60,668 nt of DNA from Rhodospirillales bacterium (GTDB lineage: Bacteria; Pseudomonadota; Alphaproteobacteria; Rhodospirillales; Defluviicoccaceae). Numbering within the stretch: position 1 is the stretch's first letter; the number at the start of each line of letters is the position of its first letter. The stretch is taken from NCBI GenBank assembly GCA_007694935.1, contig REES01000062.1:1-60668 (forward strand), given 5' to 3'. Positions 1 to 60,668 of this stretch are shown here, one piece after another. The notes under the pieces are model-generated. The model saw only the letters and a program-made list of their open reading frames with translations, was not told the DNA's origin and did no database searches. A program made the position numbers and the translations under genes.

Positions 1-97
1 ATGGGCCTCATGACGCGGGCTTTCGACTTCATGCTCACTTGAGTGATGGTTTTGGATCACATCGGCGGGGTGCGCCGACTCGAGGCGGGGCGCCGTG

Positions 98-127
98 TTG
101 CGTCTCCTCGGTCGAGGGCGGTATAGT
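98..127 (+). promoter_or_regulatory. candidate sigma70-type promoter of tRNA-Pro
   Basis: A TTGCGT hexamer at 98-103 is followed after 18 bases by TATAGT at 122-127, which matches the -10 consensus at five of six positions. The predicted start of transcription falls only a few bases before the 5' end of the tRNA at 138, as expected for a tRNA gene. This is read by eye from the sequence and not tested. Confidence 0.5.
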
Positions 128-137
128 CCGGTTCGGA

Positions 138-214
138 CGGAGCGTGGCGCAGCCTGGTAGCGCACTACACTGGGGGTGTAGGGGTCGCCGGTTCAAATCC
201 GGCCGCTCCGACCA
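138..214 (+). tRNA. tRNA-Pro (anticodon GGG)
   Basis: The cloverleaf is complete. The acceptor arms CGGAGCG and CGCTCCG pair perfectly, the D stem is GCGC/GCGC, the anticodon stem is CTACA/TGTAG with the seven-base loop CTGGGGG placing GGG at positions 34-36, and the T arm carries GGTTCAAATCC. The CCA end is encoded (212-214). It reads proline CCC codons. A consensus-like promoter lies directly upstream and a hairpin with a T run directly downstream, so it appears to be a single-gene transcription unit beside the polysaccharide locus. Confidence 0.95.
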
Positions 215-541
215 GACCTGAAACAAGGCGGACGAAGCCGCCCGCCGATCGGGTTTTCCTATCCGCAACGGGCCGGTAAAGGGCCGGAACATGGGGTCGA
301 GGAGCCAACCGGACCCCGGAGCAGAAGTGAGGCCGATCACGGTGCCGAGGGTCTGACGTGGCACCCGTTCAACGGGCAGGCCCGGCACCGGAAAAAGACA
401 GGTCGTGGCATTCGCGCTTGCCACCTCTGGTCGTGCCGTCGTACTATCATGAGTTGAGGCTGCGAGCGCAGAACAGGGTCGCTTAGGCGGTCGTCGGACG
501 GCAATCCGGTTTCCAACGGAACGAGGCTTGGAGTACACGCG
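215..541. other. intergenic region with candidate promoter for the polysaccharide genes
   Basis: There is no convincing gene here. Beyond the tRNA terminator, a possible promoter is TTGCCA at 418-423, 18 bases, then TACTAT at 442-447, pointing toward the Wzz-like gene. It would leave a leader of roughly 85 to 90 bases. Open frames on either strand across this stretch lack recognisable domains and start signals. Confidence 0.4.
227..257 (+). terminator. probable Rho-independent terminator of tRNA-Pro
   Basis: Two adjacent hairpins follow the tRNA: GGCGG/CCGCC around a six-base loop (227-242), and CCCG/CGGG (241-253) followed by TTTT at 254-257. The two stems share two bases, so they are alternatives. 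The second has the layout of an intrinsic terminator but a short stem. Confidence 0.4.
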
Positions 542-1963
542 GTGTCTGACGCTGATGCCCCGGGCAACAACGGTAACGTCGACCACGGCACGCCATCGAC
601 GCGCGCCGATGATCTGTTCGTTCCCACGTTCCACGATTACCTTGCCCTTCTGCGGGCCCGGCGCTGGTTCATTATCGTCTTTACGGCGGCGGCGGCCCTC
701 AGCGCGCTCACCCTCACGTTCGTCGTCTCCGAACGGTACGAGGCCGAGGCGGCGCTGTTCTATCGGCCGCAGGAGGTGACCCGCCTGACGGGCAAGGAGG
801 CGCAGGCCTTCGGCTCCCCGGTGCCGCAGGCGCCGTTCAAGGTGATCAGCCAAACGATGCAGGAGGTGGTGAGCAGCGACGCCATCCTGCGGCCCACGGT
901 CCTCGCATTGTCGCTGCACGACGAGCCCAAGGTCTATGAAGGCGCGTGGTATGTGGTGCTGTACCGCCGCACCAAGGACTGGGCCTTTGATGTCGTCGGC
1001 GATGCATGGTCCCTCGCCAAGTACGGGCGGATCATCGAGCCCGATGCGCTCGAGAAGACGGTCGAGCAGCTCCGTTCAAACGTCCGGTTGCGCAGCCGCG
1101 ATTCCTACGTATTCGAGCTCCGGGTGCGGCACAAGCGGCCGGACCGGGCGGCGGAGATCGCCAACGAGATCGCGGGGCGCATGGTCGAATGGCTCAACCG
1201 CCAGGACGCCGCACCGAGCGAGCTGCGGAGCGCCCGGGTCAGCGGCCTGATCGTCGGCAAGGAGCAGGAGATCGCCTTGATACGGCGAACACTTCAGGAG
1301 ATGCTCGAGCGCGAACGCGTCGCTTCGGCGAGCCTGGAGGCGGAACGGGCCACCACGCGTCTTCACGAGCTTGCTTTGGCGCGGTTGCGGACGGACGCCG
1401 AAATCGTCGAGACGCAAAGCCAGATCGAGGCGATCCGGGCCCGCCAGGGGCAGGCGCGGGACTTCGAGCGCATCCGTACCGGGGGTGTCGTCGAGGTCAT
1501 CCAGCCCGAGGATGCGCGGCGGCTGGTTTCCGAACGGCTGTTCTCGGAGGTGCGCCTCAGTGGCCTGCTGGCGAGGCGTGACACCCTGTCCCAGCAGATC
1601 GACGAACTCGAACTGCGCGTCGCGCTGCTGCCAACCATCCAACGTGAGGTCGACCGGCTGCAGCTCCAGCTTGAGGTGGGGGCGCTGGACCTGGTCCAGC
1701 TCCGCAACGACCTGCAGGAGGCACAGCTTCGCCAGAGCTCGGCCGGTGGCGAGCTTCGCCTCCTGTCCGAGGCCCAGGTGCCGCTGCAGCCGGTGTCACC
1801 GATCAAGGTTTATCATACCGGTTTGGCCCTGACGCTCGCCTTGCTGCTGTCGATCGGGCTGACCATCGCGTTCACGCTGCTCAACATCCGGATCCTCTTT
1901 CCCTCCCGGGGGCCGCGGGCTCGCGGCAGCGGGGTGGAAGCCGCCGCAGGAATCAAGCGATGA
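542..1963 (+). CDS. Wzz/GNVR-type polysaccharide chain-length determinant protein
   Basis: This 473-residue inner-membrane protein has the layout of a polysaccharide co-polymerase. A short cytoplasmic N-terminus is followed by a membrane helix at about residues 41-62, a long periplasmic part rich in Arg, Glu and Leu heptads (coiled coil, roughly 240-400), then a second helix at about 426-448 and a basic tail. Family members set polymer length by interacting with the Wzy polymerase. There is no C-terminal Walker kinase domain, so it is not a fused autokinase such as Wzc. The start is GTG with GGAG about 10 bases upstream. It opens the plus-strand polysaccharide operon and overlaps the next small gene by 4 bases. 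Confidence 0.8.
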   Translation: MSDADAPGNNGNVDHGTPSTRADDLFVPTFHDYLALLRARRWFIIVFTAAAALSALTLTFVVSERYEAEAALFYRPQEVTRLTGKEAQAFGSPVPQAPFKVISQTMQEVVSSDAILRPTVLALSLHDEPKVYEGAWYVVLYRRTKDWAFDVVGDAWSLAKYGRIIEPDALEKTVEQLRSNVRLRSRDSYVFELRVRHKRPDRAAEIANEIAGRMVEWLNRQDAAPSELRSARVSGLIVGKEQEIALIRRTLQEMLERERVASASLEAERATTRLHELALARLRTDAEIVETQSQIEAIRARQGQARDFERIRTGGVVEVIQPEDARRLVSERLFSEVRLSGLLARRDTLSQQIDELELRVALLPTIQREVDRLQLQLEVGALDLVQLRNDLQEAQLRQSSAGGELRLLSEAQVPLQPVSPIKVYHTGLALTLALLLSIGLTIAFTLLNIRILFPSRGPRARGSGVEAAAGIKR

Positions 1964-2136
1964 GCAATAACATCGATCCCGCCCGCGTCGTTCCACGCTA
2001 TCTGTTCCAGGTGGGGGGCAGACGGGCCGGCCGGCGTCCTTACATTCCCGCCGCGCTGCTGTACCTGATCGTGGCGATGCTGGGCTGCGTCGTCGGCTTG
2101 GGCAGCTTCTACCTGATGCGCTCCCTCGGCATGTGA
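1960..2136 (+). CDS. 58-residue single-helix membrane peptide
   Basis: The ATG overlaps the stop of the chain-length gene (ATGA), so translation is probably coupled. The product has an Arg-rich cytoplasmic segment (residues 9-28) and one hydrophobic helix at about 31-53 with a short tail. I do not recognise a family. Its position between a Wzz-like gene and a polymerase/ligase gene suggests a small accessory subunit of the polymerisation or export machinery, but that is inference. The codons are normal for the locus and the frame ends cleanly before the next gene, which supports it being real. Confidence 0.5.
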   Translation: MSNNIDPARVVPRYLFQVGGRRAGRRPYIPAALLYLIVAMLGCVVGLGSFYLMRSLGM

Positions 2137-2173
2137 TGGGCGCCCTGGCATCGACCGGCGGGAGCCGCCTCGA

Positions 2174-3658
2174 GTGACCGAGCACAGCGGCCCTCGGACG
2201 GCCTTCGACTTTCGTCCGGGTCTGACGGTGCTTCTCGGCGCCGCTTTCGGGGCAGCACTGCATCCCGTCTGGCAGCTGGAAGCCCGCTGGCTGGTCATCG
2301 TGGTGGTCGCGGTGGTCGGCGTTGCCGTCGCGCTGATGTTCACCGCGCGGCTGTTCGATTTCCTGTTTGTGAGCCTTCTGGCTACCCTGCCGTTCTCGGC
2401 GTTCCTGAAATGGTTCGCACCGGCGGGGCTGGAGGGGGAGGCATTCGGTGCCGCCGCCTACGCCGGAATGGCGCACATCGGCCTTGCCGACTTCCTGTTG
2501 ATCGGTCTCTTTGGTGCCTGGGCACTCGGCTTCGCACCGCCGCGCCCACCCGCGATGGATCGGCGGCATTGGATCGATACCGCGGTCATTCTCCTGATCA
2601 TCGCCCATGTGGTCTCGATCATCGGGGTTCCCGACCCGGCGCTTGGTATCGGGGCGGTGCTGTTCGTGATGAAATTCGCCGCCTACTATTACATCATTTC
2701 CCGCCACTTCATGCCACGGCATGTGCCCTGGCTCACCACCGCGGTGCTGTGGTCGATCCTGATCGTCTCGGCCATCGGGCTGTTTCAGACCTTCACCGGC
2801 CTTGGCGTCGGCCTCGCGCTTGACAAAGGGGCCGGCGGTGAGGCGCTGCAGACGCAGTACCAGGTGCCGGGCATCGAATACATCGCCCGCGCCACCGGCA
2901 CGTCGTACGACTCGCACGCCTATGGCGGCTTCGTCGGCATGCTGTTGATGCTCGTTCTCGGATCGCTGTTGCGGCCCGGGCAGCCGCGACACGTGGTTGT
3001 CGTGTTGATCGGCTTCAGCCTGTTGGCGATTTCGGCCGTGGTGGTCTCTTACTCCCGATCGGCGTATCTGAGCCTGGCACTCGGCCTCGGCGTGGTGATC
3101 GCAGCGGCGGCATGGCGGGGAGAATGGCGCGCGGTCCGAATTCTGTTGGTGCCGATTCTGGCGGTACTGCCGTTGGCGCCGTGGCTGCTCTCCCGGGTGA
3201 TCGAGCGGTTCGTTACGGCGCCATGGGAAATCATGGTCGCCCGTTTCGAACAGTACGAAGTCGCGGTCGACGTGTGGTTGGCCCACCCATTCTTTGGCTT
3301 CGGTGCCGGAAATTACATGGAGGCCTTGCGCATCTACAATCGTGACGGCTTCCTGGAACTGCCGGTCCACAATGCCATGCTCTGGATGCTGACCGAATCC
3401 GGCGTCTTCGGCGCGGCTTGCTTCTTTGCTATTCTATTCGGTGCCATGTTCGGCTACTGGCGTCTGTTCGCCGCGCGCGACCCCAGTGTCTCCTGGTTGG
3501 CCCTCGGCGGACTGGGGGCGCTGGCAGTATACTTCTTTGACGGCCTCACCCACCCGCTGTTCCGCGAGCCGACGTTGTTCACCTTCTTTTGGCTGTTGGT
3601 CGGCCTGCTGGTTGCGGTGCAAAGGCATGTCGCAGCACGAAAGGAGATGGTCACTTGA
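2174..3658 (+). CDS. O-antigen polymerase/ligase family membrane protein (Wzy/WaaL-like)
   Basis: The protein has 494 residues and about ten to twelve membrane helices, with one large loop between the later helices (around residues 330-400). That loop contains a conserved-looking segment with HPFFGFGAGNY followed by PVHNAMLWMLTESG; the HN pair and the preceding G-rich turn are typical of the Wzy_C domain in O-antigen ligases and polymerases. Such enzymes join lipid-linked repeat units at the periplasmic face. The start is GTG at 2174. It overlaps the following glycosyltransferase by 4 bases. Polymerase and ligase roles cannot be separated from sequence alone; the operon context with Wzz-like and Wzx proteins favours polymerase. 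Confidence 0.8.
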   Translation: MTEHSGPRTAFDFRPGLTVLLGAAFGAALHPVWQLEARWLVIVVVAVVGVAVALMFTARLFDFLFVSLLATLPFSAFLKWFAPAGLEGEAFGAAAYAGMAHIGLADFLLIGLFGAWALGFAPPRPPAMDRRHWIDTAVILLIIAHVVSIIGVPDPALGIGAVLFVMKFAAYYYIISRHFMPRHVPWLTTAVLWSILIVSAIGLFQTFTGLGVGLALDKGAGGEALQTQYQVPGIEYIARATGTSYDSHAYGGFVGMLLMLVLGSLLRPGQPRHVVVVLIGFSLLAISAVVVSYSRSAYLSLALGLGVVIAAAAWRGEWRAVRILLVPILAVLPLAPWLLSRVIERFVTAPWEIMVARFEQYEVAVDVWLAHPFFGFGAGNYMEALRIYNRDGFLELPVHNAMLWMLTESGVFGAACFFAILFGAMFGYWRLFAARDPSVSWLALGGLGALAVYFFDGLTHPLFREPTLFTFFWLLVGLLVAVQRHVAARKEMVT

Positions 3659-4779
3659 TCCAGCCATCCGCCGGGCCGGATGGTCCCGGAGCGGCAGCGA
3701 AGATCAGCGTCGTGGTCTCAACCTACAAGCGGGCTGAGACGCTCCGGGAGACGTGTGCGCGGCTGGCGGCGCAGGATCTGCCGAGCGACGCGTTCGAAGT
3801 GATCGTGGTCGACGACGGTTCGCCAGACCACACGCAGGATGTCGTCCGGGAGTTGTTGCGATCACTGCCGGTCCGCCTGCGCTACCTGCGGCATGACAAT
3901 GCCGGACCCGGGTACACCCAGAACCGTGGCATCGAGGCCGCCTCGGCGCCGCTCGTGCTGCTGATCGCCGATGACATCTGGCTGAAGCCGCAGGCGCTGC
4001 GCGCGCATCTCGAGGCCCACGAGCGGCATCCCGAGCCGGAGGTCGCGGTCCTTGGCCGGGTCGTGCAGTCGCCGCGGCTGACGGAAACCCTGCTGCTGCG
4101 CACGCACGATCCGTTCCGATTCGGTCAGTTGGATGGGCTCGAATGGCTGCCCTATTACTTCTTCTGGGGCTGCAACATTTCGTTCAAGCGGTCGTTCATG
4201 ACGGCCCACGGCATGTTTCGCGAGGACCATGGCCCGGGCGGGGTCGCCTCCCACGAGGATACCGAGGTGGGCTACCGGCTTGCCCAGCACGGCCTTCGCA
4301 TCCGCTACGAGCAGGCGGCTGTGGGCGAACACTATCACCACGAGACACTGGAGCATTTTATCGGCCGGGCCTACATGCGAGGGCTCAATTACTGGTGGTT
4401 CCGTGACTTGGCGCCGGCACCGGAACTCAGCGTCCGATACCGTACCATCACCGACTGGCGCTGCGTGGGCGACCATGTCCGCGCCTGGTGGGGCCCGAGA
4501 CGAGCGTTGCTGATCGGCGGCGATCGGCGGCCACTGCAACTCCTGGCGACCTACGTGGCACGAACGCTCGTGTTCAACGGCTGGGCGGTCGATCGCATCT
4601 GGCTGCCCCTGGTCCGCACCGCCGAACGGAATCAACGGCTTGCCAACTGGGTGCGGCCGATGATGTATCGGGGGATCGTCAACCGGAGCTTCTATCGCGG
4701 CTGCCGTGACGGCAAGTTGTCCCGCCCACGGTCGCAGCCCGAACGACCGGCGACCGGCCCCAGGCTGACGGGTCTTTAG
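3655..4779 (+). CDS. family 2 glycosyltransferase, first of a tandem pair
   Basis: This is a GT-A fold glycosyltransferase of 374 residues. The N-terminus reads ISVVVSTYKRAETL, followed by VIVVDDGSPD, the nucleotide-sugar site, and a DXD-like acidic motif in LIADDIW. A C-terminal region has REDHGPGG and a histidine-rich HYHHET segment. It probably adds one sugar of the repeat unit at the cytoplasmic face. I chose the TTG at 3655: it overlaps the upstream stop (TTGA) and has AAGGAG eight bases before it, whereas a longer frame would run inside the polymerase gene. The next gene encodes a close paralogue. Confidence 0.85.
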   Translation: MIQPSAGPDGPGAAAKISVVVSTYKRAETLRETCARLAAQDLPSDAFEVIVVDDGSPDHTQDVVRELLRSLPVRLRYLRHDNAGPGYTQNRGIEAASAPLVLLIADDIWLKPQALRAHLEAHERHPEPEVAVLGRVVQSPRLTETLLLRTHDPFRFGQLDGLEWLPYYFFWGCNISFKRSFMTAHGMFREDHGPGGVASHEDTEVGYRLAQHGLRIRYEQAAVGEHYHHETLEHFIGRAYMRGLNYWWFRDLAPAPELSVRYRTITDWRCVGDHVRAWWGPRRALLIGGDRRPLQLLATYVARTLVFNGWAVDRIWLPLVRTAERNQRLANWVRPMMYRGIVNRSFYRGCRDGKLSRPRSQPERPATGPRLTGL

Positions 4780-4842
4780 GCCGGGCGTCGCCCTCGAACC
4801 AGCTCTCTTCGATCATGACAAGCAGGGGATGGGCCTGGAGCG

Positions 4843-5919
4843 ATGACTGACACACCACGGATCAGCGTGGTCGTCACGACGTATAATCGTGCCGACACGT
4901 TGCGGGAGACGCTCGCTTGTCTTGCCCGCCAAGACCTCGCGCCGACTGAGTTCGAGGTGGTCGTCGCCGACGACGAGTCGCCTGACAACACCCCGGATGT
5001 CGTCAGTGAACTGTCGGCGACGCTTCCCATCCGGATCCGGTCCATCCGGCACCCCAATCGCGGTCCCGGCTACACCCAGAACCGCGGGATCGAGGCCGCC
5101 TCGGCGCCGCTGGTGCTCCTGATCGCCGATGACATCTGGCTCAAGCCCCAGGCCCTGCGGGCTCATCTCGAGAGCCACGATTGCCACCCCGAGCCCGAAG
5201 TGGCCGTCCTGGGGCGGGTGGTGCAGTCACCCCGGCTCACCGACACGGTGTTTCTACGGATGCATAATCCCTTCCGTTTCGAGCAGTTCGACGGCTTGGA
5301 GTGGCTGCCCGGCTACCTGTTCTGGGCGTGCAACATCTCCTTCAAGCGCGCGTTCATGCTGACCCACGGCATGTTTCGCGAGGACCATGGTCCAGGCGGC
5401 TTGATCACCCACGAAGATGCTGAACTGGGTCATCGGCTCGGCCGGCGGGGACTGCGCATCCGCTATCAGCCGGCGGCGCTGGCCGAACACTATCATCACG
5501 AGACCCTGGACCACGTCCTGAACCGGGCATACCAGCGCGGACTGAACTTCCGTTGGCTCAGGACGCATGCGTCGGCGCCGGAGATCACCGTGCGCTACCA
5601 CGTCCTCGGAAGGTGGACCTACCTCGCCGATCATGGTCACGCGCTGCGCCAGCCGGGTCGGCCTGGACTGATCGGTGTCGACCGCAACCCGCTCAAGCTG
5701 GTCGGGTTGTACGCCGCGCGCGCCATCATGTTCAATTGCCTGACTGTCCCCGGGCTGTGGCTCCCGCTCGCTCGAGCCGCCGAGAGGAACCACAAGCTTG
5801 CCCGGCTGATGCGTCCTTGGATGTATCGCGGGATGGTGAACTGGCACTTCAACCGCGGCTGTGCCGAGGACCGCGCCGCGCCGCCTGCCGTCGAAACGCG
5901 CCACGCCGCGGCCGAGTAG
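4843..5919 (+). CDS. family 2 glycosyltransferase, second of a tandem pair
   Basis: This 358-residue GT2 enzyme is clearly a paralogue of its upstream neighbour. Both share ISVVV(S/T)TY at the N-terminus, an essentially identical central block running from NRGIEAAS through LIADDIWLKPQALRAHLE, and the FREDHGPGG and HYHHET segments. The two diverge most in the last 130 residues, which often influence acceptor choice. It therefore probably adds a similar sugar to a different acceptor. The gene lies 63 bases after the first copy, and the ATG at 4843 sits close downstream of a GGAGCG stretch. Confidence 0.85.
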   Translation: MTDTPRISVVVTTYNRADTLRETLACLARQDLAPTEFEVVVADDESPDNTPDVVSELSATLPIRIRSIRHPNRGPGYTQNRGIEAASAPLVLLIADDIWLKPQALRAHLESHDCHPEPEVAVLGRVVQSPRLTDTVFLRMHNPFRFEQFDGLEWLPGYLFWACNISFKRAFMLTHGMFREDHGPGGLITHEDAELGHRLGRRGLRIRYQPAALAEHYHHETLDHVLNRAYQRGLNFRWLRTHASAPEITVRYHVLGRWTYLADHGHALRQPGRPGLIGVDRNPLKLVGLYAARAIMFNCLTVPGLWLPLARAAERNHKLARLMRPWMYRGMVNWHFNRGCAEDRAAPPAVETRHAAAE

Positions 5920-5926
5920 GCTTTTC

Positions 5927-7444
5927 ATGGCTGCCGATCCTCGGCTGGAGCGGTCGGGCGGCTTTGCGACCCGCGCGATCGTCAATCTGCTCACCGCCGC
6001 GGCGGTGGGCATCCTCGCGGTCGCCAACGAGGTGCTGGCGGCTCGGCTGCTGGGGACGGAATCCTACGGGCTGTTCGCGCTGGCGGTGATTTTCACCCGC
6101 GCGGCGCAGATCGTCGCCCAATCGGGTCTCGACGTTGCCGTCTACCGCCAGATCCCGATCGACCTTGCCGGCGGCAACGGGCCGCGGGCGCGGCCGACGG
6201 TGTTCACCGCGGTCGCATCCAGCGCGGCAATCGGTACCGCGCTGGCGTTGTTGCTCGCTCTCTCCGCCGGCACCATCGCTGAGAGCGGGTTCGGCAAGCC
6301 GGAGCTGGCGACCTACCTTCGGGTCGTCGCGATCGCCGTGCCAGGCTTGGCGATCGTGGAGATCACCGCCTCGGCGCTCCGGGCCGCCGGCGGAATCTGG
6401 TCGCCGGCCGCCCCCCTGGTCGGGGCGCGGGCGTGCTTCGCGGCCGGCGTCGCTCTACTCATGGTGCTCGCCATGGGCGGCCCGTGGGTGGCGGTGGCCT
6501 TCGCGGTCGCGACGTTTTTGCCGTTGGTTGCGGGCATTCTCCTCTCCGCCCGGTTGCTGCCGGCATCGGATGCGGTGCTGCTGTCCCGTTCCGACACTTG
6601 GCAGATGCTGGTCGGGGCATCTCCGATGCTGGCCAGTGCCCTGGTCTACCAGATGATCCTGTGGACCGATGTCGTGGTGATCGGCTGGTTCCGCCCGGCG
6701 TCGGAGGTCGGGATTTATCGGGCGTGCCTGCCCTTCGTCATGCTGATCGAACTGGTGCTGCTGTGCTGGAACGTGGCGGCGGCGCGCCTGTATCCGGTCT
6801 ACGCGGAGCAGCGGGACCGGTCGGCCATTGCCGCCCACTACGAGCGCTCCAACCGCATCGTTCTGTTTGCCACGGCGCCGTATGTGGCGGTGCTGATTGC
6901 CATGCCTGAGCTGCCGCTTCGCCTCATGGGACCGGACTTCGCCGCCGGCGCAACGGTGATCGCCATCCTGGCGGTGGGATATTTCATCAGGAGTGGCCTC
7001 GGCTCGGCCGCGTTCGCTCTGGTCTTCACCGGCCATCCGAAAGCCGAGCTGAAAGCCGCTCTTTCAGCCGCTGCTGCCAGCGTGGTTTTGAATGTCGCCC
7101 TTGTGCCGGTCGCCGGCATCCTCGGCGCAGCAATCGCGAGCGCGACCGCAAATACCATCTACGCGGGAGCAAGAATCATGCTGCTGCGCCGGCATTGGGC
7201 GATTGTGACGACATGGCGGGCGCCGGCGGTCGCAGGGCTGGCCGTTCTGCTGGGAGCCGTCTCGGGCCGGATGATGGGCGACTTCGTCGGGGCCGCCTCC
7301 GATCCGCTGTTTGTGTCCATTGTAACGGTTGCGACGTCGGCTACTTGTTCGGTGCTGGTCGTTTCCTTGCTCGGTCTCCAGCGTGATGACCGCGCGGCAG
7401 TGCGGCGCGCCGTGGCCCGCTTCCGGGGCCGCAACGCACGATAA
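5927..7444 (+). CDS. polysaccharide flippase, MATE/MOP superfamily (Wzx-like)
   Basis: The 505-residue protein is hydrophobic throughout with about 12 to 14 predicted helices. It has the N-terminal pattern of the polysaccharide transporter family: a Gly-rich start, FATRAIVNLLTAAAVG, then AARLLGTESYGLFAL, which is the classic motif after the first helix. Wzx proteins move lipid-linked repeat units from the cytoplasmic to the periplasmic leaflet for Wzy. I chose the ATG at 5927, seven bases after the preceding stop and behind AGTAGG; a longer in-frame start would lie inside the glycosyltransferase gene. Confidence 0.85.
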   Translation: MAADPRLERSGGFATRAIVNLLTAAAVGILAVANEVLAARLLGTESYGLFALAVIFTRAAQIVAQSGLDVAVYRQIPIDLAGGNGPRARPTVFTAVASSAAIGTALALLLALSAGTIAESGFGKPELATYLRVVAIAVPGLAIVEITASALRAAGGIWSPAAPLVGARACFAAGVALLMVLAMGGPWVAVAFAVATFLPLVAGILLSARLLPASDAVLLSRSDTWQMLVGASPMLASALVYQMILWTDVVVIGWFRPASEVGIYRACLPFVMLIELVLLCWNVAAARLYPVYAEQRDRSAIAAHYERSNRIVLFATAPYVAVLIAMPELPLRLMGPDFAAGATVIAILAVGYFIRSGLGSAAFALVFTGHPKAELKAALSAAAASVVLNVALVPVAGILGAAIASATANTIYAGARIMLLRRHWAIVTTWRAPAVAGLAVLLGAVSGRMMGDFVGAASDPLFVSIVTVATSATCSVLVVSLLGLQRDDRAAVRRAVARFRGRNAR

Positions 7445-7459
7445 CAAGGAGTGAACCCG

Positions 7460-9427
7460 ATGGTTGACCGTATCCGCCGGCTCTGTACGTGGCTTCTCGC
7501 GGCGGCCTGCCTCAGCGTGGTCGGCGCTCCGGCGGCCCTGGGGCTGGAGCGCGGCGTCGTCGTCACCCCGCGCAATTTTCCCGATCATGGCGACGCGGAT
7601 GTTCGGGGCATGTTCGACGCCGCCCAGGAGGTGGGCAGCGTCGCTGGCATCGTTCTCGAATGGGACACCCCTAATCTTCAGATGATCGCAGACGTTCTGG
7701 TGGGGCTTGCGCGGGCGCAAGGGCTCACGCCCGTGCTGGTCCTGAATCCCTTCAGGGATGACCGCGGCGCTCTCAGGGTGGCGGCGCCGGCCCACGCCGG
7801 CGGAACCAGCTTCAGCCGCAAGTCCGTCCGGGATGCCTTTGTGCGCGATGCGGCGGCGCTGGCGGCACTGCGGGCACCCTATCTCGGCCTGGGTACGGAC
7901 GTGAACCGGATGGCCGGCAGTGACATCCGCGAGTACGTCCACTTTGCCGAGGCCTACAAGGAGGCCGCGGCCAGAGCGAAGGCGGCGGCACCCGGGACCA
8001 ACGTGTTCGTGTCGTTCCAGTGGGAAATCCTTTCCATGCTCCGCACCAGCGAGCCGGGAAAACTGGCCGAGCATCGCAAGCTGGTCGACGTATTCCGGCC
8101 GGGTTTGGATGTCCTCGCCATCGGCACGCTGCCCAGCATCGTGCGGGACGATCCCCGGGACCTTCCCCCCGACTACTACGCCCGGCTTGCGGACTTCGGT
8201 CGCGACGATCCGAAGGTGATCCTGCAGGCAGGCTGGGCGGCCACCGGCGCCCGGGGCGCGGAGCTGCAGCGGGGTTTTGCCGAACGGTTGCCGGAGCTGG
8301 CGCGTAGGGCCGGTGTCGAGATGATGTTGTGGGCCATGCTGCATGACGTTGCCGACAGCGGACCGGCAGCGGGCTTTGGACTCGCCCAGCGCGACGGCAC
8401 CCGCCGGCCGGCGTTCGCAGCCTTCGCCGCTGCCGCCCCGCGTGCGGCGGCGCCGTCACCATCCCCGAGCCAGTCGGGCGAGCGGCCGCGGCGCGGCAGC
8501 AACACGCGGGAGGCGGATCACTTCAGCATCATGGTGAGCCGGCTGGACGGCTCGGGGCTCAACCGGATCGCCGCCGACCGCGACCGGGAGATCAACCACG
8601 CGCGGGTTTCCCCGGACCATCAATGGGTCACCTTCACCCGCTACAACCGCGAAGGACCGGACGGCACCTCGATGGAAATCCATGGCGTCGAGGAGACCGA
8701 GATCATGCTGATGCGGATCGACGGCAGCGGCATGCGGTCGCTGGTGCCGCCGCGGCGGGGAGCGGTGGCGGCCAACGGCTACTGGACGCCGGATGGCCGG
8801 GGCATCATCTACGTCGCCGTTGATCCGGGCGGGCGACCGGAACTCCGCATCGTCGACGTCGCCACCGGCAGCATCCGCCGGCAGCCGACCCCCGACGCTG
8901 TCATGCCTTCGGATCCACACATCGTCGGCGACAAAATGGTGTTTGCTGCCAAGGGAGCTGTGGACACCATCTGGATTTCCCGGGTCGACGGCAGTGAAGC
9001 CCGCCAGATCACCAACCCCCCGGCTTGGCGGGGCACCGCACCCAGCGGCGTCGGCCCCGGCGACTACGATCCCAAGCTGTCCCCCGACGGCGAGTCCGTT
9101 GCCCTGATGCGCCAGGTGGCACCGGACGAGTGGCACGTCATCGTCGTCGATCTCGCCACCGGCACCGAACGGTCCCTGACCCGGCCGGGCGGGGTGGATG
9201 CGGTACCGGAATGGTCGAGCGACGGCCGGCTGCTGATCTTCTGGCACGTCGACCTCCGCAACCTCGGCAACACCGGGCTGTGGACGATGCGTCCGGACGG
9301 CAGCGAGCGCCGTCAGGTGCCGCTGCCCCGAGGCTACTTCTATACCATGCCGGCATTCTTCCCTGGCGACGGCTCCGGCCCCGATGCCCGCGTCATCTTC
9401 TCCGCCAAGCGCGAACCCAAGCTGTGA
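7460..9427 (+). CDS. secreted protein with N-terminal barrel-like domain and C-terminal TolB-type beta-propeller
   Basis: The 655-residue protein has a signal peptide (RIRR, then a hydrophobic stretch to about residue 27). The first half (about 30-310) looks like an alpha/beta barrel of glycosidase type, with strands such as GIVLEWDT, YLGLGTDVNR and NVFVSFQWE that place Glu and Asp at strand ends. A low-complexity Ala/Pro/Ser linker (about 320-350) leads to several WD40-like TolB repeats with the signatures RVSPDHQWVTFTR, YWTPDGRGIIYV and KLSPDGESVAL. Hydrolase activity is inference. The ATG at 7460 is preferred to the GTG at 7451 because AAGGAG then lies eight bases upstream. It closes the plus-strand polysaccharide operon and may process or bind the polymer. 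Confidence 0.65.
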   Translation: MVDRIRRLCTWLLAAACLSVVGAPAALGLERGVVVTPRNFPDHGDADVRGMFDAAQEVGSVAGIVLEWDTPNLQMIADVLVGLARAQGLTPVLVLNPFRDDRGALRVAAPAHAGGTSFSRKSVRDAFVRDAAALAALRAPYLGLGTDVNRMAGSDIREYVHFAEAYKEAAARAKAAAPGTNVFVSFQWEILSMLRTSEPGKLAEHRKLVDVFRPGLDVLAIGTLPSIVRDDPRDLPPDYYARLADFGRDDPKVILQAGWAATGARGAELQRGFAERLPELARRAGVEMMLWAMLHDVADSGPAAGFGLAQRDGTRRPAFAAFAAAAPRAAAPSPSPSQSGERPRRGSNTREADHFSIMVSRLDGSGLNRIAADRDREINHARVSPDHQWVTFTRYNREGPDGTSMEIHGVEETEIMLMRIDGSGMRSLVPPRRGAVAANGYWTPDGRGIIYVAVDPGGRPELRIVDVATGSIRRQPTPDAVMPSDPHIVGDKMVFAAKGAVDTIWISRVDGSEARQITNPPAWRGTAPSGVGPGDYDPKLSPDGESVALMRQVAPDEWHVIVVDLATGTERSLTRPGGVDAVPEWSSDGRLLIFWHVDLRNLGNTGLWTMRPDGSERRQVPLPRGYFYTMPAFFPGDGSGPDARVIFSAKREPKL

Positions 9428-9638
9428 CGGCTCCCGCCCGGGATCCGGCCAGCAGGTTTCTGCGCCGCCGATCTCCCGCGCTCATGGGGGGATGGGACCG
9501 ATTGCCGGCGGGGGCAGGACAGTGAGCCGCGCCGCACGTCTCATGGCTTCACCGTCGGAACCCAGGCGGCGAGACTTCTAGCCGAGATGCGCAAGGGACA
9601 TGGTCACCCGTCCTGCAAGCTGTCCAGGTTCACCTTGA
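9428..9638. other. intergenic region after the propeller gene
   Basis: I see no gene, RNA or strong hairpin here. The stretch ends at a TGA (9636-9638) that closes the upstream side of the phasin-like open frame. Confidence 0.4.
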
Positions 9639-9962
9639 CACTCGGCGGCGAATGGGATCGACTTTTCCGAGGCCCAGCATGAGTTTGACACAACGATAAA
9701 TTGTATTGAAGGCGCGGACTCCGAGAAACCGGGACTGGCCGGGACTGAATTGAATCTCGGACAACTCAAAGCGGCTGCCGATATGTCCAGTCCGGAGGAT
9801 CTGCAGGAGTGCCGTCGCAAGCAGCAGGATTTCCTCAAGACCGTGGCTGAGAACCTGACCGGTGATGCCCATGCCATGGCGGCGCTGGGCAAGGAGTTCG
9901 CCGAGGAAGCCAAGAAGATTGCCAGCCAGGATCTCTCGATGGGCTCCAAGACATCCGGTTGA
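9639..9962 (+). pseudogene. phasin-like fragment without a clear start codon
   Basis: The frame is open from 9639 to the TGA at 9960-9962 and its translation resembles the C-terminal half of a phasin. Amphipathic helices include FSEAQHEFDTT, then LKAAADMSSPEDLQECR, QQDFLKTVAENLTG and GKEFAEEAKK, which follow the alternating hydrophobic pattern of polyhydroxyalkanoate granule proteins. There is no ATG or GTG; the only usual start is TTG at 9750, which would give 70 residues with GGGA upstream. Either a short phasin-like protein starts there or this is the 3' remnant of a larger gene. No PHA synthesis gene is nearby. Confidence 0.35.
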
Positions 9963-10465
9963 TTCCAGACGGACGATCCTTCGGTTGATTTGTTCGGAGC
10001 CGGCTCTGACGAGCCCTGACGTGTCTTGGGCGCTGAAGTGAGCGCCCCGGATCGGCGGCCAAAACGGTCCGCCTGTCGGTGCCGGCTTCATCTCCTTTCA
10101 GGTCTTCGGTCGCTGCGGATGCTCTCACCGGCAGGCTGCTGTCGGTGGGCCGTCCGTCGCCGCGCAACGCCGCCGGAAGCCTGAAGTCCCCCCGCCAGCC
10201 GGCGCCGCCTCCCGATGTCGTAGTGCTCCGTCGGGGACCGATCGACCGCGTCCCGCTATCCGCAGTCCCGCAACTTGGTTTTGGCCCAGGCGAGAGTAAC
10301 AACCCACCGCGGTTGATTGCGGCTGCCTCCGTTTTCAGCTTGCATATTGCTCGGCTTTTGCAGTAATATCTCTGGTGGGGGTGTTTTTAGCATAAGAATA
10401 TGTCGAGACATTCAACTTGCGCGCTTCGTGCATCGGGAACGGTGTCGTGAAGTGGGGAGGTGGCT
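9963..10465. other. 500-base intergenic region upstream of the radical SAM gene
   Basis: No credible coding region is seen; a plus-strand frame at 10079-10366 has low-complexity Pro/Arg composition and no start signal. The last 130 bases are markedly more AT-rich than the surroundings (around 10330-10420) and include TAATAT and CATAAGAATATG stretches and a small palindrome, ATGTC-GA-GACAT at 10400-10411. This is the likely promoter and operator region of the radical SAM operon. Confidence 0.4.
10028..10047 (+). terminator. hairpin, possible terminator after the phasin-like frame
   Basis: GGGCGCT at 10028-10034 pairs perfectly with AGCGCCC at 10041-10047 around a six-base loop. No T run follows, so intrinsic termination is uncertain. 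Confidence 0.3.
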
Positions 10466-12094
10466 GTGCGTGTGCTGTTCATCTATACCGATATCGGCAT
10501 ATCGGTGGGCTATTCGTGTGGCATCGGGGTTTTGTCCGCATACCTCAAGCGGGGCGGGCATGAGACCAAGCTTCTGCATGTCACTGATGAGCTCGACTAT
10601 CCTCTGGATGTCGAGCGGATTGTCAAGGACGTTCTCGAGTATCAGCCTGGCTTAATAGCGTTCTCAGCAGTTACCAATCAGTGGTTTTACGTCAAGACGA
10701 TTGCCAAATTTATCCGCCGCGCGTGCGATATCCCGATCATCGTCGGCGGTCATCATGCCAATTCGGCGGCTCGGGACATTATCTTCGAGCCGAGTGTCGA
10801 TTACGTCTGCAAGGGTGAGGGCGAGTACCCGCTGCTTGAGTTGGTCAACCGGCTGGAAGCCGGCGCCTCGACACTGGACGTGGCCAACCTGCTGATCAAG
10901 GTCCGCGCCGGCGAGTTGGAACTGGAACTGGCCGCCACCGGAACCGACGGGGTGAGCACGGTTGTCCGGTCTGCCCCCAGCTTCACGCTGCCCAACGGTG
11001 ATGCGGTCATCGACAATCCGGTCGGCCGCTGGCCCGACGACCTCAACGGACTCCCTTACGAGGATCGGGAGATTTTCAGCTACGACCGCATCGTCCAGAC
11101 CCGCCACGGCTGGGCCGAGGTGATCGCCTCGCGCGGCTGTCCCTACGCCTGCACCTATTGTTTCAACACGCCATTCTTCGACATGTACAAGCAGGACCTC
11201 AAAGGCACCGCCCAAGAAGTCAAGATGAAGGATTTCGTGCGCCGGCGCAATGTCGAGACCACGATCGGCATGCTGCGCGATGTCATGGACAACTACCCTG
11301 ACGTCAAATATTTCACCTTCGTCGATGACGTCTTTGCCATCTACTCGCGCTGGCTCGCCGACCTCGCGCCGGTCTACAAGCGGGAGATCGGCCTCCCGTT
11401 CGCCTGCACCTCGCAGCCGTTGGCCTTCGATGAAAAGATCGCTCGCCTGCTCAAGGAGATGGGCTGCAAGGTGGTGAAGATGGGGGTCGAAGCGGGCAAT
11501 CCCACCATCCGCAACCGCGTCCTCAACCGCAGCATTCCGGATTCGGTGTTGCTCGAGGATTTCGCGCTGGCACGCAAGTACGGCCTCAAGCCGCAGGCCT
11601 TCAACATGATCGGCCTGCCGACAGAGACCCTTGATGACATGATCCAGACGGCGCGGCTGAACGCCCAGCTGCGGGCCTACATCGTCTGGGTCTCGACCTT
11701 CATGCCGTATCCCGGGACCAAGCTGTGGGATTTTTGCCAGGAGAGCGATTTGATCGACGCGGCGCGCTGGGACGAAGTCAAGAGCTACCGTGGCGGCACC
11801 GTGCTCAAGGAGGCGACCTTCCGGCACGTGGAGTTGGAGAAAGTGCGGGTGATGTTCCGCTGGTACCTGAACGCCTCGCTGGAGAATGAATGCTCCGCCG
11901 AGTATCAGCGCCACATCGACGAGCTTTGGAACCGGCCGGACGATCACTGGCTGTCCGGCGACGTCGAACCGGTTTGGCAGGACCGTGAGGCGGAGCTCGA
12001 TACCCGCTTCCGTCGCGAAGAGGTCGATCACTATGTCGGAAAGAAGTACGTCAATGTCCTGTGGGCACGGGAATATGACTTCGACCTCTCCTGA
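10466..12094 (+). CDS. B12-binding-domain radical SAM protein
   Basis: The 542-residue protein has two recognisable domains. Residues 1-130 form a Rossmann-type cobalamin-binding domain (RVLFIYTD, then LSAYLKRGGH, GLIAFSAV and IPIIVGGHHAN). A radical SAM barrel follows, with the iron-sulfur motif CPYACTYC at residues 225-232 (CxxxCxxC). After the cysteines, TFVDDVF, GVEAGN and FNMIGLPTET match conserved strands of the family. The DxHxxG motif of base-on cobalamin binding is not seen. Such enzymes do methylations or rearrangements on many substrates; the reaction here is unknown. GTG at 10466 is favoured because GGGGAGG lies seven bases upstream; GTG at 10460 overlaps that site. It overlaps the next gene by 20 bases. 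Confidence 0.8.
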   Translation: MRVLFIYTDIGISVGYSCGIGVLSAYLKRGGHETKLLHVTDELDYPLDVERIVKDVLEYQPGLIAFSAVTNQWFYVKTIAKFIRRACDIPIIVGGHHANSAARDIIFEPSVDYVCKGEGEYPLLELVNRLEAGASTLDVANLLIKVRAGELELELAATGTDGVSTVVRSAPSFTLPNGDAVIDNPVGRWPDDLNGLPYEDREIFSYDRIVQTRHGWAEVIASRGCPYACTYCFNTPFFDMYKQDLKGTAQEVKMKDFVRRRNVETTIGMLRDVMDNYPDVKYFTFVDDVFAIYSRWLADLAPVYKREIGLPFACTSQPLAFDEKIARLLKEMGCKVVKMGVEAGNPTIRNRVLNRSIPDSVLLEDFALARKYGLKPQAFNMIGLPTETLDDMIQTARLNAQLRAYIVWVSTFMPYPGTKLWDFCQESDLIDAARWDEVKSYRGGTVLKEATFRHVELEKVRVMFRWYLNASLENECSAEYQRHIDELWNRPDDHWLSGDVEPVWQDREAELDTRFRREEVDHYVGKKYVNVLWAREYDFDLS

Positions 12095-12362
12095 TGGCCT
12101 GGTCGATCATATTCCTCAAGTTTGCGCTCGGTGCGGTCACCCGGAACTCACGGAGCGGAGTCGCCAGCGGCTGCACCAGCGCATTGAACAGGTCGTCTAC
12201 ATCAAGCAGCGGATCAAACACTTCAACCGGGAGGGGTCCGAGTTCTGGACCGACATGGAGATCCCCGACCTGGTCGAAACCGATGTCGAGGTGGATGAGT
12301 TCGAGGTGGCGTGCGGGGCGTGCGGCCACGTGCAGCGCGCCCGCGTTCGCGTGGCGGCTTGA
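12075..12362 (+). CDS. small four-cysteine protein, probable zinc ribbon
   Basis: The ATG at 12075 lies inside the end of the radical SAM gene, in another frame, and the product has 95 residues. Two CxxC knuckles, each followed by Gly-His, lie near the ends: C17-x2-C20 (CARCGH) and C80-x2-C83 (CGACGH). Between them is a helical, basic segment (about 24-52) and an acidic one (about 55-78). The arrangement suggests one zinc or iron-sulfur site built from both ends. I do not recognise a named family. Tight coupling to the radical SAM gene and the following Rieske gene suggests a partner or carrier role. Confidence 0.6.
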   Translation: MTSTSPDGLVDHIPQVCARCGHPELTERSRQRLHQRIEQVVYIKQRIKHFNREGSEFWTDMEIPDLVETDVEVDEFEVACGACGHVQRARVRVAA

Positions 12363-12382
12363 CCGGCGGAGGATCTTGGCCG

Positions 12383-12796
12383 ATGAATGCGGTCCCCAAC
12401 GGTCAAGCCGAGGCAGACATGGGCGAAGGATGGATCAGGGCCGCCGCCGCCGAAGACCTGATCGAGGGTGAGGGCTACGAAAGCGACGTGGAGATCGACG
12501 GCGGATCGATCGCTCTGTTTCTGGTTGACGGCACCATTTACGGCCTCGGGTCATGCACCCACGAGGGTGGACCCCTGGGCCAGGGCGCATTACGCGGTCA
12601 CACCGTGGTCTGCCCCTGGCACTCGGCACGGTTCGACGTAAAGACCGGCGCCTGCCTCGACGGACCTTCCGCCTGCCGGGTCGATGGCTCGGTCGGTGCC
12701 GAGGAAGGGGAGACCACCGAACGGCTGGAGCCCTGCACCGTGCTGGAAACCAGGCAGCTCGACGGGGCGATCTACGTGCGCCGCCGCACGCCCTGA
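12383..12796 (+). CDS. Rieske [2Fe-2S] ferredoxin
   Basis: This is a small soluble Rieske protein of 137 residues. The cluster ligands are visible as C58-T-H60 and C77-P-W-H80, in the spacing of bacterial dioxygenase-type ferredoxins, with TIYGLGSCTHEGG before and SARFDVKTGACLDGP after the second pair. It likely passes electrons to an enzyme. GGAGGA about nine bases before the ATG supports this start. It is 20 bases after the cysteine-rich small protein and converges on rmlA with only 12 bases between them. The radical SAM enzyme is the obvious local redox partner, but this is inference. Confidence 0.85.
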   Translation: MNAVPNGQAEADMGEGWIRAAAAEDLIEGEGYESDVEIDGGSIALFLVDGTIYGLGSCTHEGGPLGQGALRGHTVVCPWHSARFDVKTGACLDGPSACRVDGSVGAEEGETTERLEPCTVLETRQLDGAIYVRRRTP

Positions 12797-12808
12797 GGAC
12801 GAACGGGT

Positions 12809-13741
12809 CTACGCCGGCACCGGGATCGTCGATTCGCCCGTGCCGCTTGGCTCCTCCTGCACCTTCAATTCCCGCGTGTCGTCGGCGAGACGGCGGAGGT
12901 AATCGCCATATCGGCTCTTCCCCAGCATGTCGGCGAGGCGGAAGAGTTGCGGGCGGTCGATGAAGCCCATCCGGAACGCAATCTCCTCGATGCAGGCGAT
13001 GCCCACCCCTTGCCGGTGCTGGAGTGTGCGGACGAACCCGCCGGCCTCGAGCAGGGAGTCGTGGGTCCCGGTGTCAAGCCATGCGTAGCCGCGGCCGAGG
13101 CGTTCGACCTGCAGTTCCCCCCACTCGAGGTAGGTGCGGTTGATGTCGGTGATTTCCAGCTCGCCGCGGGCCGAGGGCTGCAGCCGAGCCGCAATGTCGA
13201 CCACCCGATTGTCATAGAAGTAGAGGCCGGTTACCGCCCAGTTGGAGCGGGGGCTGGACGGCTTCTCCTCCAGCGACCGGGCCCGCCCCTTGTGGTCGAA
13301 CTCGACCACTCCATAATGCTCCGGGTCGCTCACGTGGTAGGCGAATACCGTGGCTCCCCGGGTGCGGGTGACCGCCCGTAAGAGGGTCTGGGAAAGGCTG
13401 TGACCGTAGAACAGATTGTCGCCGAGGATCAGGGCCGCACCCTCGTCTCCGACGAAATCGCGGCCGACGATGAAGGCATCGGCAAGTCCGCGGGGTGCCG
13501 TCTGCACCGCATACGACAGCGCCAAGCCCCACTGACCGCCGTCGCCCAGGAGCCGCTGGTACTGCGGCCCATCGTCCGGCGTGGTGATGACCAGCATGTC
13601 CCGGATGCCGCTCAGCATCAGTGTGGTCAGCGGGTAGTAAATCATCGGCTTGTCATAAACAGGCAGGAGCTGCTTGGACACCGCCTGGGTTACCGGGTGA
13701 AGACGGGTGCCCGTGCCGCCGGCCAAGACCAGTCCCTTCAT
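12809..13741 (-). CDS. rmlA: glucose-1-phosphate thymidylyltransferase
   Basis: RmlA makes dTDP-glucose from dTTP and glucose-1-phosphate, the first step of dTDP-L-rhamnose synthesis. The 310-residue product begins [15 protein letters not shown], the nucleotide-binding signature, followed by [17 protein letters not shown] and [11 protein letters not shown]. Length and motifs are normal for the family; the C-terminus has a slightly extended Glu/Ser/Pro-rich tail. The ATG overlaps the rmlD stop by four bases and AAGGAAG precedes it. It is the last gene of the minus-strand operon. Confidence 0.95.
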
Positions 13742-14667
13742 CGCATCACTTCCTTGCGGGCGGTGGATTCGGCCGGACGGACCAGAGCGTCCAGCGTTTC
13801 TCCGAGCGCGTCTTCCCAGCGCCGCGGTACGATGCCGTAGACGCGCTCGATACGGGTGGTGTCGAGAACCGAGTTGATCGGCCGCCGTGCCGGCGTCGGA
13901 TACGCCGAGGTCGGTATCGCCGTCACGGCCGGAACCGGCGCAAAACCGCGCAGCGCCGCTTGGCGGAAGATTTCCCGCGCGAAGCCGTGCCACGACGTTG
14001 CGCCGGCACCGGCAAAATGGAAGGTCCCGAAGCCGTCGGACTTGCCGGTCAGCAGGGCGGCAAGGATCCTCGACACCGCATCGGCAATGTCGGCAGCGGC
14101 GGTCGGCCGCCCGCGCTGGTCGTCGACGATGCGGAGTTCCTTCCGCTCCCGGCCGAGCCGCAACATCGTCTTGACGAAGTTGGTGCCGACCGGGCTGAAC
14201 ACCCAGGACGTCCGGACGATGACATGGGCGGCGGTGCCATCGCGCACCGCGGCTTCGCCTTCCGCCTTGCTGAGTCCGTAGAATGAGGCCGGGTTGACCG
14301 CGTCCGTCTCGACATAGGCCTCAGCCTTGGTGCCGTCGAAGGCGTAGTCGGTGGAGAGGTGGATCAGCGGGATCCCGGCCCGGCCGCAGGACTCCGCCAG
14401 TGCCGCCGGCCCGTTCCGGTTCACCGCCCACGCGTCTTCCCGTTCGGTCTCGGCGCGGTCGACCTGGGTATAGGCGGCGGCGTTGATCACCGCAGCCCAT
14501 CCGCCGGTCCGCACCGCCTCGGCGACGGCTTCCGGCCGGCGCAGGTCGAGCGATTCGCGCCCCCGCCATTCCAAAGCGAGGAATCCAGGCCACGCGGCGG
14601 CCCTGAGAGCGCTCGCCACCTGTCCGCTGCGGCCGACGACGAGGACTTTCGCGGGCTCCGGTGCCAT
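13738..14667 (-). CDS. rmlD: dTDP-4-dehydrorhamnose reductase
   Basis: RmlD performs the final NAD(P)H-dependent reduction giving dTDP-L-rhamnose. The 309-residue protein shows the Rossmann motif [21 protein letters not shown], and the catalytic Tyr-Lys pair in [12 protein letters not shown]. The ATG at 14667 overlaps the rmlB stop by one base (TGATG) and follows GGAGG. An upstream in-frame start would sit inside rmlB and is not needed. Confidence 0.95.
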
Positions 14668-15734
14668 CACATGGCCTCCGCCGTCATCCCGGCGGTTCCA
14701 AGGCGCTCGCCGCGGTACACGCCCGACCGGATGCGCTCCCACCATGAGCGGTTGGCGACGTACCAGGCCACCGTGTGCCGAAGCCCCTGATCGAAGCGGT
14801 GACGGGGTTGCCAGCCCAGCTCGGTCCGGATCTTGGTTGCATCGATAGCGTAGCGGAAGTCGTGGCCGGGACGATCGCGGACGAACCGGATGCGTTCGGC
14901 ATGCGGCCGAGGTCCCGGGACGATGTCATCCATCACCGCGCAGATGGCGTGCACCACGTCGATGTTGCGCACCTCCTCGTCGCCACCGACGTTATAGGTT
15001 TCACCGGGCCGTCCCTGGCGCACGATCAGGTCCAGCGCGGCCACGTGATCCTCGACGAACAGCCAGTCGCGCACGTTGTCGCCGCGGCCGTAGACCGGCA
15101 GTGGCTGCCCCTCCAGGGCGTTGATGATGCAAAGGGGGATCAGCTTCTCGGGAAATTGGCAGGGGCCATAGTTGTTGGAGCAGTTGCTGATCACCGTCGG
15201 CAGGCCGTAGGTGCGCCACCACGCCCGCACCAGGTGGTCCGCCGCCGCCTTGCTTGCCGCGTACGGGGAGTTGGGCGCGTACGGCGTGCACTCGGTAAAG
15301 CACCCGGTCGGGCCCAGCGCGCCGTAGACCTCATCGGTGGAGACGTGATGAAAGCGGAACGCGGTCTGCCGCCGGCCTTCCAGCTCGCTCCAATAGTGCC
15401 GCGCCGCCTCGAGCAGGACATAGGTGCCCTGGATGTTGGTGCGGACGAAGTCCGCGGCACCATCGATCGAGCGGTCGACGTGGGTTTCGGCAGCCAGATG
15501 CATGATGGCATCGGGCCGGAAGGCCCGCAGCACCCGCCGGATCCCGGTCCCGTCGCAAATGTCCACCCGCTCGAACGTGTAGTTCGGCGCGCCGTTGATC
15601 GCGGCCAAGGAATCCAGGTTGCCGGCATAGGTCAGCTTGTCGATATTGACCACGCTGACGCCCGGCTGGGCCACGAAGTGCCGCACCAACGCCGAGCCGA
15701 TAAAACCGGCGCCTCCTGTGACCAGCAGCTTCAT
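14667..15734 (-). CDS. rmlB: dTDP-glucose 4,6-dehydratase
   Basis: RmlB dehydrates dTDP-glucose to the 4-keto-6-deoxy sugar. The 355-residue protein starts [19 protein letters not shown] (NAD site) and has [11 protein letters not shown] with the catalytic Thr-Asp-Glu, and [11 protein letters not shown] with the catalytic Tyr and Lys. [12 protein letters not shown] and YNVGGDEE are also typical. GAGG precedes the ATG. It lies between rmlC and rmlD in a single transcription unit. Confidence 0.95.
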
Positions 15735-15776
15735 CGAACCGACCTCAAAGTGGCTCCCATGTTTCCGTGGGCCGTC

Positions 15777-16337
15777 TCAAGGGTAATCGAAGGTGGTCAT
15801 CAAATCCTTTAGCCGGGGCAGTCCGCGGTCCTTGTCGGTCAAGACGGCTTGGTCGGCACCCATCGGCCAGGCAATACCGAGCTCCGGGTCGTTCCAGAGC
15901 AGGCCCTTGTCGTGCTGCGATGAGTAGTAGTTGCTGACCTTGTAGATGACGTCCGTATTCGGCTCGAGCGTCATGAAGCCGTGGGCGAAGCCGATCGGCA
16001 CCAGGAGCTGGTTCCAGTCGTCTGCCGAGAGGATCACGCTGACGTGCTGGCCCTGCGTCGGTGAGCCACGGCGCAGGTCGACGGCGACGTCGAACACGGC
16101 GCCCCGCACCACCCGCACCAGCTTGTCCTGGGCGAACGGTGGCGTCTGGAAGTGCAGGCCGCGCACCGTTGCCTTCGCAATCGAGAGGGAGTGGTTGTCC
16201 TGGACGAAATCGATATCGATGCCGGCAGCCGCCAGAACCTGCCTGTTGTAGACCTCGGAGAAGAAGCCCCTGTGATCGCCGTGCCGCTTCGGCGTCAGGA
16301 CCCTGATCTCCGGAATGCCGAGGGAGTGAATGTCCAT
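15777..16337 (-). CDS. rmlC: dTDP-4-dehydrorhamnose 3,5-epimerase
   Basis: RmlC epimerises C3 and C5 of the keto sugar. The 186-residue cupin has DHRGFFSEVYN near the N-terminus, VRGLHFQTPPFAQDKLVRV with the catalytic histidine, and IPIGFAHGFMTLEPN-type segments (here VPIGFAHGFMTLE). Length is normal. It is 42 bases before rmlB and 46 bases after the FAD oxidoreductase gene. Confidence 0.95.
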   Translation of the reverse strand: MDIHSLGIPEIRVLTPKRHGDHRGFFSEVYNRQVLAAAGIDIDFVQDNHSLSIAKATVRGLHFQTPPFAQDKLVRVVRGAVFDVAVDLRRGSPTQGQHVSVILSADDWNQLLVPIGFAHGFMTLEPNTDVIYKVSNYYSSQHDKGLLWNDPELGIAWPMGADQAVLTDKDRGLPRLKDLMTTFDYP

Positions 16338-16383
16338 GACACCCCTTCATCGCCCGAGGTCGCTTGGAACCCCGCCTTCGGGC

Positions 16384-17691
16384 TCAGTCCACCAGTTCGG
16401 CAACGCGTTCGGGCGCGGCCGTCATCACCAGCTGTGCCGCCTTTCGCCCCGACAGCATCGCTTCGTCGCTCCAGAAGTAGGTCCACAACCCGTACCGGCC
16501 GGAGGGGACCACGTGATGACGGCGCATCCAGGCATGAATGGTCTCGAGCGCAGCCCTTCGGTCGAAATCGTAGATGACGTAGGCCCGGCGGATATCGGCG
16601 GTCGAGGTCGCGACGATCCGGGTCTCGTCCGACAGCAACCCGACACGCCTGAGGTCGGCGATGGTCCGGTCGATGGCCGCGGCAGGGTCAGGCGGCGTTC
16701 CGTGATAGGCGATTTCCGCCGAGATTGATGCGTGCCCGTGCGGTGTCGTGCTGTCGACGAAGTGACCCGGCAGGCTGACCCGGAAGAACGCGATGTCAGG
16801 TTCGGGGAAGTGGATCCAATGGCGTACCGGCCGGAGATCGCCGGCAATCCCCAGGTTCACGACGAATATGGAGTTGGTGCGCAGCCGGCCTGCGGCCTGG
16901 CGAACCTCCTCCGGCACGGGTGAGGCGAGGCGCACGAACTCCGGCAACGAAATGGTCGAGATGAGCCGGCGGTAGCGGACCGCATGCCCATTGGCAAACC
17001 GCACCTCGCGCCGTGGGAGGTCGATCGCGGTGGCACGGTGTCCCAGAGACAGCCGCGACTGCCTCGCCGCCAGGGCCTCCGCGATACTGCCGTAGCCGCC
17101 CTGAGTGGGGTACCTGAAGGTTGCGTTGGAGCCGATACCGGTGCGCCGGTCGATCACGGCACCCCGCAGCACCTGCCACGTTGTTGGCTGCGGCACCCGG
17201 TTGCCCGTCCATTCGAAGGTCATCTCGCGGGGATGGACACCCCAGAACTTCTCGCTGTACGGGATCAGGAAGGTGTCCGCGAAGCCGTTGCCGACGCTCG
17301 AACGGATCCAGTCCTCGTAGTTGCCGGGCGGCGGCAGGCGATCCTTGCGGAGGAAGTCGCGGACGCACCGCAGCCGCAGGCTGATGGGGAGCCCGGTGCT
17401 GTTGACCTGAAACGGATATGACGTGTAGACGCCGCGCGCGTAGATGTAGGCGTAGCGGGTCACTTCGGTGAAGCGGACGCCCAGCTCATCCAACAGGTTC
17501 AAGACAATCTTGTTGTTGGTCTGCAGAACGTGGATGCCACGATCGAAGACGAAGCCATCGACCTTGTCCGAGCTCGCCACACCACCCGGTGAATCCTGGG
17601 CCTCGAACACCGGCGCACCGGAGATGTAGCCGGCCGTCAGGCCGGCAAGGCCGCCGCCGAGAATGGCGATGTCTTCCGTTGTGATGCTCAT
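16384..17691 (-). CDS. FAD/NAD(P)-binding oxidoreductase, amine-oxidase or UDP-galactopyranose-mutase-like
   Basis: This 435-residue flavoprotein starts with a dinucleotide-binding motif, IAILGGGLAGLTAG, then FEAQDSPGGVASS and FVFDRGIHVLQT, the pattern of the protoporphyrinogen-oxidase/UDP-galactopyranose mutase superfamily. TQGGYGSIAEAL and the C-terminal LWTYFWSDEAMLSGRKAAQ segment bind the flavin end in this superfamily. In a sugar locus, a role in modifying a nucleotide sugar or lipid-linked sugar is plausible, but the substrate is unknown. I chose ATG at 17691, eight bases after the glycosyltransferase stop; a GTG at 17718 would overlap that gene. Confidence 0.7.
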   Translation of the reverse strand: MSITTEDIAILGGGLAGLTAGYISGAPVFEAQDSPGGVASSDKVDGFVFDRGIHVLQTNNKIVLNLLDELGVRFTEVTRYAYIYARGVYTSYPFQVNSTGLPISLRLRCVRDFLRKDRLPPPGNYEDWIRSSVGNGFADTFLIPYSEKFWGVHPREMTFEWTGNRVPQPTTWQVLRGAVIDRRTGIGSNATFRYPTQGGYGSIAEALAARQSRLSLGHRATAIDLPRREVRFANGHAVRYRRLISTISLPEFVRLASPVPEEVRQAAGRLRTNSIFVVNLGIAGDLRPVRHWIHFPEPDIAFFRVSLPGHFVDSTTPHGHASISAEIAYHGTPPDPAAAIDRTIADLRRVGLLSDETRIVATSTADIRRAYVIYDFDRRAALETIHAWMRRHHVVPSGRYGLWTYFWSDEAMLSGRKAAQLVMTAAPERVAELVD

Positions 17692-17698
17692 GGCCTGT

Positions 17699-18655
17699 TC
17701 ACCCTGGCGGCTTCGCACCGGCTGCCGTTCGGTCCTGCCGGGCGGTGGCCGACGCTTCCCCGCGTCCGTTCGCCGGAGCCGGGGGGAGGAATGGATCGAT
17801 CGCGGCCAGCAGGGCGAAACGGACCATCAACAGAGCCCCGGCGACCCAGCACCGGGGGTCCAGCGGACCGCCGGCGTAGTGGAGCCGATACAGCCGCATC
17901 GCGCCCCGATGAAACATCCAGAGCCGGCGCCAGGTCTTGCGCACCGCCGGCCGGTTGCTTTCGTGATGGGTCGCGGAGAGATGCGGCAGGCTCCAGACTC
18001 CCAGGCCCGCCTTGCCGGCCCGTATGCACCACTCCGTATCCAGCCAGTATGCGAAGAACCCTTCATCCCAGCCGCCGATGCGCTCGATCATGTCGCGGCG
18101 GAACATCATCACCGCCGCGGAGACCTGCTGAACGGGGTGGGGCCGGGTCTCGCCCCGCAGGTCGCGGCGGAGGTAGCGTGCGGTCAACGGGTTCCCTGGC
18201 CACAGGCGGGCCACCAGGCTGCGCCGCCCGAACACCGCCGCCGCAGGGGTGGGAAGGTTGCGGTTGGTTTCCTGCAGCCGCCCGTCCGGATAGTACAGGC
18301 GCGGGGCGCAGATGTGGGCGCTGGGCTCGCGCTCCAGGAAGTCCACCATGGCGGGCAACAGCTCGCGGCGAAACTCGGTGTCGGCATCCAGGATCACGAC
18401 ATAGCGGCCCCTGGCGCGCTCGAACCCGATGTTGGCCGCCCTGGCGTGCCCAAGGTTGGCTCCATTGCGGATGACCACGGCGGACGGAAAGAAGCGACGG
18501 ACGTGTTCGACGGTTCCGTCGGTCGAGCCGTTGTCGACGACAATGATCTCGCGCACGGACCGGGAGGAGTCGGTTACCGACGCGAGGCACCGATGGATGT
18601 CGTGGCGGGAATTCCAGGTCACCACCACGACGGAGAGATCGATCTGTCCCGTCAT
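17699..18655 (-). CDS. family 2 glycosyltransferase, rhamnosyltransferase-like
   Basis: The 318-residue enzyme has the GT2 start LSVVVVTWNSRHDI, then IIVVDNGSTDGT, NLGHARAANIGF, and VVILDADTEF carrying the metal-binding DXD. This set, with AVMMFRRDMIERIGGWDEGFFAYWLDTEW (quoted in part: GGWDEGFF), is typical of WbbL-type rhamnosyltransferases. It probably transfers the rhamnose made by the adjacent rml genes. The ATG overlaps the upstream stop (ATGA). A hydrophobic segment near the C-terminus (about 265-295) may tether it to the membrane. Confidence 0.8.
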   Translation of the reverse strand: MTGQIDLSVVVVTWNSRHDIHRCLASVTDSSRSVREIIVVDNGSTDGTVEHVRRFFPSAVVIRNGANLGHARAANIGFERARGRYVVILDADTEFRRELLPAMVDFLEREPSAHICAPRLYYPDGRLQETNRNLPTPAAAVFGRRSLVARLWPGNPLTARYLRRDLRGETRPHPVQQVSAAVMMFRRDMIERIGGWDEGFFAYWLDTEWCIRAGKAGLGVWSLPHLSATHHESNRPAVRKTWRRLWMFHRGAMRLYRLHYAGGPLDPRCWVAGALLMVRFALLAAIDPFLPPAPANGRGEASATARQDRTAAGAKPPG

Positions 18656-19563
18656 GCCAGCATGACCGCGTAATGGTTGTGAATGTAGTCGGCCAGCGCT
18701 TCCCGCCACGGTCGCATCAGGTTGAGATTGATCGCGCTGAGGCGCCGGTTGATCATCATTTCCGATCGCGGCCGTGGTGCGAAATATTCGGAGGCGAAGA
18801 AGTCCGATCCCACCGGGTGCACGTCAACGTCGTTGCGGCCCGATATCGCCACGATCTCCCGTGCCACGTCGAAACGTGTGCCGGCCCCCTCGCAGACCAT
18901 GTGATAGGTGCCGAAGGCATCCCGCTCCAGCAGCTCGCCGAGGTTGCAGGCAAAGTCGTAGGTGTAGGTCGGGGTGCCCCACTTGTCGTCGACGGCGTGG
19001 ATGACGCGGGCACCGCCGATCAACTGGTCGAGGATCTTGGAAACGAACTTGTGATCCATGCCCGGCCCTCCGCCGACCATCCAGCCGGCGCGGATGACGT
19101 AGTGCCGCGGGCACACCGCCCGTACCCGTTCCTCGCCTTCGAACTTCGTCGCGCCATACACCATGATCGGATTGGGCCGATCATTCTCGTCGTAGAATCC
19201 GTCCTTCTCGCCGTCGAATACGCCCGCGGTGCTGATGTACACGTGCACCGCGCCATGGTCGTGGGCCAATCGGGCCATCAATTCCGCGCCCTCGGCATTG
19301 GTGCTGTGCGCCTCGTCAGGGTGCGTTTCGCAATACTCGAGGTTGGTTTCGGCGGCGAGGTTGATGATCAGGTCCGGCCGAAAGTCATGGACGATCCGCT
19401 CGGCTTCATCGCGATCGCGGATGTCGAGCCGCGCCTGCCACGGGGCAGAAGGGGCGCGATCACTGGCGTGGACCGCGGTGCTGTGCTTCAGGAAGAAAGG
19501 GTATACGGCGCGGCCCAGCATGCCGCCGCATCCCGTGATCATCACGCGCTTCAGCTTGGTCAT
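18652..19563 (-). CDS. RmlD-like sugar-nucleotide reductase (extended SDR)
   Basis: The 303-residue protein belongs to the RmlD-substrate-binding/extended SDR family. It has VMITGCGGMLGRAV at the N-terminus, NLAAETNLEYCE, ISTAGVFDGEKDG and a catalytic YGATKFEGE. It differs clearly from the RmlD encoded 4 kb away in the same operon, so it probably reduces a different keto sugar. Candidate roles include 6-deoxy-sugar branch enzymes. GAGG six bases upstream supports the ATG at 19563. Confidence 0.75.
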   Translation of the reverse strand: MTKLKRVMITGCGGMLGRAVYPFFLKHSTAVHASDRAPSAPWQARLDIRDRDEAERIVHDFRPDLIINLAAETNLEYCETHPDEAHSTNAEGAELMARLAHDHGAVHVYISTAGVFDGEKDGFYDENDRPNPIMVYGATKFEGEERVRAVCPRHYVIRAGWMVGGGPGMDHKFVSKILDQLIGGARVIHAVDDKWGTPTYTYDFACNLGELLERDAFGTYHMVCEGAGTRFDVAREIVAISGRNDVDVHPVGSDFFASEYFAPRPRSEMMINRRLSAINLNLMRPWREALADYIHNHYAVMLA

Positions 19564-19693
19564 TGTTGTCCTCGGATTCCTGCCACGGATCGGTTCCTGT
19601 GCCTCGATTTCACTGGGCCGACTTGGCCCAGTGACGACGAATCCTGCCCGCATCCCGGGTGATGGATGTGAGCTGATGGCTATTGCCTGACCA

Positions 19694-20536
19694 TTAGAAT
19701 GCCCCGCGCCGTGCCAGCACGAGCCAAGCCGTGCGCATCAGGATCCGCAGATCCAGGGCGAGGCTGCGGGCTCTGACGTACCGGAGATCCCAGGCAATCG
19801 TCTCCAGGAACGGCAGGTTGCCGCGGCCGTTGGTCTGGGCAAGGCCGGTGATGCCGGGCTTGACGGCGAAGCGCAGCATCTCCTCCGGCGAGAGATTGGG
19901 CAGCATCTCCGGAAGTTCGGGCCGCGGGCCGACCAGGCGCATGTCCCCGGTCAGGACGCACCAGAAGTTGGGCAGTTCGTCGACAGTGAGCCGGCGCAGT
20001 ACCCTGCCGATCGGGGTGATCCGCGGATCGCGCCAGTTCGGCTTCTTGTAGCCACCGGTCCTCATGTCCTCCCGGCTGTAGCGGTAGTCATACAGCTCCG
20101 GCCAGCGTTGCCGCGCATCGGCGTACATCGTCCGGAACTTGACGAAGCGGAAGCTCTCCGGAACCAGGTAATACCGGTCCGGGTCGAACCGACCCTCGGG
20201 CGGCAGCAGATCAGTGCGCCCGATCAGGTCGCGACCACGCACGGGTCGGCTCATGGTGGTCCGCTGCTGGAAGAACAGAGCCGGGCCCGGTGTTTCGAGT
20301 CGGATCACGATCGCCTGGAGCAGCATGATCGGCGCGGCAGCCAGCAGCGCCACCAGTGCGAACACGCGCTCAAAAGCGACGTACAGCGCCTCGGCCGCGC
20401 GGGAGAACGGATGCCGCTGAGAAGGCTCGGGAGCCCAACCCACCGGAATCGCGTAGACCGGCCGCAAGACCGGACCGGGCGACGACAGCTCCAGCTCTAC
20501 CACCGGCTGAGCTGCTATGTTATCGTGGCGGCTCAT
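19694..20536 (-). CDS. initiating sugar-phosphate transferase (ExoY/WcaJ C-terminal type)
   Basis: This enzyme loads the first sugar-1-phosphate onto undecaprenyl phosphate. The 280-residue protein has one hydrophobic helix (about 58-80), then the bacterial sugar transferase domain: RFVKFRTM, RRLTVDELPNFW, VGPRPELPE and KPGITGLAQTNGR, all family hallmarks. It lacks the four N-terminal helices and CoA-binding-like domain of WbaP/WcaJ, so it is the short ExoY type. It is the first gene of the minus-strand run, 130 bases before the reductase gene, and has a good promoter candidate upstream. Confidence 0.9.
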   Translation of the reverse strand: MSRHDNIAAQPVVELELSSPGPVLRPVYAIPVGWAPEPSQRHPFSRAAEALYVAFERVFALVALLAAAPIMLLQAIVIRLETPGPALFFQQRTTMSRPVRGRDLIGRTDLLPPEGRFDPDRYYLVPESFRFVKFRTMYADARQRWPELYDYRYSREDMRTGGYKKPNWRDPRITPIGRVLRRLTVDELPNFWCVLTGDMRLVGPRPELPEMLPNLSPEEMLRFAVKPGITGLAQTNGRGNLPFLETIAWDLRYVRARSLALDLRILMRTAWLVLARRGAF

Positions 20537-20660
20537 GCAACCCTAGGTCGCATAAAGCCGCAGTAAACTACACTGTCGAACATCAGCCCCACAAGCCTCC
20601 GCGCTGGCTTCTTGGCGTCCAACGCTGGACTGCTATCATGCCCCCATCCAGCCTGCCCGG

Positions 20661-20691
20661 ATTATAAACACGACGAAGCGGGCCACATCAA
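20661..20691 (-). promoter_or_regulatory. candidate promoter of the minus-strand polysaccharide operon
   Basis: On the minus strand TTGATG (20691-20686) is followed by a perfect TATAAT (20666-20661) at 19-base spacing; the overlapping TTTATA gives 17-base spacing. The implied leader to the sugar transferase ATG is about 120 bases. Not tested. Confidence 0.45.
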
Positions 20692-20729
20692 CCCGCAAAT
20701 GGGGGGTGTGCATTCAAGGTAGAATTACT

Positions 20730-20751
20730 TATTCTCGTCTTTACAAGAATA
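20730..20751. repeat. inverted repeat, possible operator
   Basis: TATTCT (20730-20735) and AGAATA (20746-20751) are perfect inverted half-sites separated by ten bases, centre-to-centre spacing 16. The size suits a dimeric regulator site, but chance cannot be excluded. Confidence 0.25.
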
Positions 20752-20926
20752 CGGGAGCGACAACGGCGGAGCAAAAGACCTCAAGAGGGGGCGCGACCCT
20801 GCCGACCGGCCGCGATCGCATGCAACTCCGGATCACTCTCGCGCCACGATCCCGGGAAAGGGAAGGGCAGTCCGTCGGTTGAGGGACCGGCTTTCCATCC
20901 GGCCGGGTCGATCCTATCTTTCATCC

Positions 20927-21493
20927 ATGTCAGGGCTTCGCGCTTATCAGCGTGTCGGTTTGGTGGTTGCCGTTGCCGTCACCGTCTGGCTGGGGTCGAG
21001 TGGCGCACTTTTGGCCGATCACCGGCCTCTGAGGGATTTCTTTGGCATCTATGAAGGTCAGAGCATTTCCGTCACGGAGTACGGGTTGCAGACACGTGAC
21101 CTCGGCGTCACCATCCGCCCGGCGAAGCGTGGCTTCAGTCTGTCTTGGACAACTGTGATCCACACCGAGTCCGATGAACACTCGCGGAAGTCCTACTCGA
21201 TCGATTTCGTGCTCACGCCGGATTCCCACGTCTTCGCTTCCGCGATGCGGCGGGACATGTTCGGGCATCGCGTCCCGCTGGACCCGATGAAGGGGGATCC
21301 GTTCGTATGGGCTCGGATCACCGGCAACACCCTCTCGGTTTATGCCTTGATCATTGCGCCGGATGGCGGTTACGACCTGCAGACCTATGATCGCACTCTG
21401 ATCGACGACGGCTTGCGCCTGGAGTTCTATCGAATCCGGGAGGGGCAGATCGGTACCATGGTGACCGGCTTTCTCAAGCGCGTCGGCAACTAG
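20927..21493 (+). CDS. exported protein of unknown function
   Basis: The 188-residue product has a signal peptide (residues 1-31: YQR, a hydrophobic run, then SGALLADH). The mature part contains many beta-strand-like segments such as GLQTRDLGVTIRP, FSLSWTTVIHT and NTLSVYALIIAPDGGYDLQTYDR, suggesting a small periplasmic beta-barrel or lipocalin-like fold. I recognise no family by name. The ATG gives a clean signal peptide, although its ribosome site is weak; a longer TTG start at 20879 is possible. It is 27 bases upstream of cutA and may be cotranscribed. Confidence 0.6.
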   Translation: MSGLRAYQRVGLVVAVAVTVWLGSSGALLADHRPLRDFFGIYEGQSISVTEYGLQTRDLGVTIRPAKRGFSLSWTTVIHTESDEHSRKSYSIDFVLTPDSHVFASAMRRDMFGHRVPLDPMKGDPFVWARITGNTLSVYALIIAPDGGYDLQTYDRTLIDDGLRLEFYRIREGQIGTMVTGFLKRVGN

Positions 21494-21520
21494 GCGTTGA
21501 TGGGTGGGGGGCAAGGCAGC

Positions 21521-21835
21521 ATGACGGCGGTGCTGATCTATGTGACCACGGCGAGCCACGACGAGGCGGTGCGCATCGCGCATGCCGTGGTGGGCGAGCG
21601 TCTGGCGGCGTGCGCCAACGTCATGGCCCCGATGACCTCGGTGTTCCGCTGGGAGGGCGCGATCCAGGAGGAGAGCGAGGTGCCGCTGATCCTGAAGACG
21701 GAGGAGTCCCTGGTCGGGCGTCTGACCGAAAGGGTGAAGCAGCTTCACTCCTACCAGTGTCCGTGCGTCGTGGCACTGCCAGTGACCGGCGGCAATCCCG
21801 CGTTCCTCGACTGGATCGTCGAGGAAACCGCCTGA
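21521..21835 (+). CDS. cutA: divalent-cation tolerance protein CutA
   Basis: CutA is a small trimeric ferredoxin-fold protein linked to copper tolerance. The 104-residue product has the family pattern VLIYVTTASHDEAVRIAHAVV, ERLAACANV, FRWEGAIQEESEVPLILKT and the C-terminal YQCPCVVALPV with GNPAFLDWI. The ATG at 21521 follows AAGG at a proper distance and matches the normal length; an earlier ATG at 21500 would add an atypical Gly-rich leader. It converges on ispDF with six bases between. Confidence 0.9.
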   Translation: MTAVLIYVTTASHDEAVRIAHAVVGERLAACANVMAPMTSVFRWEGAIQEESEVPLILKTEESLVGRLTERVKQLHSYQCPCVVALPVTGGNPAFLDWIVEETA

Positions 21836-21841
21836 CCCGAT

Positions 21842-23056
21842 CTAGCCGGCGGCGTTTCGCCACGGTTCCGCGGGTTCGGCCGGCATGCTGACGGTTGCGG
21901 CGGCCTGGACGGCGATGCCCTCGCCGCGGCCGGTGAAACCCAGTCGTTCGGTGGTGGTCGCCTTGATGCTGATGCGTCGCGGCACGAGTCCCAGAATGTC
22001 GGCGATGCGGGCGGCCATGGCGGCGCGATGCGGCCCGATCTTCGGCCGTTCGCAGATGACGGTAAGGTCCAGGTGGACGATCCGGCCGCCGGCCTGCGCC
22101 ACCATCTCGGCGGCATGGCGAAGGAAGCCGGCCGAAGGCGCACCCTGCCAGCGCGGGTCACTCGGGGGAAAATGGCTGCCGATGTCGCCCGCCGCGATGG
22201 CGCCGAGGATGGCATCGGTGGCAGCGTGGAGCGCCACGTCGGCATCGGAATGGCCGATCAGGCCGGCATCGTGGGGAATCGCAATGCCGCCCAGCATGAC
22301 GTGGTCGCCGGGGCCGAAGCGATGGACGTCGAAGCCGAAACCGGTGCGGGTCTCGGTCTCCGCAAGCAGCCGGCGCTCGGCTCGCCGGTAATCGTCGGGG
22401 GTGGTCACCTTGACATTGTCCTCGTCCCCGGGGACCAGGGCGACGGCAAGGCCGGCTCGTTCCGCGACTTGCGCATCGTCGGTGCAAGCCTCCCCGGCCA
22501 GCCGACGGTGGGCCGCGAGTATCAGGTCATAGCGAAACGCCTGGGGCGTCTGCACCCGGTAGAGACCGGTTCTGTCGACGGTATCGGCGATCCGGCCCGG
22601 CTGGTCGCGGTCCACCCGCTTCAGGGTGTCGTGGACCGGCACCGCCGGCACCGCGGCGGGAGCGAGGGCAAGGGCAGCGAGCGTCCGGTCGATCAGGTCC
22701 GGCGGGCAGAAGGGGCGTGCGGCGTCATGGATCAGTACCGCTGCCGGCGGATGCTGCGCCAGGCTCTCGAGACCCAGGCGGGCCGACTCCTGGCGGCTGG
22801 CGCCACCGGCCACGGGTGGCTCCATGTCGAGGCCGGCCACCGCACGGTCGTAATGCTCCCGGTCGTCGGCGCGGAACACCACACGCACCGCCGTGATGCG
22901 AGGATGGTTGAGGAACGGTGTGATCGCGCGCCGCAACATGGCAACGCCGGCCAACGGTTGGTACTGCTTCGGCACGGTCCCGCCCAGGCGCTCGCCGCGC
23001 CCGCCGGCAACGATCAGCGCGACGGCGTCGGTCATCGGCGTCGGTTCCTGGTCCAT
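21842..23056 (-). CDS. ispDF: bifunctional 2-C-methyl-D-erythritol 4-phosphate cytidylyltransferase / MECDP synthase
   Basis: This is the fused non-mevalonate isoprenoid enzyme common in Alphaproteobacteria. The IspD part (about 8-235) has ALIVAGGRGERLGG, PKQYQPL and LIHDAARPF. The IspF part (about 241-395) has TGFGFDVHRFGPGD with the metal-binding Asp and His, GHSDADVALHA, and the GDIGSHFPPSDP loop. The 404-residue length is right for the fusion. The ATG at 23056 follows GGGGA; a second ATG seven codons later is possible. Confidence 0.95.
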   Translation of the reverse strand: MDQEPTPMTDAVALIVAGGRGERLGGTVPKQYQPLAGVAMLRRAITPFLNHPRITAVRVVFRADDREHYDRAVAGLDMEPPVAGGASRQESARLGLESLAQHPPAAVLIHDAARPFCPPDLIDRTLAALALAPAAVPAVPVHDTLKRVDRDQPGRIADTVDRTGLYRVQTPQAFRYDLILAAHRRLAGEACTDDAQVAERAGLAVALVPGDEDNVKVTTPDDYRRAERRLLAETETRTGFGFDVHRFGPGDHVMLGGIAIPHDAGLIGHSDADVALHAATDAILGAIAAGDIGSHFPPSDPRWQGAPSAGFLRHAAEMVAQAGGRIVHLDLTVICERPKIGPHRAAMAARIADILGLVPRRISIKATTTERLGFTGRGEGIAVQAAATVSMPAEPAEPWRNAAG

Positions 23057-23203
23057 GGCAGGTTTCCCCGATGCAGTTTGGGGGTGGTAAAGCTGGGAAG
23101 GTCACGCTAGTCGGTGGCTCGGGTGTTGCCAATCTCGATGATCGGCGTGACCGGCCACGATCCGGTGGCACCGGCCGGCGGTTTGCTGCGGTTTTGAACG
23201 GAC

Positions 23204-23234
23204 TTGCTTGAATTCGGCGCAAACTGCCTATCTA
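23204..23234 (+). promoter_or_regulatory. candidate promoter of the dusB-ntr operon
   Basis: TTGCTT (23204-23209) and TATCTA (23229-23234) are 19 bases apart. A start near 23241 would favour translation of dusB from the ATG at 23265. The spacing is slightly long, so this is tentative. Confidence 0.3.
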
Positions 23235-23264
23235 ATCGGCACTCTCATGCGTGATGGACCTGCC

Positions 23265-24251
23265 ATGCGGCTTCGGATCGGCACCGTGGTGCTGGACACC
23301 CCCGTGATCCTGGCGCCGATGTCGGGCGTCACCGACCTGCCATTCCGGCGGGTGGTGCGCGGATTCGGTGCAGGCCTCGTGGTCTCGGAGATGATCGCGA
23401 GCAAGGCGATGATCCGGGCGGCCGCCAAGAGCCTTCGGCGCGCCACCTCGTCGGCGGAGCGGCAGCCCGTGGCGGTGCAGCTTGCCGGGTGCGAGCCCGC
23501 GGTGATGGCCGATGCGGCGCGGCTGTGCCGCGATCAGGGGGCCGCCATCATCGACATCAACATGGGCTGTCCGGTCAAGAAAGTGGTGAAGGGAGACGCC
23601 GGGGCCGCACTGATGCGGGAAGAGGGCTTGGCCCGTGACATCCTGGCGGCGGTGGTCGCGGCAGTTGATGTGCCGGTCACTCTGAAGATGCGCACCGGTT
23701 GGGACGAGCGGTCCCGCAACGCCCCCGGGCTTGCCCGCATTGCCGAGGACTGCGGTGTCCGGGCGGTCACCGTGCACGGCCGTACCCGCTGCCAGTTCTA
23801 TGGCGGCCGAGCCGATTGGGCCTTCATCCGCGAGGTGAAGGACGCCGTCTCGATTCCGGTGATCGCGAACGGCGACGTCACCGGACCGGAGGACGCGAGG
23901 GAGATTCTGCGCATATCGGGAGCGGACGGCGTGATGATCGGCCGCGGCGCCTACGGCCGGCCATGGCTGCTCCGGCAAGTGTGCGAATTCCTGGCTACCG
24001 GCGAGATCGCGCCAGAACCGTCCCTGGCGGAGAAAATGGCAACGTTACTGGAGCACTATCAGGCGATGCTGGATCACTATGGCAAGCAGGCGGGGATGCG
24101 TGCCGCCCGCAAGCATATCGGCTGGTACTCGAAGGGTCTGCCCGGCGGTGCCGCCTTTCGCGCGGCGATCATGCAGATCGATGATCCGGAAAAAGCCATC
24201 GCCACCATTCATGAGTTCTTCAGCCCGCTCGTCGAGCGGGCGGCGGCGTGA
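23265..24251 (+). CDS. dusB: tRNA-dihydrouridine synthase B
   Basis: DusB reduces uridine in the D-loop of tRNAs using FMN. The 328-residue protein has [17 protein letters not shown] at the N-terminus, [12 protein letters not shown] with the catalytic cysteine, [35 protein letters not shown] and [11 protein letters not shown]. The ATG at 23265 aligns with the usual N-terminus just before the first strand; starts at 23208 or 23247 would add residues of no known role. It heads the conserved dusB-ntrB-ntrC arrangement, ten bases before ntrB. Confidence 0.93.
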
Positions 24252-24260
24252 CCGGCACCC

Positions 24261-25379
24261 ATGAGGAAAAGTGTGGTCAAGCTCCGCCGCCCGGCGGGTC
24301 TGGAGATCGATACCGGCGCGATACTCGACGCGCTGGCCAGCGTGGTGGCGGTGGTGGATCGGGACTTGGCGATCCTTCACGTCAACACCGCGGGTGAGCA
24401 GTTTTTTCAGGGCAGCGCCGACTACCTCAAGGGGCAGAAGCTCACCGACATGCTGCCGACGGACAGCCCCCTGTTCGGACTGATCCAACAGGCGCGGGAC
24501 GCCGGGCATCCCGTCACCGAGTACCATGTCACCTTGTCGAGCCCGCGGATCGGCCACCATTTCGTCAATGTGCAGGCCTGCCCGGTCGCGGAAATCGCGG
24601 GAGCCGTGGTGATCAATCTCCAGGAGCAGTCAATCGCTGCCAAGATCGATCGGCAGTTGACCCACCGGGGCGCAGCCCGATCGGTGGCGGCACTTGCCGC
24701 CATGCTCGCGCACGAAGTAAAGAATCCGGTTGCCGGCATCCGCGGAGCCGCCCAGTTGCTGGAGCAGAGCGTCGAGCCGGCGGACCGTCCGTTGACCCGG
24801 TTAATCCGCGATGAAGCGGACCGGGTGTGCGCCCTGGTCGACCGGATGGAGGTGTTTTCCGCCGGCGGTCCGCTTCAGCGGGACGGGGTCAACATCCATG
24901 AGGTGCTGAACCGGGTGCTGATGCTGGCCAAGAGCAGCTTCGGCCGTCATCTCCACGTGGTCGAGAGCTATGATCCGTCGCTGCCGCCGGTGTACGGCAA
25001 CCGCGACCAGTTGACGCAGGTGTTTCTAAACCTGATCAAGAACGCAGCGGAGGCCGCCCCGGATCCCGGCGGCGAGGTGGTGATCTCCACCGCCTATTGG
25101 CACGGCGTGCGCTTCGCGGTGCCGGGCCGGCGGTCGCGGGTCCACCTGCCGCTGATGGTCAGCATCCAGGACAACGGTGAGGGTATTCCGGAGGATCTGC
25201 GGCCGCACCTGTTCGATCCGTTCGTCACCTCCAAGCCCCGCGGCAGCGGCCTCGGCCTCGCCCTGGTGGCCAAGATCATCGGCGACCACGGTGGCGTGAT
25301 CGAGTTCCAGAGCCAGCCGAAGCGGACGGTGTTCCGGGTCATGCTGCCCATGTATCCGCCGGCGGAGGAGGGCGCGTGA
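24261..25379 (+). CDS. ntrB: nitrogen regulation sensor kinase NtrB
   Basis: NtrB (GlnL) is the soluble kinase that controls NtrC under the influence of PII. The 372-residue protein has an N-terminal PAS domain (about 18-125), the H-box [11 protein letters not shown] with the phosphorylated His at residue 151, and a catalytic ATPase domain with NLIKNAAEA (N box), DNGEGIP (G1) and GSGLGLALV (G2). No membrane helix is present, as expected. The stop overlaps the GTG of ntrC by four bases. Confidence 0.95.
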
Positions 25380-26818
25380 ACGACCCTGTCGTGCTGGTGG
25401 CCGACGACGACCCCGGGATTCGGACCGTCGTCACCGCCGCGCTGGAGCGAGGCGGCTTCCAGGTCCGAGCCACCGGCAACGCCACCACCCTGTGGCGGTG
25501 GGTTGCCGACGGGCAGGGCGATGTGGTCATCACCGACGTGCTGATGCCGGACGAGAACGGTCTCGACCTGATCCCGCGCATCCGCAAGATCCGCCCGGAG
25601 TTGCGGGTGGTGGTCATGAGTGCCCAGAGCACCCTGCTCACTGCCGTCAAGGCGACGGAACGCGGCGCCTTCGAGTATCTGCCCAAGCCCTTCGATCTGA
25701 ACGAACTGCTTGCCGTGGTCCGGCGCGCCCTGGAGCCGGCGAAGATTGCGCGCCCGGCCGCTCCGGACGACCCACTGCAACCGGAGGAGTCGCTACCGCT
25801 GATCGGCCGGTCGCCGGCCATGCAGGAGATCTACCGCACCCTGGCACGGCTGATGGGGACGGATCTGACCGTGCTGATCACCGGCGAGTCCGGGACCGGC
25901 AAGGAACTGGTGGCGCGCGCGCTGCATACCTACGGCAAGCGCCGGGACGGCCCGTTCGTGGCCATCAACATGGCCGCGATTCCTCGCGAACTGATCGAAA
26001 GCGAGCTGTTTGGCCACGAGAAAGGGGCATTCACCGGCGCCACCCATCGCAGTACCGGCCGCTTCGAGCAGGCGGAGGGTGGCACCCTGTTCCTGGACGA
26101 AATCGGCGACATGCCGCCCGAGGCGCAGACCCGCCTTCTCAGGGTGTTGCAGGAAGGCGAGTATACGACCGTCGGGGGACGCACGCCGATCCGGGCCAAC
26201 GTCCGCATCATCGCCGCCACCCATCGCGATCTCGGCCAGCTGATCCGTCAAGGCCAGTTCCGCGAGGACCTTTACTTCCGCCTCAACGTGGTGCCGATCC
26301 GGGTGCCGCCGCTTCGGGAGCGGACCTCCGATATCCCGGAACTGGTCCGTCATTTCCTCACCAAGGCCGCGGGTGAAGGATTGCCGGCGAAGATGCTGGA
26401 CCAGGCGGCGATGGACCGGCTGCGGAGCTATCGCTGGCCCGGCAACGTGCGAGAGCTCGAGAACCTGGTCCGCCGCCTGGCCGCGTTGTATTCCGAAGAG
26501 GTGATCGGCCTTGACATCATCGAACTGGAGTTGGCCGACACCGCGCCACCGCAAGCCGAACCGGAGGGTGACGGCCTCGGCCACTCGGTCGAACGCCATC
26601 TCAAAACCTATTTCTCCGCTCATGGGGATGGCCTGCCTGCGCCGGGGCTGTTCGACCGGGTGATGCGGGAGGTGGAACGCCCGCTGCTGGCGCTGACCCT
26701 CGATGCCACCCGCGGCAACCAGATCCGCGCTGCCGAGATCCTGGGCTTGAACCGGAACACGCTCAGGAAGAAGATCCGAGAACTCGGCATCCCGGTGGTG
26801 CGAGGAGGAAGCAAGTGA
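25376..26818 (+). CDS. ntrC: nitrogen regulation response regulator NtrC
   Basis: NtrC activates sigma54 promoters for nitrogen assimilation genes. The 480-residue protein has a receiver domain with the phosphoacceptor Asp54 ([13 protein letters not shown]), an AAA+ domain with Walker A GESGTGKE, the intact sigma54-contact loop GAFTGA, Walker B LFLDEIGD, and a Fis-type HTH at the C-terminus ([16 protein letters not shown]). Length and order are standard. Start GTG overlaps ntrB, and its stop overlaps the GTG of ntrY. Confidence 0.96.
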
Positions 26819-29139
26819 CGCTCTCCGCCGCCTTTCCGGAATCGCGACGGCGCTGGAATGCCCTGGTGGCGTGGGCGCGGCGGGTCGGATTCTACGGCAG
26901 GGCAGCCCAGTTCCTGACCTTTGCCGCCGTCGCCTCGGGCACGGCGACGGTCGCCGTCTGGACCGGCACCATCGATCCGGGAGAGCGGCGCGGCGTGCTG
27001 GCAGCACTGCTGCTGCTTGACCTCAGCTTGCTGCTGATGCTGGGCGCACTGGTGGCGTTCCAGGTGGTGAAGGCCTGGGCCGAACGCCGGCGCGGCTTGG
27101 CCGGTGCCGGGTTGCATGTGCGCCTGGTACTGATGTTCAGCCTGGTCGCGGTCACCCCGGCGATCCTGGTCGCGGTGTTTTCCGCCCTGTTCCTCAACTT
27201 CGGTCTGCAGGCTTGGTTCAGTGAGCGGGTGCGCACCGCGGTGGTTTCCTCCAGCGCCGTTGCCGAAGCCTATCTGCAGGAGCATCAAAAAAGCATCGTC
27301 GCCGAGGCCCTGGCGCTCGCCAACGATCTCAACCGCGATGCTCCGCTGCTGATGGCCAACCCGGAACTGTTCAGCATGGCGCTCACCGACCAGGCGGATC
27401 TTCGCTCGCTGCCGGAGGCCCTGGTGGTTGACGGCAACGCCCGGGTGTTGGCTCGGACACCGCTCAGCCTCAGTCTTGAACTGGACCTGGTCCCCCGCCG
27501 CGCCATCGAGCGCGCGGACGGCGGACAGGTTGCCGTCATCAGCAGCGAGAGCGACAACCGGGTGCGGGCGGTGGTCCGCCTCAACCGCTTCATCGATGCC
27601 TACCTGGTGGTCGGGCGCTTCATCGATCCCGAGGTCCTCGCCAACATCGAACGGACCAGTGACGCCGTCGCCCAGTACCAGCAGCTGGAACAGCGTCGCG
27701 AAGGCATTCTCATTACCTTCGTCATGATCTTCGTCGTGGTGGCCTTGCTTCTGCTGATGGCCGCGGCCTGGACCGGCCTCGCGCTCGCCACCCAGATCTC
27801 GAAGCCGGTCAGCCACCTGATCGCGGCGGCCGACCGTATCCGTAAGGGTGACCTCGGGGTACGGGTGGATACGGCCCATTCGGTGGAGGAACTTGACACC
27901 CTGGGCCGTGCGTTCAACCGCATGACCAGCCAGCTGGAGAGTCAGCGCGAGAGCCTGGTCATCGCCAACCGACAACTGGACGAGCGCCGCCGGTTCACCG
28001 AAACGGTGTTGAGCGGCGTGTCGGTCGGCGTCGTCGGCCTGGATCGTGACGGCCTGATCAACCTGCCCAACCGGTCGGCGTCGGTACTACTGCACGTCGA
28101 CCTGGCGGCGGAGATCGGCCGGCCGCTCAAGGATATCGCGCCGGAGATGCGGGAGTTGTTGGATCATGCGCACGGCTACCCCGATCGCACCCACGAAGCG
28201 GAGATCCGACTGATGCGAGAGGAGGGGCCGCGCACGCTGATCGCCCGGGTGGTGGCCGAGCGGGTGAATGGCGAGGTGTTCGGCTACGTCGTCACCCTGG
28301 ACGACATCACGGCGCTGGTGTCGGCCCAGCGGAAAGCGGCCTGGGCCGACGTCGCCCGCCGAATCGCGCATGAGATCAAGAACCCGTTGACGCCGATCCA
28401 GCTGGCGGCGGAGCGGCTGCAACGCAAGTATCAGCGCGACATCACCACCGACGCCGAGACATTCTCGGCGTGCACCAGCACGATCGTGCGCCGGGTTGAA
28501 GACATCCGCCGCATGGTCGATGAGTTTTCATCGTTTGCGCGGATGCCGCGTCCCGAACTGAAAGCGGAGAACCTGAGCGAGTTGGTCCGCCAGGCGGTTT
28601 TTTTGGAACGAAGCCGCAATCCTCAGCTTCGCTTCGAGACGAGCTTGCCACCCCGGGATGTCACCGTCGTCTGCGACGGCCGGCAGATCGCCCAGGCCCT
28701 GACCAACGTTCTCAAGAATGCGGCCGAGGCCGTCGAGGAGCGGCGCGGCGCCGGGCAGGGGGATGATCGGACGGATTGGACCCCGGCCCCGGAGGACGGG
28801 CGGGTCAAAGTCTCGATCGAGCCGTCTCCGGGGGACGAGGGGGCCGGACGGATCGCCGTGGTGGTGGAAGACAATGGTCGCGGCTTGCCGCTGGAACTCC
28901 GCGACCGCATTACCGAGCCCTACGTCACCACCCGGGCCAAGGGCACCGGCCTCGGTCTCGCCATCGTCAAGAAGATCGCGGAAGATCATAATGCGGACTT
29001 GATCTTCGAGGACCGCCCGGAAGGCGGAACCAGGGTCAAGCTCGTCTTTCAAGATTGTGATACACTTGCCGATACCGTCGGGTCGCCCAGTAACGAGCCG
29101 GGCGCCGCCCGCGCACCGGCCCGCGTCGCATCCGCCTGA
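26815..29139 (+). CDS. ntrY: transmembrane nitrogen sensor kinase NtrY
   Basis: NtrY is the membrane-bound partner of NtrX. The 774-residue protein has three N-terminal helices (about 24-130), an extracytoplasmic sensor, a fourth helix (about 300-322), a HAMP domain, a PAS domain (about 395-500), the H-box [13 protein letters not shown] with His519, and an ATPase domain ([25 protein letters not shown]). The overlapping GTGA start links it to ntrC. A short Gly/Asp-rich insertion lies within the ATPase domain around residues 640-665. Confidence 0.95.
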
Positions 29140-29153
29140 GCAGATCGTCCGCC

Positions 29154-30581
29154 ATGTCCCAGAGCAAGCATATCAAGGCCGAGGATATTCTGATCGTCGA
29201 TGACGAAGCGGATATCTGCGATCTGGTCTCCGGCATCCTGGACGATGAGGGCTTTGCCTCTCGCGAGGCCCATGACAGCGATTCGGCCATTGCAGCCATC
29301 GAGCTCAGGCGCCCCACCCTGGTGTTGCTGGACATCTGGCTGCAGGGCAGCCGACTGGATGGCCTGGGGCTGCTGGCACAACTCAAGACGGAGCACCCGG
29401 AGCTGCCGGTGGTGATCATGAGCGGCCACGGAACGGTCGAGACAGCGGTCCAGGCGATCAAGCTCGGCGCCTACGACTTCATCGAGAAGCCGTTCAAGGC
29501 CGACCGACTGATCCTGGTCATCCAGCGGGCCATCGAAGCCTCCCGATTGCGGCGCGAGAACCAGGAACTCCGCCTTCGCTTCGGCGCGGACATCGCGCTG
29601 ATCGGGCGTTCGTCGGCGATCAATCAGCTTCGCCAGGCGATCGAACGGGTGGCACCCACCAACAGCCGGGTGCTGATCACCGGTCCCGCGGGCTCCGGCA
29701 AGGAGGTTGTGGCGCGGCTGCTGCACACCCACTCCCATCGGGCTCAGGCGCCGTTCGTGGTGGTCAATTGCGCCTCCATGGCGCCGGAGCGGATGGAGAC
29801 CGAGCTGTTCGGGGTCGAAGGGCAGGGGAACAGCGGGGAGGCGCCGCGCAAGGTCGGGGTGTTCGAGAGCGCCCACAAGGGCACTCTGTTTCTCGATGGC
29901 ATCGCCGACATGCCGCTGGAAACCCAGGGCAAGATCGTGCGGCTGTTGCAGGAGCAGGTATTCGAGCGGGTCGGGGGGACGGCGCGGGTCGACGTGGACG
30001 TGCGGGTCGTGGCTGCAACCAACCGGGACCTGACCGAGGAGATCAGGGCGGGACGGTTCCGGGAGGACCTGTTCTACCGCCTCAGCGTCGTGCCTCTCAA
30101 GGTGCCCCCCCTCAAGGAGCGGCGGGACGACATCCCGCTGCTGGCGGCACATTTCATGGAGCGGGCGGCGGAAGCGTCGGGACATCGCCCCCGACGGCTC
30201 AGCGATGACGCCATGGCGGCGCTGCAGGCCCACGACTGGCCCGGCAACGTTCGGGAACTTCGCAACATCATCGAGCGGCTGCTGATCATGGCCCCGGGCG
30301 ATGCGGGTGATCCGATCCGCGCCGACATGCTGCCGCCGGAGTTGGAGGCGCATTTCTCGGCAGCACGCCATCCCGAAAACAGCACCGAGATCATGGCGCT
30401 GCCGTTGCGCGATGCCCGGGAGATCTTCGAGCGGGAGTATCTGGTTGCCCAGGTCACCCGCTTCGGCGGCAACATCTCCCGTACCGCGGCCTTCGTCGGC
30501 ATGGAGCGCTCGGCCCTGCACCGGAAGCTGAAGACCCTTGGCATTCAGACCGAGGAGAAGCCCAAGAGTCCCGGCTCATGA
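29154..30581 (+). CDS. ntrX: nitrogen regulation response regulator NtrX
   Basis: NtrX is the response regulator paired with NtrY. The 475-residue protein has a receiver ([30 protein letters not shown]), an AAA+ domain with Walker A GPAGSGKE and Walker [10 protein letters not shown], and a Fis-type HTH ([17 protein letters not shown]). The GAFTGA loop is absent: the corresponding segment after ELFG is [17 protein letters not shown]. This is typical of alphaproteobacterial NtrX, which is thought to act without classical sigma54 activation. It lies 14 bases after ntrY. Confidence 0.95.
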
Positions 30582-30650
30582 CCCTGATGGCCGTATCAGC
30601 AGCGGGGCACCCCGGTTTGATCCGGCGGCGGCCATCACGGGCATGATCCC

Positions 30651-32027
30651 ATGAACATCATCATCTGCGGTGCCGGCGAGGTCGGGTTCACCATCGCGCG
30701 CCACCTCGCCCTGGAGAACAACGCGGTGACGGTGGTCGATCGTTCCCCCGAACTGGTGCGCCGGGTCAATGACACGCTCGACGCTCAGGGCGTGGTCGGA
30801 CATGGGGCCCACCCCGACACGCTGAAGCGGGCGGGTGCCGAAGATGCCGACATGATCATCGCGGTGACCTACACGGATGAAATCAACATGGTGGCGTGCC
30901 AGGTCGCCCATTCCCTGTTCGACATCCCGACCAAGATCGCCCGCATCCGCCACCAGAGCTACCTGCAGCCGATCTGGGCCAACCTGTTCTCCCGGGATCA
31001 TCTGCCGATCGACGTCATCATTTCGCCGGAGGTGGAGGTGGCGCGGGCGGTGACCCGGCGGCTCAAGGTACCGGGCGCCTTCGAGATGATCCCGCTGGTG
31101 GACGACAAGGTGCGGCTGCTGGGAGTCCGCTGCGAGGACAACTGCCCGGTGATCAATACTTCCATCAAGCAGCTTGACCAGCTTTTCCCGGACCTCAAGA
31201 TGGTGGTGGTGGGAGTCAACCGGAACGAACAGGCGGTGCCTCTCAGCGGCGAAACCGAGATGCTGGTCGGAGATGACGTCTACTTCGTCGCCGAAACCGA
31301 GCAGGTGCCCCGCTGCATGGCGGCGTTCGGCCACGAGGAATCGGCGGCTCGGCGCATGCTGATCTGCGGTGGCGGTAATATCGCCTTGCTGCTGGCCCAG
31401 GCGATCGAGCGGGAGTATCCGTGGATCAATGCCAAAGTCATCGAGCGCGACCCGGACCGTGCCGCCCTGGTGGCGAGCCTGCTGGATCGCACGGTGGTGC
31501 TGCAAGGCGACGTTCTCGATCCCGAGATTCTCGAAGAGGCGGATGTCGACTCCACCGATACCGTGGTGGCCGTCACCAACGACGACGAGGCCAACATCCT
31601 GTCGGCCATGCTGGCCAAGCGGCACGGGGCGAAGCGGGCCATCTGTCTGCTCAACAAGGGAATCTACAACCCGTTGATCGGTACACTCGGCCTCGACGTG
31701 GTTGTGAGCCCCCGCAACATCACGGTGTCGACGATTCTCCAGCACGTCCGCCGGGGCCGCATCTACTCCGTGCACACCCTGCGGGAGGGGTTCGGCGAAC
31801 TGATCGAGGCGGAGGCGCTGGAAACGTCGGGGCTGGTGGGCCAGCCGCTCCGCGACGCCGATCTGCCCGACGGGGTGATGATCGGGGCTCTCGTTCGCGG
31901 GGGCCGGGTGATCTCGCCGCGCGGAGGCACGGTGATTCGGGCCGGCGACCGGGTCGTGCTGTTTGCCGATCCGGGCAGCGTCCGCCGGGTGGAGAAGCTG
32001 TTCTCCGTCCGGCTCGAGTACTTCTGA
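30651..32027 (+). CDS. trkA: Trk potassium uptake regulatory protein TrkA
   Basis: TrkA is the cytoplasmic NAD-binding gating subunit of Trk potassium channels. The 458-residue protein is a duplicated RCK protein: first unit MNIIICGAGEVGFTIARHL with VTYTDEINMVACQVAH, second unit RMLICGGGNIALLLAQAI with VAVTNDDEANILSAMLAK, each followed by a RCK_C domain. Length is normal. It follows ntrX by about 70 bases, the conserved order in many Alphaproteobacteria. No trkH or trkG is in the window. Confidence 0.95.
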   Translation: MNIIICGAGEVGFTIARHLALENNAVTVVDRSPELVRRVNDTLDAQGVVGHGAHPDTLKRAGAEDADMIIAVTYTDEINMVACQVAHSLFDIPTKIARIRHQSYLQPIWANLFSRDHLPIDVIISPEVEVARAVTRRLKVPGAFEMIPLVDDKVRLLGVRCEDNCPVINTSIKQLDQLFPDLKMVVVGVNRNEQAVPLSGETEMLVGDDVYFVAETEQVPRCMAAFGHEESAARRMLICGGGNIALLLAQAIEREYPWINAKVIERDPDRAALVASLLDRTVVLQGDVLDPEILEEADVDSTDTVVAVTNDDEANILSAMLAKRHGAKRAICLLNKGIYNPLIGTLGLDVVVSPRNITVSTILQHVRRGRIYSVHTLREGFGELIEAEALETSGLVGQPLRDADLPDGVMIGALVRGGRVISPRGGTVIRAGDRVVLFADPGSVRRVEKLFSVRLEYF

Positions 32028-32070
32028 GCAGAGCGGCGGCGTTGAGGACGGCGAGGGCAGGGCAGGGACG

Positions 32071-32967
32071 ATGAGCCGGATTGCCTACGTCAACGGTCGT
32101 TACCTGCCGTTCGGCCAGGCCTGCGTCCATGTCGAGGACCGCGGCTACCAGTTTGCCGACGGCGTCTACGAGGTGATTGCCGTGCAGGGGGGCCGCACGG
32201 TCGACGAAGATCTGCATCTGGATCGCCTCGGCTACTCGTTGGCCGAACTCTCGATGTCTTGGCCGATGTCTCGCGGCGCCCTCAAGGTGGTGTTACGTGA
32301 GTTGCTCCGACGGAACCGAATCGCCGCCCGCGGCATCGTCTACCTTCAGGTCACCCGCGGGGTGGCGCCGCGCAATCACGCCTTTCCGGTGGCGGTGCAG
32401 CCGAGCCTGGTGCTGACCGCGCGGCCGCTGCCGGCGATCGACGAAAGCGCGGTCCGACGCGGCGTCACCGTGGTGACGGTGCCGGACATCCGGTGGAAGC
32501 GTGCCGACATCAAGTCCGTCTCGCTGCTGCCCAACGTCCTCGGCAAGCAGGCGGCGGTGAGTGCCGGCGCCTACGAGGCCTGGATGGTGGACGAGGCCGG
32601 CCGGATCACCGAGGGCACCGCCTCCAACGCCTGGATCGTCACCGCAGGCGGCGAACTGCTGACCCGGCAGGCCGATCACGCGATCCTCAACGGCATCACC
32701 CGGCGGATGGTGTGGGCCATTGCCGCCGAGCACGGGATCCGGCCGGTGGAACGGCCGTTCACGGTGGCCGAGGCATCGGCCGCCGCCGAGGCCTTTCTGA
32801 CCAGCACGACCTCCCTGGTCCGTCCGGTGGTGCGGATCGACGACGCCACCATCGCCGATGGCCGGATCGGGCCGCTGACCGAGAAGCTGCTCCGATGGTA
32901 TCTCGGCCACATGTACGGGTTGCCGGTCTCTCCGACCGGCGATCCGATGGCGCCGGCCACGACATGA
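32071..32967 (+). CDS. D-amino-acid aminotransferase-like class IV PLP enzyme
   Basis: The 298-residue enzyme belongs to the branched-chain/D-amino-acid aminotransferase fold. It starts IAYVNGRYLPFGQACVHVEDR, with FADGVYEVIAV, and has the PLP-binding lysine in ADIKSVSLLPN (K148), then EGTASNAWIV. The RxH/D-alanine transaminase-like features around VEDRGYQFADGVYE favour a D-amino-acid transaminase, which supplies D-Glu or D-Ala for peptidoglycan, but branched-chain or aminodeoxychorismate activity cannot be excluded. The ATG at 32071 is the natural N-terminus; its stop overlaps the HAD gene by four bases. Confidence 0.8.
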   Translation: MSRIAYVNGRYLPFGQACVHVEDRGYQFADGVYEVIAVQGGRTVDEDLHLDRLGYSLAELSMSWPMSRGALKVVLRELLRRNRIAARGIVYLQVTRGVAPRNHAFPVAVQPSLVLTARPLPAIDESAVRRGVTVVTVPDIRWKRADIKSVSLLPNVLGKQAAVSAGAYEAWMVDEAGRITEGTASNAWIVTAGGELLTRQADHAILNGITRRMVWAIAAEHGIRPVERPFTVAEASAAAEAFLTSTTSLVRPVVRIDDATIADGRIGPLTEKLLRWYLGHMYGLPVSPTGDPMAPATT

Positions 32968-33641
32968 CCGGGGGGAGGCCTGGTGCCACCGGCCTGACCC
33001 GGCCGGCGGCGATCCTGTTCGACTGGGACAACACCCTGATCGACAGCTGGGCGGCGATCCACGACGCGCAGAACCATACCTTTGCGCATTTCGGGATGCA
33101 GCTTTGGACCTTTGAGGAGACCCGGCGCCGGGTGCGCGGATCCATGCGGGACAGCTACCCGGCGCTGTTCGGGGAGCGTTGGCAGGAGGCGGGGGTGGTC
33201 TTCTACGCCCGCTTTGAAGCCAATCACCTGGAAACGCTGACGCCGCTGGCCGGCGCCGAGGCGTTGCTGGCGACCCTGCATGCGGCTGGGTTCTACCTCG
33301 GTGTTGTCAGCAACAAGAAGGGAGACTATCTGCGCAAGGAGGCTTGCAGCCTGGGATGGGATCGTTTCTTCGGTCGCATCGTCGGGGCCTTCGACGCTTG
33401 CGAGGACAAGCCGTCCGCGGCCCCGGTGCGGCTGGCGCTGGCTGACAGCGGGTTGGCGCCAAGTGAACCGGTCTGGTTCGTGGGGGATGCCGATATCGAC
33501 ATGGAATGTGCCATAAACGCAGGTTGCGTCGGGGTGTTGCTGCGCGCCGAAGCGCCTGATGTAAACGAATTCACGGCCCATCCACCGGTAATTCACGTGG
33601 AAAGCTGCTTGGCACTTTGCAATCTGCTGAAGACGCTCTAA
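32964..33641 (+). CDS. HAD-superfamily phosphatase, phosphoglycolate-phosphatase-like
   Basis: The 225-residue protein has HAD motif I as LFDWDNTLIDSW, motif II near LGVVSNKKGDYL, and motif IV WFVGDADIDMECA, with a helical cap domain between (about 35-105). Such enzymes dephosphorylate small metabolites; the substrate is not evident. The ATG overlaps the transaminase stop (ATGA), so the two are translationally coupled. It precedes hfq by 150 bases. Confidence 0.8.
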   Translation: MTGGRPGATGLTRPAAILFDWDNTLIDSWAAIHDAQNHTFAHFGMQLWTFEETRRRVRGSMRDSYPALFGERWQEAGVVFYARFEANHLETLTPLAGAEALLATLHAAGFYLGVVSNKKGDYLRKEACSLGWDRFFGRIVGAFDACEDKPSAAPVRLALADSGLAPSEPVWFVGDADIDMECAINAGCVGVLLRAEAPDVNEFTAHPPVIHVESCLALCNLLKTL

Positions 33642-33661
33642 TCTGACCAAGAACAACCCTG

Positions 33662-33698
33662 CCGGCTGAATGCACTGGCGACGAGCCGAGCCGGTTTT
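33662..33698 (+). terminator. weak terminator candidate upstream of hfq
   Basis: CCGGCT (33662-33667) pairs with AGCCGG (33689-33694), followed directly by TTTT. The loop is long (21 bases), so termination would be weak. Confidence 0.25.
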
Positions 33699-33791
33699 CA
33701 AGTCTAAGGCAGGGGCCTAAATCACAACGCGGCGCGTTCGCAGGGACCAAGGTTTTGACGGCCGCCGCCCATAACAAGAGGGATGACACCC

Positions 33792-34046
33792 ATGTCATCG
33801 GAGAAATCACAGAACGTGCAGGACGTCTTCCTGAATTACATCAGGAAGCACAAAACTCCCGTGACGATATTTTTGGTCAACGGTGTGAAATTGCAGGGGA
33901 TTGTAACCTGGTTTGACAATTTCTCGCTGCTGCTGCGACGGGATGGTCACACACAGCTTGTGTACAAACACGCCATCTCCACGGTGATGCCGTCGATCCA
34001 GGTGCAGCTGTTCGAACCGGACCGGGAGACGGTTGCGGAGGTCTGA
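33792..34046 (+). CDS. hfq: RNA chaperone Hfq
   Basis: Hfq is the hexameric Sm-like protein that helps small RNAs pair with mRNAs. The 84-residue product has the usual N-terminus [13 protein letters not shown], the Sm1 region [19 protein letters not shown] and Sm2 [10 protein letters not shown], with a short tail as in Alphaproteobacteria. The ATG at 33792 has GAGGG about nine bases upstream; an ATG three codons earlier is too close to it. It is just before hflX, the standard order. Confidence 0.97.
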
Positions 34047-34056
34047 GGCAACAGCC

Positions 34057-35385
34057 TTGACTGAACGCGCCGCCGCGTCGGCCGAACGCGCCGCCGACCG
34101 GGCCGTCGTCCTTCATCCCGAGATCGGCCGCCGGCACCCGGATGGCGGGCGGTCGCCGGAGTCCCGGCTGAAGGAAGCCGTGGGGCTGGCGGAGGCGATC
34201 GGCCTCGAGGTGGTGCACGCCGAGGTCGTCGGGGTCGGAATGCCGCGGCCGGCCACTTTGTTCGGCGCCGGCACGGTGGACCGCTTGCGCGACTGGTTGT
34301 CGGCGGAGGCGGAGGGCGGTGCCGCCGTCACTGTGGTCATCGTCGACGGCACGCTTTCCCCGGTCCAGCAGCGCAATCTGGAGCGGGCGTTCGGGACCAA
34401 GGTGATCGATAGGACCGGCGTGATCCTCGAGATCTTTGGGGAGCGCGCACGCACCGCCGAAGGGCGGCTGCAGGTGGAACTGGCGGCATTGACCTATCAG
34501 CGCAGCCGGTTGGTGCGGTCGTGGACCCACCTGGAACGGCAGCGCGGCGGCTTCGGCTTCCTCGGCGGTCCCGGGGAATCCCAGTTGGAGACCGACCGCC
34601 GCCTGATCACCGAGCGGATCACCCGCTTGCGTCGTGAACTGAAGGAGGTCAAGCGCACCCGCGGCCTGCATCGCACGGCGCGCCAGCGCGTACCGTTTCC
34701 CGTGGTCGCCCTGGTCGGCTACACCAATGCCGGCAAGTCGACCCTGTTCAACCGGCTGACCGACGCCGCCGTGACCGCGCGCGACCAGTTGTTCGCGACG
34801 CTCGACCCGACCATGCGTCGGCTGGTCCTTCCCTCCGGGCAGGTCGCCATCCTGTCCGACACCGTGGGCTTCATTTCCGACCTGCCGCACGAACTGGTGG
34901 AGGCGTTCCACGCCACCCTGGAGGAGGTGACGGAGGCCGACATGATCGTGCATGTCCGCGACGCCGCCCATCCCGAAGCCCACCAGCAAAAGCAGGACGT
35001 GCTGACCGTCCTGGGCGAGATCGGCGCGGCCGACGAGTCGGCTCGGCCGTTGATCGAGGTCCTGAACAAGGTTGATCTGCTCAGTGACGATGAGCGTCAC
35101 GTCCTGATCAATCGCGCGGAACGAAGCAACATCCCCATGGTGTTCCTGTCGGCCCGGACGGGGGAGGGGTGTGACGCCCTGCTCGCCTGTCTGGACGAGA
35201 GTCTGACCGTCGCGATGGCGGTGATGGACGTGTCCTTGAGCCAGACTGAGGGAAACATGCTGGCGTGGCTCTATGAGCATGGCCAGGTTCTGGAACGGCG
35301 CGACGAGGCTGACGCAATCGTCCTGAAGGTGCGGCTCAGTCCGGCGGACGCAGCCCGATTCAGCCGCAGGCAAGCACCGAACTAG
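34057..35385 (+). CDS. hflX: ribosome-associated GTPase HflX
   Basis: HflX binds the large ribosomal subunit and can split ribosomes under stress. The 442-residue protein has the N-terminal HflX domain (about 25-190, with TLFGAGTVDRL and RTGVILEIF), the family-specific QRGGFGFLGGPGESQLETD segment (cited in part: GGPGESQLE), and the G domain: GYTNAGKSTLFN, DTVGFISDLPH and LNKVDLL. The TTG at 34057 follows GAGG by eight bases; an earlier TTG at 34033 would overlap hfq further. It ends in a terminator-like hairpin. Confidence 0.93.
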   Translation: MTERAAASAERAADRAVVLHPEIGRRHPDGGRSPESRLKEAVGLAEAIGLEVVHAEVVGVGMPRPATLFGAGTVDRLRDWLSAEAEGGAAVTVVIVDGTLSPVQQRNLERAFGTKVIDRTGVILEIFGERARTAEGRLQVELAALTYQRSRLVRSWTHLERQRGGFGFLGGPGESQLETDRRLITERITRLRRELKEVKRTRGLHRTARQRVPFPVVALVGYTNAGKSTLFNRLTDAAVTARDQLFATLDPTMRRLVLPSGQVAILSDTVGFISDLPHELVEAFHATLEEVTEADMIVHVRDAAHPEAHQQKQDVLTVLGEIGAADESARPLIEVLNKVDLLSDDERHVLINRAERSNIPMVFLSARTGEGCDALLACLDESLTVAMAVMDVSLSQTEGNMLAWLYEHGQVLERRDEADAIVLKVRLSPADAARFSRRQAPN

Positions 35386-35404
35386 CCCGCCACGGAAGCG
35401 GGCT
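35384..35404 (+). terminator. terminator-like hairpin after hflX
   Basis: AGCCCGC (35384-35390) pairs perfectly with GCGGGCT (35398-35404) around a seven-base loop, beginning inside the hflX stop codon. There is no T run, so it could stop transcription only weakly or with Rho. Confidence 0.4.
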
Positions 35405-35546
35405 CTGGTGACGGATGCAGCCGAATTTGGCCATGCCGGCCATCAGCGGTTTCAGCGTCACTGAGCGGGACAATGCGGCCAAGCGATTGAGGCCCTGAGT
35501 AACCCGGCTCTGTTTTTGCCCGGCGACCAGGGACGCGGCAGCGACT

Positions 35547-37070
35547 TCAGGCCGCCCGGGGCGTCGTGCGGCCGGCCTTGTCCGCCGGATACAGCTCACT
35601 GAGCGGCACTGATCGGCCCGGACCGGAGACGATGCGGCAATGTTCCCGCCGCAACTGGCGAGGGTCGTCGACCCCACAGGCATGGGCGATGAGACCGACC
35701 TCCTTGACCAGGTTCTCGACGTAGTGGCGAACCCGCTCGGCCTTGTCGGTGGGATCAAGGCCGCGTTGGAGGCGTGGATCCTGGGTGGCGATGCCGGCCG
35801 CACAGGTGTTCTTGTTGCACTGCATCGACTGAATGCAGCCAAGCGAGAACATGAAACCGCGGGCCGAATTGACGAAGTCGGCGCCGACACAGAGTGCCCA
35901 GGCGACATCGGCCGGTGTGACCAGCTTGCCGGAGGCAATGATGCGGATGCGATCGCGCAGTCCGGAGGCGGCCAGCTTGTCCACGGCCAGCGGCAGGCTT
36001 TCCTGGATCGGCAGGCCGACATAGTCCATCAGGCTGGCCGGTGCAGCGCCCGTGCCGCCGTCGCCGCTGTCGATGGTGATGAAGTCGGGGGCGCTGTCCA
36101 TCCCCCGGCGTCCGATCTCCGCGCAAAGGTCGTCCAGCCAGGCGGGGTCACCTAGGACCAGCTTGAAGCCGGTCGGCTTGCCGGTGAGATGCCGGACCCG
36201 CTCGACGAAGTCGAGAAGGTGGCCGGTGGTGTCGATCTCCGGGTGACGGCTCGGGCTCAGCGACGGCTCGCCCATCGGAATGCCGCGGATGGCCGCGACC
36301 TCGGCTGAGACCTTGGCCGCCGGCAGGATGCCGCCCTTGCCCGGCTTCGCGCCCTGACTGAGCTTGATCTCGAACATCCGCACCTGCGGATGCGCCGCGA
36401 TCCGGCGCAGCTTGGCCTCGTCGAGGCGGCCCATCGCGTCGCAAACGCCGTATTTCGCCGTGCCGATCTGAAAAACGATGTCGGCGCCGCCGGCAAGGTG
36501 GTGCGGCGACAGGCCGCCCTCACCGGTGTTCATCCAGCAACGCGCCATCCGGGCGCCGTTGGACAGCGCCAGCACGGCCACCCGCGAGATCGCCCCGTAG
36601 CTCATGGCAGAGATGTTGAACAGACTGTGCGCCTGATAGGGTTGGGCACAGTCCGGCCCGACGACAATAGGCGTCGCTCGGGCCGGGGACGGCTGCAGGC
36701 TGGGAAAGGTGGCGTTGGCAAACAGGATGGTGCCCGCCGGCCGCAGGTCTCGGGTGGATCCGAACGGCTGGGTGTTGTCCAGGTTCTTGGCCGCCCGGTA
36801 CACCCAGCTCCGTTGGGCGCGGTTGAACGGCATCTCCTCCCGGTCCATCGCGAAAAAGTACTGCCGGAAGAAAACGCCGAGATGCTCGAAGGTGTAGCGG
36901 AGCCGGCCGATCACCGGAAAGTTGCGGCGGATGGCGTGCTGGGTCTGGCGGACATCGACGACGAACAGGATCGCGAGCGTGAGCGCGCCAAGACCGACCG
37001 AAAACACGAACAAGGCCGACAGCACGGCGAGGAACGTGATCAGGAACTGCGCGAGCGAGGCAGCGTCCAC
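35547..37070 (-). CDS. membrane-anchored FMN-binding glutamate-synthase-family protein
   Basis: This 507-residue protein holds only the central FMN-binding barrel of the glutamate synthase large subunit. An N-terminal membrane helix (about 8-38) is followed by the barrel with ISAMSYGAISRVAVLAL, NTGEGGLSPHH, LSQGAKPGKGG, IDSGDGGTGAAP and ADFVNSARGFMFSLGCIQSM. A cysteine cluster (CIQSMQCNKNTC) resembles the iron-sulfur ligands of GltB. There is no amidotransferase or GXGXG domain, so it cannot be a complete glutamate synthase. The GTG at 37070 follows AGAGGG by seven bases. Its physiological role is not established. Confidence 0.8.
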   Translation of the reverse strand: MDAASLAQFLITFLAVLSALFVFSVGLGALTLAILFVVDVRQTQHAIRRNFPVIGRLRYTFEHLGVFFRQYFFAMDREEMPFNRAQRSWVYRAAKNLDNTQPFGSTRDLRPAGTILFANATFPSLQPSPARATPIVVGPDCAQPYQAHSLFNISAMSYGAISRVAVLALSNGARMARCWMNTGEGGLSPHHLAGGADIVFQIGTAKYGVCDAMGRLDEAKLRRIAAHPQVRMFEIKLSQGAKPGKGGILPAAKVSAEVAAIRGIPMGEPSLSPSRHPEIDTTGHLLDFVERVRHLTGKPTGFKLVLGDPAWLDDLCAEIGRRGMDSAPDFITIDSGDGGTGAAPASLMDYVGLPIQESLPLAVDKLAASGLRDRIRIIASGKLVTPADVAWALCVGADFVNSARGFMFSLGCIQSMQCNKNTCAAGIATQDPRLQRGLDPTDKAERVRHYVENLVKEVGLIAHACGVDDPRQLRREHCRIVSGPGRSVPLSELYPADKAGRTTPRAA

Positions 37071-37301
37071 GGCGAGGCCCTCTGTATGCGCCTGGCGAGG
37101 CCGTTCCGGCCGTCGACAGGTCCGGTTCCCATCACAACTGTAGCAGATTACCGCACTGCAACAAAGCCGCGGATCGGAAGACGCGTGGTGGCCTTCGGAT
37201 GCCCGCCGTGCCGAAGCATGAGGTGCAGGACCCTGTTCCACTGGCGGCGCGACATCGGTCCCGTCTTGCGCTCCGGCCTGTCTACTAGTAGATTGCGGCG
37301 T

Positions 37302-37571
37302 ATGGCAACCGTTCGCGCACAGAACCGTTGGCGTTCCCGCCATCGCCTGGTCAAATCCCAGCTCAACGTCATGGCCCGAACCGGCACGTTCGAGGCCCTT
37401 GACGAACTGGCCCGGGCGTTCGATCTCCGCGGCAGGGGGGAGGCGGTGGCGTTCGCCTGCTTCGTGCTTCGGGCCCTGATGCGACGGGCCGAGCACGACC
37501 AAGGCGTGGCCGAACTGCTTCAGGAAGTCGCCGACGGTTACCGGCGCGACCGTGACCTGTATGCTCCGTGA
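37302..37571 (+). CDS. small basic protein, possible ribbon-helix-helix fold
   Basis: The 89-residue product has a basic N-terminus (VRAQNRWRSRHRLVKSQLN) and then a strand-helix-helix pattern: QLNVMARTG, FEALDELARAF, and GEAVAFACFVLRALMRRAE. This fits a ribbon-helix-helix DNA-binding domain, but no family motif is certain. It is transcribed divergently from the glutamate-synthase-like gene and lies 58 bases before the phosphatase gene, so it may regulate one of them. ATG at 37302; the ribosome site is weak. Confidence 0.5.
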   Translation: MATVRAQNRWRSRHRLVKSQLNVMARTGTFEALDELARAFDLRGRGEAVAFACFVLRALMRRAEHDQGVAELLQEVADGYRRDRDLYAP

Positions 37572-37629
37572 CGCCCCGGCCGGGGCCTTGCCCTTCGGCG
37601 CCCGGCAGCCCCAGCAACCTTCAGGGAAA

Positions 37630-38481
37630 ATGAAGCCCATGCTTCCGGACAGTCGCCGTGTGGTGGAGATCATGCGAGCCGTTGCCGCGAGCGAGATCAT
37701 GCCCCGCTTCCGGCGCCTGACCACCAGCGATGTGGCCGCCAAGAAGGGGCCGCTCGACGTGGTCACCATCGCCGACGTGGAGGCGGAGCGGGCGCTCAGC
37801 GCGGCGCTGACGGCCCTGCTGCCCGGGAGCACCGTAGTCGGGGAGGAGGGGGCCGACGCGTCACCGGACGTGCTGACGGCGCTCGATGGTGCCGATCCGG
37901 TGTGGGTGATCGATCCTGTCGACGGGACGCTGAACTTCGCCGAAGGCCGCGCGTGCTTCGCGGTGATCGTCGCCCTTTGCCGTCGGGGTGAGACGCTGGC
38001 GGGCTGGATCCTGGACCCCGTGGCGGGCATCGCGGTCGGCGCGGCGGTGGGCGAGGGGGCCTGGATCGACGACGGCGGGTCGCCGCGACCGCTTCGCCTG
38101 CCGCCGCCGCGGCCGATCCGGCAGATGTCGGGCTCGCTCGGACGCGGCCTCGGGCGACGGGTGGAGCGACGCCGGGACAGTGGCCGGGCCGAGGGCCCCG
38201 CCAACATGGTCAAGTACGGATGCACCGGTCGCGAGTACATGGAACTGGGCCAGGGGCTGCTGGATTTCGCCCAGTATACCCGGCTGAAGCCGTGGGATCA
38301 TGCCGCCGGGGTGCTGATCCACACCGAAGCCGGCGGATACAGCCGCATCGTCGAGACCGGCCTGCCGTATCGGGCGCAAGGCCGCATCCTGGAATCGACG
38401 GTGCTGCTCGCCCCGGATCAGGCCAGCTGGGCCGCCTTGCACCGACTGTTGGAGGATGCGAGGCTGGACGCCATCGTCTGA
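37630..38481 (+). CDS. inositol-monophosphatase-family phosphatase
   Basis: The 283-residue protein has the IMPase metal-binding motifs: VVGEEGAD with the metal-binding glutamates, WVIDPVDGTLNFAEG (DPxDGT), and the C-terminal LKPWDHAAGVLIHTEAGG (WDxAAG). Family members act on inositol phosphates, fructose-1,6-bisphosphate or PAP; the substrate is not evident. The ATG at 37630 follows AGGGA closely; a second ATG three codons on is possible. It lies 67 bases before the dehydrogenase gene and is probably cotranscribed. Confidence 0.85.
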   Translation: MKPMLPDSRRVVEIMRAVAASEIMPRFRRLTTSDVAAKKGPLDVVTIADVEAERALSAALTALLPGSTVVGEEGADASPDVLTALDGADPVWVIDPVDGTLNFAEGRACFAVIVALCRRGETLAGWILDPVAGIAVGAAVGEGAWIDDGGSPRPLRLPPPRPIRQMSGSLGRGLGRRVERRRDSGRAEGPANMVKYGCTGREYMELGQGLLDFAQYTRLKPWDHAAGVLIHTEAGGYSRIVETGLPYRAQGRILESTVLLAPDQASWAALHRLLEDARLDAIV

Positions 38482-38548
38482 GCGGGCCGGGCGGCGACGC
38501 CCGGAAACCCGATCGGGTTTCGGCCTTGCGGGAGGGAAGGGGTTCACC

Positions 38549-39457
38549 ATGGCGCAGCGCGACATCGCCTTCATCGGGCTCGGGGTGATGGGCTTTCCCA
38601 TGGCCGGCCATCTTGCGGCGGCGGGTCATCGGGTCCGCGTGTTCAACCGCACCCCTGCCAAGGCCGAGGCCTGGGCGGAGCGACACCCGGGCCGGGTGGC
38701 GGCGAGCCCGGCCGAAGCCTGCGCCGGGGCCGATCTCGCATTCATCTGTGTCGGCAACGACCAGGACGTTCGCAGCGTTGTCCTGGGGGACGCCGGGGCG
38801 CTTGCCGGCCTTGCCTCTGGTGCCGTTCTGGTCGACCACACCACCACGTCGGCGCACCTTGCCCGTGACCTCGCGGCCATGGCGGTGCAATCCGATGTCG
38901 CATTCCTGGATGCGCCAGTGTCCGGCGGCCAAGCCGGCGCCGAACACGGCAGGCTCACCATCATGGTCGGTGGCGAGCCCGCGGCGTTCCACCGGGCGGA
39001 ACCGGTGATGGCCGCGTACGCCCGTGCGGTCACCCGAATGGGCGCGGCGGGTGCCGGCCAGCTCACCAAGATGGTCAACCAGATCTGCATCGCCGGCCTG
39101 CTGCAGAGCCTCGCGGAGGGGCTCAGCTTCGCCGAGGCCGCGGGCCTGGACGTGGATCAGGTGGTCTCGGTGATCGCTCAGGGCGCGGCCCAGTCCTGGC
39201 AGATGGACAACCGCGCCAACAGCATGCTGGAGGACCGTTTCGATTTCGGCTTTGCCGTCGACTGGATGCGGAAGGATCTCGCCATCTGTCTGGAGGAGGC
39301 CCGTGCCAGCGGGGCCAGCATCCCGGTCGCCGCTCTGGTGGACCAGTTCTTTGCCGAGGTTCAGCAGATGGGGGGCGGGCGCTGGGACACCTCCAGCCTG
39401 ATCCGTCGGCTGCGCCGACCGGCCGACGGCGGCGACCCGATCAGTTCGTCGCCATGA
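38549..39457 (+). CDS. 3-hydroxyisobutyrate/6-phosphogluconate-type dehydrogenase
   Basis: The 302-residue beta-hydroxyacid dehydrogenase has the Rossmann motif IAFIGLGVMGFPMAGHL, VFNRTPAKAEAW, LDAPVSGGQAGAEHG (substrate-binding signature) and the catalytic Lys in GAGQLTKMVNQI. Family members include HibD, tartronate semialdehyde reductase and GLYR enzymes; the substrate here is undetermined. AAGGGG before the ATG supports the start. Its last 17 bases overlap the convergent lipoprotein gene. Confidence 0.88.
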   Translation: MAQRDIAFIGLGVMGFPMAGHLAAAGHRVRVFNRTPAKAEAWAERHPGRVAASPAEACAGADLAFICVGNDQDVRSVVLGDAGALAGLASGAVLVDHTTTSAHLARDLAAMAVQSDVAFLDAPVSGGQAGAEHGRLTIMVGGEPAAFHRAEPVMAAYARAVTRMGAAGAGQLTKMVNQICIAGLLQSLAEGLSFAEAAGLDVDQVVSVIAQGAAQSWQMDNRANSMLEDRFDFGFAVDWMRKDLAICLEEARASGASIPVAALVDQFFAEVQQMGGGRWDTSSLIRRLRRPADGGDPISSSP

Positions 39458-40064
39458 CCAGGTGCGGCGGCGGATCCAACGGGCTCCGCACCGACCAGCG
39501 GTAGACCCATTCCATCGGGCCGGTCTGGCGCACCTGCTGCGCGTTGTGGCGGATGGCCGGACCGTCCGTCCACACCCGGATCTCGCCGGCGAGCCTTAAC
39601 CCGGCGCGATGCAGCGCCGCTGCCTGTTCTGGTGCCAGCCCGCGACCGCTCAAGACGATGACTCCGTCGGTGGGCCGGTGGGTGACGGTGAGGAAGCGCT
39701 CGCTGCGGCGGATGAACGAGACCAGGCCGGCGGTGCGGGCATCACCTGAGCGGACCCAGCGGAGGGCGAACGAGCCGTCGCCGACGTAGCGCACATCCTG
39801 GGTGGCCGAATCCCGTCGCAGGTCGTTGACGATCAGGCGGGCCCGGGCGTGCTCCTCATCGGCGCCCAGTTCGCCGGCCCGGACGGCCTGCAGCAGCGGC
39901 ACCCAGGCCACCTCGCCATCAAAGGCAATGCCATAGAAGCCGGTTCGGCTCAGCACCACCTCGGCCTGGAACGTGCGGGGCAGGTAGCAGCCGCCGAGCA
40001 GCGGAATCAGGCACATGATCAGCAAGGTCCGGCGCCACCGCGGGCCCGATCGAAACTTCACCAT
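39441..40064 (-). CDS. lipoprotein of unknown function
   Basis: The 207-residue product has a basic start, a hydrophobic run and the lipobox LLGGC (cysteine near residue 26), so it is probably a lipid-anchored envelope protein. The mature part has AEVVLSRTGFYGIAFDGEV and later an Arg- and Trp-rich C-terminus. I recognise no family. It is 46 bases downstream of mazG on the same strand and overlaps the end of the convergent dehydrogenase gene. Confidence 0.7.
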   Translation of the reverse strand: MVKFRSGPRWRRTLLIMCLIPLLGGCYLPRTFQAEVVLSRTGFYGIAFDGEVAWVPLLQAVRAGELGADEEHARARLIVNDLRRDSATQDVRYVGDGSFALRWVRSGDARTAGLVSFIRRSERFLTVTHRPTDGVIVLSGRGLAPEQAAALHRAGLRLAGEIRVWTDGPAIRHNAQQVRQTGPMEWVYRWSVRSPLDPPPHLVMATN

Positions 40065-40109
40065 GCCGGCGACTATGGCGCCGGGGGGTTGCCGAACCCT
40101 GAACGACGG

Positions 40110-40928
40110 TCAATCCCCCGGCCGCTCCGCACCCTTGGCCTGCTGCCACAGCACCTCCAGGTCATCGAGCGAGAGCCCTTCCAGGCGCCCGCCGGCTGCC
40201 GCCCGGGCCGCTTCCATGGACCGGAAGCGCCGCTCGAACTTGCGGTTGGCGCGGCGGAGTGCCTGTTCCGGATCGACGTCCAGCTTGCGGGCGAGATTGA
40301 CGCAGACGAACAGCAGGTCGCCGACCTCGTCCTCGATACGGTCGGGGCTCCCATCGGTGACCATTTCGTGGTGGAGTTCGCCGATCTCTTCCTCCAGCTT
40401 GGCTAGGACGGCATGGCCATCGGGCCAGTCGAACCCGACCCGGGCCGCCCGCTTCTGCAGCTTGGCGGCACGCATCGTCGCCGGCAGGGCAGCGGCGACC
40501 CCATCCAGGGCGGAGGGCAAGACCCCCTCGGAGGATGGCGGAACGGCGGCACGCTCCATCGCCTTGTGCGCTTCCCAGGAGCGGGTCTGCTCGGCGGCGT
40601 CCGCCACCCGGGCGGCGCCGAAGACGTGGGGATGGCGGCGCACCATCTTGTCGCAGATCGCCGCCACCACGTCGGCAAAAGCGAACGCATTCCGCTCTTC
40701 GGCCATGCGGGCGTGGTAGACCACCTGCAACAGCAGATCGCCCAGTTCCTCCCGCAATCCGGCGAGATCGCCGCGGTCGATGGCGTCCGCCACCTCGTAC
40801 GCTTCCTCGACGGTGTAGGGGGCGATGGTGGTGAAGGTCTGCTCGATGTCCCATGGGCAGCCGCGCTCGGGATCGCGAAGCCGGGCCATGATGTCGAGCA
40901 GGCGCCTGATGTCCGGGTCTGTGGCCAT
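40110..40928 (-). CDS. mazG: nucleoside triphosphate pyrophosphohydrolase MazG
   Basis: MazG hydrolyses (d)NTPs to monophosphates as a house-cleaning enzyme. The 272-residue protein is the tandem form: first domain CPWDIEQTFTTIAPYTVEEAYEVADAI with REELGDLLLQVVYHA, second with AKLEEEIGELHHEM and DEVGDLLFVCVNLAR, each carrying the EExxE/ExxD metal site. Length is normal. The 160 bases upstream of its ATG are AT-rich (around 40955-40980) and probably hold its promoter. Confidence 0.93.
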   Translation of the reverse strand: MATDPDIRRLLDIMARLRDPERGCPWDIEQTFTTIAPYTVEEAYEVADAIDRGDLAGLREELGDLLLQVVYHARMAEERNAFAFADVVAAICDKMVRRHPHVFGAARVADAAEQTRSWEAHKAMERAAVPPSSEGVLPSALDGVAAALPATMRAAKLQKRAARVGFDWPDGHAVLAKLEEEIGELHHEMVTDGSPDRIEDEVGDLLFVCVNLARKLDVDPEQALRRANRKFERRFRSMEAARAAAGGRLEGLSLDDLEVLWQQAKGAERPGD

Positions 40929-41090
40929 CGGTTCAGCGGATGGGTTTAAGTCGCATAAGATGTATTATGATAAATCGTATCCATGGCGGAAAAGACGCTC
41001 CGGTGGCCCCCCGCGCCGTCCTGGCCGTGACAAGCACGGCCATAGCAAGCACTGGCGGAAGAGGCGGTCCTCATCTGCGTGCCACCGACC

Positions 41091-41873
41091 TCACGGCACC
41101 TCAGCTTCCAGCTCCATGCCGTCATAGGCCGGTTCCATCCCGGCCGGCAGCCGCGCCGCCAGCGCTTCGTAATCGAGGTCGTTGCCAAGGTGGGTCAGCA
41201 CCGTCCGTTCCGGGGCGATGCGCCGCACCCATCCGATCGCCTTGTCGACGTCACAGTGGGTCTTGTGCGGGCGGTCCACCATGGTGCCGATGATCCAGAG
41301 CCGGATCCCCTCCAGGATCGCGAACGCGTGCTCGGGAAGCTCCACCACGTCGGTGGTATAGCCCACCGGCCCGAACCGGAACCCCAGCGTGGTGCTGAAG
41401 CCGTGGTCCTGGGTGAAGGCGGTGACCGGAATGGTGCCGACGGCGAACGAGCTGCCGTCGTCCACCCGGTGCGGGATCAGCGTCGGCTTGTAGAAGAACT
41501 TGGCGCCGGGGTCCAGCGGCTCAAGAACGTAAGGGAAACGTTGGGCGATCACCTCCAGCGTCCGGGCGTCGGCGTACAGGTCCAGCGGCGCGTTGAGTGC
41601 CCGATTGACGGCGCGAAGGTCGTCGATGCCGTGGAGGTGATCCGCATGGGCGTGGGTATACAGCACCGCGTCGACGGTGCTGACCTTGGCCTGGATGAGC
41701 TGCTCCCTGATGTCCGGCGGCGTATCCACCAGGATCCGGGTGGTTCGGTCCTCCACCAGGATGGCCGGCCGGGTCCTGCGGTTGCGTGGGTTGGCGGGAT
41801 CGCAGCCGCCCCAGCCCCAATCGATCGCCGGGGTGCCGCTCGATGCGCCGCATCCGAGGATTCGAACCCTCAC
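41091..41873 (-). CDS. metallo-beta-lactamase-fold hydrolase (PhnP/RNase Z-like)
   Basis: The 260-residue protein starts VRILGCGASSGTPAI and has the metal motif LYTHAHADHLHGIDDLR (HxHxDH) and LTHLGNDLDYEAL near the end. This is the pattern of PhnP-like phosphodiesterases and relatives encoded next to tatD in Alphaproteobacteria. The exact substrate is not known. It overlaps the tatD stop by four bases and ends the rlpA-to-MBL operon. Confidence 0.88.
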   Translation of the reverse strand: MRVRILGCGASSGTPAIDWGWGGCDPANPRNRRTRPAILVEDRTTRILVDTPPDIREQLIQAKVSTVDAVLYTHAHADHLHGIDDLRAVNRALNAPLDLYADARTLEVIAQRFPYVLEPLDPGAKFFYKPTLIPHRVDDGSSFAVGTIPVTAFTQDHGFSTTLGFRFGPVGYTTDVVELPEHAFAILEGIRLWIIGTMVDRPHKTHCDVDKAIGWVRRIAPERTVLTHLGNDLDYEALAARLPAGMEPAYDGMELEAEVP

Positions 41874-42649
41874 CGTCGCGGCACCTTGGCAAACAGCCGG
41901 AAGAAGTTGTCGCTGGTGGCCAGGGCGAACGCGTCAACAGCCATCCCCCGCAATCTCGCCACCTCCGCTGCCGTGTACGCCACGAACGCCGGCTCGTTGC
42001 GCCTGCCACGCTTGGGCACCGGTGCCAGGTACGGTGCGTCCGTTTCCACCAGGATGCGGTCCAGCGGCAGGTCCCGGGCGATCTGCTGCAGCGTCTCCGC
42101 CTTCTTGAACGTCACCACCCCGGAGAAGGAGATGTAGAGCCCCAGTTCGATGGCCTTGTCAGCCAGTTGCCGACTGCCGCTAAAGCAGTGCAGAAGCCCC
42201 GGAAACGCCCCCCTCGCCTGCTCCTCGGCCAAAATCCGGGCGGTGTCCGCCTCGGCGTCCCGGGTATGAACGATCACCGGCAGACCTGCCTGCCGTGCCG
42301 CTGCGATATGGATTCGGAAGCTTTCCTGCTGGGCCTCGCGCGGGCTGTGCTCATAGTAATAATCCAGGCCGGTTTCGCCGAATCCCACGACCTTGGGGTG
42401 ACCGGCCAGCGTGATCAGGCGCTGCACCGTGACCGCCGGCTCCCGCGCCGCTTCGTGGGGGTGGATGCCGACGGTGCAGAACACGTTGTCAAACCGTTCA
42501 GCCACCGCCCGCACCTGGGGGAAGCGGGTGACATGGGTGCAGATGGTCAGCAGCGTGTCGACCCCGGCATCAGCCGCGCGTGCCACTACCGCATCCAGTT
42601 CCCCGGTGAAATCCGGAAAATCCAGATGGCAGTGGCTGTCCACCAGCAT
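41870..42649 (-). CDS. tatD: TatD-family metal-dependent deoxyribonuclease
   Basis: TatD proteins are metal-dependent amidohydrolase-fold nucleases acting on DNA ends. The 259-residue protein has MLVDSHCHLDFPDF with the metal-binding HxH, VGIHPHEA, GETGLDYYY, VIVHTRDAE, LHCFSG and ETDAPYLAPVP. Its ATG overlaps the metG stop by one base (TGATG). The order holB-metG-tatD-MBL is conserved in Alphaproteobacteria. Confidence 0.93.
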   Translation of the reverse strand: MLVDSHCHLDFPDFTGELDAVVARAADAGVDTLLTICTHVTRFPQVRAVAERFDNVFCTVGIHPHEAAREPAVTVQRLITLAGHPKVVGFGETGLDYYYEHSPREAQQESFRIHIAAARQAGLPVIVHTRDAEADTARILAEEQARGAFPGLLHCFSGSRQLADKAIELGLYISFSGVVTFKKAETLQQIARDLPLDRILVETDAPYLAPVPKRGRRNEPAFVAYTAAEVARLRGMAVDAFALATSDNFFRLFAKVPRR

Positions 42650-44217
42650 CAGGCCGTCCCCTGCCCCGCTGCCTCCACCTCATGACGGGGGAACACCCCC
42701 CGGGGCGTCGGCACCGGCGTCCCCGCCACCAGGGCGTGGTCCTGTCCCAGGTGGGCAAAATCGCGCACCGCCGGGCCGACCGCGAGTTGATCGAGAATGC
42801 GACCGGCCGCTTCCGGCATGAACGGCTGGGTGACGATGGCAAGGTGGCGGATGGCTTCCATGAGGACGTACAGAACGGTGCCCATGCGCGCCGGATCGGA
42901 CTTGCGCAAGGCCCACGGCGCCTGCCGGTCGACATAGCCGTTGGCGGCACGGATCACCGCCCACAACGCGTCCAGCCCCTCGTGAAAGGCTTGGCGATCC
43001 ATGGCTTGGCGCACAGTGGTGATGAGCCGGTGGCATAATTCCAGCAGCGCCGCATCGTCACCGGTGCGGTCGGCCGGCGATGGCACCACGCCGCCGCAGT
43101 TCTTCGCCACCATCGACAGCACCCGCTGCACCAGGTTGCCGTAATCGTTGGCGAGGTCGCCGTTGATGCGGGCGACCACCGACTCGTGGGAGAAATCGCC
43201 GTCGTTGCCGAACGGCACCTCCCGGAGCATCACATAGCGGACCTGGTCGCGTCCGTAGCTCTCGATCAGGTGCAGCGGGTCGATGGCGTTGCCGAGAGAC
43301 TTGGACATCTTCTGGCCTTCCACCGTCCACCAGCCGTGGGCGAACACCCGCTTCGGCGGCGCGAGCCCGGCCGCCATCAGGAATGCCGGCCAGTACACCG
43401 CGTGGAAGCGCAGGATATCCTTCCCCACCATGTGCACATCGGCAGGCCAGAATGTGCGAAAATCCTCGGTGTCGGTATCGGGATAGCCGATCGCCGTGAT
43501 GTAGTTTGTGAGCGCATCGAGCCAGACGTACATGACATGGGCGGGATCGTCTGGCACCGGGATCCCCCACTGGAAGGTGGTCCGGGACACCGACAAATCC
43601 TGAAGTCCGCCCCTGACGAAGCTCACCACCTCGTTGAGGCGGCTTCGCGGCAGCACGAAATCCGGGTTGTCGGCATAAAGCCGCAGCAGTGGTTCCTGCC
43701 ACCGGGACAGGCGGAAGAAGTAGCTTGGCTCCTCCACCCATTCCACCGGCGCGCCCGACGGCGCCAGCTTTTCGCCCCCAGGCGTGGTGGTGAGCTCGGA
43801 CTCGGCGTAGAATGCCTCGTCCCGCACCGCGTACCATCCGGCATAGCTGCCGAGGTAGATCTGGTCGTTGGCCAGCAATGTTCGCCACAACGCCTGGCAC
43901 GAGCGCAGATGTCGCTCTTCGGTCGTGCGGATGAAGTCGTCATTGCTGAAGTTCATCAGCCGGGCCAGTGCCCGGAAGTTTTCCGACACCTTGTCGGTGA
44001 ACACCTTCGGCTCCAACCCGGCCGCGCGCGCCGCCTTGTCGACCTTCTGGCCATGTTCGTCCGTCCCGGTCAGAAACTTGACGTTGAAGCCGTCCAGCCG
44101 CTTGAAACGGGCCAGCACGTCACAGGCCAAAGTGGTATACATGTGACCGATGTGCGGGACATCGTTCACGTAATAGATCGGCGTGGTGACGTAATAGGCA
44201 GGCGCGGCAGCCATCAT
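42649..44217 (-). CDS. metG: methionyl-tRNA synthetase
   Basis: MetRS charges tRNA-Met. The 522-residue protein has YYVTTPIYYVNDVPHIGH with the HIGH motif, FLTGTDEHGQK, and GQKMSKSLGN with KMSKS. It is the short class without the zinc-knuckle cysteines and without the C-terminal EMAPII-like tRNA-binding domain, as in many Alphaproteobacteria. The ATG at 44217 follows GAAGGGAAGGA; a longer frame would extend into holB. It lies 32 bases after holB. Confidence 0.95.
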   Translation of the reverse strand: MMAAAPAYYVTTPIYYVNDVPHIGHMYTTLACDVLARFKRLDGFNVKFLTGTDEHGQKVDKAARAAGLEPKVFTDKVSENFRALARLMNFSNDDFIRTTEERHLRSCQALWRTLLANDQIYLGSYAGWYAVRDEAFYAESELTTTPGGEKLAPSGAPVEWVEEPSYFFRLSRWQEPLLRLYADNPDFVLPRSRLNEVVSFVRGGLQDLSVSRTTFQWGIPVPDDPAHVMYVWLDALTNYITAIGYPDTDTEDFRTFWPADVHMVGKDILRFHAVYWPAFLMAAGLAPPKRVFAHGWWTVEGQKMSKSLGNAIDPLHLIESYGRDQVRYVMLREVPFGNDGDFSHESVVARINGDLANDYGNLVQRVLSMVAKNCGGVVPSPADRTGDDAALLELCHRLITTVRQAMDRQAFHEGLDALWAVIRAANGYVDRQAPWALRKSDPARMGTVLYVLMEAIRHLAIVTQPFMPEAAGRILDQLAVGPAVRDFAHLGQDHALVAGTPVPTPRGVFPRHEVEAAGQGTA

Positions 44218-44249
44218 TCCTTCCCTTCTCGACACGCTGACAGTTCCGA

Positions 44250-45416
44250 TCAGCGGCGGACGGCATCCTGCAGGTCGAGTAGCAGGGTGAACATAACCTG
44301 CTTCCGGTCGAGGTTGGCGCTGTCGACCCGGGCCAGAAGGTCGCGCGCGTTTTCCCACACCTGAAGCCACCGATCAAGGCTGGCCGCGGCGGCGAGGCGC
44401 GCCAGCAGTGCCCGTTCCCGGGGGTCTGTCGGGGCCGGACCGCCCTCCCCTTCGGTCGCGGCATACCGGACCATCCGGCGCAGCCAGTCCCTGAGGAAGC
44501 TCTCAACCAGGTCGAACAGCGGCTCACCGCCGGCCTTGCCGACCCGTTCCCCCAGCCGGTCCAGCGCTACCATGTCGAGCTCGGGCAGACGCGCGAGGAG
44601 CCCGCTGAGTTCCGCGTGGATGGCGAGGCCGTCGGCGTCGGCGAGCCCGAGTGCCCGGCCGATGCTGCCGTCCGCCAGAACTGCGAGCGTCCGCCGGTCG
44701 GTCTCGTTCAGGTCCGGACGGTAGCGCCGCAGCAGCGACTCGACCGTTCCCGAGGTCAGCGGTTGCAAGGCGAGCCGGCGGCAGCGCGAGCGGATGGTCG
44801 GCAGCAGCCGTCCCGGCGCATGGCTTACCAGCAGCAGGACGGTCCGCACCGGCGGTTCCTCCAGCGCCTTGAGCAACGCATTGGCGGCATTGCGGTTGAG
44901 CTCGTCGGCGGCATCGACGATGACGACCCGCCAGCCGCCTTCGGCGGGCGTGTGGCCGATCAGGCCGCCGACCGCACGGACGTCGTCGACCACGATCTCA
45001 CTGCGCAGTTTGCCGGTCTTGTCGTTGATCGCCCGCTCCACCGTGATCAGGTCGGCATGGCCGCCGGCCGCCACCCGCCGGAACACCGGATGGTCCGGCG
45101 GGATGGCCAACGATGGGGGTAACCCGGACTCCGGCGCTGCGGCCCGTCCCGGCTCGCCGAACAAGGATGGCTCGGACGCCGGCAAAGCGCCCTGCCCGAC
45201 TTTCGCAGTCAGCAGAAACCGGGCGAACCGGAACGCCAGCGTCGCCTTGCCGATCCCGGCCGGACCGGTGATCAGCCAGGCATGGTGCAGCCGCCCGGAA
45301 CTGTAGGCCGCCAGCAGCGACCGTTCGGCGGCGTCTTGGCCTTCCAGATGCGGGTTGGCCCGGGGCCGGGGAAACGCCGCGGTTTCGACCGGTGCAGCAG
45401 CGGTGGGCCGGCTCAT
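44250..45416 (-). CDS. holB: DNA polymerase III delta' subunit
   Basis: HolB is part of the clamp loader. The 388-residue protein has a RFC-type AAA+ module: LHHAWLITGPAGIGKATLA (Walker A), VVIVDAADELNRNAANALLKALEEPP (Walker B and sensor region, quoted in part as NALLKALEEPP), LLVSHAPGRLLPTIRSRC. The zinc-knuckle of the E. coli protein is absent. The start overlaps the tmk stop by four bases, consistent with tmk-holB coupling found in most bacteria. Confidence 0.92.
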   Translation of the reverse strand: MSRPTAAAPVETAAFPRPRANPHLEGQDAAERSLLAAYSSGRLHHAWLITGPAGIGKATLAFRFARFLLTAKVGQGALPASEPSLFGEPGRAAAPESGLPPSLAIPPDHPVFRRVAAGGHADLITVERAINDKTGKLRSEIVVDDVRAVGGLIGHTPAEGGWRVVIVDAADELNRNAANALLKALEEPPVRTVLLLVSHAPGRLLPTIRSRCRRLALQPLTSGTVESLLRRYRPDLNETDRRTLAVLADGSIGRALGLADADGLAIHAELSGLLARLPELDMVALDRLGERVGKAGGEPLFDLVESFLRDWLRRMVRYAATEGEGGPAPTDPRERALLARLAAAASLDRWLQVWENARDLLARVDSANLDRKQVMFTLLLDLQDAVRR

Positions 45417-46087
45417 CCGGGCAGATCCAGGTGGAGCCGTCCGCGGACCGCACGCCGCACCGCCGCGGTGACCACCTCTGGCGGGTCGGCGGCGTTGATC
45501 ACCCGGCAGCGGCCGGGGTTATGCTCGGCAATCTCAAGGAAGCCGGCGCGCACCCGCTCATGGAAGTCCCGGTCCATGCGCTCATAGCGGTCACAGAGGG
45601 GCGATCGGCGGCGCACCCGGTCGAGTCCGGCATCCACATCCAGGTCGAGAATCAGGGTGAGGTCCGGCTGGAACTCCCCCAGGATCAGGGTGTGCAGCCG
45701 TGCCACCACATCGGGCCCAAGGTGCTGGCCATAGCCCTGATACGCCATGGTCGAATCGGCGAAACGGTCGCTCACCACCCAGCGCCCCGCCGCCAGGGCG
45801 GGCTCCACCGTCCGCTCCACATGATCCCGACGGGCCGCGTAGTGCAGCAGCGCTTCCGATATCGGCAGCCAGTCGGCAACGGCATCGGACAGGAGCAGCT
45901 GGCGGACGGCTTCTGCAGCGGCGGTTCCGCCCGGCTCCCGGGTCGCGGCGACGTCGAGGCCTAGGGCGGCGAGGTCGGCGACAAGTTGCCGGACATGGGT
46001 GGACTTGCCGGCGCCTTCAATGCCTTCCACCGTGATGAACCGGCCCCGGCCGCCGCCGGCCGCCGGGGATGCAGCGTCCCGGATCAG
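45413..46087 (-). CDS. tmk: thymidylate kinase, probable non-standard start codon
   Basis: Tmk phosphorylates dTMP. Visible motifs are the P-loop EGIEGAGKSTH, TREPGGT, VSDRFADSTMAYQG and the lid RRRSPLCDRYE. The only usual start in frame is GTG at 46030, but that would delete the first beta strand (RGRFIT), which is encoded directly upstream in the same open frame. The frame extends back to a CTG at 46087 that overlaps the preceding stop codon (CTGA), giving 224 residues with a Gly/Ala-rich leader. I therefore suggest CTG as the start; a sequence error is an alternative. Coupled to holB downstream. Confidence 0.85.
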   Translation of the reverse strand: MIRDAASPAAGGGRGRFITVEGIEGAGKSTHVRQLVADLAALGLDVAATREPGGTAAAEAVRQLLLSDAVADWLPISEALLHYAARRDHVERTVEPALAAGRWVVSDRFADSTMAYQGYGQHLGPDVVARLHTLILGEFQPDLTLILDLDVDAGLDRVRRRSPLCDRYERMDRDFHERVRAGFLEIAEHNPGRCRVINAADPPEVVTAAVRRAVRGRLHLDLPG

Positions 46088-47259
46088 CTGATCTGGCTCA
46101 TGATGAAGTGGGTCAGGGCCGCGAACAGGCGCCTCATCAGCCCCAGCCGCTCCACCGACTCGCCGGCGACCAGGGGCACTTCCGCCGACGGCACGTCCGG
46201 TGCGCTCACCACCAGGGTGCCGATGTGTTGCCCCTTCTCGATCGGGGCCGGAATCGGCCCGTCATAGCGGACGGTGACGGTCATCTCCGGCCGTGCCGCC
46301 CGCGGCAGCGTCACCACCAAGCCGTGGGCGCCCACCAGCGGTACGGTGCGGCTGGTGCCCAGCCAGACTTCGGCCTCGGCAATGGCTTCACCCTCCGCCG
46401 CCAACTGATAGTTGTCGAACTCCCGGAATCCCCAGGCCATCAGCCGTTCGGTCTCCTGGGTGCGCTGGCGGAGGCTTTCCAGGCCGTTGACCACCAGGAT
46501 CAAGCGCCGATCGCCCTGCATCGCCGAGGCGGCAAGGCCATAGCCCGATTCCCGGGTGAAACCGGTCTTCAGCCCGTCGGCGCCGATGTTGCGGTAAAGC
46601 AGCGGATTGCGGTTGCCCTGGCGGATGCCGTTGTAGGTGAACTCGGTTTCCGAGTAGAATGGGTAATACTGAGGAAAATCTTCAATGATTCGCTGGGCCA
46701 CCCGGGCAATGTCGCGGGCCGACATGCGGTGATCGGGATCGGGCAGCCCGGTGGCGTTGCGAAAGCTCGAGTGGGTGAGCCCCAGTTCCCGCCCGCGCAC
46801 CGTCATCTCTGCGGCAAAGCCCGCTTCGCTTCCGGCCAAGCCTTCGGCCAGAACGATGGACGCATCATTGCCGGACTGGATGATCACCCCGCGCAACAGG
46901 TCTTCCACCCGGGCCTGGGAATTGGGATCCAGGAACATGGTCGAACCGCCGCTGGCAGCACCGCCTCTGCGCCAAGCGTTCACGCTCACCGCCAACACGT
47001 CGTCGAGAGTGAGTCGCCCTTCCTCAAGCCGCTCGAACACCATGAAGGCAGTCATGATCTTGCTCATGGATGCGGGCGGTATCGGTACGTCGGCGTCCTT
47101 CTCCAGGAGGACGGCACCGGTGGTCGTGTCGATCAGGATGGCATGCCGGGCGGCGGTATCGATCGTCGGCATCGCCGAGGCCGGCACGGCCACGACCAGC
47201 AGCGCCAGAACCACCACAGCCCAGCGGCGCCCGACCCGCGTCAGATCAGAAACGTGCAT
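46084..47259 (-). CDS. dac: D-alanyl-D-alanine carboxypeptidase, PBP5/6 family
   Basis: This periplasmic enzyme trims the terminal D-Ala from peptidoglycan stem peptides. The 391-residue protein has a signal peptide, then the active-site motifs PASMSKIMTAF (SxxK), IIQSGNDAS (SxN) and GLKTGFT (KTG), a beta-rich C-terminal domain, and a final amphipathic helix (MRRLFAALTHFIM) that anchors it to the membrane, all as in DacA/DacC. I use the ATG at 47259; starts slightly upstream (TTG or GTG) are possible. It lies between rlpA and tmk. Confidence 0.93.
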   Translation of the reverse strand: MHVSDLTRVGRRWAVVVLALLVVAVPASAMPTIDTAARHAILIDTTTGAVLLEKDADVPIPPASMSKIMTAFMVFERLEEGRLTLDDVLAVSVNAWRRGGAASGGSTMFLDPNSQARVEDLLRGVIIQSGNDASIVLAEGLAGSEAGFAAEMTVRGRELGLTHSSFRNATGLPDPDHRMSARDIARVAQRIIEDFPQYYPFYSETEFTYNGIRQGNRNPLLYRNIGADGLKTGFTRESGYGLAASAMQGDRRLILVVNGLESLRQRTQETERLMAWGFREFDNYQLAAEGEAIAEAEVWLGTSRTVPLVGAHGLVVTLPRAARPEMTVTVRYDGPIPAPIEKGQHIGTLVVSAPDVPSAEVPLVAGESVERLGLMRRLFAALTHFIMSQIS

Positions 47260-47383
47260 CACAATGCTCACCAACTCATGAGGCGCGGAATGTCGCAGGA
47301 GCGCCCGGCCGCGGCCGATGGGCGGACCTCGGCGCCTGCCCTACAATCGCCATTGTTGCGCGCGGACGGCGTTCGATCAACGC

Positions 47384-48337
47384 CTACTCATAGACGATGC
47401 GGGAATTCGGGAACCCTGCCTGCACCACCCGGGCCAGCAGCCGGTCGGCCTCCCCGGTGGAGGCCAGCGGCCCGACCCGGACGCGGTACATCTCCTGTCC
47501 GTCACGATCAACCGTGGTGATGTGGACCGGGCCGAGGGGCTTCAGCCGGGCGCCGACCTGCTCCGCGCTGGCGACATAGGAGTAGGCGCCGGCCTGAACG
47601 AATGGCCGGCGCGCCGATGTCCCGTCGCCGGGCGCCACCGTCGGCCGCAGCATGTCCGCCGACGCCGATGCCAGGGTCACCTGCTCCCGCTTCGGCCGGC
47701 TCGCCGGCGGTGCCACCGAATCGGCCGCCACGAACTGCAGTTGCGACACCGACGAGGGCGACGATGCCGCGTCCTGCCGCAGGGAGGCCATCACTGCGCC
47801 ACGGTCGCCCGGGGCCAAGCCCGCCAGAATGCGGCTCTCCTCCCCCAGGATCTCCACCCGGACCCGGGCCGTCCCCTGGTTCTGGAAGCCGAGGAGCTGG
47901 GCAGCGCGCTTGGACACGTCGATGACCCGTCCGCCCACGAACGGGCCGCGATCGTTGACACGGAGCTTCAGGCTGCGGCCATTCTCGAGGTTGGTCACCC
48001 GCACCAAGCTCGGCATCGGCAGGGTGGGATGGGCGGCGGTGAGCTCGTTCATGTCGTACCGCTCGCCGTTGGCGGTCTGGCGGCCGTGGAACTTGCTGCC
48101 GTACCAGGATGCAACGCCGACCTCTGCGTAGCCGAAGTCTTCTTTCGGGTAATACCAGACGCCGTTGATCTGATACGGCTGACCGACCTTGTAGCCGACG
48201 GCGGGCCCCCCGGGCTTGTGGCCGACGGCGGGGCGATCGGACTTGGTGAGGGTCTTGGTGGTCTGCGCGGCGAACTGGGTCTCGGCACAACCGGCAGCCA
48301 GTACGGCCACGGCGACGACAGGAAGCAGGCGTTTCAT
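47384..48337 (-). CDS. rlpA: septal ring lipoprotein RlpA with SPOR domain
   Basis: RlpA cleaves denuded glycan strands at the septum. The 317-residue protein has a lipobox (VLAAGC, Cys about residue 17), a double-psi beta-barrel domain (about 70-170) with GVASWYGSKFHGRQTANGE and VRVNDRGPFV (quoted in part: VNDRGPFV), and a C-terminal SPOR domain (about 243-317) that binds denuded peptidoglycan. The ATG at 48337 follows AAGG by six bases. It heads the rlpA-dac-tmk-holB-metG-tatD operon. Confidence 0.93.
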   Translation of the reverse strand: MKRLLPVVAVAVLAAGCAETQFAAQTTKTLTKSDRPAVGHKPGGPAVGYKVGQPYQINGVWYYPKEDFGYAEVGVASWYGSKFHGRQTANGERYDMNELTAAHPTLPMPSLVRVTNLENGRSLKLRVNDRGPFVGGRVIDVSKRAAQLLGFQNQGTARVRVEILGEESRILAGLAPGDRGAVMASLRQDAASSPSSVSQLQFVAADSVAPPASRPKREQVTLASASADMLRPTVAPGDGTSARRPFVQAGAYSYVASAEQVGARLKPLGPVHITTVDRDGQEMYRVRVGPLASTGEADRLLARVVQAGFPNSRIVYE

Positions 48338-48526
48338 CGGCAACCTTTCTGGCTGGACCCGATCCGGGCATCGGGCGGGTGGTTGTCGAGCCGAGCCACT
48401 CCGGCGCGACCCACAGGTTCAGGGCAGCGCCAAGCGCCGGAAGGATGTTCGCCAACAAACGTTGTTGACGCTGTGCGCACCGATTCTCCCCCCACGGCTC
48501 CCCTGCCCTCCTCGGTCATACCCCCG

Positions 48527-49747
48527 TCATGGACTGGCGGTGGCCGTACGCAGCCGTTCCAGCAGGTCGAGGGTGGGAAACCCGTCGGCCGGCAGGGCGG
48601 CCTGCTGCTGGAAAGACCGGATGGCGCTTCGCGTATTCTGACCCACCAGGCCGTCCACACCGCCGGTGTCGTAGCCGAGGTCCACCAGCCGTCGCTGGAT
48701 TTCCATCACCTCCCGGCGGGACAGCGGCGTCTCTGCCTGTGCGGGGCGTGGTGTCCGCAGCGGTCCGTCACCGGCCAGCCGGTCCGCCAAGTGCCCGACC
48801 GACACCGCATAGAGGATCGACCGGTTCCACGCCATGATGGTGTGGAAGTTGCCGTAGACGACAAACGCGGGGCCACGGCCGGCCCCCCCGGGGAAGATCA
48901 CCGAGCCGGCGATGTCCGCCGCGGGCAGATCGCTGCCATCCGCCTGCCGCACACCGAGTTGCTGCCACGTCAAAAGCGACCGGCGGTTGTCAAGCCCGGT
49001 GACGGCATAGTCGAAGCCCGGCGAGATGCGCACCTCGCGGCCCCAGGTGTAGGCCGGGTCCCACCCTGCCTTGGTGAGGTAGTTGGCCGAGGAGGCGAAC
49101 ACGTCTGCAAGGCTCCCCCACAGGTCCCGACGGCCGCTTCCGTCGAAGTCCACGGCAAAATCCCGGTAGGTGGTAGGCATGAATTGTGGCTGCCCCATGG
49201 CGCCCGCCCAGGAGGCAGTGGCCCGGGCCGGGATGTCGCCGCGTTCCACCAGTTCCAGGGCGGCCAGAAGCTGCTCCCGGAAAAAAGCGCCTCTGCGACC
49301 GTCGTGGGCCAAGGTCGCCAACGACGAGAATAGCCGATGATCGCCGGTGAAGTCCCCGAAGTTGCTCTCGAGGCCCCAGAACGCCACCAGGAATCGCGGC
49401 GGCACGCCGTAGCGGCGATGCACCGCCTCCAGCAGCGGGCGGTGCTGCTCCAGCAAAGCCTGGCCGCGGGAGACCCGCTGGGAACTGATCCGCTGATCGA
49501 GATAGGTCCAGAAGGTCTGGGTGAATTCGGGCTGACGGCGATCCAGTTCGATGATCCGCGGGTTCGGACGCACGCCGGACAGGGCGGCATCGAAGGTCGC
49601 GGGCGCGATGCCGCGGGCGAGCGCATCACGGCGGAGGCCGTTCAGCCAGTCGTCGAACGCGATCGCGGCCGAGGCCGGGGTCACGCCAGCGACAAGGCCG
49701 ACAACAAGGCCAGCGAACAGTCCGAGCCATCCCAGGGAAATCCGCAT
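48527..49747 (-). CDS. lytic murein transglycosylase, MltB-type, with peptidoglycan-binding domain
   Basis: The 406-residue protein has a signal peptide ending at ASA (about residue 27), an SLT-type catalytic domain with the catalytic Glu in FWGLESNFGDF, and the WAGAMGQPQFMPTTY and FDGSGRRDLW segments diagnostic of the MltB family. A C-terminal peptidoglycan-binding domain type 1 (about 340-400, IQRRLVDLGYDTGGVDGLVG) follows. It makes anhydro-muropeptides. It sits 190 bases upstream of rlpA, another glycan-cleaving enzyme. Confidence 0.92.
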   Translation of the reverse strand: MRISLGWLGLFAGLVVGLVAGVTPASAAIAFDDWLNGLRRDALARGIAPATFDAALSGVRPNPRIIELDRRQPEFTQTFWTYLDQRISSQRVSRGQALLEQHRPLLEAVHRRYGVPPRFLVAFWGLESNFGDFTGDHRLFSSLATLAHDGRRGAFFREQLLAALELVERGDIPARATASWAGAMGQPQFMPTTYRDFAVDFDGSGRRDLWGSLADVFASSANYLTKAGWDPAYTWGREVRISPGFDYAVTGLDNRRSLLTWQQLGVRQADGSDLPAADIAGSVIFPGGAGRGPAFVVYGNFHTIMAWNRSILYAVSVGHLADRLAGDGPLRTPRPAQAETPLSRREVMEIQRRLVDLGYDTGGVDGLVGQNTRSAIRSFQQQAALPADGFPTLDLLERLRTATASP

Positions 49748-49856
49748 TCTACCTCACCCTCGGACGCTTCCCGGCCACAGCGACTGCCATGGGACCGACG
49801 AAACGATCATCATTCTGCCATCATGATTCGCGATTGCCCCGATTCGGCATCCGTTG

Positions 49857-50672
49857 TCAACCTTCCGGGGAGGGAAAAAACGCTTCGGTGCGTCCGGTGA
49901 TGCGGTAGGCGGCGAGCCCGATCCACTCACGCACGGCCATATCGAGCAGCGTCAGGCCGTGGCCCAGCTTCAGGGTCGGGACCCACCAGCGCACGGGCGT
50001 CGCCACCCGGTAATCCACCGGGTACGGCAGCACCTCCCAACCGGCTGCCCGGAACAGGCCGACCGAGCGCGGCATGTGGAACGCCGACGTCACCACCAGC
50101 CATACCTGGTCCGGCTGCGGGTCCATCAGGGTCTGGGTGAAGAGGACGTTCTCGTGAGTGTTTCGGGACTGGTCCTCCAGCACCAGGCGATCCGGCGGCA
50201 GGCCGAGTCCGGTCAGGAGCGGCCCGGCAAAGGTCGCCTCCTTCACGGTGCGGTCGAGCCACAGCCTGGCCGAGCCCCCCGTGTACACCACCGGCGCATC
50301 GGCATACCGCCCTGCCAGGGCCACCGCCGCGGTGATCCGCTCGGCGGCGTCGTTCAGCGACGCCTGGCGCCGCGCCGTCGAGATGTCCGGCTGCACGGCG
50401 CCGCCCAGAACGATGATCCCCGCCACATCATCCGGCAGCGCCGGGGGTGACGGGAAGCGGTTCTCAAGAACCAGCAGCAGGCCCTCCCCGACCGGCAGCG
50501 TCGCGATCAGCGTCGCCGCAGCGGCAACCGCCGTCACCAGCCATCGCCCGAGGCGCCGCCACGACGTCCACAGCAGCGCGCCGCCGGCGATCAGGATCAG
50601 CAGCAGCGCGTTGGACGGCGCTGCGACCGCCCACAGTGCCTTGGACAGGGTGAAAAACATGGCCGAAGGCAT
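49857..50672 (-). CDS. YdcF/ElyC-family DUF218 membrane protein
   Basis: The 271-residue protein has two N-terminal membrane helices (about 13-65) and a DUF218 domain: AGIIVLGGAVQPD, VVYTGGSARLW, EDQSRNTHENVLFT and VVTSAFHMPRSVGLF. E. coli ElyC affects envelope and polysaccharide precursor metabolism. Start is uncertain: ATG at 50672 (used) or 50660. It follows the other envelope genes in the same direction but is separated from them by about 110 bases. Confidence 0.85.
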   Translation of the reverse strand: MPSAMFFTLSKALWAVAAPSNALLLILIAGGALLWTSWRRLGRWLVTAVAAAATLIATLPVGEGLLLVLENRFPSPPALPDDVAGIIVLGGAVQPDISTARRQASLNDAAERITAAVALAGRYADAPVVYTGGSARLWLDRTVKEATFAGPLLTGLGLPPDRLVLEDQSRNTHENVLFTQTLMDPQPDQVWLVVTSAFHMPRSVGLFRAAGWEVLPYPVDYRVATPVRWWVPTLKLGHGLTLLDMAVREWIGLAAYRITGRTEAFFPSPEG

Positions 50673-50873
50673 AGCCGCCCCCGCGCAGCCATGCAACCTC
50701 GACGGGGCCGCCTGGGGGAGTTACCTGTTTGTGCGCAAATTACTCAAGAAAGTCATAATTTTAGGAGCTGCCTTTCAGGTTGCATATCAAGTCTTGCTCG
50801 GGCACTCTCGGGTAGTTCTCATGTGATCGAGTCGAACGGCTTGATTGTCCGGGTCTTAAAGGGGAGTTCCTTG

Positions 50874-51146
50874 ATGATTGTCTCAAGGACGAAACCGCAC
50901 CTGCCGCCCGCCGCTCCTTCGGCCCCCACCGACTGGAATGCGGAACCGGCGCTGGATGATCTGTTGCGTGATCCCGTGCTGACCCTGCTTATGGCGAGGG
51001 ACCGGGTGCGCGAGGAAGAGTTGCGCGACCTGGTTGCGTCGGTCCGGGCCGTGCGGGGCAGCGACGGGGTGGATCGGCCGCCTCCGCCGCTCAGTTGGCC
51101 GTCTCCAGCAGCGCGAAGCGGACCGGCAGTATTTCCCGGGTGCTGA
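50874..51146 (+). CDS. small protein with acidic C-terminal half, antisense-overlapping pcm
   Basis: The 90-residue frame starts at ATG 50874 with AAGGGGAG seven bases upstream. After a Pro/Ala-rich segment comes a helical part, ALDDLLRDPVLTLLMARD and REEELRDLVASVRAV, resembling small conserved proteins of Rhodospirillales whose function is unknown. The end (51091-51146) overlaps the end of the convergent pcm gene by 56 bases. The AT-rich 120 bases upstream probably carry its promoter. Confidence 0.5.
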   Translation: MIVSRTKPHLPPAAPSAPTDWNAEPALDDLLRDPVLTLLMARDRVREEELRDLVASVRAVRGSDGVDRPPPPLSWPSPAARSGPAVFPGC

Positions 51147-51759
51147 TCCGGCCCTCCGGCGATTTCTCTACCAGGGTCAGGCTTTGATGGTCGGCAAGGC
51201 CGGTCGGCACCACCATCCGGCCGCCGGGCCGGAGCTGACCCAGCAAGGCGGGCGGCACCAGTTCGCTCGCCGCGCAGACCACGATCCTGTCGAACGGTGC
51301 ATACTGGGGCCAGCCGTATTCGCCGTTGCCGATCCGGGCCTGGATATTGCCGTAGCCGAGGGGCCCAAGCCGGCGCTGGGCCTTGGTTCCCAGTTCTTCG
51401 ATGATCTCCACGGTGAACACCTGTTCGGCCAGTTCGGACAGGACGGCGGCGTGGTAGCCGAGCCCGGTGCCGACCTCCAGCACCCGGTCGCCGGGGTGGA
51501 TATCCAGCAGATCGGTCATCAGGGCCACGATGAACGGCTGGGACGTGGTCTTGTCGAAACCGATCGGCAGCGGCTGGTCGGCATACGCATAGGCGGTCAG
51601 CTCCGGCGGCACGAACTCATGCCGCGGCACCCGCCGCATCGCCCGCATGACCTTGTCGTCAAGGGCGTCCCGGCCGATGTGTTCGGCCGCCAGGCGGGCA
51701 TGTGCCCCGATGATCTGAACCATCTGCTCCAGCATCAGGTCCAGCAGTTGATCCGGCAT
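51091..51759 (-). CDS. pcm: protein-L-isoaspartate O-methyltransferase
   Basis: Pcm repairs isoaspartyl residues with SAM. The 222-residue protein has VPRHEFVPPELTAYAYADQPLPIG, TSQPFIVALMTDLL, the SAM motif VLEVGTGLGYHAAVLSELA, and VVCAASELVPPALLGQLRPGGRMVVP (quoted in parts). All are diagnostic (for example PLPIG and EVGTGLGY). It is monocistronic on the minus strand, ending in the overlap with the small gene. Confidence 0.93.
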   Translation of the reverse strand: MPDQLLDLMLEQMVQIIGAHARLAAEHIGRDALDDKVMRAMRRVPRHEFVPPELTAYAYADQPLPIGFDKTTSQPFIVALMTDLLDIHPGDRVLEVGTGLGYHAAVLSELAEQVFTVEIIEELGTKAQRRLGPLGYGNIQARIGNGEYGWPQYAPFDRIVVCAASELVPPALLGQLRPGGRMVVPTGLADHQSLTLVEKSPEGRISTREILPVRFALLETAN

Positions 51760-51836
51760 GCAGGGTCCTCGCCTCCTGGTGAGTCGCCGTCAGCATCACA
51801 GCTTACCGCACTCCCGCCCTGCCCACCTAGGGAAGT

Positions 51837-54728
51837 TCAGATCGTCGACGCCGGCGGCTCCCGGTCCAGCACCTCCCGTATCTTGCGGGCCAACTCGTCC
51901 CGGCGGTACGGCTTCGGCAGCAGGTCTACCGGATGGCCGCCGATGTCGGTACGCACCACCCGATCCTCGGCATAGCCCGAGGTCAACAGGATGCGAACCC
52001 CGGGGCGGCGGCGGTTGACCTCCGCCGCGAGTTCCGGCCCGCTCGAGCCGTCGTCCAGCACCACGTCGGTGAACAGCAGATCGAGCTGCGCCATCTGATC
52101 GATCTTCTGCAGCGCCTCGGCCGCGTTGGCCGCCTCCACCACCCGATAGCCCGCCTTCTCCAGCACCCGCAACGCGGTCTTGCGCACGCGCTGGTCATCC
52201 TCCACCACCAGGACGTTCTCGGCGCCGCCCGGTCGCCGGGCGCGCTCGGGCTCGCCGTGGCGCCGGCCCTTTCGCGCCGGTGCCGACCGGCGCAGGAACA
52301 GCTTCATGGTGGTTCCCTTGCCGACCACGCTGTCCACCGTGATGTGGCCGCCCGATTGATTGACGAAGCCGTAGACCATGCTGAGACCCAGGCCACTGCC
52401 CTTGCCGAACTTCTTGGTGGTGAAGAACGGCTCGAAGATCCGATCCAGGATGTCCCGCGGCATGCCGACACCGGTATCGCTGACCGAGATCAACGCATAG
52501 GAACCGGGTTTCATGGGCTGGCCCTCGGCGATGTCGTTCGGCCCCAGGTCCACGCTGTCGGTCGCGATGGTGAGCACGCCGCCTTTCGGCATGGCGTCCC
52601 GGGCATTCACGGTCAGGTTGAGCAGCGCGTTCTCGAGTTGGCCTCGGTCGATCATCGTCTCGCCGACCGCCGGCGACAGGACTTCCCGGATCTCGATCCG
52701 CTCCCCGAGGGTCCGGCGCAGCAGATCGGTCATCTCCCGGATCACCATGTTGATGTCGGTCATTTGCGGGTTGAGCCGCTGGCGCCGAGCGAACGCCAGC
52801 AGGCGGCTGGTCAGTTCGGCGCCACGTTCGGCGGACCAGATGGCGTCGGTGATCAGTTCCCGTTTCGCCTCGTCGTCCGCCATCTCTTCTTCGAGAAGTT
52901 GCAGGTTGCCCAGAATGATCGCCAGCATATTGTTGAAATCGTGGGCGATTCCCCCGGTGAGCTCACCGATCGCCTGCATCTTGAGGACTTGGCGCAGGCG
53001 TTCCTCGGTAGCCTTGCGCTGGGTGATCTCTTCCTTGACCGCCACGTAATGGGTGACCTTGCCGTGGACGTCGCGGACCGGTGCGATCGAGGCCAGTTCC
53101 CAGAACAGGTCCCCGCCCTTCTTGCGATTGAGCAGCTCACCGGTCCAGACATTGCCCGAGCCGATGGTCTGCCACAACAGGGCATATTCCTCCGCGGTGG
53201 TATGGCCGGATTTGAGAATGCTTGGATTCTTGCCCACCACTTCGGGATAGGTGTAGCCGGTGGCCTCGGTGAACTTGGGATTGACGTACTCGATCTTGCC
53301 GTGGACATCGGTAATGATGACAGAGACCGGGCTTTGTTCGATCGCCTGGAACAGCTTGCGAAGGTCGCCCTCGGCGCGGCGATGCGCCGAAATGTCGCGG
53401 ATGAACAGCAGGAACTGCTGTTCCTCCCGCCACCGCATCGGGATCGACTGCATTTCGGCATAGACCACCCCGCCATTGGGGCGGATGATCTCGATCTCGG
53501 CGACGTCCCCTTCCACCACCGGAAACCCGAAAGGCGCTCCCACCAGCTTCTCGGAGGAGTAGCCGAACAGCGTTTCCGCCGCCCGGTTGACGAAGCGGAT
53601 ATGGTTGTCCTTGTCGACGATCATGGTGGCTATCGATTGCATCTCGATGATCGATCGCCAGCGGGCCTCGCTGTCGCGCAGCACCTGTTCCGCCCGCTTC
53701 TGGTCGGTGATGTCGTCGTAGAGGACCACCACCTCGCCGTTAGGGAGGTAGTAGATGTATTGCTCCCGCCAACGACCCGCGCGCCCTTCTCCGCCGACGT
53801 GCATCGGCAGGTTTTCCGGCTGGCGCCGGCGCCAGACCTGCCGGATGGCCGAAAGCAGCCCCTCCTTGGCGACCCCCGGCAGGATCTCGTCGATCTTGCG
53901 TCCGATCACATCCTGCCGGTTCAACCCGTCGATGCGCTCGCCGGCACGGTTGAGATCCTTGAGGATGAAGTGGCGACCGCGGAGTGCGGCCTCCAGCACC
54001 ATGGCACCGCTGCGCATGCTGTCGAACAACTCGCGATAGCGGGCCTCACCCTCCTCGAGCCGGGAGATGATGGGGTCGCTGATCGCGTAGAACAGGTAGC
54101 AGCCAAACGCGATCATGATGATGGCGATGCCGGCCACGACGCTGCCGGCACGCAGGAAGGGTCCGCGGATTTCCTCGAGGCTCACGGTCCCGACCACCGC
54201 CCAGCCCATGACCGCTACCGGCGCGTACGCGGCCAGCACCCGCACCCCAGCGGAATCCCGCCCGACCAGGCTGCCGGCGTTGCCGGCGAGTGCGCCAGCC
54301 ACGGCGGTGGCGAGGCCGTTGGGGACCCCGCCCTTGTCAGCCTGCAGCGCGGTCGACAGCGGTTCGGCTCCGCCGGTCCGGTGGCGCAGCAGCACGACGA
54401 TATCGTCCGCGGCTGCCGAGACGACCAGCAACTCCCCGCTCGCCCGTGGCCAGAAATCGGGGTCCGCTGCCCTGATCTGTTCGATCCGTTTCAGTACCCG
54501 CTCGCCGAGTTGCTCCGCGGTCGGATCGGATGCGGCTTCCGTCCGGGCGACCGTGTCCAGCAGCCGGACGTGGCTGCTGAGCAGATCGGCGAGCTGTGTC
54601 CGCTGGTTCTGGAACGCGGTCTCGTAAAGGGTGCCGATGGCGGTGGCACCGACGGAAACCACCACCACGCTCATGATCAGGCACAGAAAGAACAGACTGC
54701 GGGAGCCGCGGTGGCCGGGTTCGTTCAT
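51837..54728 (-). CDS. triple-PAS hybrid histidine kinase, divergent from the kai operon
   Basis: The 963-residue membrane kinase has an N-terminal helix (about 12-35), a periplasmic sensor, a second helix (about 192-215), three PAS domains (roughly 222-345, 350-455, 460-580; the third with a PAC segment), a HisKA domain with [11 protein letters not shown] (His596), an ATPase domain ([25 protein letters not shown]), and a C-terminal receiver with [12 protein letters not shown] and Asp888 in [11 protein letters not shown]. The start overlaps the response regulator stop by four bases. No DNA-binding domain is present. It may be an output or input kinase of the kai system, by position only. Confidence 0.9.
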
Positions 54729-55171
54729 CTGGGGCCGTGCGAGGACGCATCGTCTCCCGGCTCACCGGAGGGATCGGGCCGGCCGGCCCGGGACAGCGTT
54801 TCCCGCAATCGGGCGACGCTCACCGGCTTGCTCAGCGTCCGCACCGAACGCAGCCCCTTGTACTCTGCCAGCAGCCGGGCGTTGACCGCGTAATCGGCGC
54901 TGTAGCCGGTGATGATGATGATGTCGGCGTCGCAGTTCTGGCGCACCAGCCACAGCACCAGTTCGTTGCCGTCGATATCCGGCATCACCATGTCAATGGC
55001 GATGACATCCGGGGGATTGCGCTGGTAGGCCTGCTGAAAGTCCCGGCCATGGGTGGTGATCTCAACGTCGTAGCCGAGCGGCGCCGCGACCTTGGCCACG
55101 AACGCGGCAAACCGGGGCTCATCGTCCACGATCAAAAGCCGCCGCCGCCCGGCCGTCGCATCCTTCGCCAT
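54725..55171 (-). CDS. single-domain response regulator
   Basis: The 148-residue receiver has LLIVDDEPRF (acid pocket), phosphoacceptor Asp60 in VIAIDMVMPDIDG, and Lys115 in LSKPVS, so it should be phosphorylatable. There is no output domain, so it probably acts through protein contacts or as a phosphotransfer partner of the kinase gene it overlaps. The ATG at 55171 is preferred; a GTG at 55228 would add a basic tail. It is first in the minus-strand pair and is divergent from the kai operon (270 bases). Confidence 0.85.
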   Translation of the reverse strand: MAKDATAGRRRLLIVDDEPRFAAFVAKVAAPLGYDVEITTHGRDFQQAYQRNPPDVIAIDMVMPDIDGNELVLWLVRQNCDADIIIITGYSADYAVNARLLAEYKGLRSVRTLSKPVSVARLRETLSRAGRPDPSGEPGDDASSHGPR

Positions 55172-55337
55172 TCGCTCTCGCCGTCCCTTCTTCGGTGCCG
55201 TCGCGGCGGTTGTCACCGCGAGCCGCACCCCGATGTGATCCCTGCCGCCGCCGGTCCTTCGCCCTCGGCCGCCGGCCTCCGGGCCGGCTTACCGGTGGTT
55301 CCGGGACCGCTCCTGGAGCGGCCCGGGTGACACATAC

Positions 55338-55366
55338 TTGCCATTCAGAGTTGCCCAAGCAATAAG
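55338..55366 (+). promoter_or_regulatory. candidate promoter of the kai operon
   Basis: TTGCCA (55338-55343), 17 bases, AATAAG (55361-55366). The -35 matches five of six and the -10 four of six positions. The leader to the first ATG would be about 70 bases. Not tested. Confidence 0.35.
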
Positions 55367-55441
55367 AGCTTTGATAGCGATGAGCCGCCGTCCTGACGAC
55401 AGGAAATGCCGCACCGGGGGTGGGGATTAAGGTACCGCGAC

Positions 55442-56338
55442 ATGGGGCGTCCTGCCGCGAAAGTATTGTTGGTGTCCGATGACGAGCGGCTCCGGGCCGA
55501 GGTCGAGGCCGCGCTTGGGGACCCGGAGTCCACCGGAGCGTTGGTCGTGGCGGCCGCGCCGCGGTACGAGACGACGCAGCCCCCGGCCGGAGACGGGTTC
55601 GACGTCATCCTGCTCGATGCCGGCGACAATGTCCAAGAGGCTCTGCCGAGCCTGATCAGCGCCCTCGGACCGGTGGTGCCGGGGCCGCCGGTCATCGTGC
55701 TGAGCCGGAGCGACAATGCCGACCGCGCTGCTGCGGCGCTGCGTGCCGGCGCCCAGGAGCATCTCGTCATCGGCGGCGAGGTCGCCACCCGGCTGCCCTG
55801 GGCCATCCGATGCGCGGTCGAACGCCAGCAGTATATCCGCACGCTTACCGCCGCCTTGCAGCACGAACACCACGAATCCGAGTTGCGCGGCCTCAGGGCG
55901 ATGTGCGGTCCTGCGCCGCTGGCGGTGAGTGCCCGCAGTTTCGGCTCGACGCCGCTTTCCGTCAAGGTTCCGGAGCTGTTCGAGGACATGGTGCGGACCT
56001 ACGAGGCCCTGCTGGATTCGGCCCTGGAGGAGAAGGCCCTGAAGGGCAAACATGTGCCGGAGGCGTTGAACCAGCTGGCCGATCAACTGGGTGCGCTGGA
56101 CGCCAGCCCGCGGGATATCGTGGAGCTTCACAAGGCCGCCATCAACTCTAAGATCGGCGGGCAGACCCCCAGCAAGGCCAGGGCCTATGTCGAGGAAGGC
56201 CGGCTCGTCATGGTCCGCCTGATGGGACAACTGGCCACTTTCTACCGCACGCTCTCCTGGGGTAGTAACTTGGCGCGCGGCGCGAGTGGGCGGGGCCAGC
56301 CCATGACCGGCGCGCTGCCAGGAAAGCGGACCCGATGA
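55442..56338 (+). CDS. KaiA-like protein: pseudo-receiver plus RsbU-N/KaiA-C-like domain
   Basis: The 298-residue protein has an N-terminal receiver-like domain (7-125): VLLVSDDE (Asp13/14), VILLDAGD (Asp59), and EHLVIGG where a receiver normally has a Lys (VxKG); Ile110 replaces it, so signalling by phosphorylation is doubtful. A linker (about 130-175) leads to an all-helical domain (about 178-272: VPELFEDMVRTYEALLDSAL, ALNQLADQLGALDASPRDIVELHKAAI, VMVRLMGQLATFYRTL, quoted in parts). This recalls the RsbU N-terminal domain and the KaiA C-terminal domain, which share a fold. The stop overlaps kaiB by four bases. A role in tuning KaiC phosphorylation is inference from position. Confidence 0.6.
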   Translation: MGRPAAKVLLVSDDERLRAEVEAALGDPESTGALVVAAAPRYETTQPPAGDGFDVILLDAGDNVQEALPSLISALGPVVPGPPVIVLSRSDNADRAAAALRAGAQEHLVIGGEVATRLPWAIRCAVERQQYIRTLTAALQHEHHESELRGLRAMCGPAPLAVSARSFGSTPLSVKVPELFEDMVRTYEALLDSALEEKALKGKHVPEALNQLADQLGALDASPRDIVELHKAAINSKIGGQTPSKARAYVEEGRLVMVRLMGQLATFYRTLSWGSNLARGASGRGQPMTGALPGKRTR

Positions 56339-56634
56339 GCAAGTACCTTCTCAGACTGTTCATAGCCGGCCACACCGCCCGGACCGAGCGGGCGATCGCC
56401 AACATCCGGCGCATCTGCGATCAGGATCTCGATCATCAGTACAAGTTGGTGGTGATCGACGTGCTCGAACGACCGCAGCTGGCCGAGGACCAGAAGATTC
56501 TCGCCACCCCGACCCTGATCAAGGAGCTGCCGCCGCCGCTGCGTCGGGTAGTGGGCGACCTCTCCGATCGCGATCGAGTGCTGGTCGGGCTCGAGCTTGC
56601 CATCCAAGACACACAAAAAGGGGAAACTCCATGA
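56335..56634 (+). CDS. kaiB: circadian clock protein KaiB
   Basis: KaiB binds KaiC and sequesters KaiA in the cyanobacterial clock. The 99-residue thioredoxin-fold protein has YLLRLFIAGHTARTERAIANI, YKLVVIDVLERPQLAEDQKILATPTLIK and ELPPPLRRVVGDLSD (quoted in parts), with the conserved cis-Pro region ATPTLIK. The fold-switch family pattern is preserved. Start ATG overlaps the KaiA-like stop, and its stop overlaps kaiC by four bases, so all three are coupled. Confidence 0.92.
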   Translation: MSKYLLRLFIAGHTARTERAIANIRRICDQDLDHQYKLVVIDVLERPQLAEDQKILATPTLIKELPPPLRRVVGDLSDRDRVLVGLELAIQDTQKGETP

Positions 56635-58160
56635 ATACCCTGGTAGCGAATGCTCCGATTCAAAAGGTCGCCACCGGGATCAAGGGGTTCGACTTCATTG
56701 CCGAAGGGGGGCTGCCGGAGGGGCGGACCATCCTGGTGGGCGGCAGCGCCGGCAGCGGCAAGACCATTTTTGCGAGCCAGTTTCTCGCCGAGGGCATCCG
56801 CCAGGCGGATCAGAACGGCGTTTTCGTGACCTTCGAAGAGCATCCGGCCGATATCCGCCGCAACGTGTGCACCTTCGGATGGGACATCGCAGGGTGGGAG
56901 GAGGCGGGCAAGTGGCGGTTCGTCGATGCCGCCCGGGATCCGGCGCAGGAGATGCAGGTGGCCGGTGACTACGACTTCGGCGCCCTGCTCGCCCGCATCG
57001 AGCACGCGGTCAATACCGTGGATGCCAAGCGGGTGGTGCTGGATTCCATCGGCGCGATCTTCGGGTACTTCGTCGACAGCGGCCGGGTCCGCCATGAGCT
57101 GTTCCGCATCGCCTCGGCGCTTCGCGACATGAAGGTGACGGCGGTGCTCACCGGCGAGCGCACCAGCGAATATGGCGAGGTGGCCCGCCATGGATTGGAG
57201 GAGTTCGTGGCCGACGGGGTGATCATCCTGCGCAACGTGCTGGAGGAGGAGAAGCGCCGGCGGACCATCGAGATCCTGAAGTTCCGCGGCACCATGCACC
57301 GCAAGGGGGAATATCCGTTCACCGTTCTGCCCAGGGAAGGCATTGTTGTCATTCCACTCTCCGCCATCGAGCTGAAGCAGCGTTCCGGCGACATCCGGGT
57401 CACCTCCGGCAATGCCGAACTCGACCGCATGTGCGGCGGCGGCCTGTTCCGGGATTCCGTCATCCTGGTCTCCGGCGCCACCGGCACCGGCAAGACCCTG
57501 ATGGTCACCCACTTCGTCGACGGCGCCGCCGCCGCCGGGGAGCGTTCGCTGCTGCTGGCCTACGAGGAAAGCCGGGAGCAGCTCGGCCGCAACGCCATCG
57601 GCTGGGGCACCGATTTCGACCGGCTGGAGCGGGAGGGCAAGCTCCGGGTGGTGTGCGAGTATCCCGAGACCGCCGGGATCGAGGATCACCTGGTCAAGAT
57701 CAAGGACGAGATCGAGGCGTTCAAGCCCGACCGGGTCGCCATGGACAGCCTGTCGGCGCTGGAGCGGATCTCCACCGGGCGCGGCTTCCGGGAGTTCGTG
57801 CTGGGCCTCACCTCGTTCATCAAGCACAAGGAGATCACCGGCCTGTTCACCTCCACCACCCCCACCCTCATGGGCGGATCCTCGGTGACGGAGGCCCACA
57901 TCTCATCCATCACCGATACCATCGTCCTGCTCCGCTATGTGGAGCTGTTCGGGGAGATGAAGCGCGGCATCATGGTTCTGAAGATGCGCGGCTCCCGCCA
58001 CGAAAAGGAAATCCGCGAGTTGGTGATCGACGAACAGGGGATGCACATCGGCCATCAGTTCCGCAACGTCGCCGGCATCCTGGCCGGCCACCCGACCCAG
58101 ATCGCGGTGTCGGAACTGGAGCGGCTGGACGAGTTGTTCCCCAGCGAGATGATGCGGTGA
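56631..58160 (+). CDS. kaiC: circadian clock ATPase KaiC
   Basis: KaiC is a double RecA-like ATPase and autokinase. In the 509-residue protein, CI has Walker A GGSAGSGKT (K44, T45) and catalytic E69/E70; CII has GATGTGKT (K288, T289) and an acidic EE in AYEESRE. Relative to the Synechococcus protein everything is shifted by six residues. The phosphosite loop reads VTEAHISSITD: Ser425 and Ser426 replace the Ser431/Thr432 pair, and Thr420 corresponds to Thr426. The C-terminal tail, which binds KaiA in cyanobacteria, is short. tRNA-Ser follows 50 bases later. Confidence 0.95.
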   Translation: MNTLVANAPIQKVATGIKGFDFIAEGGLPEGRTILVGGSAGSGKTIFASQFLAEGIRQADQNGVFVTFEEHPADIRRNVCTFGWDIAGWEEAGKWRFVDAARDPAQEMQVAGDYDFGALLARIEHAVNTVDAKRVVLDSIGAIFGYFVDSGRVRHELFRIASALRDMKVTAVLTGERTSEYGEVARHGLEEFVADGVIILRNVLEEEKRRRTIEILKFRGTMHRKGEYPFTVLPREGIVVIPLSAIELKQRSGDIRVTSGNAELDRMCGGGLFRDSVILVSGATGTGKTLMVTHFVDGAAAAGERSLLLAYEESREQLGRNAIGWGTDFDRLEREGKLRVVCEYPETAGIEDHLVKIKDEIEAFKPDRVAMDSLSALERISTGRGFREFVLGLTSFIKHKEITGLFTSTTPTLMGGSSVTEAHISSITDTIVLLRYVELFGEMKRGIMVLKMRGSRHEKEIRELVIDEQGMHIGHQFRNVAGILAGHPTQIAVSELERLDELFPSEMMR

Positions 58161-58209
58161 GTTGAGCCGGCCTGCGGCGGCGCCGGTCGCCCGCGGGCGG
58201 CGGTCGCGG

Positions 58210-58297
58210 GGATGGGTGGCCGAGCGGCTGAAGGCACCGGTCTTGAAAACCGGCAGGCGGCAACGCCTCGTGGGTTCGAATCCCACCCCATCCGCCA
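58210..58297 (+). tRNA. tRNA-Ser (anticodon TGA)
   Basis: The acceptor arms GGATGGG and CCCATCC pair perfectly, followed by G and CCA. The anticodon stem CCGGT/ACCGG closes the loop CTTGAAA with anticodon TGA, which reads UCA. A long variable arm (about 18 bases) identifies the serine class. The T arm carries GGTTCGAATCC. It stands at the edge of a degraded, probably acquired region. Confidence 0.93.
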
Positions 58298-58905
58298 TTG
58301 AGTCAAACCATGTGACTGAAATAAAACAGAATTTGGCAGGCCTTCGATTCCTGACCTACGCATTCACCTACGTTTCTGCCTACCCTAAGCCGCCCGTGGG
58401 GCCTCTCGTTCGTGTCGAGAGCGCTTGGTCGACCCGATCGAAGAAGCACCGTTGCAATGCCGGTTCGCTGCTTCATTTCGGGCGCACCGAATGAGATCGG
58501 TTTCCATGAAAGGCCTCGTGAAACAGAGTACCCGACACCTGTTTCAGAGTAGACCAAAGTGCCGCCCCGGTCCAGCGCCGGCGGACCGCTGGTCCGTTGA
58601 TTTCAAAGGCAAACCACCGGCCGGGCGGGGGCCGGAGATGAAACAGAATTAACTATAGTGTTGCAGTTGGAGGTTGGGAAGGCGGTGGCGCTGCATCACC
58701 GCTGACCATTTTTTGACAGTCGGAGTGGTGTTTCCGCGACTGACGACGAGACGTATGATGCGGACCGTGTCCGGTGGCTTGGTATAGCTAGAGGCGGATT
58801 GCCGAGGCTCACCAACTTGGCCTGAACCATGCGCCGGTTCACCTGGCGCGAGATCGTGGTCAAGCTACTCGAACTTTTCATCCGGCACTCACATGCCTGG
58901 CGCCG
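58298..58905. other. 600-base region without an identifiable gene, after tRNA-Ser
   Basis: Open frames on both strands here are short and show no domains. There is no visible integrase gene and no second copy of the tRNA 3' end. A short frame near 58830-58880 (MRRFTWREIVVKLLEL) faintly resembles the N-terminus of an IS21-type transposase; support is weak. Confidence 0.4.
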
Positions 58906-58934
58906 AAAAAACGGCGGCGCCTCGGTGCCGCCGT
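58906..58934 (-). terminator. intrinsic terminator of the katG remnant
   Basis: Read on the minus strand, ACGGCGGC and GCCGCCGT form a perfect eight-base stem around an eight-base loop, followed by a run of six T. It lies about 55 bases beyond the katG stop and has all features of a Rho-independent terminator. Confidence 0.8.
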
Positions 58935-58990
58935 TCGTGCAGGCCCCGGCCTTGCGGCCTCTCTGCTGCCGTAACTGAAGCCGGCGCCGG

Positions 58991-59456
<466 letters not shown>

Positions 59457-59687
59457 CCAAACCAACCCAAAGACCAAAACCGGCCAACTTGCCTGTCGTC
59501 CGCGGTCAAGATGGTTGACGCGCTACCCCCCTTGCAGAAAAATGCGCCTAGCAAATTAACCTAAGTTAGTGCGCCTCTCTCAATTCTGTCTGAAACTATT
59601 CGATATTTACGTACGGTCCGCCCCCCCCGGCGGGGGGTATGCTGTCGGATGCGAATCGTGCTTTCGGCCATTCAGGAGCACAAGGTC
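59457..59687. other. AT-richer intergenic region with a strong G/C hairpin
   Basis: No gene is seen. The stretch includes an AT-rich patch (about 59555-59605) with a small inverted repeat (TTAACCTAAGTTAG) and a strong hairpin, CCCCCC/GGGGGG around CCGGC at 59621-59637, directly before the small gene at 59688. It may be a promoter or regulatory region. Confidence 0.35.
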
Positions 59688-59810
59688 ATGAAAAGTCCGT
59701 TGTTCGTCGGCGGCGTAGAGTTTCTCACAGCAGTCGTCCTGGCGGTGCCGGTGCGGGGCTTGATCATCTGGTTCATGGCGGGACCGCGCAGCACGAAGGC
59801 ACTCGTCTGA
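59688..59810 (+). CDS. 40-residue possible membrane peptide
   Basis: The frame begins at ATG 59688 behind AGGAGCACAAGG and encodes a short hydrophobic stretch (VEFLTAVVLAVPVRGLIIWFM) with one membrane helix. No family is recognised. Its placement ahead of other small membrane and stress proteins suggests a related role, but it may also be a chance frame. Confidence 0.35.
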   Translation: MKSPLFVGGVEFLTAVVLAVPVRGLIIWFMAGPRSTKALV

Positions 59811-59891
59811 GAGCAGGCACATCCCTTCCTTCAGTCGGCTATCAGACAATGTCAACAAAAAGGTGGCCACACGATAGTCAAGGAGCGCAAA

Positions 59892-60080
59892 ATGCCGTTA
59901 ATTACTGTTGTAGTCGTCTTGATCGTGGTTGGTGTCTTGCTGTGGGCAGTCAATACGTACATACCGATGGACAGCAAGATAAAAACCATCCTGAATGTCG
60001 TAGTTGTAATTGCAGTTATACTCTGGCTGCTCAGTGCGTTTGGCGTGCTCGGATCGCTTGATACAATCAGAGTCGGCTGA
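59892..60080 (+). CDS. small two-helix membrane protein (Thivi_2564-like)
   Basis: The 62-residue protein has two membrane helices (about 3-20 and 33-53) joined by the short loop NTYIPMDSKIKTI, the pattern of small membrane proteins of the Thivi_2564 type often found near CsbD and other stress genes. AAGGAGCG lies close upstream of the ATG. Function is unknown. The gene is AT-richer than the main chromosome. Confidence 0.65.
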   Translation: MPLITVVVVLIVVGVLLWAVNTYIPMDSKIKTILNVVVVIAVILWLLSAFGVLGSLDTIRVG

Positions 60081-60115
60081 CAATGACGTCTGACTTAACG
60101 CGAGGAGATCCGGTC

Positions 60116-60301
60116 ATGGATAAGGATCGCATCAAAGGCTCGCTCAAGCAGGTTTCTGGCAGCATCAAGGAAGCCGCTGGCAAGGTGTTTGGAGATAAGA
60201 AAACGGAAATCAAAGGCAAAGCGGAGAAAATCGAGGGCGAGATCCAGAATGCCGCTGGTCGTTTCAAGGATACTGTGCGTAAACCGTTCGACAAGACGTA
60301 A
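60116..60301 (+). CDS. CsbD-family stress protein
   Basis: The 61-residue hydrophilic protein matches the CsbD pattern: DKDRIKGSLKQVSGSIKEA, then GKVFGDKKTEIKGKAEK and GEIQNAAGRFKD. CsbD proteins are induced by general stress in many bacteria, and their molecular role is unclear. The ATG at 60116 follows AGGAG by eight bases; an earlier start at 60083 would add an atypical leader. It lies 35 bases after the two-helix membrane protein gene. Confidence 0.85.
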   Translation: MDKDRIKGSLKQVSGSIKEAAGKVFGDKKTEIKGKAEKIEGEIQNAAGRFKDTVRKPFDKT

Positions 60302-60446
60302 ATGAGGAAGCCTGCGGCTCCCCTGCATCCATCGTGCAGTGTGAGTTTACAGGAAGTGTTGGCTTAATGGATGCATGGCCGCGCCGGACGCAAAATGAAA
60401 AACGTTGGCACGGCCAAGCACAGAACGCACAGAGAGGAATACAATC

Positions 60447-60668
60447 ATGCGCGCGATACGGCTTTTTTCTGCCTTGCGATCGTCGGATTGCTTACCGCGC
60501 CGATGGCGGCATGTACTGGTTCTCGGACGAGCCAGAGTTCAGGTGAGTATATCGATGATTTGGTCATCAGCAAAAAGGTGCGCGGCCAGCTCTTGGGCGA
60601 CAGGGAGCTGAATATCACCCAGATCGATGTCGAGACTTTCAAGGGTGTGGTCCAGCTGAGCGGCTTTG
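60447..60668 (+). pseudogene. BON-domain lipoprotein, frameshifted and cut by the window end
   Basis: A ribosome site (AGAGAGGA) and ATG at 60447 begin a lipoprotein signal peptide: MRAIRLFSA. At about 60471-60473 the frame must shift by one base to continue as LAIVGLLTAPMAACTGS with a lipobox cysteine and then a BON domain start (YIDDLVISKKVRGQLLGD, VVQLSGF). Without the shift the first frame runs into unrelated residues and the body frame starts only at an ATG (60395) with no ribosome site. One missing C in GCC(C)TT would restore it. The gene continues beyond 60668. Confidence 0.7.

Follow-up and report, generated by a model that had tools for sequence, protein, structure and literature searches.

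A probable KaiA3-type KaiABC module with a pseudo-receiver in an alphaproteobacterium

Introduction

KaiA is regarded as the component by which a KaiBC timer becomes a self-sustained clock, and its orthologs outside cyanobacteria have been recognised only recently (PMC11372060). According to the published description, KaiA3 (Sll0485) of Synechocystis PCC 6803 joins an N-terminal receiver-type domain to a KaiA-C domain, is encoded directly upstream of kaiB, binds KaiC3 and promotes its phosphorylation, and KaiC3 itself has an unextended C-terminus (PMC11372060). The usual gene order of these systems is kaiA3-kaiB3-kaiC3, with kaiC3 lying apart in Synechocystis itself, and the phosphorylatable Asp is described for all but two of the cyanobacterial KaiA3 proteins (PMC11372060). 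Rhodospirillum and Bradyrhizobium are among the non-cyanobacteria for which KaiA3 orthologs have been named (PMC11372060), and Rhodospirillum rubrum Rru_A3293 is a kaiA3 located 5' of kaiB and kaiC in a cluster adjoined by a PAS histidine kinase gene (PMC10931921). Alphaproteobacterial KaiA3 is already published, and no report of a pseudo-receiver KaiA3 was found among the open-access papers listed. PMC8113500 (Dvornyk and Mei 2021) contains none of the terms on non-cyanobacterial homologs for which it was searched.

Two other described systems and one related fold are relevant here. The KaiA of Synechococcus and Thermosynechococcus combines a pseudo-receiver with KaiA-C. Rhodobacter (Cereibacter) sphaeroides is an alphaproteobacterium with KaiB and KaiC, in which the hourglass works without KaiA and the C-terminus of KaiC is extended (PMC11372060). 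The helical N-terminal domain of Bacillus subtilis RsbU has a fold that has been likened to KaiA-C (PMC11372060). The window analysed here, a stretch of 60,668 nucleotides from a Rhodospirillales bacterium (GCA_007694935.1, contig REES01000062.1), carries a kai cluster that is compared below with these systems.

Results

The kai cluster and its published counterparts

The features of the cluster are given in Table 1. Its kaiA-like gene precedes kaiB and kaiC on the same strand, and the window shares with Synechocystis the architecture of the KaiA3 protein, the place of its gene directly upstream of kaiB and the unextended KaiC, with R. rubrum an alphaproteobacterial kaiA3 5' of kaiB and kaiC, and with the KaiA3 systems in general the usual gene order. 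It differs from Synechocystis in a Ser-Ser pair at the putative phosphosite of KaiC and in its host, an alphaproteobacterium in whose genome no reaction-centre genes were detected, and from R. sphaeroides in having a KaiA-like protein and no KaiC extension. A kinase gene beside the cluster is a further feature shared with R. rubrum; in the window it precedes the operon in divergent orientation, together with a response regulator gene. The suggestion of a distinct timing or timer-like regulator, made in an earlier note on this DNA, is not upheld, as this architecture and this order of genes have been published as KaiA3-KaiB3-KaiC3 (PMC11372060; Rru_A3293, PMC10931921). The cluster is probably a further member of these systems and no new kind of clock.

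Table 1. Positions of the kai operon, its domains and the adjoining signalling genes in the window
Feature	Position	Strand	Basis
Hybrid histidine kinase (PAS repeats, HisKA, HATPase, receiver), divergent	51837..54728	-	Pfam
Single-domain response regulator, receiver site complete by eye, divergent from operon	54725..55228	-	Pfam Response_reg 59.4 bits
Intergenic region between response regulator and kai operon, presumed promoter region	55229..55441	.	Gene positions
kaiA-like (KaiA3-type) gene P0001, 298 aa	55442..56338	+	ORF; C-domain profile
Pseudo-receiver domain, residues ~5-128; D13, D14, D59 and S88 kept, Lys replaced by Ile110	55454..55825	+	
Linker, mostly helical, residues ~129-170	55826..55951	+	Model; 86% identical to locus L004
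KaiA-C-like four-helix domain, residues ~171-274	55952..56263	+	Profile, fold, dN/dS 0.10
kaiB P0002, 99 aa	56335..56634	+	Pfam KaiB 101.9 bits
kaiC P0003, 509 aa, two P-loop domains	56631..58160	+	Pfam and NCBIfam
KaiC Ser425-Ser426, aligned with the Ser-Thr pair that is phosphorylated in cyanobacterial KaiC1/KaiC3	57903..57908	+	Alignment; motif HISSITD
Last 33 residues of KaiC, comprising A-loop region and C-terminal tail, candidate docking site of the KaiA-like protein	58059..58157	+	

In the ORF calls both junctions, kaiA-like/kaiB and kaiB/kaiC, are ATGA with 4-base overlaps. These had been taken to mean that the three proteins are made in a fixed ratio; the overlaps are there, and overlapping frames suggest translational coupling only. 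KaiB scored 101.9 bits with the Pfam model against a cut-off of 27, barely cleared one NCBIfam KaiB model (110.1 against 110), missed a second (104.5 against 145.3) and is the only KaiB match of the genome at E 1e-3. KaiC passed the Pfam model and both NCBIfam circadian KaiC equivalogs (703.4 against 408 and 618.8 against 546.25). A chance ORF in place of the kaiA-like gene was rejected in view of purifying selection and the conserved gene order.

Distribution of the KaiA-like protein

Full-length P0001 gave mainly weak receiver matches in the PDB and NCBIfam, no match among plasmids and a structure list filled by receivers, and one relative, L004, was found in the search for related loci. With the full-length profile (A1), the best 60 of 335 PDB rows all fell within positions 1-182 on the receiver side, and the C-domain was therefore searched by itself; likewise, receivers dominated the A1 search of the class (282 of 385 genomes), and the C-domain was used there instead. 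Genomes were sampled from the order (n = 248) and the class (n = 385), with at least five genomes in common so that the two co-occurrence tests overlap slightly. Scoring was limited to the top first-look candidates within each genome, and absences in these searches are thus no proof.

The C-domain profile matched 16 proteins in 15 of the 248 order genomes and five more in the class sample, 21 in total. The operon with kaiB and kaiC, previously noted for the window, recurs: 17 of the 21 matches lie directly 5' of kaiB and kaiC with a kaiA-kaiB gap of at most 49 bases, and at each junction the genes overlap in 8 of these 17 loci. KaiB (E 1e-10) was found in 14 of the 15 order genomes with the KaiA-like protein against 34 of 248 overall (Fisher p 7e-13), and in four of six such class genomes against 13 of 385 (p 1e-5). 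One locus (L045, genome G241), with a C-domain 36% identical to that of the window, has one KaiA-like gene, two kaiB genes and a kinase-like stretch 3' of kaiC. Away from kaiBC are four matches, L048, L102, L103 and L168, among which L048 and L102 encode Rec-KaiA_C proteins without kaiBC and adjoin kinases.

The C-terminal domain is a distant KaiA-C

When the C-domain profile was run against 177,635 PDB sequences KaiA ranked first (1v2z, E 6.7e-4; 1q6a, E 1.0e-3) and made up 8 of 19 matches; with 19 rows in the profile the top KaiA values were E 3.4e-4 and 4.6e-4 and KaiA made up 8 of 13, the unrelated SHERP chain (2x43) appearing among the KaiA matches at E 0.0026 and 0.012. In the predicted fold the best eight VIA entries were KaiA, with Z 11.3-12.2 over 90-100 residues and 13-17% identity over the aligned part, and the next entry had Z 10.2; by the aligner's own note helical bundles may reach Z 13 without kinship. 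The top five Foldseek rows were again KaiA, with no match at E 0.001 or better, and a single-template hhalign comparison gave a probability of just 47.7. The Pfam KaiA model, which matched the S. elongatus control genome, found nothing in P0001 or elsewhere in the genome of the window, so that the protein differs from canonical KaiA both in this and in its low identity, while canonical KaiA is its best match in sequence as well as fold. The domain is a distant KaiA-C. Its dN/dS of 0.10 (window vs L004) and 0.09 (L038 vs L040) indicates strong purifying selection.

The helical domain had earlier been said to recall both RsbU-N and KaiA-C, and the fold comparison proposed to separate them clearly favours KaiA-C. 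RsbU-N stood 47th among the 50 rows listed, with Z 6.3 across 68 residues, and is not taken as the better match. It is very improbable that the domain serves as a general partner binder of the RsbU-N or stressosome type with no tie to KaiC control. Stressosome and RsbR entries with Z 10.2 and 9.1, together with RsbU-N and the four C-domains found apart from kaiBC, would fit such a role, but KaiA comes first by sequence and by fold and most of the matched proteins are encoded directly 5' of kaiBC.

The receiver domain is eroded

The N-terminal half of P0001 has a receiver fold, with VIA Z 13.8-16.1 among the 50 entries listed, nearly all of them response regulators, and scored 18.2 with Pfam Response_reg, under the cut-off of 30.2. 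As the earlier note had observed, the conserved Lys is missing, residue 110 being Ile, and D13, D14, D59 and S88 are retained. A receiver lacking any one of five conserved residues is described as a pseudo-receiver (PMC12632262), and the Ile110 substitution places the domain in that class. All site residues are present in 6 of the 18 proteins compared, a count that omits L042 (split gene) and L104 and L168 (other architectures), and the site is eroded within the family of the window, where several relatives lack the Asp or the acidic pair besides the Lys. Cyanobacterial KaiA3 differs in this respect, as the Asp is kept in nearly all (PMC11372060). The dN/dS of the receiver was 0.35 (window vs L004) and 0.32 (L038 vs L040), more than three times that of the C-domain, and suggests that purifying selection is much weaker on the receiver.

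The response regulator and the hybrid kinase occupy the same place in all nine loci of the window's family with the KaiA-like gene, the window included, one kinase being cut by a contig end. From this position the response regulator is probably a partner of the kai operon, and the kinase probably an input or output partner. Such neighbours, the retained Asp59, acidic pair and Ser88, and the Rec-KaiA_C proteins beside kinases at L048 and L102 would suit a KaiA-like protein acting mainly as an input adaptor, its Asp59 receiving the kinase signal and relaying it to KaiC in a two-component switch and no clock. We consider this unlikely, since the Lys is missing here and further residues in relatives, one missing residue of five already defines a pseudo-receiver (PMC12632262), the dN/dS of the receiver is over three times that of the C-domain, and the gene next door encodes a receiver of its own whose site looks complete by eye.

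KaiC, its putative phosphosite and its tail

The window KaiC has no C-terminal extension and ends 33 residues past the start of the A-loop region, whereas 18 of the 31 KaiC frames without a KaiA-like neighbour are 556-620 aa long and bear lengthy charged extensions at the C-terminus. A tail motif was present in 15 of 17 KaiC proteins with a KaiA-like neighbour (missing at L043 and L104) and in none of the 31 without, though the motif was picked after the tails had been inspected and the contrast clusters on the tree (three changes, one to three independent pairs) and is without significance; the tree was taken without named KaiC1/2/3 rows. The C-terminal tail of KaiC is described as bound by KaiA (PMC4844972), and the tail and A-loop of the window KaiC are likely the docking site of the KaiA-like protein. 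Its putative phosphosite pair is Ser-Ser, the pair Ser-Thr dominating in cyanobacterial KaiC1 and KaiC3 (PMC5520375). This pair counts against a KaiA3-type module, as does the finding that KaiA of S. elongatus did not stimulate the two cyanobacterial and two archaeal KaiC3 tested with it (PMC5520375).

When the window KaiC was compared with PDB chains, most full-length cyanobacterial KaiC scored 572-593 bits and the chains 8dba and 8fwi (568 aa), which we take to be Rhodobacter KaiC, scored 321-325 bits. Identity to the C. sphaeroides plasmid KaiC was 38.5% in eight of nine records and 38.9% in the other. A KaiC2-type hourglass was rejected on these PDB scores together with the comparison of KaiC C-termini.

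Quite unlikely is also a KaiA-like protein that binds KaiC or KaiB without promoting phosphorylation and merely tethers or localises a Rhodobacter-like KaiBC hourglass. KaiBC-only timers are described in Rhodobacter and suggested in Rhodopseudomonas (PMC11372060), and the KaiC3 proteins tested were phosphorylated without KaiA (PMC5520375); the short KaiC with its A-loop and tail, set against the extended KaiA-less forms, and the strongly conserved KaiA-C speak against it.

Discussion

The operon is probably a KaiA3-type KaiABC module in which a putative activator of KaiC phosphorylation carries a pseudo-receiver. The KaiA-C domain would dimerise and, by gripping KaiC at its A-loop and C-terminal tail, would raise KaiC autophosphorylation at Ser425/Ser426. 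KaiB would then bind phosphorylated KaiC and sequester the KaiA-like protein, and with the latter out of action KaiC phosphorylation is proposed to rise and then fall, be it in a free-running oscillator or in a damped or hourglass-type timer. Phosphorylation may no longer be the normal input of the receiver, which may serve as a scaffold or as a ligand or redox sensor, like the cyanobacterial KaiA pseudo-receiver. The hybrid kinase and the response regulator encoded next to the operon could carry signals to or from the cell.

A broader history is offered only tentatively. KaiA may have its origin in a broader group of two-component output proteins ending in KaiA-C. The receiver of such a KaiA in alphaproteobacteria may have lost its phosphorylation site after the protein became tied to KaiC, a parallel to the cyanobacterial pseudo-receiver; the tree does not distinguish one loss from two. 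The window would then hold a phosphorylation-independent KaiABC timer of a non-phototroph. The relatives with complete receivers and those without kaiBC are candidate intermediates for the question of how KaiA was recruited. A KaiA-type protein whose receiver has decayed, encoded beside a KaiC with a likely docking tail in a genome where reaction-centre genes were not detected, provides a direct test of KaiABC oscillation beyond cyanobacteria and beyond phototrophs.

Organisation of the operon and its surroundings

The earlier note had described a three-gene operon, and this is borne out by the ORFs at 55442-58160, both junctions of which are ATGA overlaps.

Features of the kai locus in the window
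Feature	Position	Strand or orientation	Basis
Hybrid PAS histidine kinase	51837-54728	divergent, upstream of operon	domain search
Single-domain response regulator	54725-55228	divergent, upstream of operon	domain search
KaiA-like gene, 298 aa	55442-56338	+	ORF
KaiB gene, 99 aa	56335-56634	+	ORF, Pfam cut-off passed
KaiC gene, 509 aa	56631-58160	+	ORF, Pfam cut-off passed
tRNA-Ser	at 58210	after KaiC gene	

In NCBIfam, KaiC scored above two circadian KaiC equivalog cut-offs and KaiB above one cut-off of two, by a margin of 0.1 bit. The source genome, a 3.09 Mb draft that is 97.6% complete, contains a single KaiB match at or below E 1e-3; a second KaiB, or a SasA-type kinase carrying a KaiB-like domain, was thus not detected in it. 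By eye, the response regulator shows the residues of a functional receiver (DD, D, T and K). Past the tRNA-Ser, at 59892-60301, lie two small ORFs, one of 62 aa that looks membrane-like by eye and one of 72 aa that looks CsbD-like by eye.

The C-terminal domain of the KaiA-like protein

The C-domain is a divergent KaiA-C and, going by the published description, of KaiA3 type. Profiles of residues 140-274 with 13, later 18, relatives were run against 177,635 PDB sequences. The 14-row profile placed KaiA on top (1v2z, E 6.7e-4; 1q6a, E 1.0e-3), with KaiA making up 8 of 19 hits, and the 19-row profile gave best E values of 3.4e-4 and 4.6e-4, with KaiA in 8 of 13; the unrelated small protein SHERP stood among the KaiA hits at E 0.0026 and 0.012, respectively. 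A single-template hhalign comparison returned E 1.9e-4 with a probability of just 47.7, and Pfam KaiA had no match in the protein or in the window's genome.

Modelled alone, the domain had a mean pLDDT of 83. KaiA filled the five best Foldseek rows (E 0.04-0.08) ahead of a designed protein in row 6, no row reaching E 0.001. The eight best entries in VIA were all KaiA (Z 11.3-12.2, rmsd 2.4-3.2 over 90-100 residues), followed by a stressosome protein (Z 10.2), smURFP (9.3), RsbR (9.1) and further entries, globins among them; since arrangement alone can bring helical bundles to Z 13, the identity leans on the agreement of sequence and fold. The domain had been said to recall both RsbU-N and KaiA-C; the fold comparison favoured KaiA-C, RsbU-N lying far lower at rank 47 (Z 6.3).

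Related domains were also seen in other architectures. In locus L104 (genome G409), an ORF at 6385-8004 has a receiver-like start (by eye), two PAS domains and KaiA-C at its end; kaiB and a kaiC in divergent orientation come after it. For a KaiA this is another kind of sensory architecture. Receivers joined to a KaiA-C-like domain (Rec-KaiA_C) occur without kaiBC alongside in loci L048 (6633-7430), L102 (7276-8127) and L103 (109-879), near histidine kinases at L048 and L102 and a Rec-GGDEF-EAL gene at L102; at E 1e-10 the three genomes yielded no KaiB. Locus L168 encodes a 338 aa protein (4556-5572) with a sub-threshold PAS match and a weaker KaiA-C-like end (E 4e-11), and neither KaiB nor KaiC was found within the 9 kb read. 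In locus L042 (G097) the KaiA-like gene is divided between a receiver ORF (6767-7216) and a KaiA-C ORF (7222-7668) that lie in different frames, through either a sequencing error or a real split.

Decay of the receiver

In the full-length model (14 rows, mean pLDDT 77, pTM 0.48) a receiver is followed by a long helix and then by a helical domain at the C-terminus. The receiver side matched response regulators at Z 13.8-16.1 among the 50 matches listed, and its Pfam receiver score is below the cut-off. D13, D14, D59 and S88 are kept in the active site, and position 110 is Ile instead of Lys, as had been noted. By the definition in an excerpt of PMC12632262, by which any one of five residues is missing, this replacement makes it a pseudo-receiver.

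Among 18 proteins including the window's, six have a complete site insofar as it can be read, three linked to kaiBC (L043, L100, L101) and three without it (L048, L102, L103, the last missing the first strand close to the edge of a contig). It is eroded in the other 12, all linked to kaiBC. The best tree has one change in receiver state, a result shared by 48% of bootstrap trees. Support is weak for most inner branches, and the site would have been lost once or twice. Between the window and L004, from the MAG Rhodospirillales bacterium PLM2.Bin41, probably of the window's genus, the receiver has a dN/dS of 0.35 against 0.10 in KaiA-C; the L038/L040 pair gives 0.32 and 0.09.

Distribution and gene linkage

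In profile searches the C-domain was found at E 1e-4 in 15 of 248 order genomes and 6 of 385 class genomes, and KaiB at E 1e-10 in 34 and 13, respectively. KaiB co-occurred in 14 of the 15 (Fisher p 7e-13) and 4 of the 6 (p 1e-5), or p 5e-12 and 2e-4 without the window's own genome, all values that are too small because the genomes are related. Seventeen of the 21 matches in total (16 and 5 more) lie directly before kaiB and kaiC, with gaps of at most 49 bases between kaiA and kaiB and 58 between kaiB and kaiC, and each of the two junctions is an overlap in 8 of the 17; the matches away from kaiBC are L048, L102, L103 and L168. The divergent response regulator and hybrid kinase adjoin the operon in 9/9 such loci of the window's family, the window included, and neither was found in the same comparison at L043, of another family.

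The tail and phosphorylation pair of KaiC

KaiC was sought in 58 loci and 48 frames were found, three of them fragments below 450 aa, which were grouped with the KaiA-less KaiC and omitted from the tree. Within the final 35 residues, the tail pattern [ED]..[RK][LI]..[LMI]F, picked after looking, was present in 15 of the 17 KaiC that adjoin a KaiA-like gene (all except L043 and L104) versus 0 of 31 others, 18 of which are of a different kind, 556-620 aa with long charged extensions. Closer contrasts are L107, L109, L112, L159, the second copy of L041 and L185, which group in one clade with the KaiA-linked KaiC but do not have the tail. In a KaiC tree of 45 rows, made with the tail columns removed, KaiA presence needs three changes. 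That leaves between 1 and 3 independent pairs, a number too small to reach significance; the contrast in sequence is support, not proof, for docking of the KaiA-like protein on KaiC. The Ser-Ser pair was found in 15 of the 17, L100 having Ser-Thr and L104 no match to the pattern used for the pair.

A block of 503 bases in the CII half of kaiC is identical between the window (57501-58003) and L004 (7063-7565), kaiB and kaiC being about 80-95% identical per 100 bases outside it; recent recombination or gene conversion, or chimeric assembly of one draft genome, would account for this. Paired kaiB genes near a single kaiC, without a KaiA-like gene, were seen in L106, L108, L110, L113, L159 and L179-L182, with the long kaiC extension in most and absent in L159 and L182. 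L041 (G121) carries two convergent kai loci (2968-4789 and 4895-7600), one a kaiABC of the window's kind and the other a kaiBC without KaiA or tail motif.

Relation to known systems and proposed working

Compared by description with an excerpt of Kobler et al. 2024 (PMC11372060), the operon is a further member of the KaiA3 system. It differs from the published system in lacking the receiver Lys, the site being decayed in its family, in the Ser-Ser pair of its KaiC, and in a host without detected reaction-centre genes. A single family search of the window's draft genome, 97.6% complete, turned up none, and on that footing the host is taken as not phototrophic; such genes are present in G074, G113 and G009 among 21 relatives. 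According to PMC10931921, Rru_A3293 lies ahead of kaiB2 and kaiC2, and a PAS kinase gene adjoins the cluster.

The receiver of the first protein would no longer be a normal phosphorylation switch. One precedent for another role is the pseudo-receiver of S. elongatus KaiA, which according to an excerpt of PMC12632262 binds quinones. A kinase near the kaiBC-less Rec-KaiA_C gene of L048 resembles the window's kinase in its N-terminal region (29% over 221 residues), which hints at an association between the kinase and the KaiA-type protein. In the proposed working, the KaiA-C domain would dock on the KaiC tail and promote phosphorylation at Ser425/Ser426, KaiB would then remove the KaiA-like protein, and signalling would probably proceed via the adjacent kinase and response regulator.
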